Notes under the pieces: generated by a model | Told to the model about the DNA's origin: nothing | Database searches by the model: none | Seen by the model: only the letters and a program-made list of their open reading frames with translations | Position numbers and translations under genes: made by a program | Part shown: in pieces, positions 1 through 64,000 of the stretch | Layout: each line of letters begins with the position of its first letter | Numbering within the stretch: the stretch's first letter is position 1 | Assembly: GCA_903926075.1 (NCBI GenBank) | Contig: CAIYHQ010000034.1 | Coordinates: 1 to 64,000 of the forward strand | Direction of reading: 5' to 3' | Source: an uncultured Methanomicrobiales archaeon | GTDB lineage: Archaea > Halobacteriota > Methanomicrobia > Methanomicrobiales > Methanospirillaceae | Length of the DNA: 64,000 nt

Positions 1-260
1 ATTTCAATTTTATTGGAATTTCATGAATGAATTTAAAGATAAAAAAACTCCAGCTATGCTAGAGGGCTTAATAAATTGTCCGATTTCATGGCAGACATTT
101 TTGTATACAACGATTAAGTATGCTTAACTAGGACATTGCCTTTTTTTCCCCATTTTCTTTATTTTCCGGGTGCATATTTGAAAAAATTAATATGAAATTT
201 CACATCAGTATGTGTTTTCAGATAAAAAAAAGAAGATTTTTTAAACTACGGAAAGAAACG
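1..260. other. AT-rich non-coding region at the window start
   Basis: No convincing coding region is visible in either strand. The stretch is AT-rich with homopolymer runs. It probably holds the promoter of the glutamate-synthase-like gene, but I cannot place a single TATA box with confidence because several AT-rich octamers qualify. Confidence 0.5.
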
Positions 261-323
261 ACTTACTAGTCTGGTCTGGTAAGTGTCCGGGCTCTGGCCC
301 TCTAAAAGGGCCTGTTGAGGAGA
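261..323 (+). promoter_or_regulatory. Possible structured 5' leader with two hairpins and Shine-Dalgarno site
   Basis: Two perfect inverted repeats lie just before the glutamate-synthase-like gene. ACTTAC at 261-266 pairs with GTAAGT at 279-284, and GGCCCT at 296-301 pairs with AGGGCC at 307-312 around a 5-base loop. The Shine-Dalgarno-like GAGGAGA (317-323) follows within five bases of the second stem, so the hairpin could influence ribosome access. An ATG at 325 opens a six-codon frame that overlaps the real start at 335. It matches no riboswitch class I can recognise; regulation is inferred from position only. Confidence 0.35.
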
Positions 324-334
324 AATGAGTTATC

Positions 335-1924
335 ATGAACCTTAAAACACCAAATGCAAATGAAGCGACAGGGACTGTAAACAGGTCACGTTCTGTTGTT
401 CCTATGTCAGGTATCTGTACCCGTTGTGTGGACGGGTGCAAAGGAGCATGTGAAATCTGGCTTTCTTCATTTAGAGGAAGGGAAGTATTATATCCCGGGC
501 CTTTTGGAGAAATAACCGCCGGCGCAGACAAGAACTATCCAATTGATTATTCACATATTAATATACAGGGTTATGCCCGTGGAGCAAGAGGCCTTCCATC
601 GGGTATTGTTGGGGACCCAGATACAGCAGTTTTTTCTGAAGTCGATACTGAAACCTCGTACGGATGGGACAAAAAAGTGAAGATGAAGATTCCGATCTTC
701 ACAGGAGCCCTTGGTTCCACAGAGATAGCCCGTGTTAACTGGGAACACTTCGCAGTCGGAGCTGCAATATCAGGTATAACTCTTGTTTGTGGTGAGAATG
801 TTTGTGGTATCGATCCCGGTCTTGAACGCGACTCAAAAGGAAAGGTATCGAAATCACCAGAGATGGACAGGAGAATAAATACCTACAAGAAATTCCATGA
901 CGAATACGGAGAGATTTTAGTCCAGATGAATGTTGAGGACACCCGTCTTGGAACTGCAGAATATGTAGCTTCGAAACACAACCTTGAAACTATAGAACTA
1001 AAATGGGGTCAGGGTGCGAAATGTATTGGAGGCGAAATTAAAGTTAATTCCCTTGAAAGAGCAATCGAACTTAAGAAGCGGGGATATATAGTTTTACCAG
1101 ACCCGACAAGGCCCGACATGGCGAAGGCGTTTAAAAATGGAGCAATTAAGGAATTTGAGCGCCATTCAAGACTTGGATTTGTATCAAAAGAGGGTTTCCT
1201 TGAAGAAGCTGATCGCCTAAGAGACATAGGATTCAAGCGTATAACTCTGAAAACAGGAGCCTATTCAATGAGCGAACTTGCAATGGCGATTCGTTATGGG
1301 GCAGAAGCAAAAATAGATCTCCTGACAATAGACGGAGCACCAGGTGGGACCGGTATGAGTCCCTGGCCTATGATGAATGAATGGGGTATCCCAACTTTCT
1401 ATCTGCAGTCCCTGGCTTATGAGTTCTGTGAAAAGTTAAAGAAAAAAGGTATCAGGGTTCCAGATATTGCAATAGCGGGTGGATTCGCAGACGAAGCAAA
1501 TGCTTTCAAGGCAATAGCGATGGGAAGCCCCTATGTAAAGGCCATCTGTATGGGCAGGGCTCTGATGATTCCGGGAATGGTAGGAAAGAACATCGGAAAA
1601 TGGATAAAGGAAAAAGACCTCCCCAAAGCTGTAGCAAAATACGGTTCAAAAATTGAAGAGATCTTTGTTACATACGAAGAACTCAAAGAGAAATTTGGAT
1701 CAAGAATGGATGAAATTCCGCTTGGAGCAATAGCCATATACACGTATTCTCAGAGGTTTAAAACCGGGCTTCAGCAGGTAATGGCGGGTTCAAGAAATTT
1801 CAGCCTTGGAAGTGTCACAAGGGATGATCTGATGGCACTCACCGAAGAGTCAGCGAAAGTATCCGGAATAAAATATGTTATGGATGCCTATCGTGAGGAT
1901 GCTCTTGATATCCTTCTCAATTAA
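335..1924 (+). CDS. FMN-binding glutamate synthase family protein (GltB domain 2-like)
   Basis: This 529-residue protein resembles the central FMN-binding synthase domain of glutamate synthase, which forms glutamate from 2-oxoglutarate and ammonia. It lacks the N-terminal glutamine amidotransferase domain of bacterial GltB. Recognisable elements are the WGQGAK segment followed by GGE, the DGAPGGTG loop and the AIAGGFADE and GRALM segments of the TIM barrel. The N-terminus has a tight cysteine cluster at C28, C31, C35 and C39, unlike the iron-sulfur spacing of classical GltB; it may bind a cluster or metal. The ATG at 335 has GAGGAGA eleven bases upstream. Its 3' end overlaps the convergent next gene by 8 bp. 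The family is clear, but the true substrate and electron donor are not, since no gltD partner is adjacent. Confidence 0.8.
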   Translation: MNLKTPNANEATGTVNRSRSVVPMSGICTRCVDGCKGACEIWLSSFRGREVLYPGPFGEITAGADKNYPIDYSHINIQGYARGARGLPSGIVGDPDTAVFSEVDTETSYGWDKKVKMKIPIFTGALGSTEIARVNWEHFAVGAAISGITLVCGENVCGIDPGLERDSKGKVSKSPEMDRRINTYKKFHDEYGEILVQMNVEDTRLGTAEYVASKHNLETIELKWGQGAKCIGGEIKVNSLERAIELKKRGYIVLPDPTRPDMAKAFKNGAIKEFERHSRLGFVSKEGFLEEADRLRDIGFKRITLKTGAYSMSELAMAIRYGAEAKIDLLTIDGAPGGTGMSPWPMMNEWGIPTFYLQSLAYEFCEKLKKKGIRVPDIAIAGGFADEANAFKAIAMGSPYVKAICMGRALMIPGMVGKNIGKWIKEKDLPKAVAKYGSKIEEIFVTYEELKEKFGSRMDEIPLGAIAIYTYSQRFKTGLQQVMAGSRNFSLGSVTRDDLMALTEESAKVSGIKYVMDAYREDALDILLN

Positions 1925-3059
1925 TCTTTTTTTCTCCTATTATTGTTCCGGCTATCTTTGATCCAAGTGTCGGTGTCAGTGCTTCCAGCCAGAGGAAAAA
2001 ACCTACTTTTGACGGGGTATATCGTTCAAACTTAAAAATCCCATTGCGATCCTGTACCATTTTCAGGTACTCCTTTCTCTGTTTCGATCTGAGATAGATG
2101 ATGAAACATTTATCTGGCAGGTCCATTGCAAGGACTACTTTTGAGAAATAGTTCATGATATCCTGATATGAAAGACATTCTCCCTTGATTGTAAATTTAT
2201 AATTTTCACAGATCTTTTTTACTGCTGATGGAAAAAGAGCCCCGAACAAGACTTTTTTTACAACTTCAGGTGGATTATAAACTATCTTTGATTTCCATGT
2301 AAGGCTATTATCAGAAATAAGTCTTAAAAACATATCCCTTTCCTTGTTGTGAAACGCCAGATAATCGAAACCCGTTTTTATACTTATATCAATTGCATAG
2401 ACTACTTTAGGATGGTAAAATGGAATTCTGGGGACTTCATAAATGGGTTCGTTCATAAGATGGACTTTTATCTGTTCACATGAATCGGTTAGTACAAAGG
2501 CATTTTCAGGTGATTTTAGAAGTTTTCTGACAACAAGTGAGTTTGAAATGTCAATTGAGGATACGAGTATGAAATATACCGGGTATTGAGAGAAAAGATA
2601 TCCGAGCAGCCTTTTTTTATACTCGATTTCAATCTCAAACTCTTTCAAATCAGATGGAGATGTAATGACTTCAGCAAAAACTACCTGGTTATTGTAATCA
2701 ATTAATAGTATATCAAACTCGGCAAGATCCTGTCCATTTCCCCTTATTGTGATGTCACCTGACCTTGAATAGTAAAAGCCATTTTGTCCCAGTTTTATAC
2801 GCGCTCTTCGTTTTGGTGCATCAGCACCTTTTGCTGTTATATATTTAAGATAGTTGTTCTTTTGTGATATCTCAAGAAATGTTTCGTAGATGACTGCCTC
2901 ATACCAGCGCCCTTCTGCAGTCCTCATTGAGCCTATGTCAGTTGAAAATAGTTTTCTGCGTTCACCACGGTTCAAATGCCGGGTTGCCCTGACTACAAGT
3001 GATTCCCTTGGATGGAAAAGTTCACTCTGTGAACTTAAAAACGCTGTTAGATCACCCAT
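1917..3059 (-). CDS. Conserved-looking hypothetical protein with possible PD-(D/E)XK nuclease-like core
   Basis: I do not recognise this 380-residue protein. Its central part (about residues 125-165) has the feel of a restriction-endonuclease-like fold: a hydrophobic strand EFDILLID, then VVFAEVITS, then a helix rich in E and K. In PD-(D/E)XK enzymes the second strand would read E-x-K; here it reads E-V-I, so the lysine is missing or has moved. No signal peptide, membrane segment or HTH is evident. The N-terminal part is basic (about residues 25-40). It is transcribed alone, converges on the glutamate-synthase-like gene with an 8-bp overlap, and diverges from tRNA-Lys. A nuclease role is only a structural guess. 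Confidence 0.6.
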   Translation of the reverse strand: MGDLTAFLSSQSELFHPRESLVVRATRHLNRGERRKLFSTDIGSMRTAEGRWYEAVIYETFLEISQKNNYLKYITAKGADAPKRRARIKLGQNGFYYSRSGDITIRGNGQDLAEFDILLIDYNNQVVFAEVITSPSDLKEFEIEIEYKKRLLGYLFSQYPVYFILVSSIDISNSLVVRKLLKSPENAFVLTDSCEQIKVHLMNEPIYEVPRIPFYHPKVVYAIDISIKTGFDYLAFHNKERDMFLRLISDNSLTWKSKIVYNPPEVVKKVLFGALFPSAVKKICENYKFTIKGECLSYQDIMNYFSKVVLAMDLPDKCFIIYLRSKQRKEYLKMVQDRNGIFKFERYTPSKVGFFLWLEALTPTLGSKIAGTIIGEKKIN

Positions 3060-3184
3060 TATTATATAAATTGTATTCTTTCAGAGCAATTAATAAATAT
3101 TGGTTCTTTATCCACTTTCAGAGAAAAGTGAAAGTTCAAAAAAATTCATAGTATTCATGAGAACTCAAAGATAAGAAAAGAATA

Positions 3185-3215
3185 TTTATATAGTTTTCTC
3201 ACTCTGTATATATGC
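3185..3215 (+). promoter_or_regulatory. tRNA-Lys promoter: TATA box A and box B
   Basis: TTTATATA at 3185-3192 is a near-ideal archaeal TATA box. ATGC at 3212-3215, about 25 bases downstream of its centre, matches the box B start-site motif of methanogen stable-RNA genes. It would give a precursor with about 20 bases of 5' leader before the tRNA. The same promoter could feed the RNA polymerase operon that begins 74 bases after the tRNA. Confidence 0.6.
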
Positions 3216-3233
3216 TGCGTGGCATTTTGGGGT

Positions 3234-3307
3234 GGGTTCGTAGCTCAGCTCGGTAGAGCGCCTGGCTTTTAACCAGGTGGTCGGGGGTTCAAATCCCCCC
3301 GAGCCCG
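3234..3307 (+). tRNA. tRNA-Lys (anticodon TTT)
   Basis: The cloverleaf can be folded by eye. The acceptor stem GGGTTCG pairs with CGAGCCC (one G-T pair). The anticodon stem CCTGG/CCAGG encloses the loop CTTTTAA with anticodon TTT. The T arm is GGGGG-TTCAAAT-CCCCC, and the discriminator base is G. The 3' CCA is not encoded. No intron is present. Confidence 0.95.
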
Positions 3308-3380
3308 CTACCACGTTTAATGTGGAGTTTTTTGAATCGGTGGTGCATCTGATTTATTGTTTCAGTCGGGAGGGGATTTC

Positions 3381-3764
3381 TTGAGCACCAAAGAAGTGGT
3401 ACCTAAGGGTGAAAGTTTACAGGAATCTACAAAAAAAACTATAGAGAAGGAAAAGATTCCACGATTACAGGTTCTTAGCCATATAATGGTTCCAGAACAT
3501 ACAATTATGGAAAAGGAAGAGGTAATCGGGCTTTACATTCTCTATGGGGGTCACTCTGAAAGGTCTGTTCCGGACATTTCAGAGGTTAAATGGCCAGATG
3601 TGATGGACTTTGTTGAGAAGAAACTGCCTAAAATCTATAATGATGACCCGGCGGTAAAGGCAATCAAAGCGAAAGAAAAGGATGTCATAAGAATTGTGAA
3701 AAAAAGTGACACTGCAGGACGTTCAGAGTCATACCGCTTTGTAATTCGGCGACCGAAAAAATAA
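3381..3764 (+). CDS. rpoH: DNA-directed RNA polymerase subunit H
   Basis: Subunit H (Rpb5 C-terminal domain homologue) forms part of the jaw of archaeal RNA polymerase. The conserved signature is present: VPEH near the start of the domain, then [20 protein letters not shown] and the YRFVIRR end. I choose TTG at 3381 because GGAGGGG (3369-3375) sits five bases before it; an in-frame TTG at 3357 lacks such a site. This gives 127 residues, against about 78 in most archaea. The extra length comes from a charged N-terminal tail of roughly 28 residues and an insertion of roughly 20 residues (around [11 protein letters not shown]) between the VPEH helix and LPKI. First gene of the RNA polymerase operon. 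Confidence 0.92.
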
Positions 3765-3779
3765 CCGGGGTTGATATTT

Positions 3780-5390
3780 TTGATAGACAGAAAGACATTA
3801 TCTGAAGCATATTTTTCGCGCGAGCATGTTGCGCGTCACCAACTTGACTCGTTTAACTATTGTATCACCCACAATCTGCAAAAGGTAGTTGATGAGCAGA
3901 AAGTAATTGAGACCGATATTGAGATGCGTGGAAAAGGCAGCCACCCGGTCTGGGTGGAACTGGGGAAACTTGAAGTAAAGAGACCCCTTGTGCGTGAAGC
4001 TGATGGTTCGCAGTCAGAGCTCTACCCCAGTGAAGCCAGGCTTCGAAACCTCACTTATGCAGCACCAATACAACTTGATCTGACGCTTATCCAGGGAGGA
4101 GAACGTGGCGAGCCAGTTCACGCGACAATTGGCCAGCTTCCAATCATGGTAGGATCAGTTGCCTGTAATCTTTATGGGATGACTGATGACGAGCGTGTAG
4201 TTCATGGTGAAGACCCACTGGATCCGGGGGGTTATTTTATTGTTAACGGGACTGAGCGCGTCCTCATGACACTTGAGGACCTTACCTCAAACAAAATAAT
4301 GACAGAGTTTACAGAAAGGTACAATGAAAGAATCTATGTTTCCAAAGTTTTTTCCCAGTACCGCGGATATCGCGCCCTTGTAGTTGTTGAAAGGAATAGA
4401 AAAAATCTGCTTGAAGTCTCATTCCCGTCAGTAGCCGGTCATCTTAGATTTGTTGATCTCATCTGGGCACTTGGAATGACTACAGATCAGGATATAGTCA
4501 ATGCTGTATCCACAGATGAAGATATTCTGCGGTTCATGATCCAGAACCTGGAAGAGACTTACAAATCAATGAAAGATGAGAATAAGAGAGAAGACTTAAA
4601 TGACCTTGATGATTTAAAGAAAATTGAACTTGGGGTCATGTATGTCGGAAAAAAACTGGCACCCAACCAGACAAAGGACTACCAGCGCAAAAGGTCAGAA
4701 TTTGTTCTTGATAATTATCTCCTTCCCCATCTTAATTACCTCATGCCGCCAACTCTCAAAGAAGGTGATCCTGATTACCGATCAACAGTTGAAGGTGTAA
4801 GGCTTGCTAAAGCTCACTTCCTTGGTAGAATGGCAGAAGCCTGTTTTGATCTTGTTCTTGATAAACGCAGGATAGATGACAAAGATCACTATTCTAACAA
4901 GAGACTTAAACTTGCCGGGGACCTCATGGAAGATCTCTTCCGTATCTCATTAAACAGGCTTACCCGTGATATTAAATATCAACTTGAACGAGCAAGCATG
5001 AGGCACCGTGACCTTTCGATCTCGACTGCAGTCAGAGCAGATGTCCTGACTGAACGCCTGCTGCATCCTCTTGCAACAGGAAACTGGGTAGGGGGTAGGA
5101 CAGGTGTTTCACAACTTCTTGATCGTGTCGACCATATGAGTGTACTCTCCCACTTACGAAGAGTAATTTCTCCACTTTCGCGTTCACAGCCACACTTTGA
5201 AGCCCGTGATCTTCACCCTACACAGTGGGGCAGAATATGTCCAAGCGAAACACCAGAAGGACCGAATTGTGGTCTTGTGAAAAATTTCGCCCAGATGGTT
5301 GAGATCAGCAAAGGAGTAATGGATGAAGAGGAAGTTCCACGTATGCTTTACCGTCTGGGAGTCGATAAAATCGGGAGTGAATCACAGTGA
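3780..5390 (+). CDS. rpoB2: DNA-directed RNA polymerase subunit B'' (N-terminal half of B)
   Basis: This is the N-terminal half of the second-largest RNA polymerase subunit, encoded separately as in many methanogens. It carries the protrusion, lobe and fork regions; the fork motif [34 protein letters not shown] near the C-terminus is diagnostic. I choose TTG at 3780, since GGGGTTGAT at 3767-3775 matches the anti-Shine-Dalgarno consensus at most positions; the in-frame TTG at 3771 lies inside that site. The stop codon overlaps the GTG start of the B' gene (GTGA), implying translational coupling. Length (536 residues) is usual for B''. Confidence 0.95.
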
Positions 5391-7207
5391 TTCAGAAAAA
5401 ATCGAGGGTCTTTGTTGATGGAGCACTAATTGGACTTGTGGATAACCCAGTCCAGTTAGCTTCAAAAGTCAGGGAGATGCGGCGTAAAGGTGAGTTGTCA
5501 TTTGAGGTGAATGTCTCTCATAAAACCTTCAATGGTGACGTTATTGTAAATACCGACCGTGGAAGGGCGAGAAGGCCGCTTATTGTAGTAACAGGCGGAA
5601 AAGTAACCATATCCGATGATGAAATAGCTAAACTCCGAAAGAAGGAATTGCATTTCAATGACCTTGTCAAGAAAGGGCAGATCGAATTTATTGATGCTGA
5701 AGAAGAGGAAGATCTGCTTATCGCGATTAACCCTGAGGATATCACTCCGGACCACACACACCTAGAGATAGACCCCTCCCTTATACTTGGCATTTCAGCT
5801 GCGCATGTTCCTTTCCCAGAGCACAACGCAAGTCCCCGTGTCACGATGGGAGCAGGAATGGTCAAGCAGGCTCTTGGTCTTTCATCAGTTAACATGAAAC
5901 TCAGGCCTGATACACGTGGTCATCTATTACATTATGTCCAGAAACCTCTCGTGCATACACAGACATCAGAAGTTATTGGTTCTGATGACAGGCCTGCAGG
6001 CCAGAATTTTGTGGTTGCAATCATCTCATTTGAGGGTTATAACATAGAAGATGCCCTTATTTTTAATAAAGCCTCGATTGAAAGAGGATTAGGCCGTTCA
6101 CATTTTTTCAGGACATATGAAGGAGAAGAACGGAGATATCCTGGAGGCCAGATCGACAAGATCCAAATCCCTGACGAAGAAGTCATTGGAGCTCATGGAG
6201 CCGAGTATTATCAGAACCTGGATGATGACGGTGTAATAAATCCAGAGACAGTTGTTAAAGAGAAAGATGTTCTTATCGGTAAAACTTCCCCACCTAGATT
6301 TCTTGAAGAACCTTCCGGAGACCTTATTACAGTAGAGAAAAGGAGAGACACGTCTGTAACCATGCGGAGTAATGAACATGGTATTGTTGATACAGTCATT
6401 ATAACAGAAGGTGAGAACAGTTCCCGTCTCGTAAAAGTAAGGACGAGGGACTTAAGAATCCCTGAAATCGGTGATAAATTTGCCTCAAGGCATGGACAGA
6501 AAGGAGTAATCGGGCTTATCTGTCCGCCATACGATATGCCTTTTACTGAAAACGGTCTAAACCCTGATATAATTATTAATCCCCATGCAATTCCAAGCCG
6601 GATGACAGTAGGTCATATGCTTGAAATGCTTGGTGGAAAAGTAGGTTCCCTTGAAGGCCGAAGAATCAATAGTACTGCGTTTGCAGGTGAAAAAGAGGAG
6701 GATCTACGTTCAGATCTGAAGAAACTGGGTTTCTCCCATACTGGCCGCGAAGTAATGTACGATGGTATTACAGGGAAACAGTTTAAAGCCGACATATATC
6801 TTGGAGTTATTTATTATCAGAAACTGTATCACATGGTCTCATCAAAAATGCATGCCCGTTCCCGTGGACCGGTTCAGGTTCTGACACGGCAGCCGACAGA
6901 AGGAAGGGCCAGGGAAGGGGGTCTGCGGTTCGGAGAGATGGAACGTGATGTGATGATAGGCCATGGAGCTGCGATGGCCTTAAAAGAGCGTCTGCTTGAT
7001 GAATCTGACAAAGTCATGCAGTACGTCTGTGCAAAGTGCGGTATGATAGCAATGCTTGACAGAAAGCAAAATACGACCCGGTGCCTTGCATGTGGGAGCG
7101 ATACAGATATCTACTCTGTCGAGATGAGTTATGCCTTCAAACTCCTCCTCGATGAAATGAAGAGCATGAATATTGCCCCGAGACTGAAACTCGAAGATGT
7201 GGTTTAA
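5387..7207 (+). CDS. rpoB1: DNA-directed RNA polymerase subunit B' (C-terminal half of B)
   Basis: This is the C-terminal half of subunit B, contributing the hybrid-binding, wall and anchor regions of the catalytic centre. Family landmarks are [22 protein letters not shown], the [11 protein letters not shown] segment and [31 protein letters not shown]-terminal zinc finger is visible with CAKCG and CLACG. The GTG start is embedded in the preceding stop codon. It is followed after 14 bases by rpoA1 with its own strong ribosome site. At 606 residues it has the normal length. Confidence 0.96.
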
Positions 7208-7221
7208 GGGGAGGAAATAAA

Positions 7222-11210
<3,989 letters not shown>

Positions 11211-11245
11211 AGACTCCACGACCATTAAAAAAATGTGATTATATT

Positions 11246-11536
11246 ATGGATTTTGATGCATCGCTCAGAAGAGCATTAAAGACAGGAAAGGTCTGTCTTG
11301 GACAGAAGAGCACCACTGATTCTGTCAAAGACGGAAAAGCGCAGATAGTAGTAGTAGCAAAGAACTGTCCCGGGGACTTTGTCTCCTCGCTGAAGCAGAA
11401 AGAAGACGTTTTTGTTTATACATATGAAGGATCAAGCGTTCAACTTGGAAAGGCATGTGGAAAACCTTTTCTTGTGAGTGCACTTGCCGTGGTGGAACCC
11501 GGTGAATCAGATATCCTCTCCCTAAAGAGGGCATGA
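11246..11536 (+). CDS. rpl30e: Large ribosomal subunit protein L30e
   Basis: L30e is a small RNA-binding ribosomal protein found in archaea and eukaryotes, usually encoded directly after rpoA2. The 96-residue length and the segments LRRALKTGKVCLGQKST, IVVVAKNCP and LGKACGKPFLVSALAV are typical. It lies 35 bases after rpoA2 and one base before the nusA-like gene, continuing the transcription operon. No clear Shine-Dalgarno site is visible. Confidence 0.93.
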   Translation: MDFDASLRRALKTGKVCLGQKSTTDSVKDGKAQIVVVAKNCPGDFVSSLKQKEDVFVYTYEGSSVQLGKACGKPFLVSALAVVEPGESDILSLKRA

Positions 11537-11537
11537 A

Positions 11538-11978
11538 ATGGGTGATATAGTCTTAAACGAGGAAGACCTCTCTCTTATTGCAAAATTCGAGAGGATTACA
11601 GGAGCTTCTTCACGTGATTGTGTTATCGATGAAAAAAATGAAAGAATTATCTTTGTAGTAAATCCGGGCGAGATGGGGAAAGCTATTGGTAAAAAGGGAT
11701 CCAGTATTAAGAAAGCGAGTGATATGATAGGCAAGCGCATTGAGGTAGTTGAGTATTCAAAGGATCCGGTACAATTTATCAGGAATTGTTTTCTTCCAGC
11801 CCAGGTAGCATCAATAGACTTTATTGAAACAGATAGTGTCCAATCAGTAAACATTGGTGTCCGTGATGAAGATAAAGGACTTGCAATTGGAAAGGAAGGG
11901 AAAAACATCTTCAAAGTAAAAAAACTTGCAAGCAGACAGCATAATATTGAAGATGTGCAGATAGTAGACGTGAGTTAA
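11538..11978 (+). CDS. nusA: Archaeal NusA-like transcription termination/antitermination factor (KH domains)
   Basis: Archaeal NusA consists of two KH RNA-binding domains only and lacks the N-terminal polymerase-binding and S1 domains of bacterial NusA. Both KH signatures are present: GKAIGKKGSSIKK (about residues 49-61) and GLAIGKEGKNIFKVKKL (about residues 114-130). Length is 146 residues, normal for the family. The ATG begins one base after the stop of rpl30e, with AGAGGG upstream. It is the last gene of the operon here: a tRNA on the other strand follows, instead of the rpsL, rpsG and fusA genes that commonly come next in archaea. Confidence 0.93.
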   Translation: MGDIVLNEEDLSLIAKFERITGASSRDCVIDEKNERIIFVVNPGEMGKAIGKKGSSIKKASDMIGKRIEVVEYSKDPVQFIRNCFLPAQVASIDFIETDSVQSVNIGVRDEDKGLAIGKEGKNIFKVKKLASRQHNIEDVQIVDVS

Positions 11979-11992
11979 TCTTCTGTTTTTTT
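11979..11992 (+). terminator. Oligo-T terminator after nusA
   Basis: A run of seven T residues (11986-11992) begins seven bases after the nusA stop codon. T-rich tracts on the coding strand are the usual intrinsic terminators of archaea. It also separates the operon from the opposing tRNA-Arg. Confidence 0.5.
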
Positions 11993-12001
11993 AAAAAATG
12001 A

Positions 12002-12076
12002 CGGGCCTGGAGGGATTTGAACCCTCGACGTCCGGGTTAGAAGCCCGGCGCTCTGTCCAGACTAAGCCACAGGCCC
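12002..12076 (-). tRNA. tRNA-Arg (anticodon TCT)
   Basis: Read on the minus strand, the acceptor stem GGGCCTG pairs with CAGGCCC. The anticodon stem CCGGG/CCCGG encloses the loop CTTCTAA with anticodon TCT, which reads AGA and AGG. The T arm is GAGGG-TTCAAAT-CCCTC and the discriminator is G. No intron and no encoded CCA. Confidence 0.95.
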
Positions 12077-12158
12077 AGATATCTAATATTTATTTTCCGT
12101 CTTTCATAATAAAACATGTACAGGATTAGAAAAAAATTATTTCCGGATTAAGTGTGAT

Positions 12159-12455
12159 ATGCACTCCTTTACTCTTCTTGAGATTATAGGAAATACACCC
12201 CTTGTTGAAATCTCTCACTTCGATATATCCAATGAAGTAAGGATTTATGCCAAACTTGAAGGGGCTAATCCAGGTGGTTCAATAAAGGACCGCGCTGCAC
12301 TCTATATGTTTAGAAAAGCTCAATCTGAGGGATTACTGAAGAAAAACCGTATCATTATCGAGCCTACAAGTGGGAATACCAGGATTGCTCTCGCCATGAT
12401 TGGTGCCGTAATGGGTGAAAGAGTGCGTCTTCTGATGCCTGAATGCTATTTGTAA
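12159..12455 (+). pseudogene. Truncated cysteine synthase (CysK/CysM family), N-terminal fragment
   Basis: The 98 residues match the N-terminal third of O-acetylserine sulfhydrylase: the opening IGNTPLVE, the PLP-lysine segment GGSIKDRAA (K43) and EPTSGNT. The family is about 300 residues, so the substrate-loop, glycine-rich and C-terminal domains are absent. After MPE the frame runs into CYL and a stop, and I see no continuation in the other frames of the next 120 bases. The normally invariant Gly after SGNT is Arg here, a further sign of decay. Probably a dead remnant after a deletion or recombination. No mobile-element sequence is visible beside the breakpoint. Confidence 0.75.
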
Positions 12456-12580
12456 CAGATAGTAAGTTCATACCATTTTTCCAATACTAAAGCATAGAGT
12501 CAGTGAAGACAATAATGTTTCAATACCGTTTTATCATTGAATGTCAATTAGTCACTATTGCACATGGGTGATTTGGTCTA

Positions 12581-12769
12581 ATGGATGAATATATTTTTGA
12601 CCTGGTAATTTACCTTTTAATAGGATTTATTTCATTTGTTATCGGGCTGGGACTGGGGTATGGAGTAATGAAAAGGCATTATCGAAAAAGATTTATTGTG
12701 GTTAGCGAAGCGTGTGAGCAGGTTGAGTCGATAATCCCTGTTCTTGAAGAGATGGAGAAGGAATCATAA
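12581..12769 (+). CDS. Small single-pass membrane protein, paralogue 1
   Basis: This unrecognised 62-residue protein has one hydrophobic segment (about residues 6-28, ending in GLGLGYGVM), then a basic stretch (KRHYRKR) and an acidic C-terminal tail ending LEEMEKES. The positive-inside rule suggests the tail is cytoplasmic. It is followed after 11 bases by a gene with the same architecture and matching positions such as the glycine pattern in the membrane segment and the P-x-L-x-E-x tail. The pair looks like a tandem duplication. Function unknown. Confidence 0.55.
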   Translation: MDEYIFDLVIYLLIGFISFVIGLGLGYGVMKRHYRKRFIVVSEACEQVESIIPVLEEMEKES

Positions 12770-12780
12770 AGGAGAATTAT

Positions 12781-12975
12781 ATGGCTAATCTTATTGCATT
12801 CAGTATGGTGGCAATTGTTACGCTTTTCTTTGGACTTATTGTCGGATTTCAGTTAGCTCATATACGTTATGTCCATCGACTTATAGCACTAACAAAAAGG
12901 AGTATTAATACAGGAACGCTCTTTCCACTTTTAGCAGAACTGAAAAAGGAGCAAGAACTTCAGTCCTCAAAATAA
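12781..12975 (+). CDS. Small single-pass membrane protein, paralogue 2
   Basis: This unrecognised 64-residue protein has an N-terminal hydrophobic segment (about residues 5-25) with GLIVGFQLAH aligning to GLGLGYGVMK of its upstream neighbour. A basic patch follows, and the tail FPLLAELKKEQ aligns to IPVLEEMEKE. A ribosome site AAAGGAG (12769-12775) precedes the ATG. Both genes are probably co-transcribed and might form a heteromeric membrane assembly; that is inference from pairing only. Confidence 0.55.
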   Translation: MANLIAFSMVAIVTLFFGLIVGFQLAHIRYVHRLIALTKRSINTGTLFPLLAELKKEQELQSSK

Positions 12976-13031
12976 TAAATTTTTAGAGTTTTTTTAGGTC
13001 AGCAAAAATTGAATTAGATTTTACCTGTAAC

Positions 13032-13277
13032 TTACTCGTCTGGTATTATCCATCCCAATCCATTACATGTTGTGCATGGTTGGGGTTGGGTGAGCCCTAA
13101 TCTTTCCCTGCCTAGCCCTTTGCACGCAATGCATATCTTTGCGCCAGACTGACCATTTTTGTAACCTACTCCACCACAACCTGGACAATCACTCTTACTT
13201 CCCTGCATTTTTCCCCTGATTAAACCCGAACCATTACAATATGCACATTTATATGGGACTATTGGAAATTCAGCCAC
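13032..13277 (-). CDS. Stand-alone DnaJ-type zinc-finger protein
   Basis: The 81-residue protein is essentially four CxxCxGxG motifs at residues 11-18, 31-38, 49-56 and 68-75, with one spacing variant per motif. This is the cysteine-rich domain of DnaJ/Hsp40, which binds two zinc ions and unfolded clients, but there is no J domain or C-terminal substrate domain. Free-standing versions occur as small zinc-binding or thiol-exchange proteins. It is transcribed alone. The function here cannot be deduced from context. Confidence 0.75.
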   Translation of the reverse strand: MAEFPIVPYKCAYCNGSGLIRGKMQGSKSDCPGCGGVGYKNGQSGAKICIACKGLGRERLGLTQPQPCTTCNGLGWIIPDE

Positions 13278-13456
13278 GATTTTATCTACCTGCCAGAATC
13301 ACTAACTTTTTTGTCTTTTTTTTTTAAGTAAGTGTTTTTCATGGGAAAAAATTTATCTTAAACTCAATAAGTATTACAATTAGGATCTTTATATTTAATT
13401 GGACGGTCATAACAGCATATTCATATAAAGAATAACTTGATGGGACCAATGATAAA

Positions 13457-16288
13457 ATGAAATTGATTTGTACAAATAAAATAGCAATTTTATCTTTAAT
13501 TTTTTTACTGTTTATCTGTTCAATGCATGCATCTGCAGAAAAAAATATTCGTGTAGGTGTTTTTAATTATAGTCCATCGGTATACATATCAGATAATGGC
13601 AAACCTGAAGGTTTTTTTATTGACCTCATCGAGGATATTGCCGGAAAGGAGCGCTGGAAGATAACTTATGTTCCTGGTTCACTCCAGGACGTCCTTAAAT
13701 GGTTATCAGATGGCTCAATAGATCTCGGTCTTGATCTTACAAAGACTCCTGAAAGGGAAGGGACCTATGATTTTACTACGGAAAGTGCTCTCTCTTCATG
13801 GGCTCAGATTTATGCAGCCGACCCGGGGTCAATACAGTCATTACTGGATCTTGAAGGGAAGAAGATCAGCCTTGTAAAAGGTGATGTAAACGGCGAAGCC
13901 CTGAAAGACAACGCTAAAAAATTTAATGTGCATCCTGAATACGAAGAATTCTCTTCTCTTGATCAAGCCTTCCAAAGTGTTAAAAAAGGTTCCGCAGATG
14001 CACTCGTTACCGGAAGAATGTCGGGCCAGATATATTCTGATAAATATGACCTGCCAAAGACATCAGTGATGTTTAATCCTAATGCACTGGGTTTTGCAGT
14101 CCCAAAAGGAAAAAATGCCGATCTTTTAGTTGCTATCGATAATTATCTTAAATCTGGAAAATCGAATCCGTCATCATTCTATAGTAAAACTATTCAAAAA
14201 TGGTTTGGCGAAAAGTCGAACTGGGAAATTCCATCTTATGTCTACTGGATAATCTTTGTAATTGCCTCACTCGTGGTTTTATCTATTTTTTTTAATGTCT
14301 GGCTGGAAAAAGAGGTACGCCGTAAAACAAGTGACCTGACTCAGAGAAATCAGGAATTACATGCTGCATATGAACATCTGTCAGCTGTGGAAGAGAAACT
14401 AAGAGATAATTATGCTGCAATGGAACAGAACGAAGTTCAATTGCGCGAAAATGAATCAATGCTCAGGAGCATGTTTGAAGCCACCCCGGTTGGAGTAGGC
14501 CTGATAAAAGAGAGAGTGTTTTACAAGGTAAATCATGCATTAACAAAAATAACAGGGTATTCAGAGAATGAACTTATCGGGCAGATTACCAGGATTATAT
14601 ATCCGGATGAAAAGGAATTCAACCGGGTAGGCAGGGATTTATATACCCAAATGAACACTGATGGCATTGGTGTTATCGAAGCGAATATTTTAAGAAAGGA
14701 CGGAGTTGTTATTAATGCCCTGGTCTCACATGTCCTTTTTGATAAGAACGATCCAAATGGTGGAGTGACAACTTCAATTCTTGATATTACTGAACGTAAG
14801 CGTTCAGAAATTGAACTGAAGAAATATCGCGACAATCTTGAAGATCTCGTAAAGAGACGTACAATTGAACTTGAATTTGCAAAAAATCAAGCAGAAACTG
14901 CAAACCGGGCAAAAAGTGATTTTTTGTCACTTATGAGCCATGAACTCAGGACTCCTTTAAATGCCATTCTCGGCTATGCATCCATTCTTTTAAATGGGAA
15001 GAACCTTACAAAAGAACAGAAGAATCAACTGAAAATAATTCACTCAAGTGGCCAGCATCTCCTGACAGTTATTAACGACCTGCTTGACCTTGGAAGAATC
15101 GAAGCAAAAAAATTGGACCTTCTTGTGGCCCCATTTAACCCTGCTTATGCTATTCTTCAGATTGTGAGAATGAACCGGGTAAAAGCTGAAGAGAAAAATC
15201 TGTTATTGTTATATGAGCCCCCGATTAACCTTCCTCAGCTTGTGGATGGAGATGAACGTAAATTTAAACAGATAATTCTCAACCTTATTTCAAATGCGAT
15301 TAAATATACTAATGAAGGAAAAGTTACAATAAGGGTTCATTATAATGAAAAATCCAGTTGTCTTTCTTTTATAGTTGAAGATACCGGTATCGGGATAGAA
15401 TCTGACAAGCAAGATCTAATATTTGAACCATTTACCCACATTACCTCACCTTCAAGATATATTGAAGGAACTGGTCTTGGACTCTCAATAACTAAACATC
15501 TGGTTGAATTGATGCAGGGTCAGATTGGTGTGAGAAGTAAGCCGGGATTAGGAAGCTGCTTTTTTGTCAGGATTAAATTACCTCCCTCTCTTGAAGAGAT
15601 CTCTCGTGTATTATCCGGGCTTGAAATAACCGGATACTGGGGGGGGCAGAAAAAGATTCTGTTAGCAATAGATGATATCTTTACTTGCGGCTGGCTTCGT
15701 TCTATCTTCGAACCTATCGGTTTTTCCTTATCAATTGCTAACAGTAAGTCGTCTATAATAGACACTTCTTTATTGGAACACCCTGACCTGATTCTTCTGG
15801 ATTTTGAGTTACCTGAAACAGATAGTATTGAACTAACACGAGAACTTAGAAACTATCCTGAGTTAACAAAACTTAAAATTATCGGTATTATAAATAATAA
15901 ACTGAAAGAAGACAATAAAAAAGATTTGATGTCAGTATGCGATGAATTTGTTACAAAACCAATTCAGACCGAAGTTGTAATTGAAACGATAAAAAACCAT
16001 CTCGGAATTGAATGGAAGACTGAGTCAATTTATGAGGACAAAGAAAAAATTGATAATGAGGAACTTCAAGTTATTCTTCCACCACCTGAAACTCTAAAAT
16101 CCATTATAGAATCGGTTAAGTCGGGTGACTATGATGAATTAGAAGAGCTTATTTCAGGACTAAGAAATAAAGATAAAACCTATGAACCATTCTGCAGGCA
16201 GATTGAACAGTATGCTCTAACCTATAATGATGACGGAATTATCATTTACATACAAAAGATGATGGAGAGGAAAGATGGAAGAAAATAA
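13457..16288 (+). CDS. Hybrid sensor histidine kinase with periplasmic solute-binding domain
   Basis: The 943-residue membrane kinase has these domains in order: signal peptide (1-27); bacterial extracellular solute-binding family 3 domain (about 29-248, with the GVFNYSPSVYISDNGKPEGF opening); membrane segment (about 260-282); coiled coil; PAS (about 337-455); HisKA with the phospho-acceptor H495 in MSHELRTPLN; HATPase with the N box NLISNAIKYT, DTGIGI and GTGLGLS; a receiver domain (DFELP and TKP present); and a C-terminal helical tail. The external domain resembles amino-acid or other small-ligand binding modules, so it likely senses a solute outside the cell. The gene overlaps the next one by 14 bp and probably passes its phosphate to it. 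Confidence 0.88.
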   Translation: MKLICTNKIAILSLIFLLFICSMHASAEKNIRVGVFNYSPSVYISDNGKPEGFFIDLIEDIAGKERWKITYVPGSLQDVLKWLSDGSIDLGLDLTKTPEREGTYDFTTESALSSWAQIYAADPGSIQSLLDLEGKKISLVKGDVNGEALKDNAKKFNVHPEYEEFSSLDQAFQSVKKGSADALVTGRMSGQIYSDKYDLPKTSVMFNPNALGFAVPKGKNADLLVAIDNYLKSGKSNPSSFYSKTIQKWFGEKSNWEIPSYVYWIIFVIASLVVLSIFFNVWLEKEVRRKTSDLTQRNQELHAAYEHLSAVEEKLRDNYAAMEQNEVQLRENESMLRSMFEATPVGVGLIKERVFYKVNHALTKITGYSENELIGQITRIIYPDEKEFNRVGRDLYTQMNTDGIGVIEANILRKDGVVINALVSHVLFDKNDPNGGVTTSILDITERKRSEIELKKYRDNLEDLVKRRTIELEFAKNQAETANRAKSDFLSLMSHELRTPLNAILGYASILLNGKNLTKEQKNQLKIIHSSGQHLLTVINDLLDLGRIEAKKLDLLVAPFNPAYAILQIVRMNRVKAEEKNLLLLYEPPINLPQLVDGDERKFKQIILNLISNAIKYTNEGKVTIRVHYNEKSSCLSFIVEDTGIGIESDKQDLIFEPFTHITSPSRYIEGTGLGLSITKHLVELMQGQIGVRSKPGLGSCFFVRIKLPPSLEEISRVLSGLEITGYWGGQKKILLAIDDIFTCGWLRSIFEPIGFSLSIANSKSSIIDTSLLEHPDLILLDFELPETDSIELTRELRNYPELTKLKIIGIINNKLKEDNKKDLMSVCDEFVTKPIQTEVVIETIKNHLGIEWKTESIYEDKEKIDNEELQVILPPPETLKSIIESVKSGDYDELEELISGLRNKDKTYEPFCRQIEQYALTYNDDGIIIYIQKMMERKDGRK

Positions 16289-17546
16289 TGAGAACAAAGG
16301 ATTAATCCTTATCGTGGATGATACTCCCGCTTCTATCAGTCTTATCCGAACTGTTTTAAAGGAGGCAGGATATCAGGTCCGTATTGCAAAAAATGGGAAA
16401 GTGGCACTTGAAAGGGTTATATCAGAGACACCGGACCTTATCCTCCTTGACATAATGATGCATGACATGAATGGATATGAGACATGTGCTCAAATAAAAA
16501 AAATTGAACGGTTCAGTGAAATTCCAATAATATTTATGTCTGCATTAACCGATACTCTGGATAAAGTCAAAGCTTTTGAAACAGGAGCCATTGACTATGT
16601 TATGAAGCCTGTTGAGCCTCAGGAGCTCCTGGTCAGAATAAGTACCCACCTAAAGATAAGCCGTTTGGAGAGAGAACTTCAGAAATCGAATAAATATCTT
16701 GAAGAACGCATCAATGTCCGTACAGACGAATTAATGCATGCAAATGCCGCACTAAAAAACGAAATTATGCAACATGAAAAGACTGATAGTGATCTTATTG
16801 GAACCCAAAGCGAACTTCGGTCAGCATATGAACAGCTCGCTGCAAAAGAAGAGCTGATTCGAAATAACTTTAATGAACTCATAAAAAGTCAGGAAGCACT
16901 CGCACAAGCCAGGAAAAAGCTGAACGTCTTTAATACAGTTACATTTCAGGATATTCAGAATGCCGTATTCTGTCTATCCGGCTATTTAAATCTTGAAAAA
17001 CAGATGCTCAATGACTCAAATCTTATTAATATGTTTGAAAGGGATTTGGAAACTGTACAAAGGATAAACCATTCACTCCAGTTTGCAAAAAAATTTCAGG
17101 ACCTTGGGATGAACCCTCCTATATGGCAGAATGTGATGCAGGTTTTTCTCTTTGCAATATCACATATTGACCTATCCAATATTAAAAAGAAAGTTAGTTT
17201 AAATAAACTGGAAATTTATGCTGATCCGCTTCTAGAAACTGCATTTCTTGTGCTTGCAGAGAACGTCATTAAATTTGGAGTAAAAGCTACAGAGATCACC
17301 TTTACCTACACTAAAGATAGTGAAGGTCTCGTGCTTATTTTTTCTGATGACGGTGAGGGCATTCCGTCTGAAAATAAGAAAAATATCTTTGAGAGGGAAT
17401 ATGGTGAGAGGAAAGGAGGAGGTCTTTTCCTTGCTAAGGAGATCCTGGATGTTACACGTATTACTATAAAAGAAACGGGTGAATGTGGTACAGGTGCAAA
17501 ATTTGAAATGTTTGTACCTGAAGGAAATTACCGGTTCATGCACTAG
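16275..17546 (+). CDS. Receiver domain fused to HATPase, with degenerate dimerisation domain
   Basis: The N-terminal receiver (1-122) is intact: acidic pair in IVDDT, phospho-acceptor D59 in LLDIMM, and K in MKPVEP. A long coiled coil (about 125-225) follows, then a region in the position of a HisKA helix reading VTFQDIQNAVFCLSGYL, where related methanogen kinases have RHDI; the histidine is absent. The C-terminal HATPase shows DDGEGIP and a shortened G2 region with GGGLFLAKEIL. Thus it can be phosphorylated at D59 and perhaps bind ATP, but has no obvious autophosphorylation site. Translational overlap with the upstream hybrid kinase indicates they form one pathway. Confidence 0.82.
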   Translation: MEENNENKGLILIVDDTPASISLIRTVLKEAGYQVRIAKNGKVALERVISETPDLILLDIMMHDMNGYETCAQIKKIERFSEIPIIFMSALTDTLDKVKAFETGAIDYVMKPVEPQELLVRISTHLKISRLERELQKSNKYLEERINVRTDELMHANAALKNEIMQHEKTDSDLIGTQSELRSAYEQLAAKEELIRNNFNELIKSQEALAQARKKLNVFNTVTFQDIQNAVFCLSGYLNLEKQMLNDSNLINMFERDLETVQRINHSLQFAKKFQDLGMNPPIWQNVMQVFLFAISHIDLSNIKKKVSLNKLEIYADPLLETAFLVLAENVIKFGVKATEITFTYTKDSEGLVLIFSDDGEGIPSENKKNIFEREYGERKGGGLFLAKEILDVTRITIKETGECGTGAKFEMFVPEGNYRFMH

Positions 17547-17581
17547 TGATTGAAATTTTTATGATGTGATAATATCCCGGT

Positions 17582-17854
17582 CTAAATTGAACTCTGGTTA
17601 TCATCCTTTACGTCGTGATATTCAAGGATTCTCCTTACCTCGTCGTACACTTTCTGTTTGTCTTTTTCTCCTGTAAATAGGATCCTGACTCCATCTATGT
17701 CATCCTTGAGGTATGCGGCTTCATCGTATATTATCAGCATCACCTTTTCATCCGGGCCAAAGAGGTGCTCTTCGGTCTCACCCGTCATATATCGTTCGCG
17801 TTGTTGTTTTGTAGGTGCAGAATATTTATTTTCAAATCTGAATACGCCCATCAA
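17582..17854 (-). CDS. Small hypothetical protein
   Basis: I do not recognise this 90-residue soluble protein. It is charged, with a predicted beta strand VMLIIYDEAAY, another in GVRILFTGE and a C-terminal helix KVYDEVRRILEY. It has no cysteines, signal or membrane segment. A + strand frame of 74 codons overlaps it, but the minus frame has the more protein-like composition and is preceded by an AT-rich promoter-like region. It converges on the receiver-HATPase gene. Confidence 0.55.
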   Translation of the reverse strand: MMGVFRFENKYSAPTKQQRERYMTGETEEHLFGPDEKVMLIIYDEAAYLKDDIDGVRILFTGEKDKQKVYDEVRRILEYHDVKDDNQSSI

Positions 17855-18022
17855 TTCTCGTTTTCAGGATTTATTGTTGTAACATTTATAGTCATAACAT
17901 ACAACATATTAAAAGTATAATAAAAAAAGGGAAAATTAATATTCTTTAAAACTTTTAGGTTTACTAAATAATTTTTCTGAAAATCCTGACCTTAACGCCC
18001 GGTTGATTAATTTAGCGGTCCA

Positions 18023-18361
18023 CTACTTCACTATTGATGAGACATATTCAATTGAAACTCTCAGGATTTCCATATCTCCCTCGTAATCCTCTGACCGTTC
18101 CCGGTTAATTTGGATCCATTCTTTCATAGTTTTCCTACCCATCGGCTGAAAGCGAATAATTCCTTCCTGGTCAACCAATGAATCTGCAAAATCTTTTGGA
18201 ACTTTAATGCCAACCCCCTCACCGTAGATACAGGCAAACAGTTTCCTGTCGATATAGTAGGCCGGGTAACCAAACATAGTGCCGGAAACCACCCCTGGAA
18301 TTTGCAATAGAAGAGAGTCGAGGACTTCCTTGTGCTGCCTGCTAAAAACCGCCCTGCTCAT
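18023..18361 (-). CDS. TfoX/Sxy N-terminal domain-like protein
   Basis: The 112-residue protein resembles the TfoX N-terminal fold: MFGYPAYYIDRKLFACIYGEGVGIKVP (written here in overlapping blocks MFGYPAYYI and KLFACIYGEG, GIKVP) followed by FQPMGRKTMKEWIQI. Free-standing proteins of this family are widespread and mostly uncharacterised; competence regulation by Sxy is known only for a few bacteria and should not be assumed. The gene is monocistronic and lies downstream of tRNA-Leu on the same strand. Confidence 0.65.
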   Translation of the reverse strand: MSRAVFSRQHKEVLDSLLLQIPGVVSGTMFGYPAYYIDRKLFACIYGEGVGIKVPKDFADSLVDQEGIIRFQPMGRKTMKEWIQINRERSEDYEGDMEILRVSIEYVSSIVK

Positions 18362-18395
18362 TTAAATAATTCAATTATTATTGTCTTTTTTTTTA

Positions 18396-18480
18396 TGCGA
18401 GGGATGGGATTCGAACCCACGAACTCCTTCGAGGCCGGATCTTAAGTCCGGTGGTTTTGGCCAAGCTTGCCTACCCTCGC
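18396..18480 (-). tRNA. tRNA-Leu (anticodon TAA)
   Basis: On the minus strand the acceptor stem GCGAGGG pairs with CCCTCGC, with discriminator A. The anticodon stem CCGGA/TCCGG encloses CTTAAGA, giving anticodon TAA. The long variable arm of a class II tRNA is present (85 bases in total). A TATA-like element AAATATATG near 18507-18515 lies at a suitable distance upstream. Confidence 0.95.
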
Positions 18481-18564
18481 TCCAATATATACTCGTTCTC
18501 AATCCAGAAAAATATATGAGGCTATTGCAAGTTCTTTCATGCAACGTACGAAGTTATCTCAACG

Positions 18565-19578
18565 ATGCCAGATGAAAATCTATCTATGGAGATCTCTGGG
18601 TGGGTCGAAATAGACGGAATAAAAATTTCAGGTCAGAAACTGGACGAAATTATCCGGGAGACTCCTGAAATGGTCTCTTCGTTTGCTGGGGAATTTTATA
18701 TCCGGTGGGAAGATTGCCGAGCTCGTGATAAGTATGGAGTGTATTATGCCGATTTACCACCTGGAGTTATAGAATGTAATGGGGAAGTAAAAGGGGATAT
18801 CAGGCCGGATTGCGAAGAACACCCTCTTGATAAGGCAATCTGCATTTCTGTGGCTCTCCGTTCTGATGAAGGAGTTATGGCCCTTTCAGGTGGTGTCGAC
18901 TCATCGCTAATTGCCTCTCTTGCGCGCATTCCGTGTGTAAGTGTTGGCCTTAAAGACTCACATGATCTAAAAAGGGCAAAGATAGCAGCTGATATGCTTT
19001 CTCTATCGTGTGACTTTGTAGAGCTTTCGCCTCAAAAAATCGCGGACGCTTTTTTTTCGATAATTGAATTCATTCCTGTAGCAAATCCGGTCGAAGCTTC
19101 AATAGCAACAACGCAGTACTGCATAGCAGAATGGGCACATGAGCAGGGATACGGCAGGGTCCTCTGTGGTCAGGGTGCAGATGAGCTTTTTGGAGGGTAC
19201 TCACGTTATCTTGTTTCAAATGACCTCGAAGAAGACTTAAAAAAAGATTTTCATGGTCTTGCAATCCAGGTAGCAAGAGACCAGCGTACAGCTGCGCTCC
19301 ACAATGTGTATTTCTCGATGCCATATCTTGACCACCGTGTTGTCTGCGCTGCACATGCCATACCTGCTTATGAAAAGATAAAGTCAGGGGTTAGAAAAGT
19401 TCCTCTTCGAAAGGTGGCAGAGCACTATATCCCACCTGAAATTGCCTGGTATGAGAAGAAAGCCATGCAGTACGGGACAGGCGTAATAAAAGTACTAAAA
19501 AAGATGGCACGAGATAAGGGTTATAATACGTCTCTAAAAGACTACGTACATAAGTTGAGAACCGAGTCACATGATTGA
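18565..19578 (+). CDS. Asparagine-synthetase-like amidoligase lacking the glutaminase domain
   Basis: The 337-residue protein contains the ATP-pyrophosphatase synthetase domain of asparagine synthetase B: PP-loop LSGGVDSS (S108-S114), CGQGADELFGGY and the YLDHRVV segment. Its N-terminal 90 residues are too short for the class II glutamine amidotransferase domain and lack the catalytic Cys at position 2. It may use ammonia or take nitrogen from a partner, or make another amide. The 3' end overlaps gatC by 8 bp, so it is translationally coupled to the tRNA-dependent amidotransferase operon. That coupling suggests a link with amide metabolism of Asn or Gln, but does not prove it. Confidence 0.8.
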   Translation: MPDENLSMEISGWVEIDGIKISGQKLDEIIRETPEMVSSFAGEFYIRWEDCRARDKYGVYYADLPPGVIECNGEVKGDIRPDCEEHPLDKAICISVALRSDEGVMALSGGVDSSLIASLARIPCVSVGLKDSHDLKRAKIAADMLSLSCDFVELSPQKIADAFFSIIEFIPVANPVEASIATTQYCIAEWAHEQGYGRVLCGQGADELFGGYSRYLVSNDLEEDLKKDFHGLAIQVARDQRTAALHNVYFSMPYLDHRVVCAAHAIPAYEKIKSGVRKVPLRKVAEHYIPPEIAWYEKKAMQYGTGVIKVLKKMARDKGYNTSLKDYVHKLRTESHD

Positions 19579-19840
19579 TGAGAATGATGTACGGCATATA
19601 GCCGAACTTGCGGATGTTACAGTAACAAGTGGTGAATTAAAAAAATTCACTTCACAGTTTAATACAATCCTTGAATATTTTGATACCCTTGACTGTGTGG
19701 AGGGTGTAACAAATGAAAGGACAGATCGGTGCAATAATTTCCGTGAGGATGAAGTTACGCATTCACTGCCCCAGGAAGAACTTCTTGCAAATGCATCTGA
19801 AAAAGAAGAAGGTTTCTTTAAAGCCCCTAAGGTGATGTGA
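19571..19840 (+). CDS. gatC: Asp-tRNA(Asn)/Glu-tRNA(Gln) amidotransferase subunit C
   Basis: GatC is the small subunit that wraps around GatA and stabilises GatCAB. The 89-residue length and the segments VRHIAELADVTV, FTSQFNTILEYFDTLD and the C-terminal FFKAPKVM are typical. It starts inside the upstream AsnB-like gene and its stop overlaps the start of gatA. The complex corrects misacylated Asp-tRNA(Asn); archaea make Gln-tRNA by GatDE, so Asn-tRNA is the expected product here. Confidence 0.93.
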   Translation: MIDENDVRHIAELADVTVTSGELKKFTSQFNTILEYFDTLDCVEGVTNERTDRCNNFREDEVTHSLPQEELLANASEKEEGFFKAPKVM

Positions 19841-21135
19841 TGACAAAAATCACTCACTTTAACCCGGAAGACAAATTTCATGCTTTCCTAAAGACATGCG
19901 GGGATACTGAATATACCACTGGTCCTCTGAATGGTGAAAATATTGCAATAAAAGACAATATCTCAACAAAAGGCATAGAAACCACATGCGGTTCACGAAT
20001 ATTAACCGGCTATATCCCACCCTATGACGCACATGTCATCACTCTGTTAAAAAAAGCAGGTGCTGCAATTGTCGGAAAAACCAATATGGATGAGTTTGGT
20101 ATGGGTACCACTACTGAAAATAGTGCGTTTGGACCTACATTGAACCCCAGTAATCCAGATCATGTTCCTGGCGGTTCGTCCGGTGGAAGTGCAGCTGCTG
20201 TCGCGGCAGGAATTGTCCCTTTTGCCCTTGGTTCAGATACAGGGGGGTCAATCCGCTGCCCTGCATCATTTTGTGGAATAACAGGACTGAAACCAAGTTA
20301 TGGCAGGGTCTCAAGATACGGACTCATCGCTTATGCAAATTCTCTGGAACAGATTGGACCCATGGCAAAGGATGTAAAGTCAGTCTCCCGACTGATGGAA
20401 ATAATTACCGAATATGACCCCCGCGACCCTACCATGATAAACAAACCATATCATTGCAGATGTGATGGAGAATTAAATGGTATTAGTGTAGGTGTTCCTG
20501 AAGAATTCTTTGGTAAAGGTGTTGACCCAAGCGTTGCATCCGTGGTTTGGAATGCAATAAAATGGTTCGAGGGAGAAGGGGCAGAGATAATTACATGCCG
20601 GATGCCTTCAGTTGAGTACGCTCTTGCCGCATATTATGTGACATGTACATGTGAAGCCAGTTCAAATCTTGCCAGGTTCGATGGTGTCCGCTATGGCCCG
20701 GGAGCATCTTTAAAATTGAGCTGGCACGATTCATTTTCTGAAAGGAGAACCGAAGGATTTGGAACGGAAGTAAAAAGAAGAATTATGCTTGGTACTTTCG
20801 CACTGTCCTCAGGGTATTATGGTAAATATTATGCAAAGGCCCAGATTGCAAGAGAAAATGTAAAAAATGACTGCATGCGGATATTCAAGGATGTTGATCT
20901 CATTATTGGCCCCACAATGCCTGTAGTAGCATTCAAACTGGGTGAAATTAGCGATCCACTTCAAATGTACCTTACTGATATACTAACTGTACCCGCAAAT
21001 CTCGCAGGGCTTCCGGCTATATCAATACCATGTGGTAAAGTAGATGGCCTTCCGGTAGGACTTCAGATTATTGGAAAACCATTTGAGGATGAGAGGGTTG
21101 TAGAAACTGCATACTGCTATGAGCAGGGGGGGTAA
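19840..21135 (+). CDS. gatA: Asp-tRNA(Asn)/Glu-tRNA(Gln) amidotransferase subunit A
   Basis: GatA is the amidase-signature subunit that hydrolyses glutamine and feeds ammonia to GatB. The catalytic Ser-cisSer-Lys elements are visible: IAIKDNI (Lys), [15 protein letters not shown] and [15 protein letters not shown] take the ATG at 19840; an in-frame GTG three bases earlier is equally possible. It is 431 residues, somewhat shorter than the roughly 480 of many bacterial GatA, as usual in archaea. The stop is five bases before the chosen gatB start. Confidence 0.94.
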
Positions 21136-21139
21136 ACTC

Positions 21140-22561
21140 GTGAATATGATAATCGGACTTGAAGTGCACTGCCAACTTGATACAAAATCAAAGCTCTTCT
21201 GCGGCTGTTCAACGGACTACCGTGATGATGGTCCGAATACACACTCATGTCCAATCTGCAGCGGCCTTCCCGGATCACTACCCTCTATTAATAAAAAAGC
21301 TGTTGAATATGCAATCAGGGTAGCAAAATCTCTTAAGTGCGAAATATGCGAGGAATCTGAATTTTCAAGAAAAAATTATTTTTATCCTGATCTCCCGAAG
21401 GGTTTTCAGATTACTCAATATGATCATCCTCTTGCGCTAAAAGGTATATTAACAATTGATGATGATGAGGGACTGGAAAAAATAGTTCGTATTACACGAA
21501 TTCACCTGGAAGAAGACCCTGGAAGGCTCGTACATAAAGGTGGTGTTGACAGACCCAAGTATACACTTGTCGATTACAATAGGAGTGGAATTCCCTTAAT
21601 TGAAATTGTTACCGAGCCAGACCTTCGTTCTCCGCAGGAAGCCCGAAGATATCTCCAGAAGCTCAGGGCAACCCTTGAATACCTCTCTGTCTTTGACAGC
21701 GAAAAAGAAGGCTCTTTGCGTGTTGATGCGAATATCTCAATAGAAGGCAGTGAGAGAGTTGAAGTAAAAAATATCACATCCTACAAAGGGGTTGAGAAAG
21801 CACTAACATTTGAATACACACGACAGAAGAATGCACTCAGACGCGGTCAGAAAATCATCCGTGAAACACGCCATTTTGTTGAAGGCCGTGGAGTTACAAC
21901 TTCTTCACGAAGCAAGGAGATGGAACAGGATTACAGGTACTTCCCTGAACCAGACCTCCTTCCATTACGTGTAAAGGAATGGTCAGAGAAGATCTCGCTG
22001 CCTGAACTGCCTGATGCAAGGAGAGAGAGGTTTATTGAGCAATACTCATGTTCACCAATCCACGCAAAAACCCTCACTGGTGATCTGAAAGTAGCGGAGT
22101 TCTATGAGAAGGTTGCAAAGATAAATCCTGTCCTTTGCGCAACATGGGTAGCGGATACACTGCTAGGCGAACTATACTATCGAAATATGTCGGTTCAAGC
22201 TGTCCCGCATGAGCGTTTTATTGAACTTATTGCAATTCTTGACGCTGGAAAAATAACTGAAAAAAGTGCGGTTGAAGTGCTTCGGAATCTTCTTGACCAA
22301 ATAAAAGATAGTGGCATTTGCGAGAGTCCAAATGAATGTATAGTCCGGCTGAACCTAGGAAAAACAGGCGGAGATGCAATAACAAAGGCAGTCGGGGAAG
22401 TTATCAGTGAGCAAAAAACTGCTATAAAAGATCTTAAAAACGGAAAGAAAGGAGCAATGAATTTTCTAGTGGGACAGGTAATGAAGAAGATCAGAGGCAG
22501 AGGTGATCCTCAGGAGATCAATTTACTTCTTGAGCAGGCTCTATCCCCGGGGGATGAGTGA
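21140..22561 (+). CDS. gatB: Asp-tRNA(Asn)/Glu-tRNA(Gln) amidotransferase subunit B
   Basis: GatB binds the misacylated tRNA, activates the side chain with ATP and completes transamidation. The family start IIGLEVHCQL is at the N-terminus, followed by the zinc-binding CGCSTDY and CPICSGLPGSLP segments, and by KNYFYPDLPKGFQITQYDHP. The C-terminal YqeY-like tail ends near FLVGQVMKKIRG. I choose GTG at 21140, preceded by a seven-G run ribosome site (about 21126-21132), rather than ATG at 21119 inside gatA. ATG at 21146 is a further option. Length 473 residues, normal. Confidence 0.94.
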   Translation: MNMIIGLEVHCQLDTKSKLFCGCSTDYRDDGPNTHSCPICSGLPGSLPSINKKAVEYAIRVAKSLKCEICEESEFSRKNYFYPDLPKGFQITQYDHPLALKGILTIDDDEGLEKIVRITRIHLEEDPGRLVHKGGVDRPKYTLVDYNRSGIPLIEIVTEPDLRSPQEARRYLQKLRATLEYLSVFDSEKEGSLRVDANISIEGSERVEVKNITSYKGVEKALTFEYTRQKNALRRGQKIIRETRHFVEGRGVTTSSRSKEMEQDYRYFPEPDLLPLRVKEWSEKISLPELPDARRERFIEQYSCSPIHAKTLTGDLKVAEFYEKVAKINPVLCATWVADTLLGELYYRNMSVQAVPHERFIELIAILDAGKITEKSAVEVLRNLLDQIKDSGICESPNECIVRLNLGKTGGDAITKAVGEVISEQKTAIKDLKNGKKGAMNFLVGQVMKKIRGRGDPQEINLLLEQALSPGDE

Positions 22562-22567
22562 TAATTC

Positions 22568-25387
22568 ATGCATCTCATAATAGCCGAGAAAAATATTGCA
22601 GCACAGAGAATAGGGAAAATTCTCGCGGGTAATGAGAAGGTAGCCGCAAAAAAGGAGAATGGTATCTCTCTTTATCAGTTTAAAGACACTGTAACCATCG
22701 GGCTTAAAGGCCATGTTGTTGAAGTAGATTTCATAGAAGGTTACCGCAACTGGCGGAGCGAAGATAAGGGACCACGAACTCTCATAGACGCGGAAATTAT
22801 CAAAAGACCTATAGAAAAACGCATTATTGCCCTTGTTAGGAAACTTTCAAAAAATGCAGACCTTGTAACAATTGCCACTGATTTTGACACTGAGGGAGAG
22901 CTCATCGGCAAAGAGGCATATGAGATAGTCCGCTCCGCAAACGGGAAGGTGAAGGTTGACAGGGCACGTTTCAGTGCAATAACTCCTGTTGAGATTAAGA
23001 ATGCTTTTTCTGAAACTACTGAACTTGATTTCAGACTTGCCGGAGCCGGTGAAGCACGTCAGGTAATTGACCTGATATGGGGTGCTTCATTGACCCGGTT
23101 TATCAGCATAACTGCCCGACGTGGGAGCCATAATATTCTGTCTGTCGGCCGTGTTCAGAGTCCGACGCTTGCAATGATTGTGGACCGTGAAAAGGAAATA
23201 GAAGCATTTAACCCTGAAAAATATTGGGAACTTAACCTGCGTACTGAAAAGGCAGGTGAAGAGTTATGGGCACGACATGCTGAAGGCAGGTTTCTTGAGA
23301 AAAAAGCGGTTCTTCTCGCAGAGGAACGTACAAAGGAACCACTTAAAATCACGCTTGTGAAAGAAGGGACAAGGACGGACCGGGCACCCTCACCGTTTGA
23401 CACAACACAATTCATAGTTGCAGCATCACGATTGGGAATGAGTGCAGCAAGTGCAATGAGAGTAGCAGAAGACCTCTATATGAATGGTTACATCTCATAC
23501 CCGAGAACCGACAATACAGTGTACCCTGCATCTCTTGATATCGACTTGATCTTAAAAACCCTTGAAAAGGGACCGTTTGCTGCAGATGTACGGTGGGTAA
23601 GGCAAAACAAGAGGGATATACCAACCAGAGGTAAGAAACAAAGTACAGATCACCCACCTATTCACCCGTCTGGAATTGCTTCAAGAGAAGACCTTGGTGA
23701 TGAGGGCTGGAAGGTTTACGAACTTGTAGTACGCCGGTTCCTTGCAACCCTTTCACCTGATGCGGTCTGGCGAACCTTGAAAGTCAATATGGATGCAAAT
23801 AATGAACCTTACACAATGACAGGTTCCCAAGAGGAGAGTGCAGGTTGGAGAAAAGTTTACCCGTACAGCGAAGCGACTGAACATGTCCTGCCTCACTTTG
23901 TTGAAGGGGAAGTCCTCCCAATCAGGGAAGTAAAAGTGGAAGAGAAGGAGACTCAACCCCCTCCCAGGTATACACAAAGCAAACTTATCCAGAGAATGGA
24001 AGAACTGGGTCTTGGAACAAAAAGTACGAGGCATGAAGTCATAGCAAAGCTTATTTCAAGAAAATACGTTGTTGGAAATCCCTTAAAACCTACAAATGTT
24101 GGTATGGCTGTAACTGAGTCGCTTGAACGTCATGCTGACACAATTACAAAACCTGACATGACCCGGACTATTGAAGCACATATGCAGCAGATAAAAGGAG
24201 GTGAGCAAGAAAAGGAGGTTGTACTTGAAGAGTCCAGGGAGATGTTGCATAAAGTCTTTGACGAACTCGAATCACATAATGAGGAGATAGGAGAAGAAAT
24301 CAGGGATCGTACAATCGAAGAGATGCTGATTGGGCCATGTGTTGTCTGCGGCGCGGATCTGCGAGTCCGGACGTTGAGAAATATGAGCCAGTTTGTTGGA
24401 TGTTCAAGGTATCCTGACTGTAAATTCAATTTCAGCCTTCCTTCGGCAATGTGGGGGCATGCATTGAAGGCTGATGAAATATGCCCGATTCATGGACTAA
24501 ATCATATCAGACTCGTAAGAAAGGGAGCAAGGCCATGGGACCTCGGATGTCCGCTATGCCAGCACATTGCAGGGAACAAGGAGAGTATCGTTCTCATGCC
24601 TTCCATGACAGATGATCTACTCAAGAAACTTCATGATAACCATCTCTATTCGGTTTATGATATAGCACAGGATGAACCTGAGAGACTCTCAAAAATTCTA
24701 GGATTAAAATTATCAGATGCAAAGAAAATTATGAACGAGGCAGAAGCAGTACTTGCTGAACTCAGGCGCAGGTCAATTTGTAAAAAATTTGTTCGTTCGA
24801 TAATTTCGCCCAAACGTGGGAGAAGCCACGGTTCAGTGATTAAAGCCCTGGCACTTAAAAATATTAATGGGGTTCATGAGATAGCATCAGCTGGTTTTAA
24901 CGATTTTAATGGCTCCGGACTTAATGCCCAGGAGATAGAAAAACTACAAGTTGCCGCAAAAGAGATTGTAAATAAAGAGATCTTAAAAGAAGCAGGAATT
25001 CCTGCAATAAGCCAGAAAAAGTATGTGCTCGCGGGTATTGATGACCCCAATCTTTTTGGAAGACTGAATTCTGCATATATATCACTAAAATCCGGAGTGA
25101 AACCCGAAACCGTTTCGAAACATCAGGAAATGATCTGTTCAAGGCTGGGGATTATTCCGCCGCAGAAATATACCTCTAACAGACTTACAAAAGGAAAGGC
25201 AGAACTCCTCGGATTATCCGGTATAAAAGATTATATGATAGAACAACTTTATCGGAATGGAATAGTTGATGGTGAAAGTTTAAGTGAATCTGACCCGGAC
25301 GAAGTCTCCCGTCTGACAGGACTTCCAGTCGAAAAAGTTAAAAAAATTCAGAGATTAAAGCCGGTAAAAAATTTAAAAGTTACATAA
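22568..25387 (+). CDS. topA: DNA topoisomerase I (type IA) with C-terminal zinc and helix-hairpin-helix extension
   Basis: This type IA enzyme relaxes negative supercoils through a 5'-phosphotyrosine. The Toprim domain (opening LIIAEKNIAAQRIG, with ATDFDTEGE) and the active-site segment GYISYPRTDNT with catalytic Tyr are present. After the core (about residue 590) come a four-Cys finger CVVCG...CSRYPDC and a second Cys/His group CPIHG...CPLC. The last 280 residues contain several helix-hairpin-helix-like units (ILGLKLSDAKKIM, LTGLPVEKVKKI). At 939 residues it is longer than minimal archaeal TopA because of that tail. The gene starts six bases after gatB. Confidence 0.94.
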   Translation: MHLIIAEKNIAAQRIGKILAGNEKVAAKKENGISLYQFKDTVTIGLKGHVVEVDFIEGYRNWRSEDKGPRTLIDAEIIKRPIEKRIIALVRKLSKNADLVTIATDFDTEGELIGKEAYEIVRSANGKVKVDRARFSAITPVEIKNAFSETTELDFRLAGAGEARQVIDLIWGASLTRFISITARRGSHNILSVGRVQSPTLAMIVDREKEIEAFNPEKYWELNLRTEKAGEELWARHAEGRFLEKKAVLLAEERTKEPLKITLVKEGTRTDRAPSPFDTTQFIVAASRLGMSAASAMRVAEDLYMNGYISYPRTDNTVYPASLDIDLILKTLEKGPFAADVRWVRQNKRDIPTRGKKQSTDHPPIHPSGIASREDLGDEGWKVYELVVRRFLATLSPDAVWRTLKVNMDANNEPYTMTGSQEESAGWRKVYPYSEATEHVLPHFVEGEVLPIREVKVEEKETQPPPRYTQSKLIQRMEELGLGTKSTRHEVIAKLISRKYVVGNPLKPTNVGMAVTESLERHADTITKPDMTRTIEAHMQQIKGGEQEKEVVLEESREMLHKVFDELESHNEEIGEEIRDRTIEEMLIGPCVVCGADLRVRTLRNMSQFVGCSRYPDCKFNFSLPSAMWGHALKADEICPIHGLNHIRLVRKGARPWDLGCPLCQHIAGNKESIVLMPSMTDDLLKKLHDNHLYSVYDIAQDEPERLSKILGLKLSDAKKIMNEAEAVLAELRRRSICKKFVRSIISPKRGRSHGSVIKALALKNINGVHEIASAGFNDFNGSGLNAQEIEKLQVAAKEIVNKEILKEAGIPAISQKKYVLAGIDDPNLFGRLNSAYISLKSGVKPETVSKHQEMICSRLGIIPPQKYTSNRLTKGKAELLGLSGIKDYMIEQLYRNGIVDGESLSESDPDEVSRLTGLPVEKVKKIQRLKPVKNLKVT

Positions 25388-25405
25388 TTATGGAGCAAAT
25401 GGATA

Positions 25406-26095
25406 ATGAGTGATAAAGACTGGAAATACTGGGCACATGTGACGAAGCTTGACCCGGATAAGAAGATCACTGAAAAAGACTGTGAAATAATTGCAACAAG
25501 CGGCACTGATGCATTGATGTTGTCAGGTACCCTGAATGTAACGAAAGAGAATATGCTGCAACTCTTTAAACAGGTAAAATATTATGGTCTCCCTATTGTA
25601 ATTGAACCGGCTGGCCCTGAAGGAGTTATTTTTGAGGGAATCGATCACCTGTTTATACCGAGTGTTTTAAACTCAAATGATGTCAGATGGATTGTAGGAA
25701 AGCATAAAGAATGGCTCCTCCAGGAATCTGTTGAATGGGATAAAATAATCCCTGAAGCATACATTGTTTTAAATTCCGATTCATCTGTTGCAAAGGTCAC
25801 AAAGTCAACGTGTGACCTTACCCCTGCTGAAGTTGCATCCTATGCCGAAGTTGCGGACCGGTATTTCAAGTTCCCTATTGTATATATTGAGTATTCAGGT
25901 ACATTTGGCAGTCCGGCTCATGTAAAAGCTGCATCTGAGTCTATCACTAACTCTATTCTGTATTATGGTGGAGGAATCGACTCATCAGAAAAGGCAGAAA
26001 TTATGGCAAAATATGCCGATACCATTGTGGTCGGTAATGCAGTATATGAAAAAGGTGCTGAGGTTCTGAAAGCCACAGTCAAAGCAGTTTTGTGA
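25406..26095 (+). CDS. Geranylgeranylglyceryl phosphate synthase
   Basis: The enzyme joins sn-glycerol 1-phosphate to geranylgeranyl diphosphate, the first committed step of archaeal ether-lipid synthesis. The TIM-barrel signatures are present: WAHVTKLDPDK at the start, ATSGTDALMLSGT, IEPAGP, the YIEYSGTFGSP substrate-site loop, LYYGGGIDS and ADTIVVGNAVYE. The 229-residue length fits the family. The stop overlaps the GTG of the next frame. The PcrB relative (heptaprenyl glyceryl phosphate synthase) is the alternative, but in an archaeon the GGGP role is expected. Confidence 0.92.
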   Translation: MSDKDWKYWAHVTKLDPDKKITEKDCEIIATSGTDALMLSGTLNVTKENMLQLFKQVKYYGLPIVIEPAGPEGVIFEGIDHLFIPSVLNSNDVRWIVGKHKEWLLQESVEWDKIIPEAYIVLNSDSSVAKVTKSTCDLTPAEVASYAEVADRYFKFPIVYIEYSGTFGSPAHVKAASESITNSILYYGGGIDSSEKAEIMAKYADTIVVGNAVYEKGAEVLKATVKAVL

Positions 26096-26103
26096 TATAT
26101 GGA

Positions 26104-26880
26104 ATGCCAGATATAGAATTTGTCCTCGTTTCACCACTTTATGATGGAAATATTGGATTTTGTGCCAGGGTGTTGAAAAATTTCGGTTTTAAATCTCTAA
26201 CTCTCGTTAATCCCTGCCCTATAGGAGATGACGCATATGCGAGGGCATCACATGCAAGGGATATACTTGAAAATGCAACGATATGTTCCCTTGATGAAGT
26301 TTTTGACCGCTCATCTCTCGCAGTCGCAACGACAGGTACGGTATCACAAAGTGTATGTCATTCGATCAGAATGCCTTTTCATTCTCCCAGTGAACTACGT
26401 GATCGTGTTTCAAAGATTGACTGCAGAATTGCAATCCTTTTTGGGAGAGAGAACTGGGGGCTCAATAACGATGAAGTTGCCAGATGCGATATTATCTGCA
26501 CAATCCCGACTTCCGAAATATATCCAATTCTTAACCTGTCACATGCAGTAGGAATTATCTGTTACGAGTTAGCTAACCTCGAGAGGGGTGAATACAAAGT
26601 AGCCTCAAGAGAGGACATGGAATATCTGTACCGTCACTTTGATCAATATCTCACATTGATAAATCACCCGGACTATAAACGTGAGAACACACTCCTCCTT
26701 CTGCGCCGCATACTTGGTCGTGCAAGACTTACTACACGCGAAGCAAGTACGATACACGGCCTTTTGCGACGTTCGGAGTGGAATATTCTGGGTGATGCAT
26801 GGAACCGGGGGATGTATGATTCTACGCGAATAAGAAAATTTGAAAGTAAAGAAAGTAGCAGAGATGAGAATAGAGAATGA
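26104..26880 (+). CDS. SPOUT RNA methyltransferase, TrmJ-like
   Basis: This is a knotted SpoU-class methyltransferase resembling TrmJ, which 2'-O-methylates position 32 of tRNAs. Motifs are NIGFCARVLKNFG (motif 1), ILFGRENWGLNNDE (motif 2) and IPILNLSHAVGIICYE-type motif 3 (here PILNLSHAVGI). The C-terminal extension is helical and basic. ATG at 26104 is chosen because the family start is MPDIEFVLVSP; an upstream GTG at 26092 overlaps the previous stop. Substrate nucleotide is by homology only. Confidence 0.85.
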   Translation: MPDIEFVLVSPLYDGNIGFCARVLKNFGFKSLTLVNPCPIGDDAYARASHARDILENATICSLDEVFDRSSLAVATTGTVSQSVCHSIRMPFHSPSELRDRVSKIDCRIAILFGRENWGLNNDEVARCDIICTIPTSEIYPILNLSHAVGIICYELANLERGEYKVASREDMEYLYRHFDQYLTLINHPDYKRENTLLLLRRILGRARLTTREASTIHGLLRRSEWNILGDAWNRGMYDSTRIRKFESKESSRDENRE

Positions 26881-26886
26881 TATCTT

Positions 26887-27456
26887 ATGATCCTTGTTGA
26901 CTGGCAGATAAAAGACCGGATTAATCGCGGTTTTATTGAAGTAGATCCGTATGATGAGCATCTTATCCAACCAAATTCACTTGATATCAGGTTGGGGGAC
27001 CATTTCATCTGGTATGAACAAGGCGACGAAATAATAGACCCGTATAGCAATGTAAGTGTTAAATCAAATACCAGGGAGATAAAAGCAGACTCAATAGTCC
27101 TTGAACCTGGAAAATTCCTGCTTGCAGAAACTTACGAGGTTATCAGACTCCCGGATAATGTTGTCGCAAGTATCGAAGGGAAAAGCAGCATCGCACGCCT
27201 TGGTGTGGAACTGCACCAGACTGGTGGATGGATAGATGCAGGATTTCGGGGATCTATCACACTTGAAATGTGCAATGTAAACCAGCGACCTGTCCGTGTA
27301 TATGCGATGATGCCTATCGGCCAGATTGTCTTTTATACTACAGAAAGGGCAGAAAAGCCGTATAATCTGAAAGCAGATGCAAAATATATGGATCAGAGAC
27401 AAGCCACCTTATCGAAGTATCACGAAAATCCAAAGTCTGAATTGAAGGGTATATAG
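26887..27456 (+). CDS. dcd: dCTP deaminase
   Basis: The enzyme deaminates dCTP to dUTP for thymidylate synthesis. The trimeric dUTPase-fold motifs are clear: [20 protein letters not shown] (98-106), [13 protein letters not shown] and the catalytic Glu in ITLEMCN (E127). Some archaeal homologues are bifunctional deaminase-diphosphatases, and the sequence alone does not settle which this is. The length is 189 residues. The ATG lies six bases after trmJ, so the operon continues. Confidence 0.92.
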
Positions 27457-27507
27457 CAGATGAGTTTGAAACATTTGAGAGATTAGAAAGGTTTTTGAGG
27501 GTAAATA

Positions 27508-29340
27508 ATGCGAATTCTCCTTATACATGCAGATTCTATTGAATACGAAGTGAAAAAGAAGACAAAACTTGCTGAGGTGTGGGACAAAGAAAAAGATTCA
27601 TTTGATGAGGTTCTTGTTGCTTTTTGTGCAATGGAATCTCCGGATGAGGTGGATATCAACCGCATTATAAGCGGGGCTGTACTGGAGATTAAGGAAACTG
27701 CGGGAAAAGTCAAAACTGACCGTATTATGATTTACCCGTATGCTCACCTCTCAAGTGATCTGGCAAGTCCTGATATTGCAAAAGATGCCCTCGTTCTTCT
27801 TGAAAAGGAGCTAAAGGAGTGTGACTTTTTTGTAAAAAGGGCACCTTTTGGATATTACAAAGCATTCAGATTGTCATGCAAAGGTCATCCGCTCTCTGAA
27901 CTTTCGAAGTCCATTACGCTTGATGATGTCCCACTTAAGACTGAGAAAGGTCAGGTTACCCATACTTTTTTTGTAATGAAACCAGATGGGACCCGTGATG
28001 ACGTTGAAAACTATATGGATGATAGTGCATTTGGCTCTCTCTTAAAAAAAGAACTTAATGTCCCGGTTTCACCTGGAGGGGAACCGATCCATGTCTCAAT
28101 TATGCGGCAAAAAGAACTTGTAGACTACGAGCCGGTAAGTGATGTGGGTCATATGAGGTGGCTTCCGAAAGGAAAGCTTATCCGTGACCTCCTTGCAGAT
28201 TACGTCCTCCAAATTCTTCTCCCCTATGGAGCAACGCCCGTAGAAACACCTGTTATGTATGATCTGTCTGACAAAGCAATATTTGAGCATGCTGATAAGT
28301 TTGGTGAACGCCAGTACAGGTTTAAAAGTGGAAACAGGAGCATGATGCTCAGGTTTGCAGCATGTTTTGGTATGTTTTCAATAATGCGCGATATGCACAT
28401 CTCACCAAATACTCTTCCGATGAAGATGTACGAACTTTCTACCTATTCGTTTCGCCATGAGCAGAAAGGCGAGGTTATTGGGCTGAAACGTCTACGTGCT
28501 TTTACTATGCCGGATATGCACACTCTCTGTCTTGACATGAAGGAATCACTCAGCTGCTTTGAAGAACAACTTGAAATGGGATGGAAAACGGGACTAGATT
28601 TTGGAACTGCTCTTGTTGCAGTATTTCGAAGTACTGAGGATTTTTTCAGAGAAAATGAAGAGTGGGTAAAAAAATTAGTTGTAAAAGCCGGAGTCCCGGT
28701 GCTGATAGAAATATTAAGTGAGCGTGTCCATTACTGGATTGCAAAAATTGACCTCGCTGCCATCGACGGGCAGGGCAGACCAATTGAAAACCCTACGGTC
28801 CAGATAGATGTAGAAAGTGCCCGCCGTTTTGATATCAAGTACTATCGCGAAAATGGAGAGCCTGTTTTCCCGCCAATTCTGCACTGTTCTCCGACTGGCA
28901 GTGTCGAACGTGTTATCTGTGCGATACTGGAAAATTGCGGGACACTTCAGGTTCCTGTGCTTCCCACCTGGCTCTCTCCGGTCCAGGTCCGAATTGTCCC
29001 GGTGAGCGAACGTCATATTAATGAAGCTAAAACGGTTTGCAATTTAATTAATAACTCAAGGATACGTGCGGATCTTGACGATCGTGATGAGAGTATGGGG
29101 AAAAAGGTTCGTGATGCCGGGATGGACTGGATCCCATTTGTAGTAGTAATAGGAGACTCAGAAGTTGAGAATAATAATCTTACAGTGACAATAAGAGGAA
29201 AGTCAGCTCCAAACAAACCATATAAAGAAACTTTTACAGTTGAAAATTTAGTTGAATTAGTACAAAAAGAGATTGAGGGTAAACCGTTCCGACCACTTTA
29301 TACTCATGAGCTTCTCTCCAAAAAACCAAGGTATATCTGA
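27508..29340 (+). CDS. thrS: Threonyl-tRNA synthetase, archaeal type
   Basis: This class II synthetase charges tRNA-Thr. The N-terminal 140 residues (opening [15 protein letters not shown]) form the archaeal D-aminoacyl-tRNA-deacylase-like editing domain in place of the bacterial TGS/SAD module. The catalytic core has RFAACFG, the motif 2 region [21 protein letters not shown] and DMHTLC, giving the Cys-His-His zinc site, and motif 3 near [10 protein letters not shown]. The C-terminal anticodon domain starts with [26 protein letters not shown] ribosome site precedes the ATG. Length 610 residues, typical. Confidence 0.95.
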
Positions 29341-29367
29341 AGGAATTAGAAATTTAACCTGGTAACA

Positions 29368-30303
29368 ATGATATCTGCACTTTTTATAGACGATGATAAA
29401 AATGATTTGTTTATTGTGCAGAACTACCTTGAGAAGAGAGGCGGAATAAAAGTCGCTACCGCAACCACTGCAAAGGATGCATTAAAAATTTTAAGGCATT
29501 ATCACTTCGATGCTGTAATTTGTGATTATCTTATGCCTGAGATGGACGGACTTGAATTTTTAAAAACAATCCGCTCATATGACCGGACAACCCCCATTAT
29601 AATTTACACTGGTAAGGGCCGACAGGAAGTAGTAATTGAAGCTCTTAACCATGGAGCCGATTACTATCTTGAGAAAGAGGGAATCGCTGAGTTCAGACTT
29701 GCCCAACTTCGATATATGCTTGAAGTTGCTGTTGCAAGGAGACGCGCAAGCGAAACCGATGCCATTGAAAGATCCGAAGCACAAGCACTTTTATTAAAAA
29801 TGCCTGTGATGCTATACACTTCAAAGATGCGGAGAAAAGGGATATTTGAGTTCGTGAGTGAGGGTTGCGGACCACTTACAGGATATAACAGTACTGATCT
29901 CTCTGGAGAACTTGGAATACCTTATCCCTGGCTGATTCATGATGATGACCGTCCCTTTGTACAGCAGTTGATTGACAAATCTCTTAACGAAAAAATTCCT
30001 TTTTCAGTCCGCTACAGAATAAGAACATTTATAGGGGAGGAAAGGTGGGTATATGAACATGGGTTTGGCCTTTATTCAGGAAATAGCGAACTTTCAGAAG
30101 TTGTAGGCATTATTACAGAGTCTGAAAATAATCATATGCTGCCAATTGAAAATCCAGAAAAAACTGATAACGGTATTGAAAATAAATTGATGGAATTATC
30201 CTCACATATATCTCTTGGAAGGGATCTTACCATGGACCCTAAAATAATTGAAATTTTTGACAAAATTGAGAATATCATAAACTCAATGAAAAATGAGGTT
30301 TAG
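29368..30303 (+). CDS. Receiver-PAS sensory protein without kinase
   Basis: The receiver domain (1-120) has the acidic cluster IDDD, phospho-acceptor D53 in CDYLMPEMDG and the YTGKGRQEV signature with EALNHGADYYLEK. A PAS fold follows (about 145-250; LTGY, HDDDRPF and the WVYEHGFGLY strand). The C-terminal 60 residues are helical. No HisKA, HATPase or DNA-binding domain is present, so output must be through protein contacts. It lies 27 bases after thrS but probably is not functionally linked. Confidence 0.82.
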   Translation: MISALFIDDDKNDLFIVQNYLEKRGGIKVATATTAKDALKILRHYHFDAVICDYLMPEMDGLEFLKTIRSYDRTTPIIIYTGKGRQEVVIEALNHGADYYLEKEGIAEFRLAQLRYMLEVAVARRRASETDAIERSEAQALLLKMPVMLYTSKMRRKGIFEFVSEGCGPLTGYNSTDLSGELGIPYPWLIHDDDRPFVQQLIDKSLNEKIPFSVRYRIRTFIGEERWVYEHGFGLYSGNSELSEVVGIITESENNHMLPIENPEKTDNGIENKLMELSSHISLGRDLTMDPKIIEIFDKIENIINSMKNEV

Positions 30304-30480
30304 TCTTTCTGGAAAGATCTGATATACAATTACCTTTTTTTCATAACCTGATAAATACCATCCATCTGATCTCTCCTTTTTTGTGGAAATAGACAGTAAA
30401 TGACCTGCTTCACCCAATGATCTTATAAACCCTGAAGATAATATTTCTCCAGTATTCAAAAATATCGTGATGATGGGACC
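30304..30480. other. Intergenic region before the surface-protein gene
   Basis: No gene is visible in these 177 bases. A T-run (about 30334-30340) could terminate the upstream receiver-PAS gene. An AT-rich stretch (TTATAAAC near 30422-30429) about 50 bases before the start is a candidate TATA box for the surface protein. Confidence 0.4.
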
Positions 30481-33400
30481 ATGGTAGACAGAAATGCGTT
30501 ATTAATTGTCCTCCTCTTGTTAGGAATGATTTGTGTACCTGTCACCTCAGCGGGTTCTGGTACAATTGTTGTCACATCAGTTCCTGATAAGGTATCAGTT
30601 CAATTGGACGATCGTTATATAGGCACAACACCACTCAAATTATTTGGTATAGAACCTGGAAATCATGTGATTAGATGGGTTAAAAGCGGGTATACGACTT
30701 ATAGTACCAATGCAAAAATAGAAACCGGAAAAAATTACACATTCGATGCAGTATTAAAACCTCTCACTCCGCTTCCAACCACAAAGCCAACGACACAACC
30801 AACCACAACTCCAACTCAGAGTGGATTTGGGTATTACCTCGTTAAATGCAATGTTGAATCTGCAGATGTCTATTTTATTGATGCAGACGGTTGGATAACT
30901 TATGGTGGTGCCATAAAGAATGGACAGCTGACTTTCCCGGTGTATCCTACCGCCACTCCTTTGGTATCATATGATGTTTTTGCGGACGGGTATGCTCCAT
31001 TTGAAGGCACTATAACAAAATATCCAAAATCAGGTGAGACTGTAACTCTTACCGCTACTCTCACACCAGCAACCCCTACCCCGACACCTGGAGGAATGGG
31101 TTATTTCCTCGTACAAAGTAATGTCGATGGAGCTCTAGTTTATTTCACTGATAGTAATGGCAAGAAAGAATTTGAGGGAACTATAGAAGACGGAGAACTT
31201 ACTGTTGCTATTGATCCATTGCAAACAGCTTATAATACAATTGACTTAGTAGCTGACGGATATATCAATTATAAATCTGACATTGGAACAAATCCAAAAA
31301 TAGGAGAAACTGTTACAATTGTTGCAAATATGGTTCCGGTTACCCCTACACCCGGGGGAATGGGTTATTTCCTTGTCAAAAGCAATGTCGAGAACGGAAT
31401 TGTTTTGTTTTATGACTCTTCCGGGAATAGTGAGTTTATGGGTCTCACTGCAAATGGTCAACTTATAGTTCCGGTTGACCCACTGAATCAGGTTTACAAA
31501 TCCATTGAAGTTGTAAAAGAAGGATACAATGTCTTTGATACAGATATTACACAGTACCCAAAAACAGGAGAGACCGTTACAGTAGTTGCAAATCTTGTTC
31601 CATTAACCCCTACACCAACTATTACTGTAGGTGGACTCGGTTATTTCCTAATTCAAAGTAATGTGAACGGGGCTCTTGTTTATTTCATTGATAGTAATGG
31701 AAAAAGGGAGTTTGAAGGGACAATTGTCAATAATAAACTGGTTGTAGCTGTCGACCCGTTACGTTCTTCTTCACTCTATAAAAAAGTCGAAGTAATTGCA
31801 GCCGGATATAAAGCATATAATGCCGGTATAACCCAATATCCCAAGGCAGGACAAACAGTAACAATAGTTGCAAATCTTACACCTGCTACTCCTACACCTA
31901 CTTCTACTCCAAGTGGAATTGGCTACTACCTCGTTAAATGTAATGTAAATGGGGCAGGAGTATTCTTTACGGATGTTAGTGGATTTGTCACTTATTCGGG
32001 AGTCATTAATAACGGACAACTTAAGGTTCCGGTCTATGTCACTGCGACCCCGTTTGCTTCATATAGTGTCGCTGCACCCGGTTATCGCGTGTATAACGGT
32101 AATATAACCACATATCCCAAAGTGGGTGAAATAATTACCCTTTCAGCACAGCTGATTCCGGTTACTCCCACTCCAACTCAATCGAATATCGGATTCTATC
32201 AGGTTAAAACCAATGTTGATCAAGCAGGAGTCTCTTTCACCGATGTTAACGGGCACGTGGGATATGTAGGAGTGACAGTGAATGGCTCTCTTTTAGTTCC
32301 GGTCTATACCACAGGTACACCATATAAGTTGTTTACTGTTGTAGCCCAGGGTTATATTCCATATTCAGCGACTATTACGACTTATCCAACAAGCGGACAG
32401 ACAATCATTTTACAATCCAATCTGATTCCAAGAACTCCAACTCCTACACCCACTATATCTTCTAATATCGGGTATCTCCTTATCAAGTCAAATGTAGAAG
32501 GGGCCAATGTATTATTGACTGATGTCAACGGGGCTCTCACTCAGGCTGGAACAATCTATAACGGCCAGTTAAATGTGTCAGTGTATGTAACCGGAACGCC
32601 ATATAAATCATATATCGTGAGTGCGAATGGTTACATACCGTATTCAGGCTTGGTTACCCCGTATCCACAAGCAGGTCAGACAGTAATATTGACCGGAAAT
32701 CTGAGTCCAGTCACACCAACACCCACTCCCACTATATCTTCTAATGTCGGTTATCTTCTCTTCAAGTCGAACGTAGAAGGTGCAAATGTATTATTGACTG
32801 ATGTTAACGGGGTTCTGACTCAGGCAGGAACAATCAGTAACGGCCAGTTAAATGTGTCAGTATATGTAACTGGAACGCCTTATACATCTTATATCGTGAA
32901 TGCGAATGGTTACATACCGTATTCAGGCTTGGTTACCCCGTATCCACAAGCAGGTCAGACAGTAATACTGACCGGAAACCTGAGTCCAGTTACTCCAACT
33001 CCTACGCCGACTCCAGTATCGAATATTGGTTATCTTCTCTTCAAGTCGAACGTAGAAGGTGCAAATGTATTATTGACTGATGTCAACGGTGTCCAGATTC
33101 AGGCTGGAACAATCTATAATGGCCAGTTAAATGTGTCAGTGTATGTAACCGGAACCCCGTATAAATTGTATAGCGTGAGTGCGAATGGATACATACCGTA
33201 TTCGGGCTTGGTTTCACCATATCCTCAAGCAGGTCAGACTGTAATCCTGACAGGAAACCTAAGTCCCATTACTCCAACTCCTACACCTACTATATCGTCT
33301 AATATCGGTTATCTCCTTATCAAGTCTAATGTAGAAGGGGCCAATGTGACATTAACAGATGTCAATGGTCTCATAAGCCAGGCAGGCGCAATAAGGAGCG

Positions 33401-35172
33401 GTGAACTGAATATATCTGTTTACGTGACAGCAACACCCTATAAGATGTATGGACTCAGTTCAAATGGTTACATACCCTTTTCCAGCAATATTACCGCATA
33501 TCCGCAGGCAGGACAGACAGTAGTATTACCAGGAAATCTTACTCCTGTTACACCTACGCCGACTCCATCATCAAATATTGGTTATCTGCTTATCAAGTCG
33601 AATGTGGAAGGTGCAAATGTATTATTGACTGATGTCAACGGCGTCCTCACTCAACCAGGAACAATCTATAACGGACAGTTAAATGTGTCAGTGTATGTAA
33701 CCGGAACGCCGTATAAATTGTATAATGTAAGTTCGAGTGGTTACATACCGTATTCAGGTTCGATTACTACATATCCACAGGCAGGCCAAACAATAGTATT
33801 GCCTGGAAATCTGACCCCCCTTACTCCTACCGTCACTCCAACACCACCAGTAACACCATGTCCGGTTCCAACAGGAAATGTAACACCTACGCTGATTCCA
33901 GGATTAAAGCCATTCCCTAACATTGGTTGTGTCCCATCAGACCCGGATGGTGATGGACTTTATGAGGATGTTAATGCCAACCTTAAAATCGATCCAAATG
34001 ATGTAGTAGTTTACTATTCAAATCTTGAATGGATTCCAAAGAATGAACCTATAATCCTATTTGATTATAATAAAAATGGCAGAATCGAATATGGAGATGT
34101 AGTTGCTTTATATCAAAAAGTCTACTCTCCTGTTACTCCAACTGTGACAACGACAGTTGTAACGCCAACTCCTTCACCCACTACAATAATTCCAACTACA
34201 ATATCTCCCACAACAGCTCCAACGACAACTGTTCCAACAACAACCGTCACAGCTACACCCACTTATCAGCCAACAGTGACACCAACAGCAACCCCAATTA
34301 CTGGTACTGGTTACTTTAATGTCCATAGCAATGTCGAAGGTGCTTTTGTTAACTTTACAGACCGAAATGGAATAACAAAATTAATGGGTGTAATTTCCCG
34401 TGGAATTCTTAATGTAAGTGTGAATCTTAACGCAACTCCTTATAGAGATTATAGTGTAAGTTATCCCGGATACCAGACGTTTGCAAGTGGTATAAGCCGT
34501 TACCCACTTACAAATGAGACTATTGACTTATATGCCCCTCTTTTTCCGGTAACTCCAACTGTAACTCCGGAAAAGAGAGTGGCTCAGATTACAGTCATTG
34601 ATTATTACCCCGAGTGGATTGGAGAGGGTTCAGACAAACAACTTGTTATAAGGGGAGAAGCAGTGAACACTGGAACATATGCTCTCGCAAATGCTGAGGT
34701 TCTCGCAGACTTCTATGCGAAAAATGGTGAATTCCTGGGTACTTACTCTGATTGTGTAAATGCACTAAACCCAGGAGAACATTGGAAGTTTGAAATAGAC
34801 TATCTGGGTGATACAAACAAAGTTGAGCAAGCATCTTATCAGGTAGTGCCCGGAGTACTTACCCCGCTGAACCCTGGAAGAATAGATTTAAAAAACCAGC
34901 TTGTTATAAATTCACAGTCGCTCATTCTTCCAAATGACACGATACAAAAAGCTATGGTTATTGGAAATGTCACAAATTCAGGTCCACTTAATGTTGGATA
35001 TGCCAACCTGTATGCAAAATTTTATGATAGTGAAAATGCAGTAACCGGCTCTTATATTAACGAAGTAACAAACCTCCGTTCTGGAGATGTATGGATGTAC
35101 AAATTTACCGACACAAGGAATCTCTGGGAACTTGGCGGTAATGTCTCACTTGTATGGGGATATATAAGTTAA
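30481..35172 (+). CDS. Large secreted surface protein with PEGA-like repeats and dockerin-like segment
   Basis: The 1563-residue protein starts with a signal peptide (about 1-24, cleavage near SAGS) and a PEGA domain (25-95: VPDKVSVQLDDRYIGTTPLKL). Eleven tandem modules of about 90 residues follow, from about residue 117, each opening with GYxLxKxNVxGAxV and joined by Thr-Pro linkers (TPTPTP). A segment at about 1153-1215 has two calcium-loop-like motifs (DPDGDGLYED and DYNKNGRIEYGD) as in dockerin-type modules of methanogens. A twelfth module lies near residue 1274. The C-terminal 200 residues are beta-rich and resemble FxLYD-like domains. Many NxS/T sites suggest N-glycosylation. It has no C-terminal membrane anchor that I can see, so it is secreted or held non-covalently. 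Likely an adhesin or envelope component; ligand unknown. Confidence 0.8.
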   Translation: MVDRNALLIVLLLLGMICVPVTSAGSGTIVVTSVPDKVSVQLDDRYIGTTPLKLFGIEPGNHVIRWVKSGYTTYSTNAKIETGKNYTFDAVLKPLTPLPTTKPTTQPTTTPTQSGFGYYLVKCNVESADVYFIDADGWITYGGAIKNGQLTFPVYPTATPLVSYDVFADGYAPFEGTITKYPKSGETVTLTATLTPATPTPTPGGMGYFLVQSNVDGALVYFTDSNGKKEFEGTIEDGELTVAIDPLQTAYNTIDLVADGYINYKSDIGTNPKIGETVTIVANMVPVTPTPGGMGYFLVKSNVENGIVLFYDSSGNSEFMGLTANGQLIVPVDPLNQVYKSIEVVKEGYNVFDTDITQYPKTGETVTVVANLVPLTPTPTITVGGLGYFLIQSNVNGALVYFIDSNGKREFEGTIVNNKLVVAVDPLRSSSLYKKVEVIAAGYKAYNAGITQYPKAGQTVTIVANLTPATPTPTSTPSGIGYYLVKCNVNGAGVFFTDVSGFVTYSGVINNGQLKVPVYVTATPFASYSVAAPGYRVYNGNITTYPKVGEIITLSAQLIPVTPTPTQSNIGFYQVKTNVDQAGVSFTDVNGHVGYVGVTVNGSLLVPVYTTGTPYKLFTVVAQGYIPYSATITTYPTSGQTIILQSNLIPRTPTPTPTISSNIGYLLIKSNVEGANVLLTDVNGALTQAGTIYNGQLNVSVYVTGTPYKSYIVSANGYIPYSGLVTPYPQAGQTVILTGNLSPVTPTPTPTISSNVGYLLFKSNVEGANVLLTDVNGVLTQAGTISNGQLNVSVYVTGTPYTSYIVNANGYIPYSGLVTPYPQAGQTVILTGNLSPVTPTPTPTPVSNIGYLLFKSNVEGANVLLTDVNGVQIQAGTIYNGQLNVSVYVTGTPYKLYSVSANGYIPYSGLVSPYPQAGQTVILTGNLSPITPTPTPTISSNIGYLLIKSNVEGANVTLTDVNGLISQAGAIRSGELNISVYVTATPYKMYGLSSNGYIPFSSNITAYPQAGQTVVLPGNLTPVTPTPTPSSNIGYLLIKSNVEGANVLLTDVNGVLTQPGTIYNGQLNVSVYVTGTPYKLYNVSSSGYIPYSGSITTYPQAGQTIVLPGNLTPLTPTVTPTPPVTPCPVPTGNVTPTLIPGLKPFPNIGCVPSDPDGDGLYEDVNANLKIDPNDVVVYYSNLEWIPKNEPIILFDYNKNGRIEYGDVVALYQKVYSPVTPTVTTTVVTPTPSPTTIIPTTISPTTAPTTTVPTTTVTATPTYQPTVTPTATPITGTGYFNVHSNVEGAFVNFTDRNGITKLMGVISRGILNVSVNLNATPYRDYSVSYPGYQTFASGISRYPLTNETIDLYAPLFPVTPTVTPEKRVAQITVIDYYPEWIGEGSDKQLVIRGEAVNTGTYALANAEVLADFYAKNGEFLGTYSDCVNALNPGEHWKFEIDYLGDTNKVEQASYQVVPGVLTPLNPGRIDLKNQLVINSQSLILPNDTIQKAMVIGNVTNSGPLNVGYANLYAKFYDSENAVTGSYINEVTNLRSGDVWMYKFTDTRNLWELGGNVSLVWGYIS
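32470..33840 (+). repeat. Five near-identical 279-bp coding repeats in the surface-protein gene
   Basis: Modules 7 to 11 begin (at the GGTTATC or GGGTATC codons) at 32470, 32749, 33028, 33307 and 33580. The spacing is exactly 279 bases three times and then 273. Between modules 7 and 8 a 67-base run is identical (32622-32688 and 32901-32967), including third codon positions. The first six modules are much more diverged. This indicates recent duplication or gene conversion in this part of the gene. Confidence 0.85.
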
Positions 35173-35185
35173 AATAATTTTTTTA

Positions 35186-35863
35186 TTATAATTGTGATAC
35201 CAGGTCACGAAGGACAAATGCTGGATCCGATGCCTTAACGACACTTGAAGCGAGCAGAACGCCATCAGTACCGAGATCAAGAGCAATTCTGACACATTCA
35301 CCCGATTGAATTCCAGCTCCTGTAAGAATTTTTACTGAATCGTTAACTTCCCTTATAGCACTGACTGAATTTTTAATAATCTCAGGATTTGCTTTAGATA
35401 CAGAGATTCCACTCCCTATTAATTCCGGGGGTTCAATAGCTACGTAGTCAGGTTTTAAAGCTGCGGCAGCTCTGCTTGTCATCTCGTTATTTGTGCAGAC
35501 GACCGTGCTCATACTCTGCAGTCTTAAGGCCTGTATTGATCCCTCAATTTGTGCAAGGGTAAGTCTGCGTTCAGAATGGTTGACAAGTGAGCCTACAGCT
35601 CCGGCAATTTTTAAGGACTCAGCAGTAACGTGGCCGGTAAAAGTACCTGCCCCGACTCCGTCTGCATGCTGCGCATAAACCGGGATAGAATAATGCATTG
35701 AAACAGGATGTATATCCATATACATCGGAGCTATTCCTATCTGAACTCCTGACTCATTAGAGACATCTTCCACAGCACGAGCAATACGGTGAGCGCTTTG
35801 TCCTATTGACTCACTATATGTCTTCAGGTTTACAAGAATGAATGGCTTTTTCATTAATCTCAC
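35186..35863 (-). CDS. tpiA: Triosephosphate isomerase, archaeal type
   Basis: The enzyme interconverts glyceraldehyde 3-phosphate and dihydroxyacetone phosphate, used in gluconeogenesis. Catalytic residues are visible: N12 and K14 in VNLKTY, H96 in NHSERR and E144 in [11 protein letters not shown]; the phosphate loop GAGIQSGE follows. At 225 residues it is the shortened tetrameric archaeal form. The start may be ATG 35863 or the ATG nine bases later (MKKPF). It is the second gene after the U32-family gene on the minus strand, 35 bases downstream. Confidence 0.94.
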
Positions 35864-35898
35864 TTGAAAGATTTATTCGCAGGACAAGAGAAAAAAAC

Positions 35899-38439
35899 CT
35901 ATGGAAGAGGAGCATAAAATGGTCCTCGCGTAATGCCACCCAGGGATATATCCCTAACCCGATCACATAAGCGGGCAAGTATCTGATTATTGTCATTCCT
36001 GCCTATTGATTCAAGAGCTTCGCGATAGAGAGATGTGACAAGAGAGATATATTCAGGAGTTCTACCCCTTGCATCAATTCCTATCCTTGTCACCCTGGTT
36101 TTGATTATACTGTCAAGTTCATCAATAAGGCAATTTTCAACTGAATTTAATATGACCGAACGGGAAAAAAAATCTTTATAAATCGGGAAAATACGTTTAC
36201 GTCCGTCTTTTAGTCCCAAAAAAGATTCTTTCCTGTCTATTCTGTTAGAGGAATATGGAAAAATCCCAAGTGATTCCGGAAGTTTATCCCTAGTTATAAG
36301 TGATGGGGTATTGCCCTGCACAATTATTTCAATTCCAACCTGGTTTGTTTCTGAAAGTGCGCGAAGCATCTCTGTAACATCAGAGACTGAACATTCATAT
36401 GACAATATAATATGCTTGAAATATTTAGAACACTCTTCAATTGCAAGATGGTTGGTCACGTTTAATCCAGGCCCGGCTATTAGGGGAATTTCCGGGTTAT
36501 GAGAATGAATCATGTTTGCGAGACCAATTGTTTCTATTGATATCGCATATGGCATCAAACTACCCATCTCTTTTAGAGCCCTGCAGAGTTCCCTCACATC
36601 ATGGTTATGGGTTATCCGTGGCCATACCCATACGATGGGAATATTATACATCTGGCCCTGCCTTATCGCACTCTTAACTGCATCAGTGAGAGTCATTTCA
36701 TCTTTCATTAAAAAGCCGGGTCCAAAATATATGATACTGGCTCCGGATTCGGCGGCGGCAAGAATACCCTCTGGATTGTCAGTGGTCACACTTAGTTCAT
36801 ATCTCTTTGTTACTGTTTCTTGACTTTCAGGTAAAGGATTCAGCCTTTCAGGAACTTTAATATCAACAGGCGTTGTAAGTCTCTCAACATTAAAATTTGC
36901 AGCTCTTTTCTTACAGAATAGAAAAAAGTCCCTCCGGATTTTGTTAAGTAAACTTAAAGGTATAAAAAATCCGCCATCATAGATGAGAGTCAAATCCTGT
37001 ATCTGAAAAAGTGAATCCTCCTTTTTGATGTGTTCAATGATTGTACTCCGACTGAGAGGTGCTTTTCTTGCAGGTTCAAGCTTTTCAAATGATCGATATT
37101 GAACTGGTATCAGGTCCCCTGAACCGGGTTTAATAGAGCCCTCGAATAAAATTTCTCCTCCCGGTCCAATTGTCAATATTACGGATACAGGTATTTTTAC
37201 ACCCCAGTATCTGTCCTGTTCCAGAATATCTGAATGCCTGTGAGTCAGGAAAACTTTTAAACCGGTTTTTACAGGAAATGGTGACTCGATAAAAATTTTG
37301 TCTCCCAGGTATTTTGGGTCGAGACTGAGACTAAAGCCATGGTTATCTTTATCATGCGATATACCTTGAAAAACAACCCCGTCTCCTTTCTTCAATTGAA
37401 TCTTTTTAAATGCATTTACTTCAGCAATTTTCTTCTTTTTGTCCCAGTGAATGACGTTTCCTAGATAGATGCCCCTATTATCTGGTCTCTCTCTTGAGAA
37501 AACCACATTATCTTTACCGATATACCCGGTTGTAAATCCACGGTTAAAGGCAATAAGGAGTTCCTCCATATCGTCAGACGAAGGAACAAATGAACCACTG
37601 GCAATTGAATCAAGGGCTTTTCTATAGACTGAAGTTACTTTTCGGACATAGTCAGGAGATCTTAATCTGCCTTCTATCTTTATTGCCACAACACCGGTTT
37701 CAACCACTTTGTCAAGGATAGGATAAAGTGATAGATCCTTCATAGATAAAAGGAACTGGTTTTGAAGTGGTACTGCTGAAATGTCCCTGTATCTTCCATA
37801 CTTGTCCCTGTTTCCCATAACGAGAGTGTATGGCTTCCTGCATGGTTGTGCACAGATTCCTCTGTTCCCGCTTCTCCCTCCGATGACAGATGAGAATAGA
37901 CATTGACCACTATAACTGCAACACAGGGCACCATGTGCAAATACTTCAATTCCAATTCCATAATTTTCTGTTTTTTTAATTATTTCACTGATTTCGTGGC
38001 ATTCGAGTTCCCTTGCAAGTACAACTCTTGAAAAATCGTTTTTCGCAGCCCAGATTACACCAGCAGTATTATGAATGCCTGCCTGTGTTGATGCGTGGAG
38101 TGGCAGCTGAGGAACTATTTCACGAGCTCTTCGTAACAGACCTGTATCCTGGATAAGTATTGCATCAATTCCTGATGAATAAAGGGAAAGGAGATATTGG
38201 GTGACGATATCAATTTCTCTTTCGTAAATGAGAGTATTGAGGGTTGCATAAACACGCACACCATGAAGGTGTGCATATGCAACAGCTTCTTCAATAATAG
38301 GAATTGTAAAGTTTTCTGCAGAACGGCGTGCATTGAAAAGAGGACCGCCCAGATAAACTGCATCCGCACCTGCCTCTACTGCAGCGATAAGTGACTCCTT
38401 TGAACCGGCCGGTGAAAGAAGTTCCGGGATTTTTCTCAT
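35899..38439 (-). CDS. Peptidase U32 family protein (RlhA/YdcP-like, DUF3656-containing)
   Basis: The 846-residue protein opens with the U32 signature ELLSPAGSKESLIAAVEAGADAVYLGG and HASTQAGIHN, and has the cysteine-bearing segment CCSYSGQCLFSS...GICAQPCRKPY followed by KDLSLYP and KIEGRLRSPDYV. A central DUF3656-like beta region (about 390-500) and a second U32-like half (about 550-830) follow. E. coli relatives RlhA, TrhP and UbiU/V act in RNA hydroxylation or ubiquinone hydroxylation using prephenate or an iron-sulfur cluster rather than as peptidases. The four cysteines fit such a cluster. An RNA-modification role is therefore more likely than proteolysis, but is inferred. Confidence 0.85.
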   Translation of the reverse strand: MRKIPELLSPAGSKESLIAAVEAGADAVYLGGPLFNARRSAENFTIPIIEEAVAYAHLHGVRVYATLNTLIYEREIDIVTQYLLSLYSSGIDAILIQDTGLLRRAREIVPQLPLHASTQAGIHNTAGVIWAAKNDFSRVVLARELECHEISEIIKKTENYGIGIEVFAHGALCCSYSGQCLFSSVIGGRSGNRGICAQPCRKPYTLVMGNRDKYGRYRDISAVPLQNQFLLSMKDLSLYPILDKVVETGVVAIKIEGRLRSPDYVRKVTSVYRKALDSIASGSFVPSSDDMEELLIAFNRGFTTGYIGKDNVVFSRERPDNRGIYLGNVIHWDKKKKIAEVNAFKKIQLKKGDGVVFQGISHDKDNHGFSLSLDPKYLGDKIFIESPFPVKTGLKVFLTHRHSDILEQDRYWGVKIPVSVILTIGPGGEILFEGSIKPGSGDLIPVQYRSFEKLEPARKAPLSRSTIIEHIKKEDSLFQIQDLTLIYDGGFFIPLSLLNKIRRDFFLFCKKRAANFNVERLTTPVDIKVPERLNPLPESQETVTKRYELSVTTDNPEGILAAAESGASIIYFGPGFLMKDEMTLTDAVKSAIRQGQMYNIPIVWVWPRITHNHDVRELCRALKEMGSLMPYAISIETIGLANMIHSHNPEIPLIAGPGLNVTNHLAIEECSKYFKHIILSYECSVSDVTEMLRALSETNQVGIEIIVQGNTPSLITRDKLPESLGIFPYSSNRIDRKESFLGLKDGRKRIFPIYKDFFSRSVILNSVENCLIDELDSIIKTRVTRIGIDARGRTPEYISLVTSLYREALESIGRNDNNQILARLCDRVRDISLGGITRGPFYAPLP

Positions 38440-38545
38440 GATAAAAGGTAATTTTTTAGTTTACTTTTTGAAAGAGATCTCTATAATCTTTAATAATCTG
38501 GGAGAGAAATATCCATATTTTATCTTTCTTTTAAAAAATTTAGAT

Positions 38546-39049
38546 TTATTTTGTCTTTTTCAGTGAGACTAAATCTCCAAGAGTGGTCACAATTTTTTTC
38601 CCTGTATTTTTTTGTTCAGCATCACTGAATGAGTCAATAAGGCTGATAGATAGAACCCGTTCAATTTTCTTTCTGAGCTCATCTTCCGGGATTAGGTCCC
38701 CCTTTTCGACCTTTTTTATAAGAAGCTCTTTCTCCTTAATTGCCTGAGCAAGTTCAAGTTGTGACCATCCCTTATCCATCCTTGCCTTTCGTATTCTCGA
38801 TGCATAGTCTTCAGCTATCTCACCTTCTATCATATCAAAGACGTCTCTAGGCTTTCTTTGTGGAATTGCAACAATTGTTTTTTGTAAAGGGGAGCTCTTC
38901 TTTTGAACTACCTTCTTAGGTTGCTGGACTTCTACACCGAGTTTCTCACAATTCGCGCAGACCTGAAGCTCAGCTCCTTCAATTCGCACAGTTTTTAAGG
39001 CCCCCTTTCCTGGAGCTCCGCACAGTTCACACTGCATACCTTTTCGCAA
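38546..39049 (-). CDS. Multiprotein bridging factor 1 (zinc ribbon plus HTH)
   Basis: Archaeal MBF1 has an N-terminal zinc ribbon (C7, C10, C31, C34 in CELCG and CANC) and a C-terminal Cro/C1-type helix-turn-helix (about 80-140; [20 protein letters not shown]). It binds the small ribosomal subunit or links activators to the basal machinery; its role in methanogens is not fixed. Start may be ATG 39049 or the ATG at residue 5 (MQCELCG), which is the usual family start. It diverges from the PAN gene with only 45 bases between them. Confidence 0.92.
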
Positions 39050-39094
39050 ACATCTTATAGTGACATTATCCTATATATCTATCCAAGAAGACAG
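39050..39094. promoter_or_regulatory. Compact divergent promoter between MBF1 and PAN genes
   Basis: Only 45 bases separate the two start codons. CTATATAT at 39071-39078 is the best TATA candidate for the PAN gene. Its distance to the ATG at 39095 is so short that the PAN transcript should be leaderless or nearly so. The two promoters must overlap, so the genes could be co-regulated or compete. Confidence 0.4.
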
Positions 39095-40333
39095 ATGGCA
39101 GAAACATTACATCAGCCGCAGGACCCCTCGAATCCTGAAGAGCTGTACCGGTATCTCCTTGAGAGGGTAACAAGCATGGAGAGCCGTAATATGGAACTCA
39201 GAGAACAGCTTAGGCAAACCGAATCAGATAAACGATATATAGAAACCCAAAAAATTCGTTACGAACGTGAGGTCCGCAAACTTAGAAGCGAAATTGAGCA
39301 GATGCGCAGCCCCCCTCTTATTCTCGGTTTTATATCCGACGTAATAGACAACCAAAGGGTTATAGTCCGGAGCAGTGCCGGACCAAAATTTCTTGTACGT
39401 GCATCGCAGGCAGTTGACCAGGAACTTCTCAAACCTGGAGCCCGCGTAACACTTAACCAACAGTCACTTGCAATAATTGAAGTCCTCCCGACAAGTTATG
39501 ACTCGAAAGTGTACGGGATGGAACTTGAAACCTGCCCAAAAGAGAAATATGCTGATATTGGGGGTCTCGATCCGCAGATAGATGCGATTCGTGAGACTGT
39601 TGAGTTGTCATTAAGGAATCCTGAGATCTTTTCTAAGATAGGTATAGAGCCACCAAAAGGAGTACTGCTCCATGGTCCACCTGGAACTGGAAAAACTCTC
39701 CTCGCAAGGGCCGTTGCACATGAAACAAATGCGTGTTTTCTGCATGTAGTGGGGTCTGAACTTGTTCAGAAGTATATTGGTGAAGGTGCACGTCTCGTCC
39801 GTGAACTCTTCGAACTGGCGAAGAAAAGGGCACCATCTATAATTTTTATTGATGAAATAGATGCGGTCGGAGCAACAAGGACAGAAGCTGCAACTTCCGG
39901 TGACAGGGAGGTTCAAAGAACCCTGATGCAGCTTCTTGCCGAGATGGATGGCTTTGAGCAGAGGGGCGACGTTAAGATAATCGGAGCCACGAACAGGATA
40001 GATATTCTCGACAGGGCACTACTCAGGCCAGGACGTTTTGACAGAATAATTGAGATCCCGCTTCCTGACATTAAGGGCCGACTCGCAATTCTGAACGTCC
40101 ACAGCAGAGGAATGAATCTTGATCCGGCTATTGACCTTATTGAGGTTGCCAAGCTTACAGATGGAAAAAACGGAGCTGAATTGAGAGCTGTTTGCATGGA
40201 GGCTGGAATGTTCGCAATCCGGAATAAACATGACACCATATTGCAGTCAGATCTGTTGCTGGCACTTGAAAAAGTAGCAATTGACTTCCAGAAAGCCCAG
40301 TTTTCAAATTCATTCGGCCCAATGTTTGCTTAA
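39095..40333 (+). CDS. pan: Proteasome-activating nucleotidase (PAN)
   Basis: PAN is the hexameric AAA+ ATPase that unfolds proteins for the archaeal 20S proteasome. The order is: N-terminal coiled coil (about 15-72), OB domain (to about 140), AAA module with Walker A GPPGTGKT (about 194-201), Walker [12 protein letters not shown], and the arginine-finger region [11 protein letters not shown]. Length is 412 residues. The C-terminus ends GPMFA: the HbYX gate-opening motif has Phe where Tyr is usual. The promoter is shared with MBF1. No proteasome core genes are in the window. Confidence 0.95.
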
Positions 40334-40395
40334 CCGCAGATTTATTTTCCATATTTTAATTACCGCCCGTATCTCGGCAGATTTGCAGGAAGGTC

Positions 40396-42105
40396 GTGAA
40401 TTTGACACATGGAAATTGTGTAAAAAAAGGAATTCCAGGTATTGAAGAAAGGAAGCGAATAACTTCGGCAGCACTCGGAAATGAACCTGTAGATCTTATA
40501 TTTTCAAATTGTATTGTTTTTAATCCTTTTAGTTGTACCTGGGAGAAGACTTCGTTTGCAGTTAAAAACGGCATTGTTCTAGGTCCCGGTGATTATTTGA
40601 GGGGAAAAGTCGTCAACATGAGTGGTTCACGTGTTGTTCCAGGACTTATTGACTCCCATGTACATATCGAAAGTTCTCTTCTATCACCATGCGAGTATGC
40701 AAGGCTTGTATTTAAACACGGGACAACGACGGTAATTGCCGACCCACATGAGATTGCAAACGTTTTAGGAATCAGAGGGATTGAATTCATGTTGAACGAG
40801 GCTAAAAAAAGTCAGATTGATTACTTTTTTATGCTATCCTCCTGTGTACCTGCAACGCCACTTGATAAAGGCGGGGCAAATCTTAATTCGCAAGTCCTTT
40901 ATCCATTAAGTAAGGAACCCGAATTTCTAGGTCTTGCTGAAATGATGAATGTCCCAGGTGTACTGAATCTTGATAGTGAGGTCTGGAAAAAATTGGTTCT
41001 CTTCAGGCTAATGGATGGTCATGCCCCTCTATTGTGTGGAAAAGAATTAAATGCCTATATTATTGCCGGACCTGACAGTGACCATGAATGTACAGGTGAA
41101 GAGGAAGCCTGGGAAAAACTTAAAAAAGGAATGTTCATTTATTTAAGAGAGGGAGGGACTGAGAAAAACCTGAAATCTTTAATTCCGGTTGTAAATCCAT
41201 TCACTGTCTCGAGATGTTCATTTGCTTCTGATGATCGGCACATCGATACTTTAGTTAAAGATGGTCACATTGATGACTGTATAAGGAAATCAGTTCATTA
41301 TGGTCTTTCACTTGAACTTGCAATAAGGATGGCCACATTATCGGCATCTGAACGATTTTTACTATATGACAGGGGGGCAATAGCCCCTGGAAGGGTAGCA
41401 GATTTCTGTGTACTCGAAGACAGCCTTGAATTCCGTATACGTGAGACGTATAAAAGAGGGGTGAAAAGTGAGGCTGTACCCTCTCCTGAACCTGAATCTT
41501 TAAAATCAGTCTTCCTGACACGCCCTTCTCTTAAAGACCTGAATCTCCCTGCAGGTAAAGGCACAGCAAAAGTTATTGGCTTAGTTGAAGATCAAATCCT
41601 GACCCGTGTTTTCTATATAAATGTAGACAGCGACCTTATTCCTGATACGAAAGCAGATGTTCTGAAGGTAGTTGTCTGCAGCAGATATGAAAAAGGAAGG
41701 GTGGGAATAGCTCTTGTAAACGGGTTCGGACTTACAACAGGGGCAATTGCTTCAAGTGTGGCGCATGATTCGCATAATGTTATCTGTGTTGGTGTGGAGG
41801 ATGAAAGTATACTAACTGCAATTCATGCTGTATTAGAAAACGGTGGTGGATTAGCATCAGTGGGTAAGGCAATGACCTCAGTTTTGCCCCTTGAATGTGC
41901 AGGTCTTATGTCAGTGAGAAGATATGAAGTGGTTTCAGATCTAATGTGCGCTCTGGAAGAACATACAAAGTTATTGACCCCTTTGAAAAATCCATTTATG
42001 TATCTTTCTTTTCTATCCCTGACAGTAATACCCCAGATAAGAGTTACAGACCAGGGTCTGTTCTCATCAGAGGTGTGGGGCTATATTCCAATTTTTCTAA
42101 AATAA
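40396..42105 (+). CDS. ade: Adenine deaminase
   Basis: This amidohydrolase-superfamily enzyme converts adenine to hypoxanthine in purine salvage. The metal-binding DSHVHIESS motif, GTTTVIADPHEIANV, CVPATP and ASDDRH segments are present, and the C-terminal domain has TTGAIASSVAHDSHN. The start is GTG at 40396 with AGGAAGG directly upstream (40388-40394). The 569 residues match the family length. It is followed by the DUF47-PitA pair after a 49-base gap, probably a separate unit. Confidence 0.93.
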   Translation: MNLTHGNCVKKGIPGIEERKRITSAALGNEPVDLIFSNCIVFNPFSCTWEKTSFAVKNGIVLGPGDYLRGKVVNMSGSRVVPGLIDSHVHIESSLLSPCEYARLVFKHGTTTVIADPHEIANVLGIRGIEFMLNEAKKSQIDYFFMLSSCVPATPLDKGGANLNSQVLYPLSKEPEFLGLAEMMNVPGVLNLDSEVWKKLVLFRLMDGHAPLLCGKELNAYIIAGPDSDHECTGEEEAWEKLKKGMFIYLREGGTEKNLKSLIPVVNPFTVSRCSFASDDRHIDTLVKDGHIDDCIRKSVHYGLSLELAIRMATLSASERFLLYDRGAIAPGRVADFCVLEDSLEFRIRETYKRGVKSEAVPSPEPESLKSVFLTRPSLKDLNLPAGKGTAKVIGLVEDQILTRVFYINVDSDLIPDTKADVLKVVVCSRYEKGRVGIALVNGFGLTTGAIASSVAHDSHNVICVGVEDESILTAIHAVLENGGGLASVGKAMTSVLPLECAGLMSVRRYEVVSDLMCALEEHTKLLTPLKNPFMYLSFLSLTVIPQIRVTDQGLFSSEVWGYIPIFLK

Positions 42106-42154
42106 AAACCAATGCCTTTTTCTGTTGTTATATATCAATATTGAACTGAATACC

Positions 42155-42784
42155 GTGGGTTTGAAAGAGTGGATCATCCCGCAGGACAAGGTTTTTTTTG
42201 ACCTTCTTGAGTCATTGGCTGCATTAGTTGTGAGTGGATCTGAAGAGCTCCTGAGTCTGATGCAGAATTATGAGAAACTTTCTGAGAAAGTTCAACAAAT
42301 AAAGGACATAGAGCATGAAGCTGACCTTGTTTCACATCGCATTTATGAACACCTCAACCTGACATTTATCACACCTATTGAACCTGAAGAGATATCACGG
42401 CTTGCATCAGCCCTTGATGATATTATGGACTATATCAATTCTTCAACACGAAAAATGCAAAATTATGAGATTAAATCTTCAGATGATGCAATGCTTGAAT
42501 TTTCAAAGATTATCAGACAATCTGTCATTGAGTTGTATGACGCCGTGAAAGCTATACGATCTTTTCGTAACCCTCACCTGATTGAAGAACATTGCATTGA
42601 AGTCAACAGACTGGAAAATCTTGCGGATGAGTTACTTGCGCGGACAATATCAGAGTTGTTCAAATCAAATGAACCCATGCTCGTAATAAAGCTCAAGGAT
42701 ATCTATGAGTGTCTTGAAGTAGCCACCGATAAATGTGAGGATGTCGCAAATGTCCTTTCGAATATTGCAATAAGGCACTCCTGA
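42155..42784 (+). CDS. DUF47 family PhoU-like phosphate transport accessory protein
   Basis: The all-helical protein (about 209 residues from the GTG at 42155) belongs to the DUF47/PhoU-related family: IKDIEHEADLVSHRIYEHLN and the second metal-ligand helix VNRLENLADELL, with ATDKCEDVANVLSNIAIRHS at the end. Such proteins are encoded with Pit-type phosphate permeases and are thought to regulate them. The upstream part of the frame (to TTG 42125) has no family similarity, so I prefer GTG 42155 or TTG 42161. The stop is five bases before pitA. Confidence 0.88.
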   Translation: MGLKEWIIPQDKVFFDLLESLAALVVSGSEELLSLMQNYEKLSEKVQQIKDIEHEADLVSHRIYEHLNLTFITPIEPEEISRLASALDDIMDYINSSTRKMQNYEIKSSDDAMLEFSKIIRQSVIELYDAVKAIRSFRNPHLIEEHCIEVNRLENLADELLARTISELFKSNEPMLVIKLKDIYECLEVATDKCEDVANVLSNIAIRHS

Positions 42785-42789
42785 AATTT

Positions 42790-43971
42790 ATGGAATTAAT
42801 TCTTTTATTGGGAATTTTTGTAGCACTTGTTTTCAATTTCATGAATGGCCTCCACGATGCTGCAAATTCCATAGCAACAATCGTGGGGACGCGAGTACTC
42901 TCTCCTCTTAAAGCAGTCACACTTGCTGCTTTTTGCAACCTGATTGGTCCGTTATTTTTTACCACCGCCATTGCAAAAACCATCGGACAAGGCATAATCA
43001 TACCAACGAGCATCACAGTCACAGTAATTATTGCCGGCATTACTATTGCAATCCTCTGGGTTCTTTTCACAGCATGGATAGGCATCCCGATTTCGTCGAC
43101 CCATGCAATGATTGGTGGCCTTATTGGTTCAGCAGTTGCTTTTGGGGGGTTTTCTGTGCTTGTACTTCCCTCAATTGCAATGGTAGAAGGGCTGATAGTT
43201 TCAGTCCTCGCGGGTGCGGTTATGGGAATGATTATTGGGATTCTCCTGGTTTTTTTCTTTCAAATGGCTGAATATAAAGAATATGCACAGATGGGGGGTA
43301 TTTTTGGGGGAATCCTCATTGTGCCTATAGTTATCATATTGCACCTTGTTTCAATTAGCGGTCTTCTTGCTATTGCAGTTTTTATTGTAGTCTCACCAAT
43401 GCTTGGATTTACCGCAGCATATCTGATATGTCTTGCAGTAACCCGCCTATTTCGGGATAAAGAACAAAAGCGGATGAACAGACACTTCCGCCACCTCCAG
43501 ATTCTGTCAGCTTCTTTTTACAGCATTGGCCATGGGAGTAACGATGCCCAGCATGCGATGGGAATAATTACCGCAATGCTATTTTCAGCCGGACTTATTA
43601 CAGATTTTACAATTCCATTATGGGTCATACTTCTTTCTTGTGCTGCGATGTCACTTGGGACTCTGACTGGTGGGTGGAAGATAGTCGAGACTATGGCAAA
43701 GAAGATAACTAAAATCCGTCCGTATCAGGGATTTTGCGCAGAGACAGGTGGTGGTGTTGTACTCTCTTTTGTAACGATGATGGGTGTTCCTGTGTCAAGC
43801 ACCCATGCAATAAACGGGGCCATTACTGGAGTAGGTGCTATTAACGGTTATTCAGCAGTTCAGTGGGGCATGGTAAGGAGAATTGTCACAGCATGGATAA
43901 TTACAATCCCCCTTACTGCAATATCAGCATACGCAGTGGTCGCTCTTATTGAAGTATTTCTCGCTCAATAA
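42790..43971 (+). CDS. pitA: Inorganic phosphate transporter, PiT family
   Basis: This integral membrane phosphate symporter has about ten hydrophobic segments. The duplicated PiT signature is present: FNFMNGLHDAANSIATIVGTRVLSP near the N-terminus (seen as GLHDAANSIAT) and SIGHGSNDAQHAMGI in the second half. The repeated ISSTHAMIGG and VSSTHAINGA motifs are also present. Length 393 residues. Forms an operon with the DUF47 gene. Substrate phosphate is by family assignment; sulfate-transporting relatives exist. Confidence 0.92.
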   Translation: MELILLLGIFVALVFNFMNGLHDAANSIATIVGTRVLSPLKAVTLAAFCNLIGPLFFTTAIAKTIGQGIIIPTSITVTVIIAGITIAILWVLFTAWIGIPISSTHAMIGGLIGSAVAFGGFSVLVLPSIAMVEGLIVSVLAGAVMGMIIGILLVFFFQMAEYKEYAQMGGIFGGILIVPIVIILHLVSISGLLAIAVFIVVSPMLGFTAAYLICLAVTRLFRDKEQKRMNRHFRHLQILSASFYSIGHGSNDAQHAMGIITAMLFSAGLITDFTIPLWVILLSCAAMSLGTLTGGWKIVETMAKKITKIRPYQGFCAETGGGVVLSFVTMMGVPVSSTHAINGAITGVGAINGYSAVQWGMVRRIVTAWIITIPLTAISAYAVVALIEVFLAQ

Positions 43972-43985
43972 TCTTCTTCACAGGA

Positions 43986-45014
43986 TCATTTGTTAAATTG
44001 AAACTCATTCTCATGAATTTTATTTTCGCGAATTCGAGTTATTTCCCATGCCTGCTGGATGTTTCGAAATCCAAGTGTTGTTAACTGCTCGATTATGCAT
44101 TCAAGTAAATAGACCAGTCTTGAAAAATCATTTTCCGAATATTGAACGATTTTGGGCAAAAACGATGCAGTTTCTTCTTCATCGGCTCCAATCTTTCTTA
44201 AAAAATTTTTCATTTTGTCCATACTAAATTCACAGTTCATTACATGCTCAATGAACCAGTCTGCAATACAGTAATCACCTACATTTATTGCTACCCGTGC
44301 ATTGAAAAAACATCCATCCATCCACAACTTGATAGATGATTTTGTTTTTTTCTCTTCGAGAAGGGATTTCATCGCATTTTTTACTTCTTCCTGCCCCTTC
44401 TCTTTAACTTCAATTATTTTTACAAAGAGATCTGAAGGGTTGCTCCTTGTTGTTATCATAACCCCGTCAGGTGTCATGATTACAGATGAAATGCCAGTGG
44501 CATATGAGAAAGCGTCCTGTAAAACCTGAATTTTATTTCTATCAAATAAATCATCAAAAGAGAGTGATGTTAAATCGGCTGGTGGCCGTGTAAGGATATC
44601 AATTCGCTTTTTTAAGGTATCCTCAGCCCTTTTTCTCCTTACAGCCTGTTGAATTTTTGACCCAAGCTCGAAAAACTGGGCAATCGGGTCTCCTCCTTTT
44701 TGGAGATAAAAATCAGCACCATTGTTAAGGGCCTCTATTACCACAGATTCCCTTCCTTTCCCTGTAAATAATATAAAAGGGATATCGTTTCTTTGTCCCC
44801 TAAGATATCTCAGGAACTGAATGCCATCCATATCAGGCATCTGATAATCTGAAACTACAGCTTCAAAATAACTATCACGTAAGAGATTAATTCCATCATC
44901 TGCCGATTCTGCGACCGTCACCTCAAAATCACCAGACCTTTCGAGAAAAAGCTTTCCTATGCCTAGAAGTGTCCTGTCATCATCAACATATAAAACTGGA
45001 ATCACGGAAATCAC
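43986..45014 (-). CDS. Receiver domain plus PocR-like sensory domain
   Basis: The receiver (1-125) has VDDD, phospho-acceptor D56 in SDYQMPDMDG and the FTGKGRESV signature with EALNNGADFYLQKGG. After a short linker the segment LSFDDLFDRNKIQVLQDAFSYATG with ITTRSNPSD and IADWFIEHV matches the PocR sensory domain. PocR domains often use cysteines for ligands; most of these are replaced here, leaving one in WMDGCFF. No kinase or DNA-binding output is present. It shares the minus strand with the PsiE-like gene, 63 bases upstream of it. Confidence 0.78.
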   Translation of the reverse strand: MISVIPVLYVDDDRTLLGIGKLFLERSGDFEVTVAESADDGINLLRDSYFEAVVSDYQMPDMDGIQFLRYLRGQRNDIPFILFTGKGRESVVIEALNNGADFYLQKGGDPIAQFFELGSKIQQAVRRKRAEDTLKKRIDILTRPPADLTSLSFDDLFDRNKIQVLQDAFSYATGISSVIMTPDGVMITTRSNPSDLFVKIIEVKEKGQEEVKNAMKSLLEEKKTKSSIKLWMDGCFFNARVAINVGDYCIADWFIEHVMNCEFSMDKMKNFLRKIGADEEETASFLPKIVQYSENDFSRLVYLLECIIEQLTTLGFRNIQQAWEITRIRENKIHENEFQFNK

Positions 45015-45077
45015 AGGTTTTCATTTACTCGTATAATAAAATTTTCCTTTGCTCTGATTTTTTATTGTATAAAAAAA

Positions 45078-45491
45078 TTAAGTTTGTTTATTAATATTAA
45101 CTGTTTTAATGAGATAATAAGACACTGCAAGTGCGATAATTATAATGCCTATCCCTATCATTTCAGTTTCATTGCCCCCGGCGAGATCCAATAAAATTAC
45201 TTTTCGTGCAACTGCAATTATTGCGAGGAGGACAATAATCTCAACATGGATCTCACGCTGAGTAATATATGCCTTAATCGAATCTAAAAGTTCAATTCCG
45301 ATTATTACAAGAAGAAAATACCCAAAAAGAGTTAACATCTCCGAATTGGTTAATTCAAAAACCGAATTTACAACCACAGACTGGAACAGCATATAGATAA
45401 GTTCAATTACTGAAAAACCTATCATTACTGCAAGGAGGCAAATCAGGACGTAATAAATGATTTTTTCATATATTTCAAGGTACTTGAACAT
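45078..45491 (-). CDS. PsiE-family membrane protein
   Basis: The 137-residue protein has four hydrophobic segments (about 12-40, 55-75, 85-100, 112-130) and resembles PsiE (phosphate-starvation-inducible E): IELLDSIKAYITQREIHVEIIVLLAIIAVARKVILLD, seen as the blocks LLDSIKAYI and REIHVEIIVLLAIIAVARK. The biochemical function of PsiE is unknown. Its nearness to the PitA/DUF47 genes is suggestive of a phosphate link. It may be co-transcribed with the downstream receiver-PocR gene. Confidence 0.8.
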   Translation of the reverse strand: MFKYLEIYEKIIYYVLICLLAVMIGFSVIELIYMLFQSVVVNSVFELTNSEMLTLFGYFLLVIIGIELLDSIKAYITQREIHVEIIVLLAIIAVARKVILLDLAGGNETEMIGIGIIIIALAVSYYLIKTVNINKQT

Positions 45492-45628
45492 TTAATTGCC
45501 TAATTATTGTTGGGATGAATCTACTAATAATGAATCGGATCTCTTCTCGCCTTCATATAAACCCTTTGAGCACTAGTCAAAATGTCCAGATGAAAATACA
45601 TATTATCCGGAAAAGCGAAATGCTATTT

Positions 45629-46186
45629 ATGAAAACATTGCCACGTATTGTAATCAGTACACTTGTTTTTTTTACACTAATCTTAAGTGTTCAGGTTTTG
45701 GGCTACTCCGCTTTTCAGGTAAGTGAAAACGCGACAACCCCTCAAACAGTCACATTTGCACTCATTTCAACTCCACCTTCCGGAAGTAGTGTCACCTCTA
45801 TCCACTATGATTTTGGCGATGGTACGAGTTCCTCTAAAGAAAGTCCTGTACATGTATATGCAAAACCCGGAAAATATTCACCTTCACTAACAATTGTCTG
45901 GTCAGACAGTGTAGGTAATATTTACACCACGAAGACGACCATGACTCTTGTAATAGGGAATGTAATTGTACCTCCAAGTTTATCACCAATAAAAACAATC
46001 GCCCCAACATTAATTGTTACTCCAGGTTTAGTAGCAATGCCCCACTATGTAGCTACACCATACCGGACATTCAGTTCGCTTCCTACAAACCTTACGCCAC
46101 TTACCAGGTCATATCCAGCTGTAACGTTTCCCGAAATGAATTATGAAACACCAAACCTTAACCTGACATCCAATGGCATTCTCTAA
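45629..46186 (+). CDS. Secreted PKD-domain protein
   Basis: The protein has an N-terminal signal segment (KTLPRIVISTLVFFTLILSV) when started at ATG 45629, and a PKD domain (about residues 35-115 of that form) with the hallmark SIHYDFGDGTSSSKESPVHVYAKPG (seen as YDFGDGTSS). A proline-, serine- and threonine-rich tail follows. PKD domains mediate protein-protein contacts at the archaeal cell surface. The open frame extends upstream to 45515, but that part contains no signal-like start, so I prefer 45629. There is no C-terminal anchor. Confidence 0.7.
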   Translation: MKTLPRIVISTLVFFTLILSVQVLGYSAFQVSENATTPQTVTFALISTPPSGSSVTSIHYDFGDGTSSSKESPVHVYAKPGKYSPSLTIVWSDSVGNIYTTKTTMTLVIGNVIVPPSLSPIKTIAPTLIVTPGLVAMPHYVATPYRTFSSLPTNLTPLTRSYPAVTFPEMNYETPNLNLTSNGIL

Positions 46187-46304
46187 TTCCCTATAAAGGA
46201 CAGCTTTAACCCCTTTTTTTGCCTTACTCTCTCGTTTTGATACTCTAATATTTGAGATAAATTAAATATATTATTATATAAGCAGACCAAGGGATATTCA
46301 ATAT

Positions 46305-46406
46305 ATGAAGATTATTTTAACAGAAGAAAGGGTTGTAATTCTAACATTCTTACTTTTCTTCTGTGTATTATTATTATTCTGGTTTTACTCTAAAATAACT
46401 CCATAA
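46305..46406 (+). CDS. Possible 33-residue membrane peptide
   Basis: An ATG at 46305 opens a 33-codon frame: a short polar head (MKIILTEER), a strongly hydrophobic stretch of about 20 residues (VVILTFLLFF onwards) and a short basic end (YSKITP). An AT-rich TATA-like element (AAATATATTA near 46265-46274) and GGGA upstream support expression, but the evidence is weak. It may be a small single-pass membrane protein or chance. Confidence 0.35.
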   Translation: MKIILTEERVVILTFLLFFCVLLLFWFYSKITP

Positions 46407-46476
46407 AATAATTTTTTAAAAAAAGAGAAAAGAAAGAAAAAAATAGTTAGCAGTTACTAGTGTAAAAGGGTATTTC

Positions 46477-47052
46477 TTGTCATACTGTTACAATTGTGGA
46501 ACCGAACTTAAAGATTTTGTCAGTGTTTGCCCCGAGTGTGGTACAGATCTATCAGCATTTCTTCCAATATTCATGCGCGAAATAAAGACTGATGTTATTA
46601 CGAATCGTCACGAAAAAAGTTTATTAGGGGATAATACCCACATAAAAATGCCAGAAGTGGATTTTGATCTTTCTGACCTCGATTTAAGTCCTCTAAAGTC
46701 AGTCTCCCAGCAAGAATCTATTAATCCAGTCATTCCACTTGTTGCCTCACTTGCAGTATCCGGACTTGGACAGTGTCTTAATGGAGAACCAGTAAAAGGG
46801 ATATTTTTTGTTATAGGGTTTTTATTAATGTACCTGCCTGCGAATTTCAAGTATCCTCCCCTTTATATTCTTGCGTTTGCGGTTCAGGCCGGCGGAGGTC
46901 TTCATGCATACATCCATAGTCGAAAAGTGAATGCCGGGCTCATCAAGCCGAAACACGTGGCGATGCGGACTGTTATTCTCTATGTTATTGGATACATTGC
47001 AATATTCATCAGTCTGTTTTCAATGAGTGTTATGCTAATTGCAGTCTTTTAA
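46477..47052 (+). CDS. Zinc-ribbon membrane protein
   Basis: The 191-residue protein starts at TTG 46477 with a zinc ribbon (C4, C7, C18, C21: CYNCG and CPECG). A polar linker and a C-terminal membrane part with about three hydrophobic segments (from about residue 85: VIPLVASLAVSGLGQ, FFVIGFLLMYL, VILYVIGYIAIF) follow. The SGLGQCLNGEPVKG segment resembles the SGLGQ-Y-x-G motif of small TM2/DUF5683-like proteins. Function unknown. Confidence 0.7.
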   Translation: MSYCYNCGTELKDFVSVCPECGTDLSAFLPIFMREIKTDVITNRHEKSLLGDNTHIKMPEVDFDLSDLDLSPLKSVSQQESINPVIPLVASLAVSGLGQCLNGEPVKGIFFVIGFLLMYLPANFKYPPLYILAFAVQAGGGLHAYIHSRKVNAGLIKPKHVAMRTVILYVIGYIAIFISLFSMSVMLIAVF

Positions 47053-47155
47053 TGACTTTGTCTATTGAAATAATTCCCTCTGTGAATAACCATTTTTAAA
47101 TCCTGATAATAGATATAAATTTTTTTAGGATAACAACGCTAACGGTAAGGTACAT

Positions 47156-48868
47156 ATGAATTCGTATTTGAAGCATCTTTTTTATTTCATCACAATTATT
47201 CTCGTCACCCTTTGCATTGCTTCATTTACGGTTATTGGAAGTGTGAATAAAAATATCACTGACGTATCTATTGATACACCCACCATTAATTCATCAGTTA
47301 CGCAGGAATTGCAAAATTCATTAACAACAAAAAACTCCTCCTCTTTTACAGATAATACACCAACAGACACAATTCAGCCAACCGAAATCCCACCTGGGAC
47401 AATTGATCCTGGTAATACTGTCAAAAATTTTCAGACCCTGCCTACCGTGACCCAGTCGGACCTAAATATCATTGAAACAGAAAACCTGACTTTGACTGTA
47501 TCTGAAGTTGATCCAACACGCGAGACCACACTTACACCCGAAGGTGGTAATAATCAATCCTCAATCATTCCAGGCACCCGAAATGCAAATCAGACCACAA
47601 AGGTAAGGACAGTTCCAACTGTACCTTTAAAGCCAAATATAGCCGCAAATGTTACCAAAATCTGGTCCCCTACCCCCATAGCCACCCCAAGTGCAATAAG
47701 ATCAATTATTGTGAATCCAGTTGTTGAAGATGCTACTTACCCTGAAACAACAAAAGACCTGGCTGATTTAGCCAATAATTACATTACCCAGACTGAAAAA
47801 AGTCCAGATTTATGGACAATCGAGCCCGAAACTCCAACGGCTATAGAGACAATCAGTAACCTTACAGATCCCGATGTCTGGTATGACCGTGGCCTCCTTC
47901 TCGAGAAGGAAGGAAAGTATGAAGAAGCAATTTTAGCTTACGACAATGCACTGGCTATCGACCCTGCTTATGTTGAGGCATGGTTCCAGAAAGGGTTGAC
48001 ACTTGAAAAACTGGGCAGAGATGACGAAGCTCTCATAGCCTATAATACAACGCTTGATCTTAACCCTCTCTATAAAGGGGCTCTTGATAACCGGAATCTT
48101 CTTATGAAGAATCTGATTGCAGTACAGACGACAATAAGTAGCAATCTTACCAGTTCAAATGAGTCTGCCGGAGACGAAGGTGGATATCCATGGATTTATC
48201 TGGTTTTTGGTGGTGTCTCGGTTGGTATCTTCCTTGCTCTCCTTATTCTCCTTAAATTTGGTATAGGGAGCGGAAATGTTTATAAAAAACCGTCATTGGA
48301 AAAAACCAGAGGTAAGTATACAGAATACGAGACCAGGGAAAAGAGCTCCTCATATATTAGAGAACCCAGAAAGATCGATATTTATGAGATAAAGAACGAG
48401 ATACTCACAGATTCAACTGTTGATCCCAAAGTGTTTGAAAATGTTCTTACAATTGCAATTGAACTTGGACGTGAAGGGAGAGAAGGGAAATCAGTCGGGA
48501 CTTCATTTATTATTGGCGACTCTGAAAATGTACTTCTGAAATCCAAACAACTTATTTTGAATCCTTTTGAGGGCCATCATAAAGCTAAAAGGTCTATCCA
48601 TAAAGGAGACCTAAAAGAAAATATCAAGGAACTGGCTCAGCTTGATGGTGCATTTGTGATAAGCGATGATGGCACTGTCGAAGCGGCCGGGCGATATATT
48701 ACAATAGATACATCAGATGTGAAATTACCTCGTGGTTTTGGCACACGACATGCATCGATTGCCGCGATATCGAAAGCAACAAAAGCAATAGGAATTGTTC
48801 TTTCTCAAAGTGGTGGAACTATCTCTATATTTAAAGATGGAGAGATGAAGAAAAAAATCAGGTATTAA
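47156..48868 (+). CDS. Membrane TPR protein with diadenylate cyclase (DisA_N/DAC) domain
   Basis: The 570-residue protein has an N-terminal membrane segment (about 9-29), a Thr/Ser/Pro-rich stretch with NxS/T sites (30-235), two TPR units (about 240-310: WYDRGLLLEKEGKYEEAILAYD), a second membrane segment (about 345-367) and a C-terminal DAC domain (about 410-570). The DAC hallmarks are VGTSFIIGD, NPFEGH, D497-G-A and G529-T-R-H. The third position of the usual RHR motif is Ala (A533). DAC enzymes condense two ATP to c-di-AMP. The predicted topology puts TPRs outside and the cyclase inside, so it may be a surface receptor controlling c-di-AMP, a regulator of osmolyte and potassium balance. Topology and activity are inferred. 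Confidence 0.82.
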   Translation: MNSYLKHLFYFITIILVTLCIASFTVIGSVNKNITDVSIDTPTINSSVTQELQNSLTTKNSSSFTDNTPTDTIQPTEIPPGTIDPGNTVKNFQTLPTVTQSDLNIIETENLTLTVSEVDPTRETTLTPEGGNNQSSIIPGTRNANQTTKVRTVPTVPLKPNIAANVTKIWSPTPIATPSAIRSIIVNPVVEDATYPETTKDLADLANNYITQTEKSPDLWTIEPETPTAIETISNLTDPDVWYDRGLLLEKEGKYEEAILAYDNALAIDPAYVEAWFQKGLTLEKLGRDDEALIAYNTTLDLNPLYKGALDNRNLLMKNLIAVQTTISSNLTSSNESAGDEGGYPWIYLVFGGVSVGIFLALLILLKFGIGSGNVYKKPSLEKTRGKYTEYETREKSSSYIREPRKIDIYEIKNEILTDSTVDPKVFENVLTIAIELGREGREGKSVGTSFIIGDSENVLLKSKQLILNPFEGHHKAKRSIHKGDLKENIKELAQLDGAFVISDDGTVEAAGRYITIDTSDVKLPRGFGTRHASIAAISKATKAIGIVLSQSGGTISIFKDGEMKKKIRY

Positions 48869-48878
48869 CTGAAAGTAT

Positions 48879-51800
48879 TTATTTTAATTTGAATTTCCCG
48901 ACCATCTCGCGCAATTTAACTGCCATTTCACGAATTTCAGTTGCAGCGCTTGCAACCTCCTCAGTGGATGCACTTGACTCTTCAGCAAGTGCAGCAAGGT
49001 CCGACATATTTTTCTCGCTCGTGAGTATAAGATTATTGACTTTTTCAATACTAATTGTGACATTATTCGTGGCTTTAGCCTGGTCACCCGTAGTTTCTGA
49101 GATATCAGCAATATTTTTGTTCGAGACTTCCAGGTCCTTCATTATCAGGTTGATTGAGGATATAGTACTATTGACCATCTCGATTCCGGATATTATCTCA
49201 TTATACGCCTGCTTCATTGATGCAGCAGTTTTTTCACTTTCATCCGTGATCCCCTGTATTACACCCTCAATATTTCTTGTTGCTTCTTTTGCTTCTCCAG
49301 CAAGGGACCTTACTTCACCGGCAACAACTGCAAAACCCCTCCCATGTTCTCCTGCACGAGCCGCTTCGATTGCCGCATTTAGTGCAAGAAGATTGGTCTG
49401 ATTTGCAATATCTGTGATAAGTTTCACAATATTGCCTATCTCCTGAGTCTTTTTGTTAAGCAGGGTTATCTCATCTACTGCTTTTCTAGAGATCTCCTCT
49501 ACAACTTTCATCTTAGCACCGGCTTCATTTCCTCTCTTTGAGGCATCATTTCCGGCATTGACTACATTGACCGATAGTTCCCTGACTTCATGCGTAGTGC
49601 TTGCAATCTCTTCAATGGACGCAGAGAGGTCTGAAACCTCCTTCATGACTGTTTCGAGCTGATCCTTCTGGACCCTTACATCACTCGATGTTCCCTGTGC
49701 AGTGGATGCCACAGACTGGGATGCTTTTGCAAGTTCTTCACTACCTTTTCCGATTTCAATTATTCCTCGTTCAACAGATTCTGCCTGACTCAAAATTTGT
49801 TGCAGGATATCTTTTAATTCCCTAATAGTTGCATTATTGTCCTGCTTTACTTTCAGTAGGGGATCTCCATCGTAAGTAACAGCTGGGTTAGTAAGGTCAC
49901 CTGCAGCAATTGACGCTAGACTTTCTGCGAGTTCGTTTATGCTTTTATTCAAATTCTCTTCTTGTTTGCGGGAGGCAGTTACATCATTATAAACGGTAAG
50001 AACCTTTGTAAGGGCGCCTTGTTGATCGAAGAGTGGAATATTATATTGTTCAACACTCAACTCACCATTGGGAAACTGGATAACCGCTTCACCATATGTC
50101 CTTACCTTTTTCTGTATTGCTTCTCTAATTCCTTCACCGCTTTCTTTTTTATAATTAATGCTCTGAATTGTGAGATTGTTGGCCCCGCTCTCGGTGAAAC
50201 CTGTGACTTTTATAAATTCGTCATTAAACTGGAGGACTCGTCCATCATAGGACCAGATAAGAATAGGCATAGGATTCTCTTTTATAATGGATTCAGTCTC
50301 TTTCTGGAGAACCACCACCTCTTTTATCCTCTTTTTAAATTCTGTCATGTCAAGCCAGATATAATAGGCATTTTCGACATCACCATTTTCATCAAGTATT
50401 GGAATAGAATAAAGGGTTAAGAAAGCTTTTTCACCATTCTTAAAAGTAACAATTGTCTCAGTTGTCGTCCTTTTTTTTGTTTTAAAACAGTTAAATAATT
50501 CATCTCCCGATTGAATTTTAATATCGTACGAAGATAACGGCCTCCGCATCAGTTCCTCTTTTTTTCCTTTCCAGAGGAGTTCATATTGGGGGTTGATATC
50601 GATAATAGATTTATCTTTTCCAATAATCCCGATTGCAAGTGGGTTTTCCTGAATGAATATTTCAGCTCTTTTCTGGAGAGACGAAATATCTTTTATCTTT
50701 TGAAGTATCTCCCGGTCTTTCGCTTTTTTTTCTGTTATATCATTATAGACTGACATGATATTCACTATCATGCCATCCTTATCCAGGAGTGGAATAGTAT
50801 GTTGCTCAAGATTATGGACTCCGGTTGGAAATTCGACGATAATTTCACCAGTTACTCCGGTCCGTGTCGTAATTGCTTCTCTTAGCATATGTCCTTTTTT
50901 GTCAAGTATTTTGAACTCTTTTGCACTCATTGTCAGGATTTGTTTTTCTTTATACCCGGAAAGGTTGATGAAAGCATAGTTCGCTAGCTGGATTTTTAGA
51001 TCAGTGTCCATAAGAAGAATTGGAAGTGGATTTTGTTGTACCATCGTCAATGTATGCTGTTGCAAACGTTCAATCTCTTCCATTTGAGTGTGTATTGATG
51101 ATTCTGCATTCTTTCTCATGGTGATATCACGGACAACTGTGAGAATGAATGCTCCATTCAATAATTCAATTGGTGAAAGGCTGACTTCGCTATAGAAAAC
51201 TTCATTATTTAACCGAATAAACTCAAAATCAAAACTTTCGGGTCTGCCTGGTTTTACAGAATTTATCCTATTAATTAGGTAACTCTTATTATCTTTTTCT
51301 TTTGAAGGAATATGAGGTATAAATTCGGTAAGTTCCCTCCCTATCAATTCAGTTTTATTAGCGAGACCAAACAGTTTTACCGTTTTTTCATTACATTCGT
51401 CAATACAAGTGCCTGAAAGGAGGATTATTGCGTCATTAGAGCCCTCAAATATTAGCCTGAATTTTTTCTCTTCATCAATTAGCAGCGCCTCATCACGTTT
51501 TTGTGTCTTTCTAATCTGAAATTCCCGGGTCTCACGCTCAACTGCAGGAATAAGCCTTGAATATTTCCCCTTTAGAATAAAATCGTGAGCACCAGCCTTC
51601 ATTACTTCGACTGCGGTCTCCTCACCAATGACTCCTGATATAATGATAAAAGGGATATCCAGGCCTAGCTCCTGAACCGTTTTTAAAGCATTAAGCCCTC
51701 CATAATTTGGAATAGAATAGTCTGAAATAATAATATCCCAGTCATTTTCAGATAGTTTCTTCCGGAGGTCCCTGTCAGTTTCAACCTGGACTGCAGTTAT

Positions 51801-51890
51801 CCGGTACCCACTTTTTTCGAGTTCGTACTGTATTAGAAGTGCATCGTCGGGAGAATCCTCAACAATCAGTACTTTTAGTTCAGAATCCAT
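48879..51890 (-). CDS. Soluble methyl-accepting-chemotaxis-type protein with receiver and PAS domains
   Basis: The 1003-residue protein carries a receiver (1-125; D57 in ISDYSIPNYGG), four PAS-like domains (about 145-265, 285-390, 400-510, 530-640; several with NPLPILLMD or NPMPILIWS openings), a short HAMP-like link, and a C-terminal MCP signalling helix pair. The MCP tip is canonical: ANQTNLLALNAAIEAARAGE and GRGFAVVAGEVRSLA. There are no membrane segments, so it is cytoplasmic. No cheA, cheW or other chemotaxis genes lie in the window. The receiver lets a histidine kinase feed into a chemoreceptor array, an unusual arrangement. Confidence 0.88.
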   Translation of the reverse strand: MDSELKVLIVEDSPDDALLIQYELEKSGYRITAVQVETDRDLRKKLSENDWDIIISDYSIPNYGGLNALKTVQELGLDIPFIIISGVIGEETAVEVMKAGAHDFILKGKYSRLIPAVERETREFQIRKTQKRDEALLIDEEKKFRLIFEGSNDAIILLSGTCIDECNEKTVKLFGLANKTELIGRELTEFIPHIPSKEKDNKSYLINRINSVKPGRPESFDFEFIRLNNEVFYSEVSLSPIELLNGAFILTVVRDITMRKNAESSIHTQMEEIERLQQHTLTMVQQNPLPILLMDTDLKIQLANYAFINLSGYKEKQILTMSAKEFKILDKKGHMLREAITTRTGVTGEIIVEFPTGVHNLEQHTIPLLDKDGMIVNIMSVYNDITEKKAKDREILQKIKDISSLQKRAEIFIQENPLAIGIIGKDKSIIDINPQYELLWKGKKEELMRRPLSSYDIKIQSGDELFNCFKTKKRTTTETIVTFKNGEKAFLTLYSIPILDENGDVENAYYIWLDMTEFKKRIKEVVVLQKETESIIKENPMPILIWSYDGRVLQFNDEFIKVTGFTESGANNLTIQSINYKKESGEGIREAIQKKVRTYGEAVIQFPNGELSVEQYNIPLFDQQGALTKVLTVYNDVTASRKQEENLNKSINELAESLASIAAGDLTNPAVTYDGDPLLKVKQDNNATIRELKDILQQILSQAESVERGIIEIGKGSEELAKASQSVASTAQGTSSDVRVQKDQLETVMKEVSDLSASIEEIASTTHEVRELSVNVVNAGNDASKRGNEAGAKMKVVEEISRKAVDEITLLNKKTQEIGNIVKLITDIANQTNLLALNAAIEAARAGEHGRGFAVVAGEVRSLAGEAKEATRNIEGVIQGITDESEKTAASMKQAYNEIISGIEMVNSTISSINLIMKDLEVSNKNIADISETTGDQAKATNNVTISIEKVNNLILTSEKNMSDLAALAEESSASTEEVASAATEIREMAVKLREMVGKFKLK

Positions 51891-51974
51891 CTCTTCACCT
51901 ATAGCGAATAAATAATATTCTCTATTTACCTCCTGTAGTTATCAGGGTTTTGATACAAGAGGTAAATGAAGGAA

Positions 51975-53099
51975 CTACTCACCAAGCGTGAATGAAAAAC
52001 AGGCACCTCTACCGGGCTCACTTTCAGCTTTTATTGTGCCTCCAAACCTTGTAATTATTCGCTTTACGGTAGCTAGGCCAATTCCGGTTCCAGGGAATTC
52101 TGTTTCAGTATGGTACCTCTTGAAAGGGACATAAAGTTGTTCAGCATTGCTCGCCTTAAACCCTGCACCATTGTCCCTGATAAAAAAAATCTTTTTCTTT
52201 CCGTCGTTCAGTATTGTTCCAAATTCAATTTCTGCATTTTGCGTTTTTTTTGTATATTTCCATGCATTATCCAGGAGGTTTTGAAACAATATTGCGAGAA
52301 GTGCCCTGTCACCTCTGCCAAAAACACCCTCGGCAACTTTGCATTTCACTACCCTGTCCTGTTCATGATTTTTCAGGTCATCAAGAATTCCCTTGACCAT
52401 TTTAGTGAGGTTTACCTCTTCAACAGTAATCTCTAACCGATTTACACGGGATAACCTAAGGAGGTCCTCGATTAATTCCTGCATTCTTGCTGATGATGAA
52501 AGAATCCTCTCTACATACTCTGTCGCCCTGGTGCTCATTTCAGCACTACACTTCTCAAGAAGCATCCTTCCAAAACCTTCGATTATCCGCAGAGGGGCAC
52601 GAAGGTCATGAGAAACTGAATAGCAGAATGCCTCAAGTTCCTTATTAGTCTCTTCAAGCTTTGTCCCCTGCTCCTCGAGGAGACGAAGAATTGAGTTTTT
52701 TTCGGTAATTTCAATAGCAGATCTAGATATGCAGGATTTCCCCCCATTCTGGTCTGCTGAAGTAACATTTTTGATTATTGACCCTAGTTTTTCTTTCTCG
52801 TTTGAAAGTAGATAATCAAATACGCCGGCACGGAAGTATTCAAGTATTTTTTTAGAATCATCAGTACCTGAGAATATAATTGAGGGATATGCCTGAATAA
52901 AAGCCTTTAATCCAATGTTAGGCACTGACGGACAGATACGGGCATCGAGTAGACACCAATCAGGTTTAATTTCAAAATTATTGTTATTAATGGAATCAAA
53001 TTGAATGATGTTAATATAACCTGTATTTGTGAGTAATACCTTCAGGTCTTTAAGTACACTTTCATCATTCGTAAAAATAGCAATGACAGGTTCTCGCAT
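51975..53099 (-). CDS. Sensor histidine kinase with degenerate receiver
   Basis: The N-terminal 115 residues look like a receiver fold with a candidate D52 (LLDARI), but the usual acidic pair is altered (NDES) and the conserved Lys-Pro is lost. A coiled linker leads to HisKA with H164 in SVSHDLRAPLRIIEGF and an HATPase with NLLDNAWKYTKK, DNGAGF and GTGIGLATVKRII. This kinase class resembles phytochrome-type and cyanobacterial kinases. It sits 84 bases upstream of the receiver-MCP gene on the same strand, making that receiver a likely target. Length 374 residues, soluble. Confidence 0.87.
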   Translation of the reverse strand: MREPVIAIFTNDESVLKDLKVLLTNTGYINIIQFDSINNNNFEIKPDWCLLDARICPSVPNIGLKAFIQAYPSIIFSGTDDSKKILEYFRAGVFDYLLSNEKEKLGSIIKNVTSADQNGGKSCISRSAIEITEKNSILRLLEEQGTKLEETNKELEAFCYSVSHDLRAPLRIIEGFGRMLLEKCSAEMSTRATEYVERILSSSARMQELIEDLLRLSRVNRLEITVEEVNLTKMVKGILDDLKNHEQDRVVKCKVAEGVFGRGDRALLAILFQNLLDNAWKYTKKTQNAEIEFGTILNDGKKKIFFIRDNGAGFKASNAEQLYVPFKRYHTETEFPGTGIGLATVKRIITRFGGTIKAESEPGRGACFSFTLGE

Positions 53100-53187
53100 T
53101 ATCTCTTCTCGGTAAAAGAACTGTTATTATCTCTTTTGCAACTGACTGTTAAAAAAGTTTCCAAAGCTGAAACCTAAAGGAAGCATT

Positions 53188-54429
53188 ATGAGTTTTTGGT
53201 TGAATAATAATTATATAATGAAAATATCTCTTATTCTCGCCTTCCTCCTAATAATTGGACTTTTGTTTTCTGGTTGTACAAAACAACAGAGTGAGCCAGT
53301 TCAATTGAATAATAGTGTACAAGTGAATGTTTTAAATCAGTCAACACAATTCAAATCCGATAATGTGAGTTCAATTCTTAAAATGAGCCCAGAGGCGGCA
53401 GTCCTTTATAAAAATGGAAAAGAATATTCAAGTAAGGGTAATTATCGAAAGGCAATTAATGAGTATGAGATAGCTCTCGATATCGATCCATCCAATCCAG
53501 TTCTATTCTATGAATCCGGGCGTTCTTATGAATCGCTAAAACAGTACGATATGGCGCTTGAACTTTATAATCAGGGATTAAAATTTTCACAGGATAATCC
53601 AGATTTATGGGAAAGAAAGGGAATTGTACTTGAAGCGCTTAATTTATCGGGTTATGTGGATGCTTACAAAAAAGCGGTTTCAATAAATAAATCTATGACT
53701 TACTCGTGGTTCAGGATTGGCATTTTTGAAATGGATGGAAAGGACTATCGGAATGCATCAGCTGCATTTGGAATTGTTATAATGAATGAACCTGAAAATG
53801 CACAAGGATATCTCGAGAAGGGGCTCGCTACCCTGGAACTTGGAGATGTCAATGAGTCCGTTGCAATTCTCAAAAAAGCAGTATCATTAAAGCCAAATGA
53901 CCCATTGTATTTGAAAAATTTCGGTCGTTCACTATTACTTGAAGGAAATCTGGCGGAAGCACTGAAAAATTATGACCTTGCCCTGAAATATGTGACTTCC
54001 AAAGAAGAAGAGGGAGAGGTTCTTTATTTGAAAAGCATTGCTTTGGATATGACGGGAGATAAAGAGGGAGCCTATGCATCAATTGTGAATGCAACCACAC
54101 TTAATAGTTCTGATTTAAATTCATGGTATGAAAGAGCTGAACTTGCATCCATAACTGGGAGAAAGAATGATGCCATACTATCATATAACGAGGTTTCAAA
54201 AATTTCACCCCAGGACCCGAAATCTTGGTACCGACGTGGTGTCCTCCTCCAGGATGTTGGAGATTATACTGGTGCAATTCAGGCATTTGATAATGTTATA
54301 TCAATAGACCCCTCAATTGGAAAAGCCTGGTATAGGAAAGGAATGATTTTAAACAGTCTTGGCAAATATGATGAAGCGAGAGTGTGTTTTGACAGGTCAC
54401 AATCATCAAAAAATCAGGAGGAATTATAA
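53188..54429 (+). CDS. TPR-repeat lipoprotein
   Basis: The 413-residue protein has a lipoprotein signal with lipobox LLFSGC (C about residue 30), a low-complexity linker and about nine to ten TPR units across the rest (for example YDMALELYNQGLKFSQDNPDLW and YTGAIQAFDNVISIDPS). It should be tethered outside the membrane and serve as a protein-interaction scaffold. ATG 53188 is supported by AAAGGAAG upstream; the ATG at 53218 (MKISLIL) is an alternative. Its stop overlaps the start of the next lipoprotein gene by one base, so the two are co-expressed. Confidence 0.82.
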   Translation: MSFWLNNNYIMKISLILAFLLIIGLLFSGCTKQQSEPVQLNNSVQVNVLNQSTQFKSDNVSSILKMSPEAAVLYKNGKEYSSKGNYRKAINEYEIALDIDPSNPVLFYESGRSYESLKQYDMALELYNQGLKFSQDNPDLWERKGIVLEALNLSGYVDAYKKAVSINKSMTYSWFRIGIFEMDGKDYRNASAAFGIVIMNEPENAQGYLEKGLATLELGDVNESVAILKKAVSLKPNDPLYLKNFGRSLLLEGNLAEALKNYDLALKYVTSKEEEGEVLYLKSIALDMTGDKEGAYASIVNATTLNSSDLNSWYERAELASITGRKNDAILSYNEVSKISPQDPKSWYRRGVLLQDVGDYTGAIQAFDNVISIDPSIGKAWYRKGMILNSLGKYDEARVCFDRSQSSKNQEEL

Positions 54430-55034
54430 TGGCAATTAGAACGAAATTTTGTCTCACTTCACTTCTGGGTCTATTTATAGTTATTGCAGTACTAAGTTCA
54501 GGGTGTTCAAATCAGCAAAGGACGAGTGGGCCTGCTACCCTGAACTCTTCGGCTGGCACTACCGGCTGGCCGGAGTATAGTGTTGATATAATAGGCCTTA
54601 AATTCAAATATCCAAGCAATTGGACATTCAGCCCGAATATTAATGCGACAAATCAACTTTTATCGTCAAAAGTATCGGTAACGTTAGCATATATTAGGCC
54701 CCCTTGTGTCGAATGTGATGCTGTTGTTTATGTAAGCACAGACAAACTTCCCTTGGGAATGACAAATGAGCAGTACTATAATGAAAGAAAAAATTACGTC
54801 AAGAAATACTGGAATAATCAGGTAGAAGACCTTCCGGTTTCCACTAGTGGAAATAATGAATTTACCGGAATTTCATATAATTATACAATAAAAGGGAACA
54901 CTACACCTCATAATGCGCGTGAATATATGTATGTAAAAAATGGGACGGCCGTGAGAATTGTGTATGCTGCAGGGATTGATGTATTTAACACATATGAAAG
55001 TGCGTTTAATTCAATTCTTTCAACATTTTCTTAG
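54429..55034 (+). CDS. Small lipoprotein, PsbP/DUF1795-like
   Basis: The 201-residue protein has a lipobox signal (VLSSGC), a linker and a domain (about 50-200) with IGLKFKYPSNWTFSP and a C-terminal helix FNTYESAFNSILSTF, the pattern of PsbP-like lipoproteins. Ten or so NxS/T motifs suggest glycosylation. A CVEC pair is present near residue 95. It is translated from TAATG overlap with the TPR lipoprotein gene, so they probably act together at the outer face of the membrane. Ligand unknown. Confidence 0.72.
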   Translation: MAIRTKFCLTSLLGLFIVIAVLSSGCSNQQRTSGPATLNSSAGTTGWPEYSVDIIGLKFKYPSNWTFSPNINATNQLLSSKVSVTLAYIRPPCVECDAVVYVSTDKLPLGMTNEQYYNERKNYVKKYWNNQVEDLPVSTSGNNEFTGISYNYTIKGNTTPHNAREYMYVKNGTAVRIVYAAGIDVFNTYESAFNSILSTFS

Positions 55035-55060
55035 ATTTTTTTTATTTTTTTGTTGTAAAG
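55035..55060 (+). terminator. T-rich terminator after the lipoprotein operon
   Basis: Two T-runs directly follow the stop codon of the lipoprotein gene. They fit an archaeal oligo-T terminator and separate this operon from glnA. Confidence 0.5.
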
Positions 55061-55086
55061 TGTTGATTTATTGATCCACTTATAGT

Positions 55087-55104
55087 TAACTATTTATATA
55101 GTAA
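55087..55104 (+). promoter_or_regulatory. glnA promoter: TATA box within a palindrome
   Basis: TTTATATA (55093-55100) is a strong TATA box. It lies inside the perfect inverted repeat ACTAT-TTAT-ATAGT (55089-55102), which could be an operator where a repressor would block TBP. The box is only about 22-30 bases before the ATG at 55123, so the mRNA is predicted to be leaderless or to have only a few leader bases. I see no match to the NrpR operator (GGAA-N6-TTCC) known from Methanococcus. Confidence 0.5.
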
Positions 55105-55122
55105 TAGAGAAGATCTTTTCCT

Positions 55123-56451
55123 ATGACACAAAATGTGGTCAAGCAGATACTTGAAAAAATTGATGCGGATCTTGTTAAATTCGTCCGTCTTCAGTTTACA
55201 GATATTCAGGGTCAGCCAAAAAATGTCGCAATTCCGGTTGGACAGGTTGAAAAGGCATTGACAGAGGGAATATGGTTTGATGGATCATCAATTGAGGGGT
55301 TTGCACGAATTGAAGAGTCAGACATGATACTAAAACCAGACCCATCCACATATGCAATTTTACCATGGAGACCACAAGAATGTCGCGTTGCACGGTTTAT
55401 CTGTGACGTTTATACTTATGGAGGTCTCCCTTTTGACGGCGATCCCAGGTACATACTCAAGAAAAATCTTATCGAAGCAAAGAAAATGGGATTTGAATTT
55501 AACACAGGTCCTGAACTTGAATTTTTCCTGTTCGATCTCATAAATAACGGACCTTCAACGGCATTTGTGGACAGGGGTGGATATTTCGACCTTGCACCCA
55601 TAGATCTTGCTGAGGATGTGAGACGCGATATCGTTATAGCACTTACTGATATGGGATTCGAAATTGAAGCCTCGCATCATGAAGTTGCAGAGAGTCAGCA
55701 TGAAATAGACTTTAAATATGCTAATGCAATGGACTGTGCTGATAAAGTTATTACTTTTAAATTTGCAACAAAAAGTATAGCCCAGAAAGTGGGACTTCAT
55801 GCAACCTTCATGGCAAAGCCGATAGCTGGAATTAATGGAAGTGGGATGCATACCCATCAGTCACTTGCAAGGGACGGAAAGAACATCTTCTTTGATGCCA
55901 AAGGTGAACGTCAGTTGTCAGACACCTGCTATTATTATATCGGCGGCCTCCTGAAACATGCAAAAGCCATAACTAGGATAGCAAATCCAACAATCAATTC
56001 CTATAAGAGGCTTGTCCCAGGGTACGAAGCTCCTGTTTATATTGCATGGAGTGTGACAAACCGCTCAGCTTTAATTCGTGTCCCAGCTGCCCGTGGAAAC
56101 AGTACGCGTATTGAATTTAGAAGTCCTGACCCCATGTGCAATCCCTATCTGACTTTTGCAGCAATGCTCGCTGCAGGTCTGGATGGTATCAAGAATAAAA
56201 TCATGCCACCTGAACCCACAGACCAGAATATATATCACATGTCTGCAAAAGAGAGAAGAAGACGAAAAATTGAGATGCTCCCAGGAAGTCTTGCTGAAGC
56301 AAATGCCGCACTGTTAAGGGATGATATAATTTGTGAGGCTTTAGGTCCACATATAATTGAAAACCTTGAGAGGATTACACAGATAGAAACTGATTCATAC
56401 AGGTTAACCGTCCATCCATGGGAACTTGAGCGGTACCTGGCAACCTACTAA
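55123..56451 (+). CDS. glnA: Glutamine synthetase, type I
   Basis: The enzyme makes glutamine from glutamate, ammonia and ATP, the main ammonia-assimilation step. Conserved regions are WFDGSSIEGF, the metal site GPELEFFLFD, EVAESQHEIDF, NGSGMHTHQSL, the PTINSYKRLVPGYEAPVYIAWS segment (seen as NSYKRLVPGYEAP) and RIEFRSPDPMCNPY. At 442 residues it is a GSI-alpha form; the adenylylation Tyr region of GSI-beta is absent. Leaderless transcription is predicted (see promoter entry). Together with the glutamate-synthase-like gene at the window start it may complete ammonia assimilation. Confidence 0.96.
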   Translation: MTQNVVKQILEKIDADLVKFVRLQFTDIQGQPKNVAIPVGQVEKALTEGIWFDGSSIEGFARIEESDMILKPDPSTYAILPWRPQECRVARFICDVYTYGGLPFDGDPRYILKKNLIEAKKMGFEFNTGPELEFFLFDLINNGPSTAFVDRGGYFDLAPIDLAEDVRRDIVIALTDMGFEIEASHHEVAESQHEIDFKYANAMDCADKVITFKFATKSIAQKVGLHATFMAKPIAGINGSGMHTHQSLARDGKNIFFDAKGERQLSDTCYYYIGGLLKHAKAITRIANPTINSYKRLVPGYEAPVYIAWSVTNRSALIRVPAARGNSTRIEFRSPDPMCNPYLTFAAMLAAGLDGIKNKIMPPEPTDQNIYHMSAKERRRRKIEMLPGSLAEANAALLRDDIICEALGPHIIENLERITQIETDSYRLTVHPWELERYLATY

Positions 56452-56475
56452 TTTTTTTTCTTTCAAATCCTTAAA
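56452..56475 (+). terminator. T-rich terminator after glnA
   Basis: A run of eight T residues (about 56453-56460) begins right after the glnA stop, followed by CTTTC. It fits an oligo-T terminator; the next gene has its own promoter region over 100 bases on. Confidence 0.5.
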
Positions 56476-56593
56476 AAGTATAATCTAGTATTTTAAACTC
56501 GTGTGATAAAATTAAAAAACAGATAATTTTAATTTTTATAAAGACATTCACATTATAGAAACTTAAACAAGCAGGTCAACTATAGGAACAAAA

Positions 56594-57970
56594 ATGATAT
56601 CAGTACTCTTTATTGATGATGAACTTGCTCTTCTTGCGCTTGCTAAGCGTTACCTTGAGAGTGACCATGATATCACCTGTACAACACTGTCAGATCCGCT
56701 TATAGCTTTGAATCACATTGAAAACGGTGAATTCGATGCAATAATCTCTGATTATGACATGCCGGTTCTTGACGGTATTCATATCCTAAAAAAACTCAGA
56801 AGCGAAGATTCAAAAATCCCTTACATAATATTTACGGGTAAGGGGCGCGAAGAAGTTGCAATGGAAGCACTCAACCTCGGAGCTTCATTCTACCTGCAGA
56901 AAGGAAGTGAACCAGCAACTCAGTTTGCAGAGTTGAGAAATATGATTCTGCAGTCAGTAAACAGGATGAGAGCTGAAGTCGCAGAAAAGAAATCATATAC
57001 TCTGTTAAATACGATTTTATCCAGTCTTGACGAAACTGTAATTATTGTTAACCCTATTACAAAAAAGATTGAGGATTGTAATTCAACAACAGAAAGCATG
57101 TTTGGTTATCTTCATGCTGGCATCATAGGAAATGAGATTTCAATACTACATACCGATATTGATAATTTTCATAAATTTGAGATGATGACTGAGTCAGCCT
57201 TGTTAAAATCAGACTTTTTTCAGACTGAGTTTAGTATGAGAAGAAAAAACGGTGAGATCTTTCCCACTGAACACTTTGTAAGGCCAATCGAGCAGGAAAA
57301 AGGAGGATATTCACTTATTGTCAGTATTATCCGCGATATCAGTGAGCGGAAAAAAGCTCTTGAAGCGAGATTCTTCCTTGCATCAATTGTGGAGTCATCA
57401 AGCGATGCAATTATTGGGCAAAATAGTGATGGCGGTATTTACAGTTGGAATTACGCTGCTGAACGGCTCTATGGATATAAGGCCGAGGAGGTAATCGGGC
57501 AGCCCATTGATTTTCTTCTGCCCCCTGAATTTCAGGATGAATTCCATGAGATATACTCCCGTGTCATGCAGGGCGAAAGGATCGAGTCCTTTGAAACTGT
57601 AAGACTAACAAAAAATGGGATGAAAATTCCAATTCTTCTGACAATCTCCCCTATATTTGATTCAAACAATAATATTATCGGATCTTCATCAATAAGCCAT
57701 GATATAACTGAGCAATACAAAGTTGAGGACCTGAAACAGCGTGCATTTGACCAGATTAACAAGAATTACGAGCAGTTAGCTATTCTAAACGACCAGATTA
57801 GAAACCCTCTTGCAGTCATTGTTGCGATAGCCGATATTTATGGTGGAGATGTGGGTGAAAAAATAATATATCAGGCTCGGGAAATTGACAGCATCATTCA
57901 TAAACTTGATGAAGGCTGGTGCGAATCAGAGAAGGTCCGTTCATTTCTGAATAAACATTATAATAGTTAG
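56594..57970 (+). CDS. Receiver-PAS-PAS protein with degenerate kinase dimerisation helix
   Basis: The receiver (1-125) has IDDE, D53 in SDYDMPVLDG and FTGKGREEV. Two PAS domains follow (about 135-255 and 258-380; NSTTESMFGY and WNYAAERLYGYKAEEVIG). Near the C-terminus the segment LAILNDQIRNPLAVIVAIADI lies where a HisKA H-box would be; H is Asp or Gln here and no HATPase follows. It therefore cannot autophosphorylate. It is probably a stand-alone sensory module that binds another kinase. It precedes the radical SAM gene by three bases, suggesting an operon. Confidence 0.8.
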   Translation: MISVLFIDDELALLALAKRYLESDHDITCTTLSDPLIALNHIENGEFDAIISDYDMPVLDGIHILKKLRSEDSKIPYIIFTGKGREEVAMEALNLGASFYLQKGSEPATQFAELRNMILQSVNRMRAEVAEKKSYTLLNTILSSLDETVIIVNPITKKIEDCNSTTESMFGYLHAGIIGNEISILHTDIDNFHKFEMMTESALLKSDFFQTEFSMRRKNGEIFPTEHFVRPIEQEKGGYSLIVSIIRDISERKKALEARFFLASIVESSSDAIIGQNSDGGIYSWNYAAERLYGYKAEEVIGQPIDFLLPPEFQDEFHEIYSRVMQGERIESFETVRLTKNGMKIPILLTISPIFDSNNNIIGSSSISHDITEQYKVEDLKQRAFDQINKNYEQLAILNDQIRNPLAVIVAIADIYGGDVGEKIIYQAREIDSIIHKLDEGWCESEKVRSFLNKHYNS

Positions 57971-57973
57971 AAA

Positions 57974-58984
57974 ATGAAACCCGGTTTTATCCCTTCAAGC
58001 AAAGGGTGCCAGATATGCCGTGAGGGGGCCACTATGGTTCTTTTCCTTACTGGTGAATGTTCCAGGGATTGCTGGTACTGCCCTCTCTCCAGAGAAAGAA
58101 AAGGAAAAGACATAGTTTTCGCCAATGATACCCAGGTTAAGGAATTAGACGAGATTGTAAAAGTAGCAGAGATGATGGGCGCTCTTGGCACAGGTATTAC
58201 CGGAGGAGAAGCACTACTAAAAGTTGATCGCCTGAAAATAGCGGCAGGTCTATTAAAAACAAATTTCGGAAAAAGTTACTATATTCATTTATACACCGGG
58301 ATTATTCCTCTCGAATCTGCATTAAATCAACTAATCGGCCTTATAGATGAGATTCGTCTCCACCCCCCGGCAGATCTCTGGGCAGATATTATGGATACAA
58401 CATATCCTTCTCTTATCTGTGAGATCCGTAAAAAAGGATTTTCAATCGGTATTGAAGTCCCTTCAATTCCTTCTATCCGTAAACTCCTGCCTCTTTTACC
58501 TTTAGTCGATTTCTTTAATATTAACGAGCTTGAGTGGGGCGACCAGAATGCGGATGAGATGCGTTCGAGAGGATTTTCTTTTGTAAACCGGACTCATAAT
58601 GCAATCGAGGGTTCTCTGGAATGGTCAAAGGAGTTCCTGTCGGATTCGAAAGTGAACTTCTGTAGTTCATCCTTTAAAGATAGCGTACAACTTAGAAATC
58701 GATTAATACGCGTTGCAGAGCGGACAAGGCGACTATTTGATACAGTAACAGATGATGGTACAATACTTTATGGTGTGCTTGAAAATCCTTGCGAAGAGGA
58801 CCGTGGAATTTTAAGTGATATTGATCCAGAACTCTATGAAATTTGCGGCGATGAGATTCATATTGGATACTGGTATCTTTATGATGCGGAAAAAAAATTT
58901 TTGTGCAAAAGGTATATAGTCGAACGGTACCCAAATGAAGGAATTATTGTTGAGGTTACTCCAGTTCTATGCTCAGGGCAATAA
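57974..58984 (+). CDS. Radical SAM protein of unknown substrate
   Basis: The 336-residue protein has a radical-SAM cluster motif C29-x3-C33-x2-C36 (GECSRDCWYCPLS), two extra N-terminal cysteines (C12, C15) and the glycine-rich GITGGEALL. The family is related to pyruvate formate-lyase activating enzymes (COG2108-like) and is common in methanogens without known function. The gene overlaps the cis-prenyltransferase start by 16 bases. This coupling hints at lipid-carrier modification, but the evidence is positional only. Confidence 0.82.
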   Translation: MKPGFIPSSKGCQICREGATMVLFLTGECSRDCWYCPLSRERKGKDIVFANDTQVKELDEIVKVAEMMGALGTGITGGEALLKVDRLKIAAGLLKTNFGKSYYIHLYTGIIPLESALNQLIGLIDEIRLHPPADLWADIMDTTYPSLICEIRKKGFSIGIEVPSIPSIRKLLPLLPLVDFFNINELEWGDQNADEMRSRGFSFVNRTHNAIEGSLEWSKEFLSDSKVNFCSSSFKDSVQLRNRLIRVAERTRRLFDTVTDDGTILYGVLENPCEEDRGILSDIDPELYEICGDEIHIGYWYLYDAEKKFLCKRYIVERYPNEGIIVEVTPVLCSGQ

Positions 58985-59769
58985 TTGAATCTGTTTATGA
59001 AAGTCTTTTACGAAGACAAATCAATCATATCCCGAGACATGTTGCAATTATACAGGATGGAAACAGAAGATATGCGAAAACATATAACCTCGATACCTCA
59101 AAAGGACACAATGCAGGAGCTGACAGGACTGAGAAAGTTCTCAACTGGGTCCACGAGATAGGTATTACTCATATTTCGCTCTATTCCTTCTCAACAGAGA
59201 ATTTTGAAAGAAAATCAGAAGAAGTTGATGAGCTCTTTCGCATTTTTAAGGAAAGATTTCAGCGTGTAGCTTCAGATGAAAGATTCCAGAAAAATAAGAT
59301 TCACGTAAAGATGGTTGGTGATCGTTCACTTCTCCCGTCTGATCTTCTAAACGCAGTTAATATTGCTGAAGAAGCAACAAAGCACCATAATAAGTTTTTT
59401 CTTTATGTTGCCCTTGCTTACGGAGGAAGAAATGAAATAGTAAGAGCAGCCCGTAAGGTCCTTACCGATGTAAAGGAAGGAAAAATTTCAAGAGATGATA
59501 TATCCGAATCGCTTCTTGAGTCTCACTTGCACGATGGGCTTCGAATCCCGCCTGTTGACCTGATTATCAGAACTGGTAACGAGCTTCGGACTTCAAATTT
59601 TCTTCCATGGCTTGCAAATGGAAATGAATGTGCTGTATACTTCTGCGCTCCTTACTGGCCGCTCTTTCGCCGGATTGATCTTATGAGGGCTGTAAGGGTC
59701 TACTCAGAGCGTATGTCATCGGGACAATATACAAAGCAGGATTTACCTGCCATAACGCCTCATTCGTGA
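58969..59769 (+). CDS. uppS: cis-Prenyltransferase, catalytic subunit (UppS-like)
   Basis: This enzyme family condenses isopentenyl diphosphate units into the long polyprenyl carrier used for glycan and N-glycan assembly. The catalytic loop HVAIIQDGNRRYA (D30) is intact, followed by GITHISLYSFSTENF, ALAYGGRNEI and DLIIRTGNELRTSNFL. The C-terminus lacks the RxG motif of single-subunit enzymes: after the WPLFRRID helix it reads YSERMSSGQYTKQ. This pattern matches the catalytic partner of heteromeric cis-prenyltransferases (DHDDS, Rer2). Its 3' end overlaps the convergent partner-like gene by 27 bp. Length 266. Confidence 0.9.
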   Translation: MLRAIIESVYESLLRRQINHIPRHVAIIQDGNRRYAKTYNLDTSKGHNAGADRTEKVLNWVHEIGITHISLYSFSTENFERKSEEVDELFRIFKERFQRVASDERFQKNKIHVKMVGDRSLLPSDLLNAVNIAEEATKHHNKFFLYVALAYGGRNEIVRAARKVLTDVKEGKISRDDISESLLESHLHDGLRIPPVDLIIRTGNELRTSNFLPWLANGNECAVYFCAPYWPLFRRIDLMRAVRVYSERMSSGQYTKQDLPAITPHS

Positions 59770-60381
59770 CTGATAATCACGTAGGACACGCAAAAAGTCT
59801 ATTTTCCGCATATTTTCCCAGTTTATGTCAGTAAAGAATAGTTCTGAGTAAACAGACTGCCATATCAGAAAGTCTGTAAGATAACTCTCACCTGTTTTTA
59901 TAACGAGGTCCGGGGTATATCTGAATGTCAGGTAATGGCCTATCAATTCTTCATTCACAGAATCAGGATCTATTCCTTCTTCTGCCATCTCCCGAATAGC
60001 CTTGATAATTTCTTCTTTTCCACTCTTTCCGATTGCAACAGTTACATGCGTTCCATTACCAATTTCTTCTCGTTCAGAGTCATAATAAAGTTCAAGCCGC
60101 GCTACTTCACCAATTTTTCGAATATATGGCAAATAATCTGGAATAAGAATGTTATCTTTTGTGCTTATATGATACGTCAGACCTTCGATATTTAATTTTT
60201 TTTTGTTTTTGTTTTTTGATTTAATTGTACATTCAAGTGAAATCTCACTTGCCCAAACTGAACATTCAAACAATTTTTCAGGAGCTGAAATGAAGTCCTT
60301 CTCTGTTAGCATAAAGCATATATGCAGAGGGAGGTCTTTGATCTGCCTTTTAAGCATTATTTCATACAGCCAGTGAAGCAT
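59743..60381 (-). CDS. Non-catalytic cis-prenyltransferase homologue (NgBR/Nus1-like subunit)
   Basis: The 212-residue protein aligns with cis-prenyltransferases over its C-terminal half (PDLVIKTGESYLTDFLIWQ, YSELFFTDINWENMR) and has a weakly conserved N-terminus. The catalytic Asp position is Thr (T26 in HICFMLTEKDF), so it should be inactive alone. It keeps the C-terminal RxG motif (SRMRRYGR) that the neighbour lacks. The complementary losses suggest it is the partner subunit supplying RxG to the active site of the complex. Expressed from the opposite strand. Confidence 0.8.
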   Translation of the reverse strand: MLHWLYEIMLKRQIKDLPLHICFMLTEKDFISAPEKLFECSVWASEISLECTIKSKNKNKKKLNIEGLTYHISTKDNILIPDYLPYIRKIGEVARLELYYDSEREEIGNGTHVTVAIGKSGKEEIIKAIREMAEEGIDPDSVNEELIGHYLTFRYTPDLVIKTGESYLTDFLIWQSVYSELFFTDINWENMRKIDFLRVLRDYQSRMRRYGR

Positions 60382-60464
60382 AATCAGGTTCTCGGTTTTA
60401 TTAATGGTGCCTTTGTTATTGTATTTTATCTTTTACAACTGAAATAATATCTCTGTAATAGTTT

Positions 60465-61079
60465 ATGCAAAATACCGTCACTGAAGAGATCCTCGAAATG
60501 ATCCTGATTAGGTCACAGTCTGGTAAAACAACCAGTATTTCAGAATTAGGGCCTCTTCACAATGGAACTCCGGCAGGTGATAATGATATCCGGCAACTAG
60601 CTCTCGCGAAACTTATCTTTTTTGATTCAGACTCTAATCTTAATCTCACTGATAAAGGAACGGAATTAGCCCTTCAGGTTTTAAAAAAACATCAGATCCT
60701 TTTAGCTTTTTTTTCTGAGATTTTGGGACTGGATGACGGCGCTGCATCAAATGAAGCTTGTAAACTCGAACATTCAGTTGACGATAGTGGTATATCACGT
60801 TTGAGAGGGATTGTTTCAGAGCAGGGGATTTTAATCAACAATTCTTGTAAATCTCGGTTAAACTTGTCAGAATGCAGTGAGGGCTCAATAATCAGGATAT
60901 TAAGTATTAAAGAACATGGCAATGACCGGCTGTTGCACGATCTTGGATTCTGCCCGGGAGAGCATATTCGTATCATTCGAAAATTGCATAATTCATCCCT
61001 TATTATAGAAGTAAAGGGTTGCGAAATTGCAATTAGCCGCGATGTTGCCAGGGATGTAAATGTAACTGAAGAAAAATGA
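60465..61079 (+). CDS. DtxR-type regulator fused to FeoA domain
   Basis: The 204-residue protein has a DtxR-like N-terminal winged helix (about 1-80) and dimerisation/metal region with EACKLEHSVDD, and a C-terminal FeoA (SH3-like) domain (about 130-200: GSIIRILSIKEHGNDRLLHDLGF, ending AISRDVARDVNV). It overlaps feoB by four bases (ATGA). It could be a metal-responsive repressor of the operon or an FeoA partner of FeoB or both. The N-terminal similarity to DtxR is moderate, so the DNA-binding role is less sure. Confidence 0.78.
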   Translation: MQNTVTEEILEMILIRSQSGKTTSISELGPLHNGTPAGDNDIRQLALAKLIFFDSDSNLNLTDKGTELALQVLKKHQILLAFFSEILGLDDGAASNEACKLEHSVDDSGISRLRGIVSEQGILINNSCKSRLNLSECSEGSIIRILSIKEHGNDRLLHDLGFCPGEHIRIIRKLHNSSLIIEVKGCEIAISRDVARDVNVTEEK

Positions 61080-62923
61080 GAATCGGCCTTATAGGAAACC
61101 CTAATGTTGGTAAATCTCTCATCTTCAATGAACTTACCGGACTTGGTGTTGAGGTAAGTAATTATCCTGGAACAACCGTTGACATCTTTTTGGGTACAAT
61201 CTGCCTTGGTTCAGATACAATTGAGATAACAGATATACCAGGAATTTACTCAATTGATGGTAAAAGTGAATCAGAACAATTTGCAAGAGAAATAATTCTC
61301 TCAAACAGTATTGACATCTATATCTCAGTACTGGATGCCACTCATCTTGCACGAAATCTATATCTTTTTATAGAGCTTGCCGAATTCAGGCGCCCTGCAA
61401 TAATTGTTCTCAATATGACGGACGAATTAAAAAAAAGAGGATTATCGATTGATTCAAAGGTTCTTGAAGAAATAATTGGCGTTCCGGTTCTTTACGTAAG
61501 TGCAAGGACCGGGATGAATATAAACGAAATAATTCCGTTAGCTGCAAAAAGAGCAGCTATACCAGACCTCCAGGTTCCATACGAAGCACATATTGAAGCA
61601 GGAATCAGAAGTTTATTTAGTTTATTTGGAATAAAGAGAGAAGAAGCCCTGATGGCGCTTCTAGAACTGCACCCGGATCCAAAAGTAAACGAATTGGCAG
61701 ACCCTATCAGAAATGAAATTTCAAATACATTTCATATGACTCTGCATCAGATAATTGCTACAAACCGTCATAATTTTGCTTTAACAATCGCCCAAAAAGT
61801 TGAGAAACAGAATGAACAGAAAGAAAAATATGATTTTAACAAGTACCTGACTTCTCCAGTATCAGGTTTTTTTTTCCTTATTCTGATTATTGGAGGCCTT
61901 TTAAGCTTTGCATTTCTTGTGGGTTCCTGGATTGACCGGCTTCTTCTTTATACCTTCCAATATTTTGTGACACCTGCTTTTAACAGTCTTCAGTTGACCG
62001 GAATATGGAATAGTATAGGTCTATCTGTGCTTCTTGGATTAGAGGCGGGTTTTGGTGTCGCATTTCCATTTATTCTCACTTTTTATCTGCTCGTTTCCCT
62101 CATTGAAGACTCAGGATATCTGACAAGGGCAGCTTTTCTGTGTGACAGAGCACTTCACAGGTTCGGTCTTCATGGCATTGCAGTGATTCCCCTGGTCCTT
62201 GGACTTGGGTGTAATGTTCCAGCCATTATGGGATTGCGCCTTTTACGGACAAAAAAGCAGAAGAGAATCGCAGCCCTTATGATCCTCCTCACTCCCTGCT
62301 CAGGGAGGACTGTTGTTATTGCGGGACTTGTAGCTGTATTCGTAGGGCTGATTCCTGCTTTATCAATATATTGTATTATTGCAATTGTTATCCTTGCATC
62401 CGCATATCTTGTTAATAGGCTCTCATCAGGGAGTGAATATGGTATGGTCCTCGAAATGCCTCCGCTTCGCTGGCCCAAACTTCTCGATATTCTTTCAAAA
62501 ACTTACAATAGGTTGAAAGAATTTTTATTTATCGCTATTCCTGCTCTGGTTGTTACAAGTATCATTCTTGGGATCCTTCAATATTTTAACGCCTTTGCAT
62601 GGGTGGAAGAGTATATTGGAGGTTTTTCAATGGCAGTACTAGGTCTTCCTTCCTTTGCAACGACTGCACTTTTATTTGCTATTTTAAGAAAAGAAATGGC
62701 TGTGGAAATTCTTGCGGTTCTTGCAGGAACACCGCAAATCTCTTTAGTTATGAGCGGGAAACAGATCTACCTTTTCGCACTTATAAACGCGCTGTTTATA
62801 CCCTGTATATCATCAATAGCTGTGCTTTTTAAAGAAGTCGGGGCAAAGTATACTCTTATATTTTGTGGATATGTTATGGTCCTTGGTATAGTTATAGGAG
62901 CCTTATTTAATCTTCTCCTCTAA
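61076..62923 (+). CDS. feoB: Ferrous iron transport protein B
   Basis: FeoB is a GTP-dependent ferrous iron transporter. The N-terminal G domain has GNPNVGKS (7-14), the switch NYPGTTVD, DIPG and NMTD motifs, and a GDI-like helical spacer. The membrane part has Gate motifs with conserved cysteines (LGLGCNVPAIMGLR and LTPCSGRT) and about eight to ten hydrophobic segments. The length is 615 residues, compact but typical for archaea. The upstream DtxR/FeoA gene is translationally coupled. Confidence 0.94.
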   Translation: MRIGLIGNPNVGKSLIFNELTGLGVEVSNYPGTTVDIFLGTICLGSDTIEITDIPGIYSIDGKSESEQFAREIILSNSIDIYISVLDATHLARNLYLFIELAEFRRPAIIVLNMTDELKKRGLSIDSKVLEEIIGVPVLYVSARTGMNINEIIPLAAKRAAIPDLQVPYEAHIEAGIRSLFSLFGIKREEALMALLELHPDPKVNELADPIRNEISNTFHMTLHQIIATNRHNFALTIAQKVEKQNEQKEKYDFNKYLTSPVSGFFFLILIIGGLLSFAFLVGSWIDRLLLYTFQYFVTPAFNSLQLTGIWNSIGLSVLLGLEAGFGVAFPFILTFYLLVSLIEDSGYLTRAAFLCDRALHRFGLHGIAVIPLVLGLGCNVPAIMGLRLLRTKKQKRIAALMILLTPCSGRTVVIAGLVAVFVGLIPALSIYCIIAIVILASAYLVNRLSSGSEYGMVLEMPPLRWPKLLDILSKTYNRLKEFLFIAIPALVVTSIILGILQYFNAFAWVEEYIGGFSMAVLGLPSFATTALLFAILRKEMAVEILAVLAGTPQISLVMSGKQIYLFALINALFIPCISSIAVLFKEVGAKYTLIFCGYVMVLGIVIGALFNLLL

Positions 62924-62937
62924 TAGGGTAATGAGAG

Positions 62938-63645
62938 ATGTATATATATAAATCCGGTGTTCTGGCTTTTGACAATGCAACGGGCGGCCTCACCTCAGGT
63001 GCAAATGTTATTATTTTAGCTCCCGCCATGAGCGAAGCAGAAAAGATTGCATATAATCTTTGTCGTCCATTACCTGGTGAATATACAATTGTCCTTACAA
63101 CCGAAGACCAATCATCTGAACTCATTGACAATTTTAACAAGTGGGGATTTAATATTGAAAATGTAGGATTAATTGATACAGTAACAAAAGTATCCACTCC
63201 GACAATACAGGATGAATTGAGAGTTCGCTACGTGGGTAGTCCAAGTGACCTCACAGGTATTGGTATAAAATTTTCAAAAATGGTTGAATCCATAACTGAC
63301 GGCCATTTTTCGAAGGAAAAACCAGCACGTTACCCTCCACCTCTTCGATTATGTGTCTCAACTGTTTCAACTCTTCTGATGTATCGAAAACTTGAGGTGT
63401 TGTACCAGTTCCTTCATGTTTTTTCAACAAAATTGAAGAAAATGGAAGGAATTGGGGTATACATCCTGAATAGTGAGTCATTTGATGAAAAAACTATCTC
63501 ATTACTGAAAAATCTTATGACTGTTGCTATTGATATTAAAGTCGAAAATGACCGTTATTATCTCAAATTAAACGGAAAAAATATAAAATCACTGCCCTGG
63601 ACAGAATATAGGTTTGAAGATGGGAAGATGGTGGTACATATATGA
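62938..63645 (+). CDS. KaiC/RecA-like protein with missing Walker A lysine
   Basis: The 235-residue protein has the opening of a KaiC-like ATPase (VLAFDNATGGLTSGANVIILAPAMSEAEKIAY), where the loop lacks the GKT of a P-loop. A later hydrophobic strand (LRLCVSTVSTLLMY) is RecA-like. It resembles RAD55/KaiC-family paralogues of methanogens that no longer hydrolyse ATP. The stop overlaps the start of the next, related gene by ATGA. The 14-base gap to feoB suggests co-transcription. Confidence 0.7.
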   Translation: MYIYKSGVLAFDNATGGLTSGANVIILAPAMSEAEKIAYNLCRPLPGEYTIVLTTEDQSSELIDNFNKWGFNIENVGLIDTVTKVSTPTIQDELRVRYVGSPSDLTGIGIKFSKMVESITDGHFSKEKPARYPPPLRLCVSTVSTLLMYRKLEVLYQFLHVFSTKLKKMEGIGVYILNSESFDEKTISLLKNLMTVAIDIKVENDRYYLKLNGKNIKSLPWTEYRFEDGKMVVHI

Positions 63646-64000
63646 TCAAAACAGGTGTGAAAGGAATTGATGAACTTATAGGAGGAGGTATACCTCAAGG
63701 TAGTTCTGTCCTGTATTGCCTGGAACCTGGTGTTGATGGTCAGCTTTTTATGATAAACACCCTCACTGCAGCCTTGAAAATAGGAAAGCGATGTCTTCTT
63801 ATTATACCTCACATATCATACGAGGCCTTCAGGCAGGATGTAATTCACCTGAACGGTTGTGATATTGGTAATTTTTCAGGATCGCTCTATATAATTGATG
63901 TTAAGCAGCGGATGGAATATAAGAAAGCAGCAGATTCAAGAGGCAAAGACCAGTCATATTTCAGGGACTATATTCACCACTGCATTAAACAACACGAGAT
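63642..64000 (+). CDS. KaiC/RecA-like protein, C-terminus beyond the window
   Basis: The frame opens at ATG 63642, overlapping the previous stop, and runs off the window end after 119 codons. It begins like a KaiC-family member: TGVKGIDELIGGGIPQGSSVLYCLEPGVDG, with a degenerate P-loop (no Lys) and a second strand RCLLIIPHISYEAFRQD. It is a paralogue of the upstream gene, so the two may form a hetero-oligomer. Partial; the 3' end is unseen. Confidence 0.7.
   Translation, partial: MIKTGVKGIDELIGGGIPQGSSVLYCLEPGVDGQLFMINTLTAALKIGKRCLLIIPHISYEAFRQDVIHLNGCDIGNFSGSLYIIDVKQRMEYKKAADSRGKDQSYFRDYIHHCIKQHE

Follow-up and report, generated by a model that had tools for sequence, protein, structure and literature searches.

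Domain organization of the predicted cyclase

The gene analysed here is located at positions 47156-48868 on the plus strand of the window, by which the whole stretch of 64,000 nucleotides under study is meant. It specifies 570 amino acids (aa), starts with ATG, contains no internal stop, and resembles the adjoining genes in GC and GC3. A candidate archaeal TATA-like box, GATATAAAT (47112-47120, plus strand), was spotted by eye 36-44 bases 5' of the ATG and suggests that the gene has its own promoter.

An earlier note on this DNA had described the product as a Thr/Ser-rich part with TPRs, a membrane segment and a diadenylate cyclase (DAC) domain, and this order was borne out by Pfam, hydropathy and AlphaFold2 (AF2). 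The first element is a hydrophobic helix, a signal peptide or signal anchor, at aa 3-30 (47162-47245), detected by hydropathy and AF2. It is followed by a predicted disordered extracytoplasmic linker rich in Thr, Ser, Pro and Asn (aa 31-238; 47246-47869; pLDDT and sequons), by two TPRs (aa 239-304) with a capping helix reaching to aa 330 (47870-48145; Pfam, AF2 and structure match), and by a transmembrane (TM) helix at aa 346-369 (48191-48262; hydropathy 2.59 and AF2 helix). The DAC domain (PF02457) covers aa 438-563 (48467-48844; Pfam and structure matches to CdaA/DisA) and includes intact DGA (aa 497-499; 48644-48652) and GTRH motifs (aa 529-532; 48740-48751), both of which had been noted before; the latter is followed by Ala. 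All these elements are read from the plus strand.

Pfam matches were obtained for TPR_1 (6e-16, best stretch aa 239-271), for TPR_16 over aa 243-304, and for PF02457 (E 1.4e-19, 70.3 bits against a cut-off of 27). Hydropathy peaked at aa 9-27 and aa 347-365; for this run, as for the sequon counts below, the open frame starting 9 aa ahead of the ATG was used. AF2, run with 31 sequences comprising the window protein and loci from named genomes, predicted helices at 3-30 and 346-369, with pLDDT values of about 95-97 in the TPRs, above 90 in most of the DAC domain, and below 50 for aa 45-232. Mean pLDDT was 67.4 and pTM 0.43 for the whole protein, so the model does not fix the placement of the domains relative to each other. 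Structural comparisons with VIA-align, made on the top-ranked Foldseek chains, related the C-terminal part to the DisA/CdaA structures 9y4s (Z 15.1, rmsd 2.5 over 131 residues) and 8c4n (Z 14.7, rmsd 2.7 over 130 residues), and aa 239-306 to the consensus TPR 2avp (Z 14.1, rmsd 0.7 over 68). The stretch between the TM helix and the DAC domain comprises 39 residues, mostly of low AF2 confidence, and neither a HAMP domain nor a clear coiled coil was found there in the Pfam scan and the AF2 model.

Occurrence and descent of the TPR-TM-DAC form

Searching the order with PF02457 revealed DAC domains in 219 of 232 genomes; further DAC places of 62 genomes were taken from a second listing. A profile of the TPR form (427 positions), built from eight rows including the window protein, was then run over the 232 genomes. 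The TPR-TM-DAC order was detected in 14 of them, 13 times in full length, with eight of the 14 being rows of the profile. The window gene matched positions 1-426 (1.2e-163), a match by construction, since it is one of these rows. Six genomes outside the profile rows also matched, five over the full length and one, truncated at the end of its contig, from position 215 on; since N-terminal grouping and the tree described below assign it to the TPR forms, it is included among them. All other matches listed were to the TM-DAC or DAC part alone and started at position 202 at the earliest.

The 14 TPR forms are distributed over the genera g1 (that of the window), g3, g6, g8 and g13, all belonging to family f1. 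Outside f1 no TPR form was found by the profile search in the 232 genomes of the order, nor in the class-level search, which also comprised 232 genomes, and a search at E 1e-62 of 392 genomes sampled from the phylum gave no full-length match outside f1. Of 470 relatives in named genomes, the best 80 were considered, a selection that may omit the window's own genome; five of these loci cover the TPRs, all from Methanomicrobiales: Methanospirillum hungatei (two MAGs, L033 and L035), Methanospirillum sp., a Methanomicrobiales MAG, and Candidatus Methanofilum arcanum. In a plasmid collection six records matched, and the five listed are DacZ-like or TPR-only. The search for the same domain order in other methanogens, which had been proposed as a check, was therefore positive. 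As judged from these sequence comparisons, the layout is beyond chance and recurring rather than a lone oddity. The odd mix of domains, and nothing else, would speak for a chance fusion of ORFs or an assembly error. The probability of such an artefact is virtually nil: the frame is free of stops, its GC and GC3 are like those of the neighbours, and the recurrence in 14 genomes and five named loci refutes it.

A tree was computed from 59 DAC domains. It unites 12 of the 14 TPR forms in one clade (100/98). The DACs of the window and of genome G132 are placed at a fork which this tree leaves without resolution; forcing all 14 into one clade costs 2.86 log-likelihood units (p-AU 0.254). The window lineage has a longer linker without the linker motif of its relatives.

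Neighbouring genes

The earlier note had placed the gene upstream of two signalling genes. These are present, one encoding an apparently soluble protein with receiver, PAS and MCPsignal domains (48879-51890) and one a protein with HisKA and HATPase domains (51975-53099), but both are on the minus strand and convergent with the DAC gene, which rules out a partnership as an operon. A layout similar to that of the first, REC-PAS-PAS-HAMP-MCPsignal, is described for Methanosphaerula and Methanospirillum (PMC5847659). Neither gene is conserved beside the TPR-TM-DAC gene in 12 relatives examined, where the sole correspondence is a cluster with receiver-bearing genes that includes one gene of L272. 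Nearby TPR lipoproteins had also been suggested as partners. Among them, TPRs were confirmed for one, 53188-54429; the next gene, 54429-55034, has a lipoprotein-like start.

In the relatives, the surroundings are more uniform. A secreted NosD/beta-helix protein is encoded upstream on the same strand at 11 of the 12 loci (L269-L280), with a small called ORF in between in L275 and L276, and nine of the 12 have a LemA gene of opposite orientation on the far side of the DAC gene, separated from it by two small called ORFs in L271. From its position, the NosD-like protein is a candidate ligand in these relatives. Neither gene is found beside the window gene or beside that of G132. No conserved partner was detected at the window locus, where the upstream Zn-ribbon gene is without counterpart in the 12 relatives. 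A little upstream of this neighbourhood, a PsiE-family membrane protein (45078-45491, minus strand) and a secreted protein with a PKD domain (45515-46186, plus strand) are encoded.

Other DAC layouts in the order

To place the TPR form among its relatives, 183 DAC ORFs from 111 genomes of f1 and its sister family f2 were parsed. Grouping by N-terminal similarity yielded 117 PAS, 28 PKD, 14 TPR, 14 CdaZ and three TrkH forms, and three singletons; four ORFs with too short an N-terminus were left out. The group names are based on Pfam scans of representatives, that of CdaZ mostly on length and branching with archaeal DACs of the CdaZ kind. The singleton layouts are L206, L207 and L123, of which L207 is very divergent (end branch 1.54 in a quick tree). 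Other N-termini are seen in the Methanoperedens DACs L047, L055 and L061, and L075 and L090, which have either a short helical hairpin module (frames of about 251-257 aa) or a longer helical one (456 aa).

The genome of the window contains a second DAC, L002 (1477-3174, minus strand, 565 aa), with a degenerate receiver-PAS-DAC arrangement, the Response_reg score of 26.5 bits being below the cut-off of 30.2. By eye, the phospho-Asp position of the receiver reads S or Y in L002 and in the relatives L006 and L022, and the L002 receiver is therefore likely not phosphorylated. The same genome harbors PF02080 (TrkA_C) in three places and PF02272 (DHHA1) in four, so that, by domain alone, possible targets and hydrolases of c-di-AMP exist.

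Two further layouts combine a DAC with a membrane part. PKD-PKD-TM-DAC proteins are present in 28 of the 111 genomes (for example L143, L162, L173 and L178); some possess a cytoplasmic helical module between TM and DAC, and in L141 this part occurs alone, without PKD. GSRH replaces GTRH in 27 of the 28 DACs of the PKD group. In L181 (501-2561, plus strand), L215 and L241, as well as at the named loci L041 and L066, a TrkH-type K+ uptake subunit and a DAC are joined in one frame, with TrkH at aa 77-480 (1.3e-47) and DAC at aa 551-675 in L181. The TrkH-DACs from three f2 genomes form one clade (98/96). Such a K+ transporter, equipped with a c-di-AMP synthase of its own, would make a striking device for feedback.

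Predicted membrane topology

Between its two helices, the window protein contains 11 N-x-S/T sequons in 319 aa, while shuffled sequences had 5.6 on average and were as high in 13 of 1000 cases; no sequon occurs in the 205 aa that follow the second helix. Three K/R residues are found among the 15 residues after this helix and none among the 15 before it. The distribution of sequons and of positive charges points to TPRs on the outer side of the membrane and a DAC domain on the inner side. Thirteen members have two clear hydrophobic helices; the remaining one is that cut by a contig end. In 12 of these 13, K/R is more frequent after the second helix than before it (exception L010), and in 12 of 13 sequons are more numerous outside than inside (exception L009). 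In most relatives the excess of sequons over shuffled sequences is weak, more than 3% of the shuffles being as high in ten of 13 measured. Taken together, charges and sequons make it likely, as a prediction, that the TPRs are located outside and the DAC domain in the cytoplasm, in agreement with the topology proposed before. An opposite or non-spanning topology with both parts in the cytoplasm would be in line with the fact that TPRs are often cytoplasmic, and the position outside is derived from hydropathy, charges and sequons. Given two clear helices in nearly all members and the recurring bias of both K/R and sequons, such an arrangement appears very unlikely.

Active-site residues and sequence constraint

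For the DAC domain an alignment of 199 sequences was compiled, consisting of 179 of the 183 parsed ORFs, one DacZ from Haladaptatus and 19 others from named genomes. All 199 have the D of DGA as well as the R and H of GxRH. The residue following RH is variable: S in 61, N in 46, A in 40, R in 21, V in 16 and G in three sequences, with others in the remainder. The concern that reading RHA in place of RHR could affect activity was not substantiated. Ala is an ordinary residue at this position, the second Arg occurs in just 21 of 199 related DACs, and the ten active-site residues of CdaA listed in PMC7288161 do not include it, so that a catalytic defect due to RHA can be dismissed. Glu124 of CdaA is a metal ligand according to the same source (PMC7288161). 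At its position the window protein has Ser, a residue shared by 190 of 197 sequences in the alignment, the DacZ of Haladaptatus among them, and catalytic detail should therefore differ from CdaA. For DacZ of H. volcanii, a different protein from the Haladaptatus DacZ compared here, activity with manganese only is reported (PMC6741144).

Nucleotide variation was compared in eight orthologues from g13. Mean pN/pS was 0.13 for DAC, 0.20 for the TPRs, 0.37 for the second TM helix, 0.49 for the linker, 0.62 for the stalk between TM and DAC, and 0.65 for the outer juxtamembrane stretch, values which are rough because pS (0.71-0.77) is near saturation. By these estimates, the TPR and DAC parts are under constraint, the DAC domain most of all.

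Ser at the Glu124 position and Ala for the second Arg could also indicate a weak or dead DAC, kept as a receptor domain that binds c-di-AMP or ATP and signals inside-out to the TPRs. We judge this highly improbable, since both changes are usual in the group and the Haladaptatus DacZ is alike at the Glu position, D, R and H are invariant, the DAC domain is the most constrained part, and it is the sole DAC in one near-complete genome.

A possible one-protein receptor for c-di-AMP signaling

The reading we favour, and consider somewhat probable, is that of a membrane-anchored diadenylate cyclase acting as a one-protein transmembrane receptor. The N-terminal helix would export an Asn/Ser/Thr-rich, probably glycosylated stalk with the two TPRs, and the second helix would cross back, leaving the DAC domain in the cytoplasm. 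The groove of the TPRs may bind a peptide or a surface protein. Binding could alter the packing of two or more receptors, and this change might permit or prevent the face-to-face placement of two DAC domains that the reaction requires. The c-di-AMP produced could act on proteins such as those with TrkA_C (RCK_C) domains, encoded in three places in the genome. The receiver-PAS-PAS-DAC protein L002, with its degenerate receiver, might add a cytoplasmic input to the same messenger.

The poorly conserved stretch between TM and DAC (pN/pS 0.62) does not fit easily into this picture, since it is unusual for a signal-relaying stalk, and the TPRs may serve assembly rather than sensing. The main rival is a membrane-tethered housekeeping cyclase that works constitutively, in which the TPRs would be a module for assembly or localisation, with a surface-layer, sheath or lipoprotein as partner, for example, and would transmit no signal. 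Besides the variable stalk, the lack of a detectable HAMP domain is in line with such a protein. The DAC complement of the 14 genomes bears on this point in both directions. In three, the TPR form is the only DAC found, namely in G129 (99% complete), G141 (85%) and G205 (64%), and in G129 it must therefore supply basal c-di-AMP, if any is made there. The remaining 11 also hold a PAS-type DAC, so a basal supply by the TPR form is not needed in most, and sister layouts bear PAS inputs. A constitutive cyclase thus appears unlikely, though it is the alternative to be taken most seriously, and the receptor cyclase is retained as the best reading.

Archaeal c-di-AMP has been studied mainly via the soluble CdaZ/DacZ. 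The signals that adjust c-di-AMP levels are described as largely unknown (PMC11323494). Against this background we suggest, tentatively and with less confidence than for the receptor itself, that Methanomicrobiales possess a modular sensory network based on c-di-AMP, in which the TPR-TM-DAC protein is a receptor for a cell-surface protein. If true, at least four inputs (receiver/PAS, PKD with TM, TPR with TM, and TrkH) would be connected to related DACs, in parallel to GGDEF domains in bacteria, and c-di-AMP would report the state of surface or envelope and not osmotic state alone. The ligand in Methanospirillum would then perhaps be the co-located secreted beta-helix protein. The predicted extracellular protein-binding part would offer a direct handle, as a ligand can be sought from the cell exterior; moreover, the gene is present in Methanospirillum, which can be cultured. 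With PAS, PKD, TPR and TrkH inputs on related DACs, the order appears a natural one in which to learn how c-di-AMP synthesis is controlled.

Comparison with known cyclases

By fold and motifs, with DGA and G-x-RH present, the window DAC falls in the PF02457 DAC/DisA_N superfamily. The contrast with DacZ (CdaZ), CdaA and DisA drawn in the earlier note held up, the scores being far under the cut-offs of these families. The best NCBIfam DAC match of the window protein was DacZ (NF041371), whose kind is by profile its closest characterised relative, with 135.7 bits over aa 415-564, compared to an equivalog cut-off of 430 bits and 449.8 bits for the Haladaptatus DacZ in the same run. The invariant D, R and H are common to both. 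DacY and CdaZ/DacZ are described with an N-terminal domain like the C-terminal part of pyruvate kinase and without TPR or TM (PMC6741144), whereas the window protein has TM, linker, TPRs and TM in front of its DAC domain, and its N-terminal part groups with the TPR forms, apart from the 14 forms filed as CdaZ.

DisA differs in the DNA-binding part behind its DAC domain, while the window DAC ends at aa 563 of 570 (NF010009, 26 bits versus 201), and CdaS and CdaM are equally distant (NF038328 and NF038327, 18.8 and 23.8 bits versus a cut-off of 225). With CdaA/DacA the window protein shares a membrane-tethered DAC of matching fold, but its score with TIGR00159 (CdaA) was only 28.7 bits versus 188.8. 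CdaA contains three TM helices. In CdaA/DacA the TM helices are N-terminal (PMC6741144), directly before the DAC domain, and there is no extracellular TPR part; the window protein has one before the DAC domain and one at the far N-terminus.

Based on the attached domains, Corrigan and Gruendling (2013) divided archaeal DACs into DacV to DacZ, DacW being exemplified by Q2FM57 of M. hungatei and DacX by A7I8S2 of Methanoregula boonei (PMC6741144). Among the matches listed here, M. hungatei MAGs carry the TPR form (L033, L035) and a PAS-like DAC (L068, L077), and the Methanoregula locus L092 shows a PAS-type N-terminal stretch by eye. Since the TPR form is present in M. hungatei and the Methanoregula locus is of the PAS type, DacW, represented here by its name and example accessions alone, is probably TPR-TM-DAC. 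The words "cyclase" and "DisA" do not occur in the text of the archaeal two-component census (PMC5847659), and no paper describing TPR-TM-DAC or TrkH-DAC was found in a search that excluded most subscription papers, all supplements, and Figure 2C of PMC7288161 on common DAC layouts. The layout probably surfaced in 2013 in the form of a class name; no description of layout, topology or function was found in the literature searched.

Within the order, PKD-TM-DAC and TrkH-DAC proteins likewise have a related DAC behind a membrane input, with PKD or TrkH in place of the TPRs. Many GGDEF diguanylate cyclases are transmembrane proteins. They resemble the TPR-TM-DAC protein in combining an input domain with a cyclase in the cytoplasm whose reaction requires two domains to face each other (PMC7288161), but their catalytic fold and their messenger are unrelated.

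Follow-up and report, generated by a model that had tools for sequence, protein, structure and literature searches.

Two cis-prenyltransferase-like genes that run towards each other in the genome of a Methanomicrobiales archaeon each carry only part of the active-site motifs of their family, which raises the question of whether their products work as one enzyme and why the genes lie tail to tail. We analysed a window of 64,000 nucleotides that contains both. The gene for the predicted large, catalytic subunit (DHDDS/Rer2/MM_0618-like) occupies positions 58969..59769 on the plus strand (266 aa, ATG start), and that for the predicted small, non-catalytic subunit (NgBR/Nus1-like) occupies 59743..60381 on the minus strand (212 aa, ATG start). 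The 27-bp tail-to-tail coding overlap given in the initial annotation was exact from the ORF coordinates (59743-59769), and its length varies in relatives. A genome-wide profile search (3.1 Mb, 96.9% complete) found two PF01255 genes alone, the converging pair. Since the genome has no other PF01255 gene, the pair most likely supplies the cis-prenyltransferase of the cell. Elsewhere in the window, positions 30481-35172 encode a probable surface protein of 1563 aa, made up of about 10 repeats joined by Thr/Pro linkers (PTPTP).

We examined the motifs of the two proteins in translation and in alignments of relatives. PF01255 covers its full domain in the large protein (E 1e-66). DGNRR lies at residues 30-34, with the catalytic D30 within IIQDGNRRY, and the C-terminus, YSERMSSGQYTKQDLPAITPHS, is without RxG; the initial annotation had described this plus-strand protein in the same way, and relatives agree. 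The IPP-binding arginines align at R201 and R207. Among 118 large subunits aligned, 84 from the order Methanomicrobiales and 34 from other families of the phylum, DGNRR was present in every one (84/84 and 34/34), as were both arginines (118/118), and RxG at the aligned place was found in 0/118. In one genome (G149), a second, diverged large-type gene lies between the large and small genes (L189, 2813-4984) and is probably a tandem copy.

In the small protein, PF01255 covers the C-terminal half only (E 3.5e-23). The position of the catalytic Asp is taken by T26, within CFMLTEKD, and the C-terminus is RMRRYGR, so the Thr and the terminal RRYGR reported for the minus-strand protein were seen again in the translation, and the split is conserved in relatives. 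The IPP-binding arginines are missing, with K162 and Y/H167 (Y167 here) at the aligned sites. RxG was present in 108 of the 109 small subunits aligned (85/85 in the order and 23/24 in other families), and the catalytic Asp was lost in 103, namely 84/85 in the order, mostly to Thr or Ser, and 19/24 in other families. It was kept at the aligned place in 1/85 and 5/24, respectively. The best conserved residues of the small protein include the C-terminal half and RxG. On its coding strand, an A-rich tract at 60190-60222, which encodes KSKNKNKKKLN and includes a long A homopolymer, is poorly matched by relatives and is a possible slippage site.

We then surveyed 150 genomes from the order. Matches were obtained in 144, and 138 held both the large and the small gene; the remainder, 4 with the small gene only and 2 with the large gene only, are mostly incomplete drafts. 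A Methanocorpusculum-like small subunit also turned up on a contig labelled Lachnospiraceae bacterium (L225), most likely through assembly contamination. On these comparative grounds the ORF pair with its motif split is not a product of chance, because orthologues occur in nearly all genomes of the order with the motifs divided alike. In a joint tree of sequences all from within the phylum, all small proteins and all large proteins formed two clades (100% SH-aLRT). This two-clade topology suggests that large and small subunits had probably diverged before the sampled lineages of the phylum did.

AlphaFold single-chain models, built from input alignments of 61 and 46 relatives, gave a cis-prenyltransferase fold for each subunit, both with a mean pLDDT of 87. 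For the large model, human DHDDS chains of the heteromeric complex took all eight top places among the PDB matches (TM 0.82-0.84), and bacterial UppS ranked below them. By profile search, the large subunit matched DHDDS and UppS about equally, and both far better than MM_0014. The small-subunit profile matched human NUS1/NgBR over most of its length (E 1e-10). For the small model, bacterial UppS scored better than NgBR by E-value, and NgBR (7pb1_B) was highest among the matches listed by target-normalised TM (0.68).

Two-part enzymes of this type are already known, archaeal heteromers included. In the human complex, the RxG-bearing C-terminus of NgBR enters the DHDDS active site across the interface, and catalysis is about 400-fold faster than with DHDDS alone; yeast Nus1 is without the canonical RxG (PMC7573591). 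The present pair resembles human DHDDS/NgBR and yeast Rer2/Nus1 in having a catalytic subunit without RxG and a non-catalytic subunit ending in RxG. The likeness extends to DHDDS as the best structural match of the large subunit, although by profile UppS is level with it. The archaeal small subunit differs from NgBR/Nus1 in lacking the long N-terminal membrane region. Fold and PF01255 family are also common to the bacterial UppS homodimers; however, DGN(R)R and RxG occur together in every UppS chain, whereas here these are divided over two proteins, and neither the large nor the small chain has both.

The initial annotation had stated that heteromeric archaeal enzymes are known from Methanosarcina. 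This is borne out by M. mazei MM_0618/MM_1083, a heteromeric enzyme that makes products of C45-50 with a presumed role in the glycosyl carrier lipid (PMC8131916). The likeness is one of two methanogen cis-prenyltransferase paralogues acting as one enzyme for that lipid (PMC8131916). The large and small genes of a family with one MM_0014-bearing member fall in the same two clades as ours, a likeness judged from the genomes of that family rather than from the MM_0618 and MM_1083 sequences. The M. mazei heteromer is said to have been originally reported by Emi et al. in 2019. The gene order differs, the genes being unlinked in the sampled genomes of that family and tail to tail here.

These comparisons bear on whether the large subunit needs a partner. 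Absence of RxG alone is insufficient to prove this, because M. mazei MM_0014 is a working homodimer without RxG (PMC8131916). It is nevertheless very improbable that the large subunit is a self-sufficient, MM_0014-like homodimer and the small protein an independent regulator, a membrane anchor or a decaying paralogue: MM_0014 and the weak activity of DHDDS alone (PMC7573591) lend this some plausibility, but MM_0014-like genes are a separate third type ending in TLGG that is absent from this genome, and decay is opposed by the conservation of the C-terminal half and RxG of the small protein and by the co-retention of its gene with the large gene across the order. The MM_0014/MA1831 type shares with the large subunit only the status of an archaeal cis-prenyltransferase without RxG; the homodimerization of MM_0014, the C-terminal TLGG and the short domain set it apart, and neither that terminus, nor that domain, nor a best match to MM_0014 was found here. 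A true MM_0014 type was found in another genome, of a Methanosarcina-type family.

We therefore return to the heteromeric enzyme of the DHDDS/NgBR pattern proposed in the initial annotation, which is strongly supported, as judged from the motifs, co-occurrence, phylogeny and single-chain models. It is highly probable that the pair forms the two subunits of the only cis-prenyltransferase of the cell, in which the RxG of the small subunit completes the active site of the large one in the manner of NgBR. The large subunit would bind the allylic primer and IPP and provide the loop with the catalytic aspartate. The small subunit would be a degenerate paralogue, incapable of catalysis alone, that pairs with the large one. 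Its C-terminal RxG would cross the interface and complete the active site, as that of NgBR does for DHDDS. The product would most likely be the polyprenyl diphosphate from which the glycosyl carrier lipid is formed.

Next, we investigated the gene arrangement across relatives. The initial annotation had called for a survey of whether the pair is conserved and convergent, and both proved to be so. Same-contig pairs in the order were convergent in 123/126 cases, 75 of them with genes no more than 200 bp apart by match coordinates; the three others comprised two tandem pairs and one divergent pair. The small subunit was used to find 80 named loci, and wherever both genes were present they converged (63/63), with 33 such loci from Methanomicrobiales, 25 from haloarchaea, 4 from Methanoperedens and 1 other. 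When ORF ends were measured at 91 loci from the order and other families, 88 were convergent. Of these, 23 overlapped by 13, 20, 27, 31 or 54 bp, 25 were 0-20 bp apart, 9 were 21-200 bp apart and 31 were more than 200 bp apart. The intergenic gap thus ranged from -54 bp to 10 kb, and some pairs have other genes between them. Haloarchaeal gaps were 19 bp in Halobacterium salinarum, 0-21 bp in Haloarcula and -4 to 2216 bp in Natrinema. The genes are unlinked in several other families of the phylum, one of which has the Methanosarcina-type third cis-prenyltransferase, and parsimony on the subunit trees gave 4-5 linkage changes. At one locus (L162), a 230-aa ORF at 2212-2904 lies in a spacer of about 770 bp between the pair; spacers of similar length occur in most sampled genomes of the same genus (g4), which belongs to our archaeon's own family.

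The convergent arrangement had been called unusual, which held but was an understatement, as its conservation extends across the order and to haloarchaea. Because genes for partner subunits usually stand in co-linear order, the head-on order of two genes for likely obligate partners was unexpected. A literature search, with most subscription journals outside its coverage, found no paper describing the gene arrangement, and its conservation appears to be new in the literature searched. The tail-to-tail order would be older than the split between Methanomicrobiales and haloarchaea, or would have been transferred between them as a unit.

Why the linkage persists may be approached from its surroundings. 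Tight convergence was discarded as evidence by itself, since another convergent pair in the window, 335-1924(+)/1917-3059(-), also overlaps. This pair has an 8-bp overlap and consists of a gene judged by eye to be glutamate-synthase-like and a gene for a conserved 380-aa protein. It is quite possible, if somewhat short of probable, that the linkage reflects inertia, either as a neutral gene order that was never broken or as a relic of an inverted duplication that yielded both paralogues. Such tight tail-to-tail gaps elsewhere in the window and the loss of linkage in several families agree with inertia, and the paralogy of the two genes agrees with an inverted-duplication relic; inheritance as a unit or such a relic is possible. 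However, when we used the 335-3059 pair as a control, hand counts gave convergence in 13/15 own-family genomes with both genes, compared with 0/28 genomes of other families. The linkage of the cis-prenyltransferase pair outlasts that of this single control pair and in that comparison is unusually long-lived.

The neighbourhood also argues against inertia. Between haloarchaeal and Methanomicrobiales loci, the large gene was essentially the sole gene in common within 10 kb of the small gene. Other common matches were frames that lie antisense to the two genes or shadow them, with a weak exception or two, such as L268 17199-18050, common to 4 loci. The FeoB, DtxR-like and radical SAM genes were common to Methanomicrobiales loci only, bar one radical SAM match elsewhere. 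We regard it as possible, though rather doubtful, that the tail-to-tail linkage itself is selected, for example if convergent transcription or local co-translation aids the balance or assembly of the heteromer.

The antisense-coupled subunit expression put forward in the initial annotation did not hold up as a general mechanism. According to this proposal, the overlapping 3' ends couple expression of the subunits via antisense RNA and thereby keep the linkage convergent, in keeping with the 27 bp that the two genes share here and the 13-54 bp shared in 22 further genomes. Overlap was found in 23/88 convergent pairs only and was absent from 65, and in 31 pairs the gap exceeds 200 bp, reaching 10 kb and in some cases spanning other genes. 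A terminator-like scan stayed near chance level and an Rfam search found no family. Mutual antisense RNA is not the general reason for the linkage, because most pairs are without overlap and some are separated by genes, such as the 230-aa ORF at L162; as a conserved mechanism it was rejected, the overlap not being conserved. Such coupling could operate in this genome, but as the cause of the linkage it is unlikely.

Upstream of the pair, the radical SAM ORF at 57974..58984 on the plus strand overlaps the start of the large-subunit gene by 16 bp, confirming the overlap seen in the initial annotation. Its CX3CX2C motif is CSRDCWYC, and the family is one that we take to be COG2108. Within the class, every genome searched (61/61) had a close relative, whose coordinates place it immediately before the large-subunit gene. 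Several other families, by inference Archaeoglobus-like and Methanosarcina-like, also have relatives upstream of the large subunit; at haloarchaeal loci, the gene was not found beside the large subunit. The linkage of the radical SAM gene to the large subunit is robust in methanogens. A TGA lies inside most radical SAM matches, and we considered a recoded in-frame stop; in the case traced (G007, L132), it was a normal stop, the coordinates placing the alignment one codon beyond the radical SAM stop, in the overlapping start of the large subunit. A literature search on this family found no useful paper. Its tie to the large subunit makes this gene a candidate lead to a further step.

To our knowledge, biochemical proof of an archaeal heteromeric cis-prenyltransferase exists in very few species. 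The present results would extend this enzyme to essentially all Methanomicrobiales and to the sampled haloarchaea. If the tail-to-tail linkage is indeed selected, it would be a convergent counterpart of the operon, kept in Methanomicrobiales, Methanoperedens and haloarchaea despite the reshuffling of neighbouring genes. The tandem, divergent and kilobase-separated exceptions offer a natural experiment to test the importance of this gene order. As the sole cis-prenyltransferase of its genome, the pair should be essential for the glycosyl carrier lipid.
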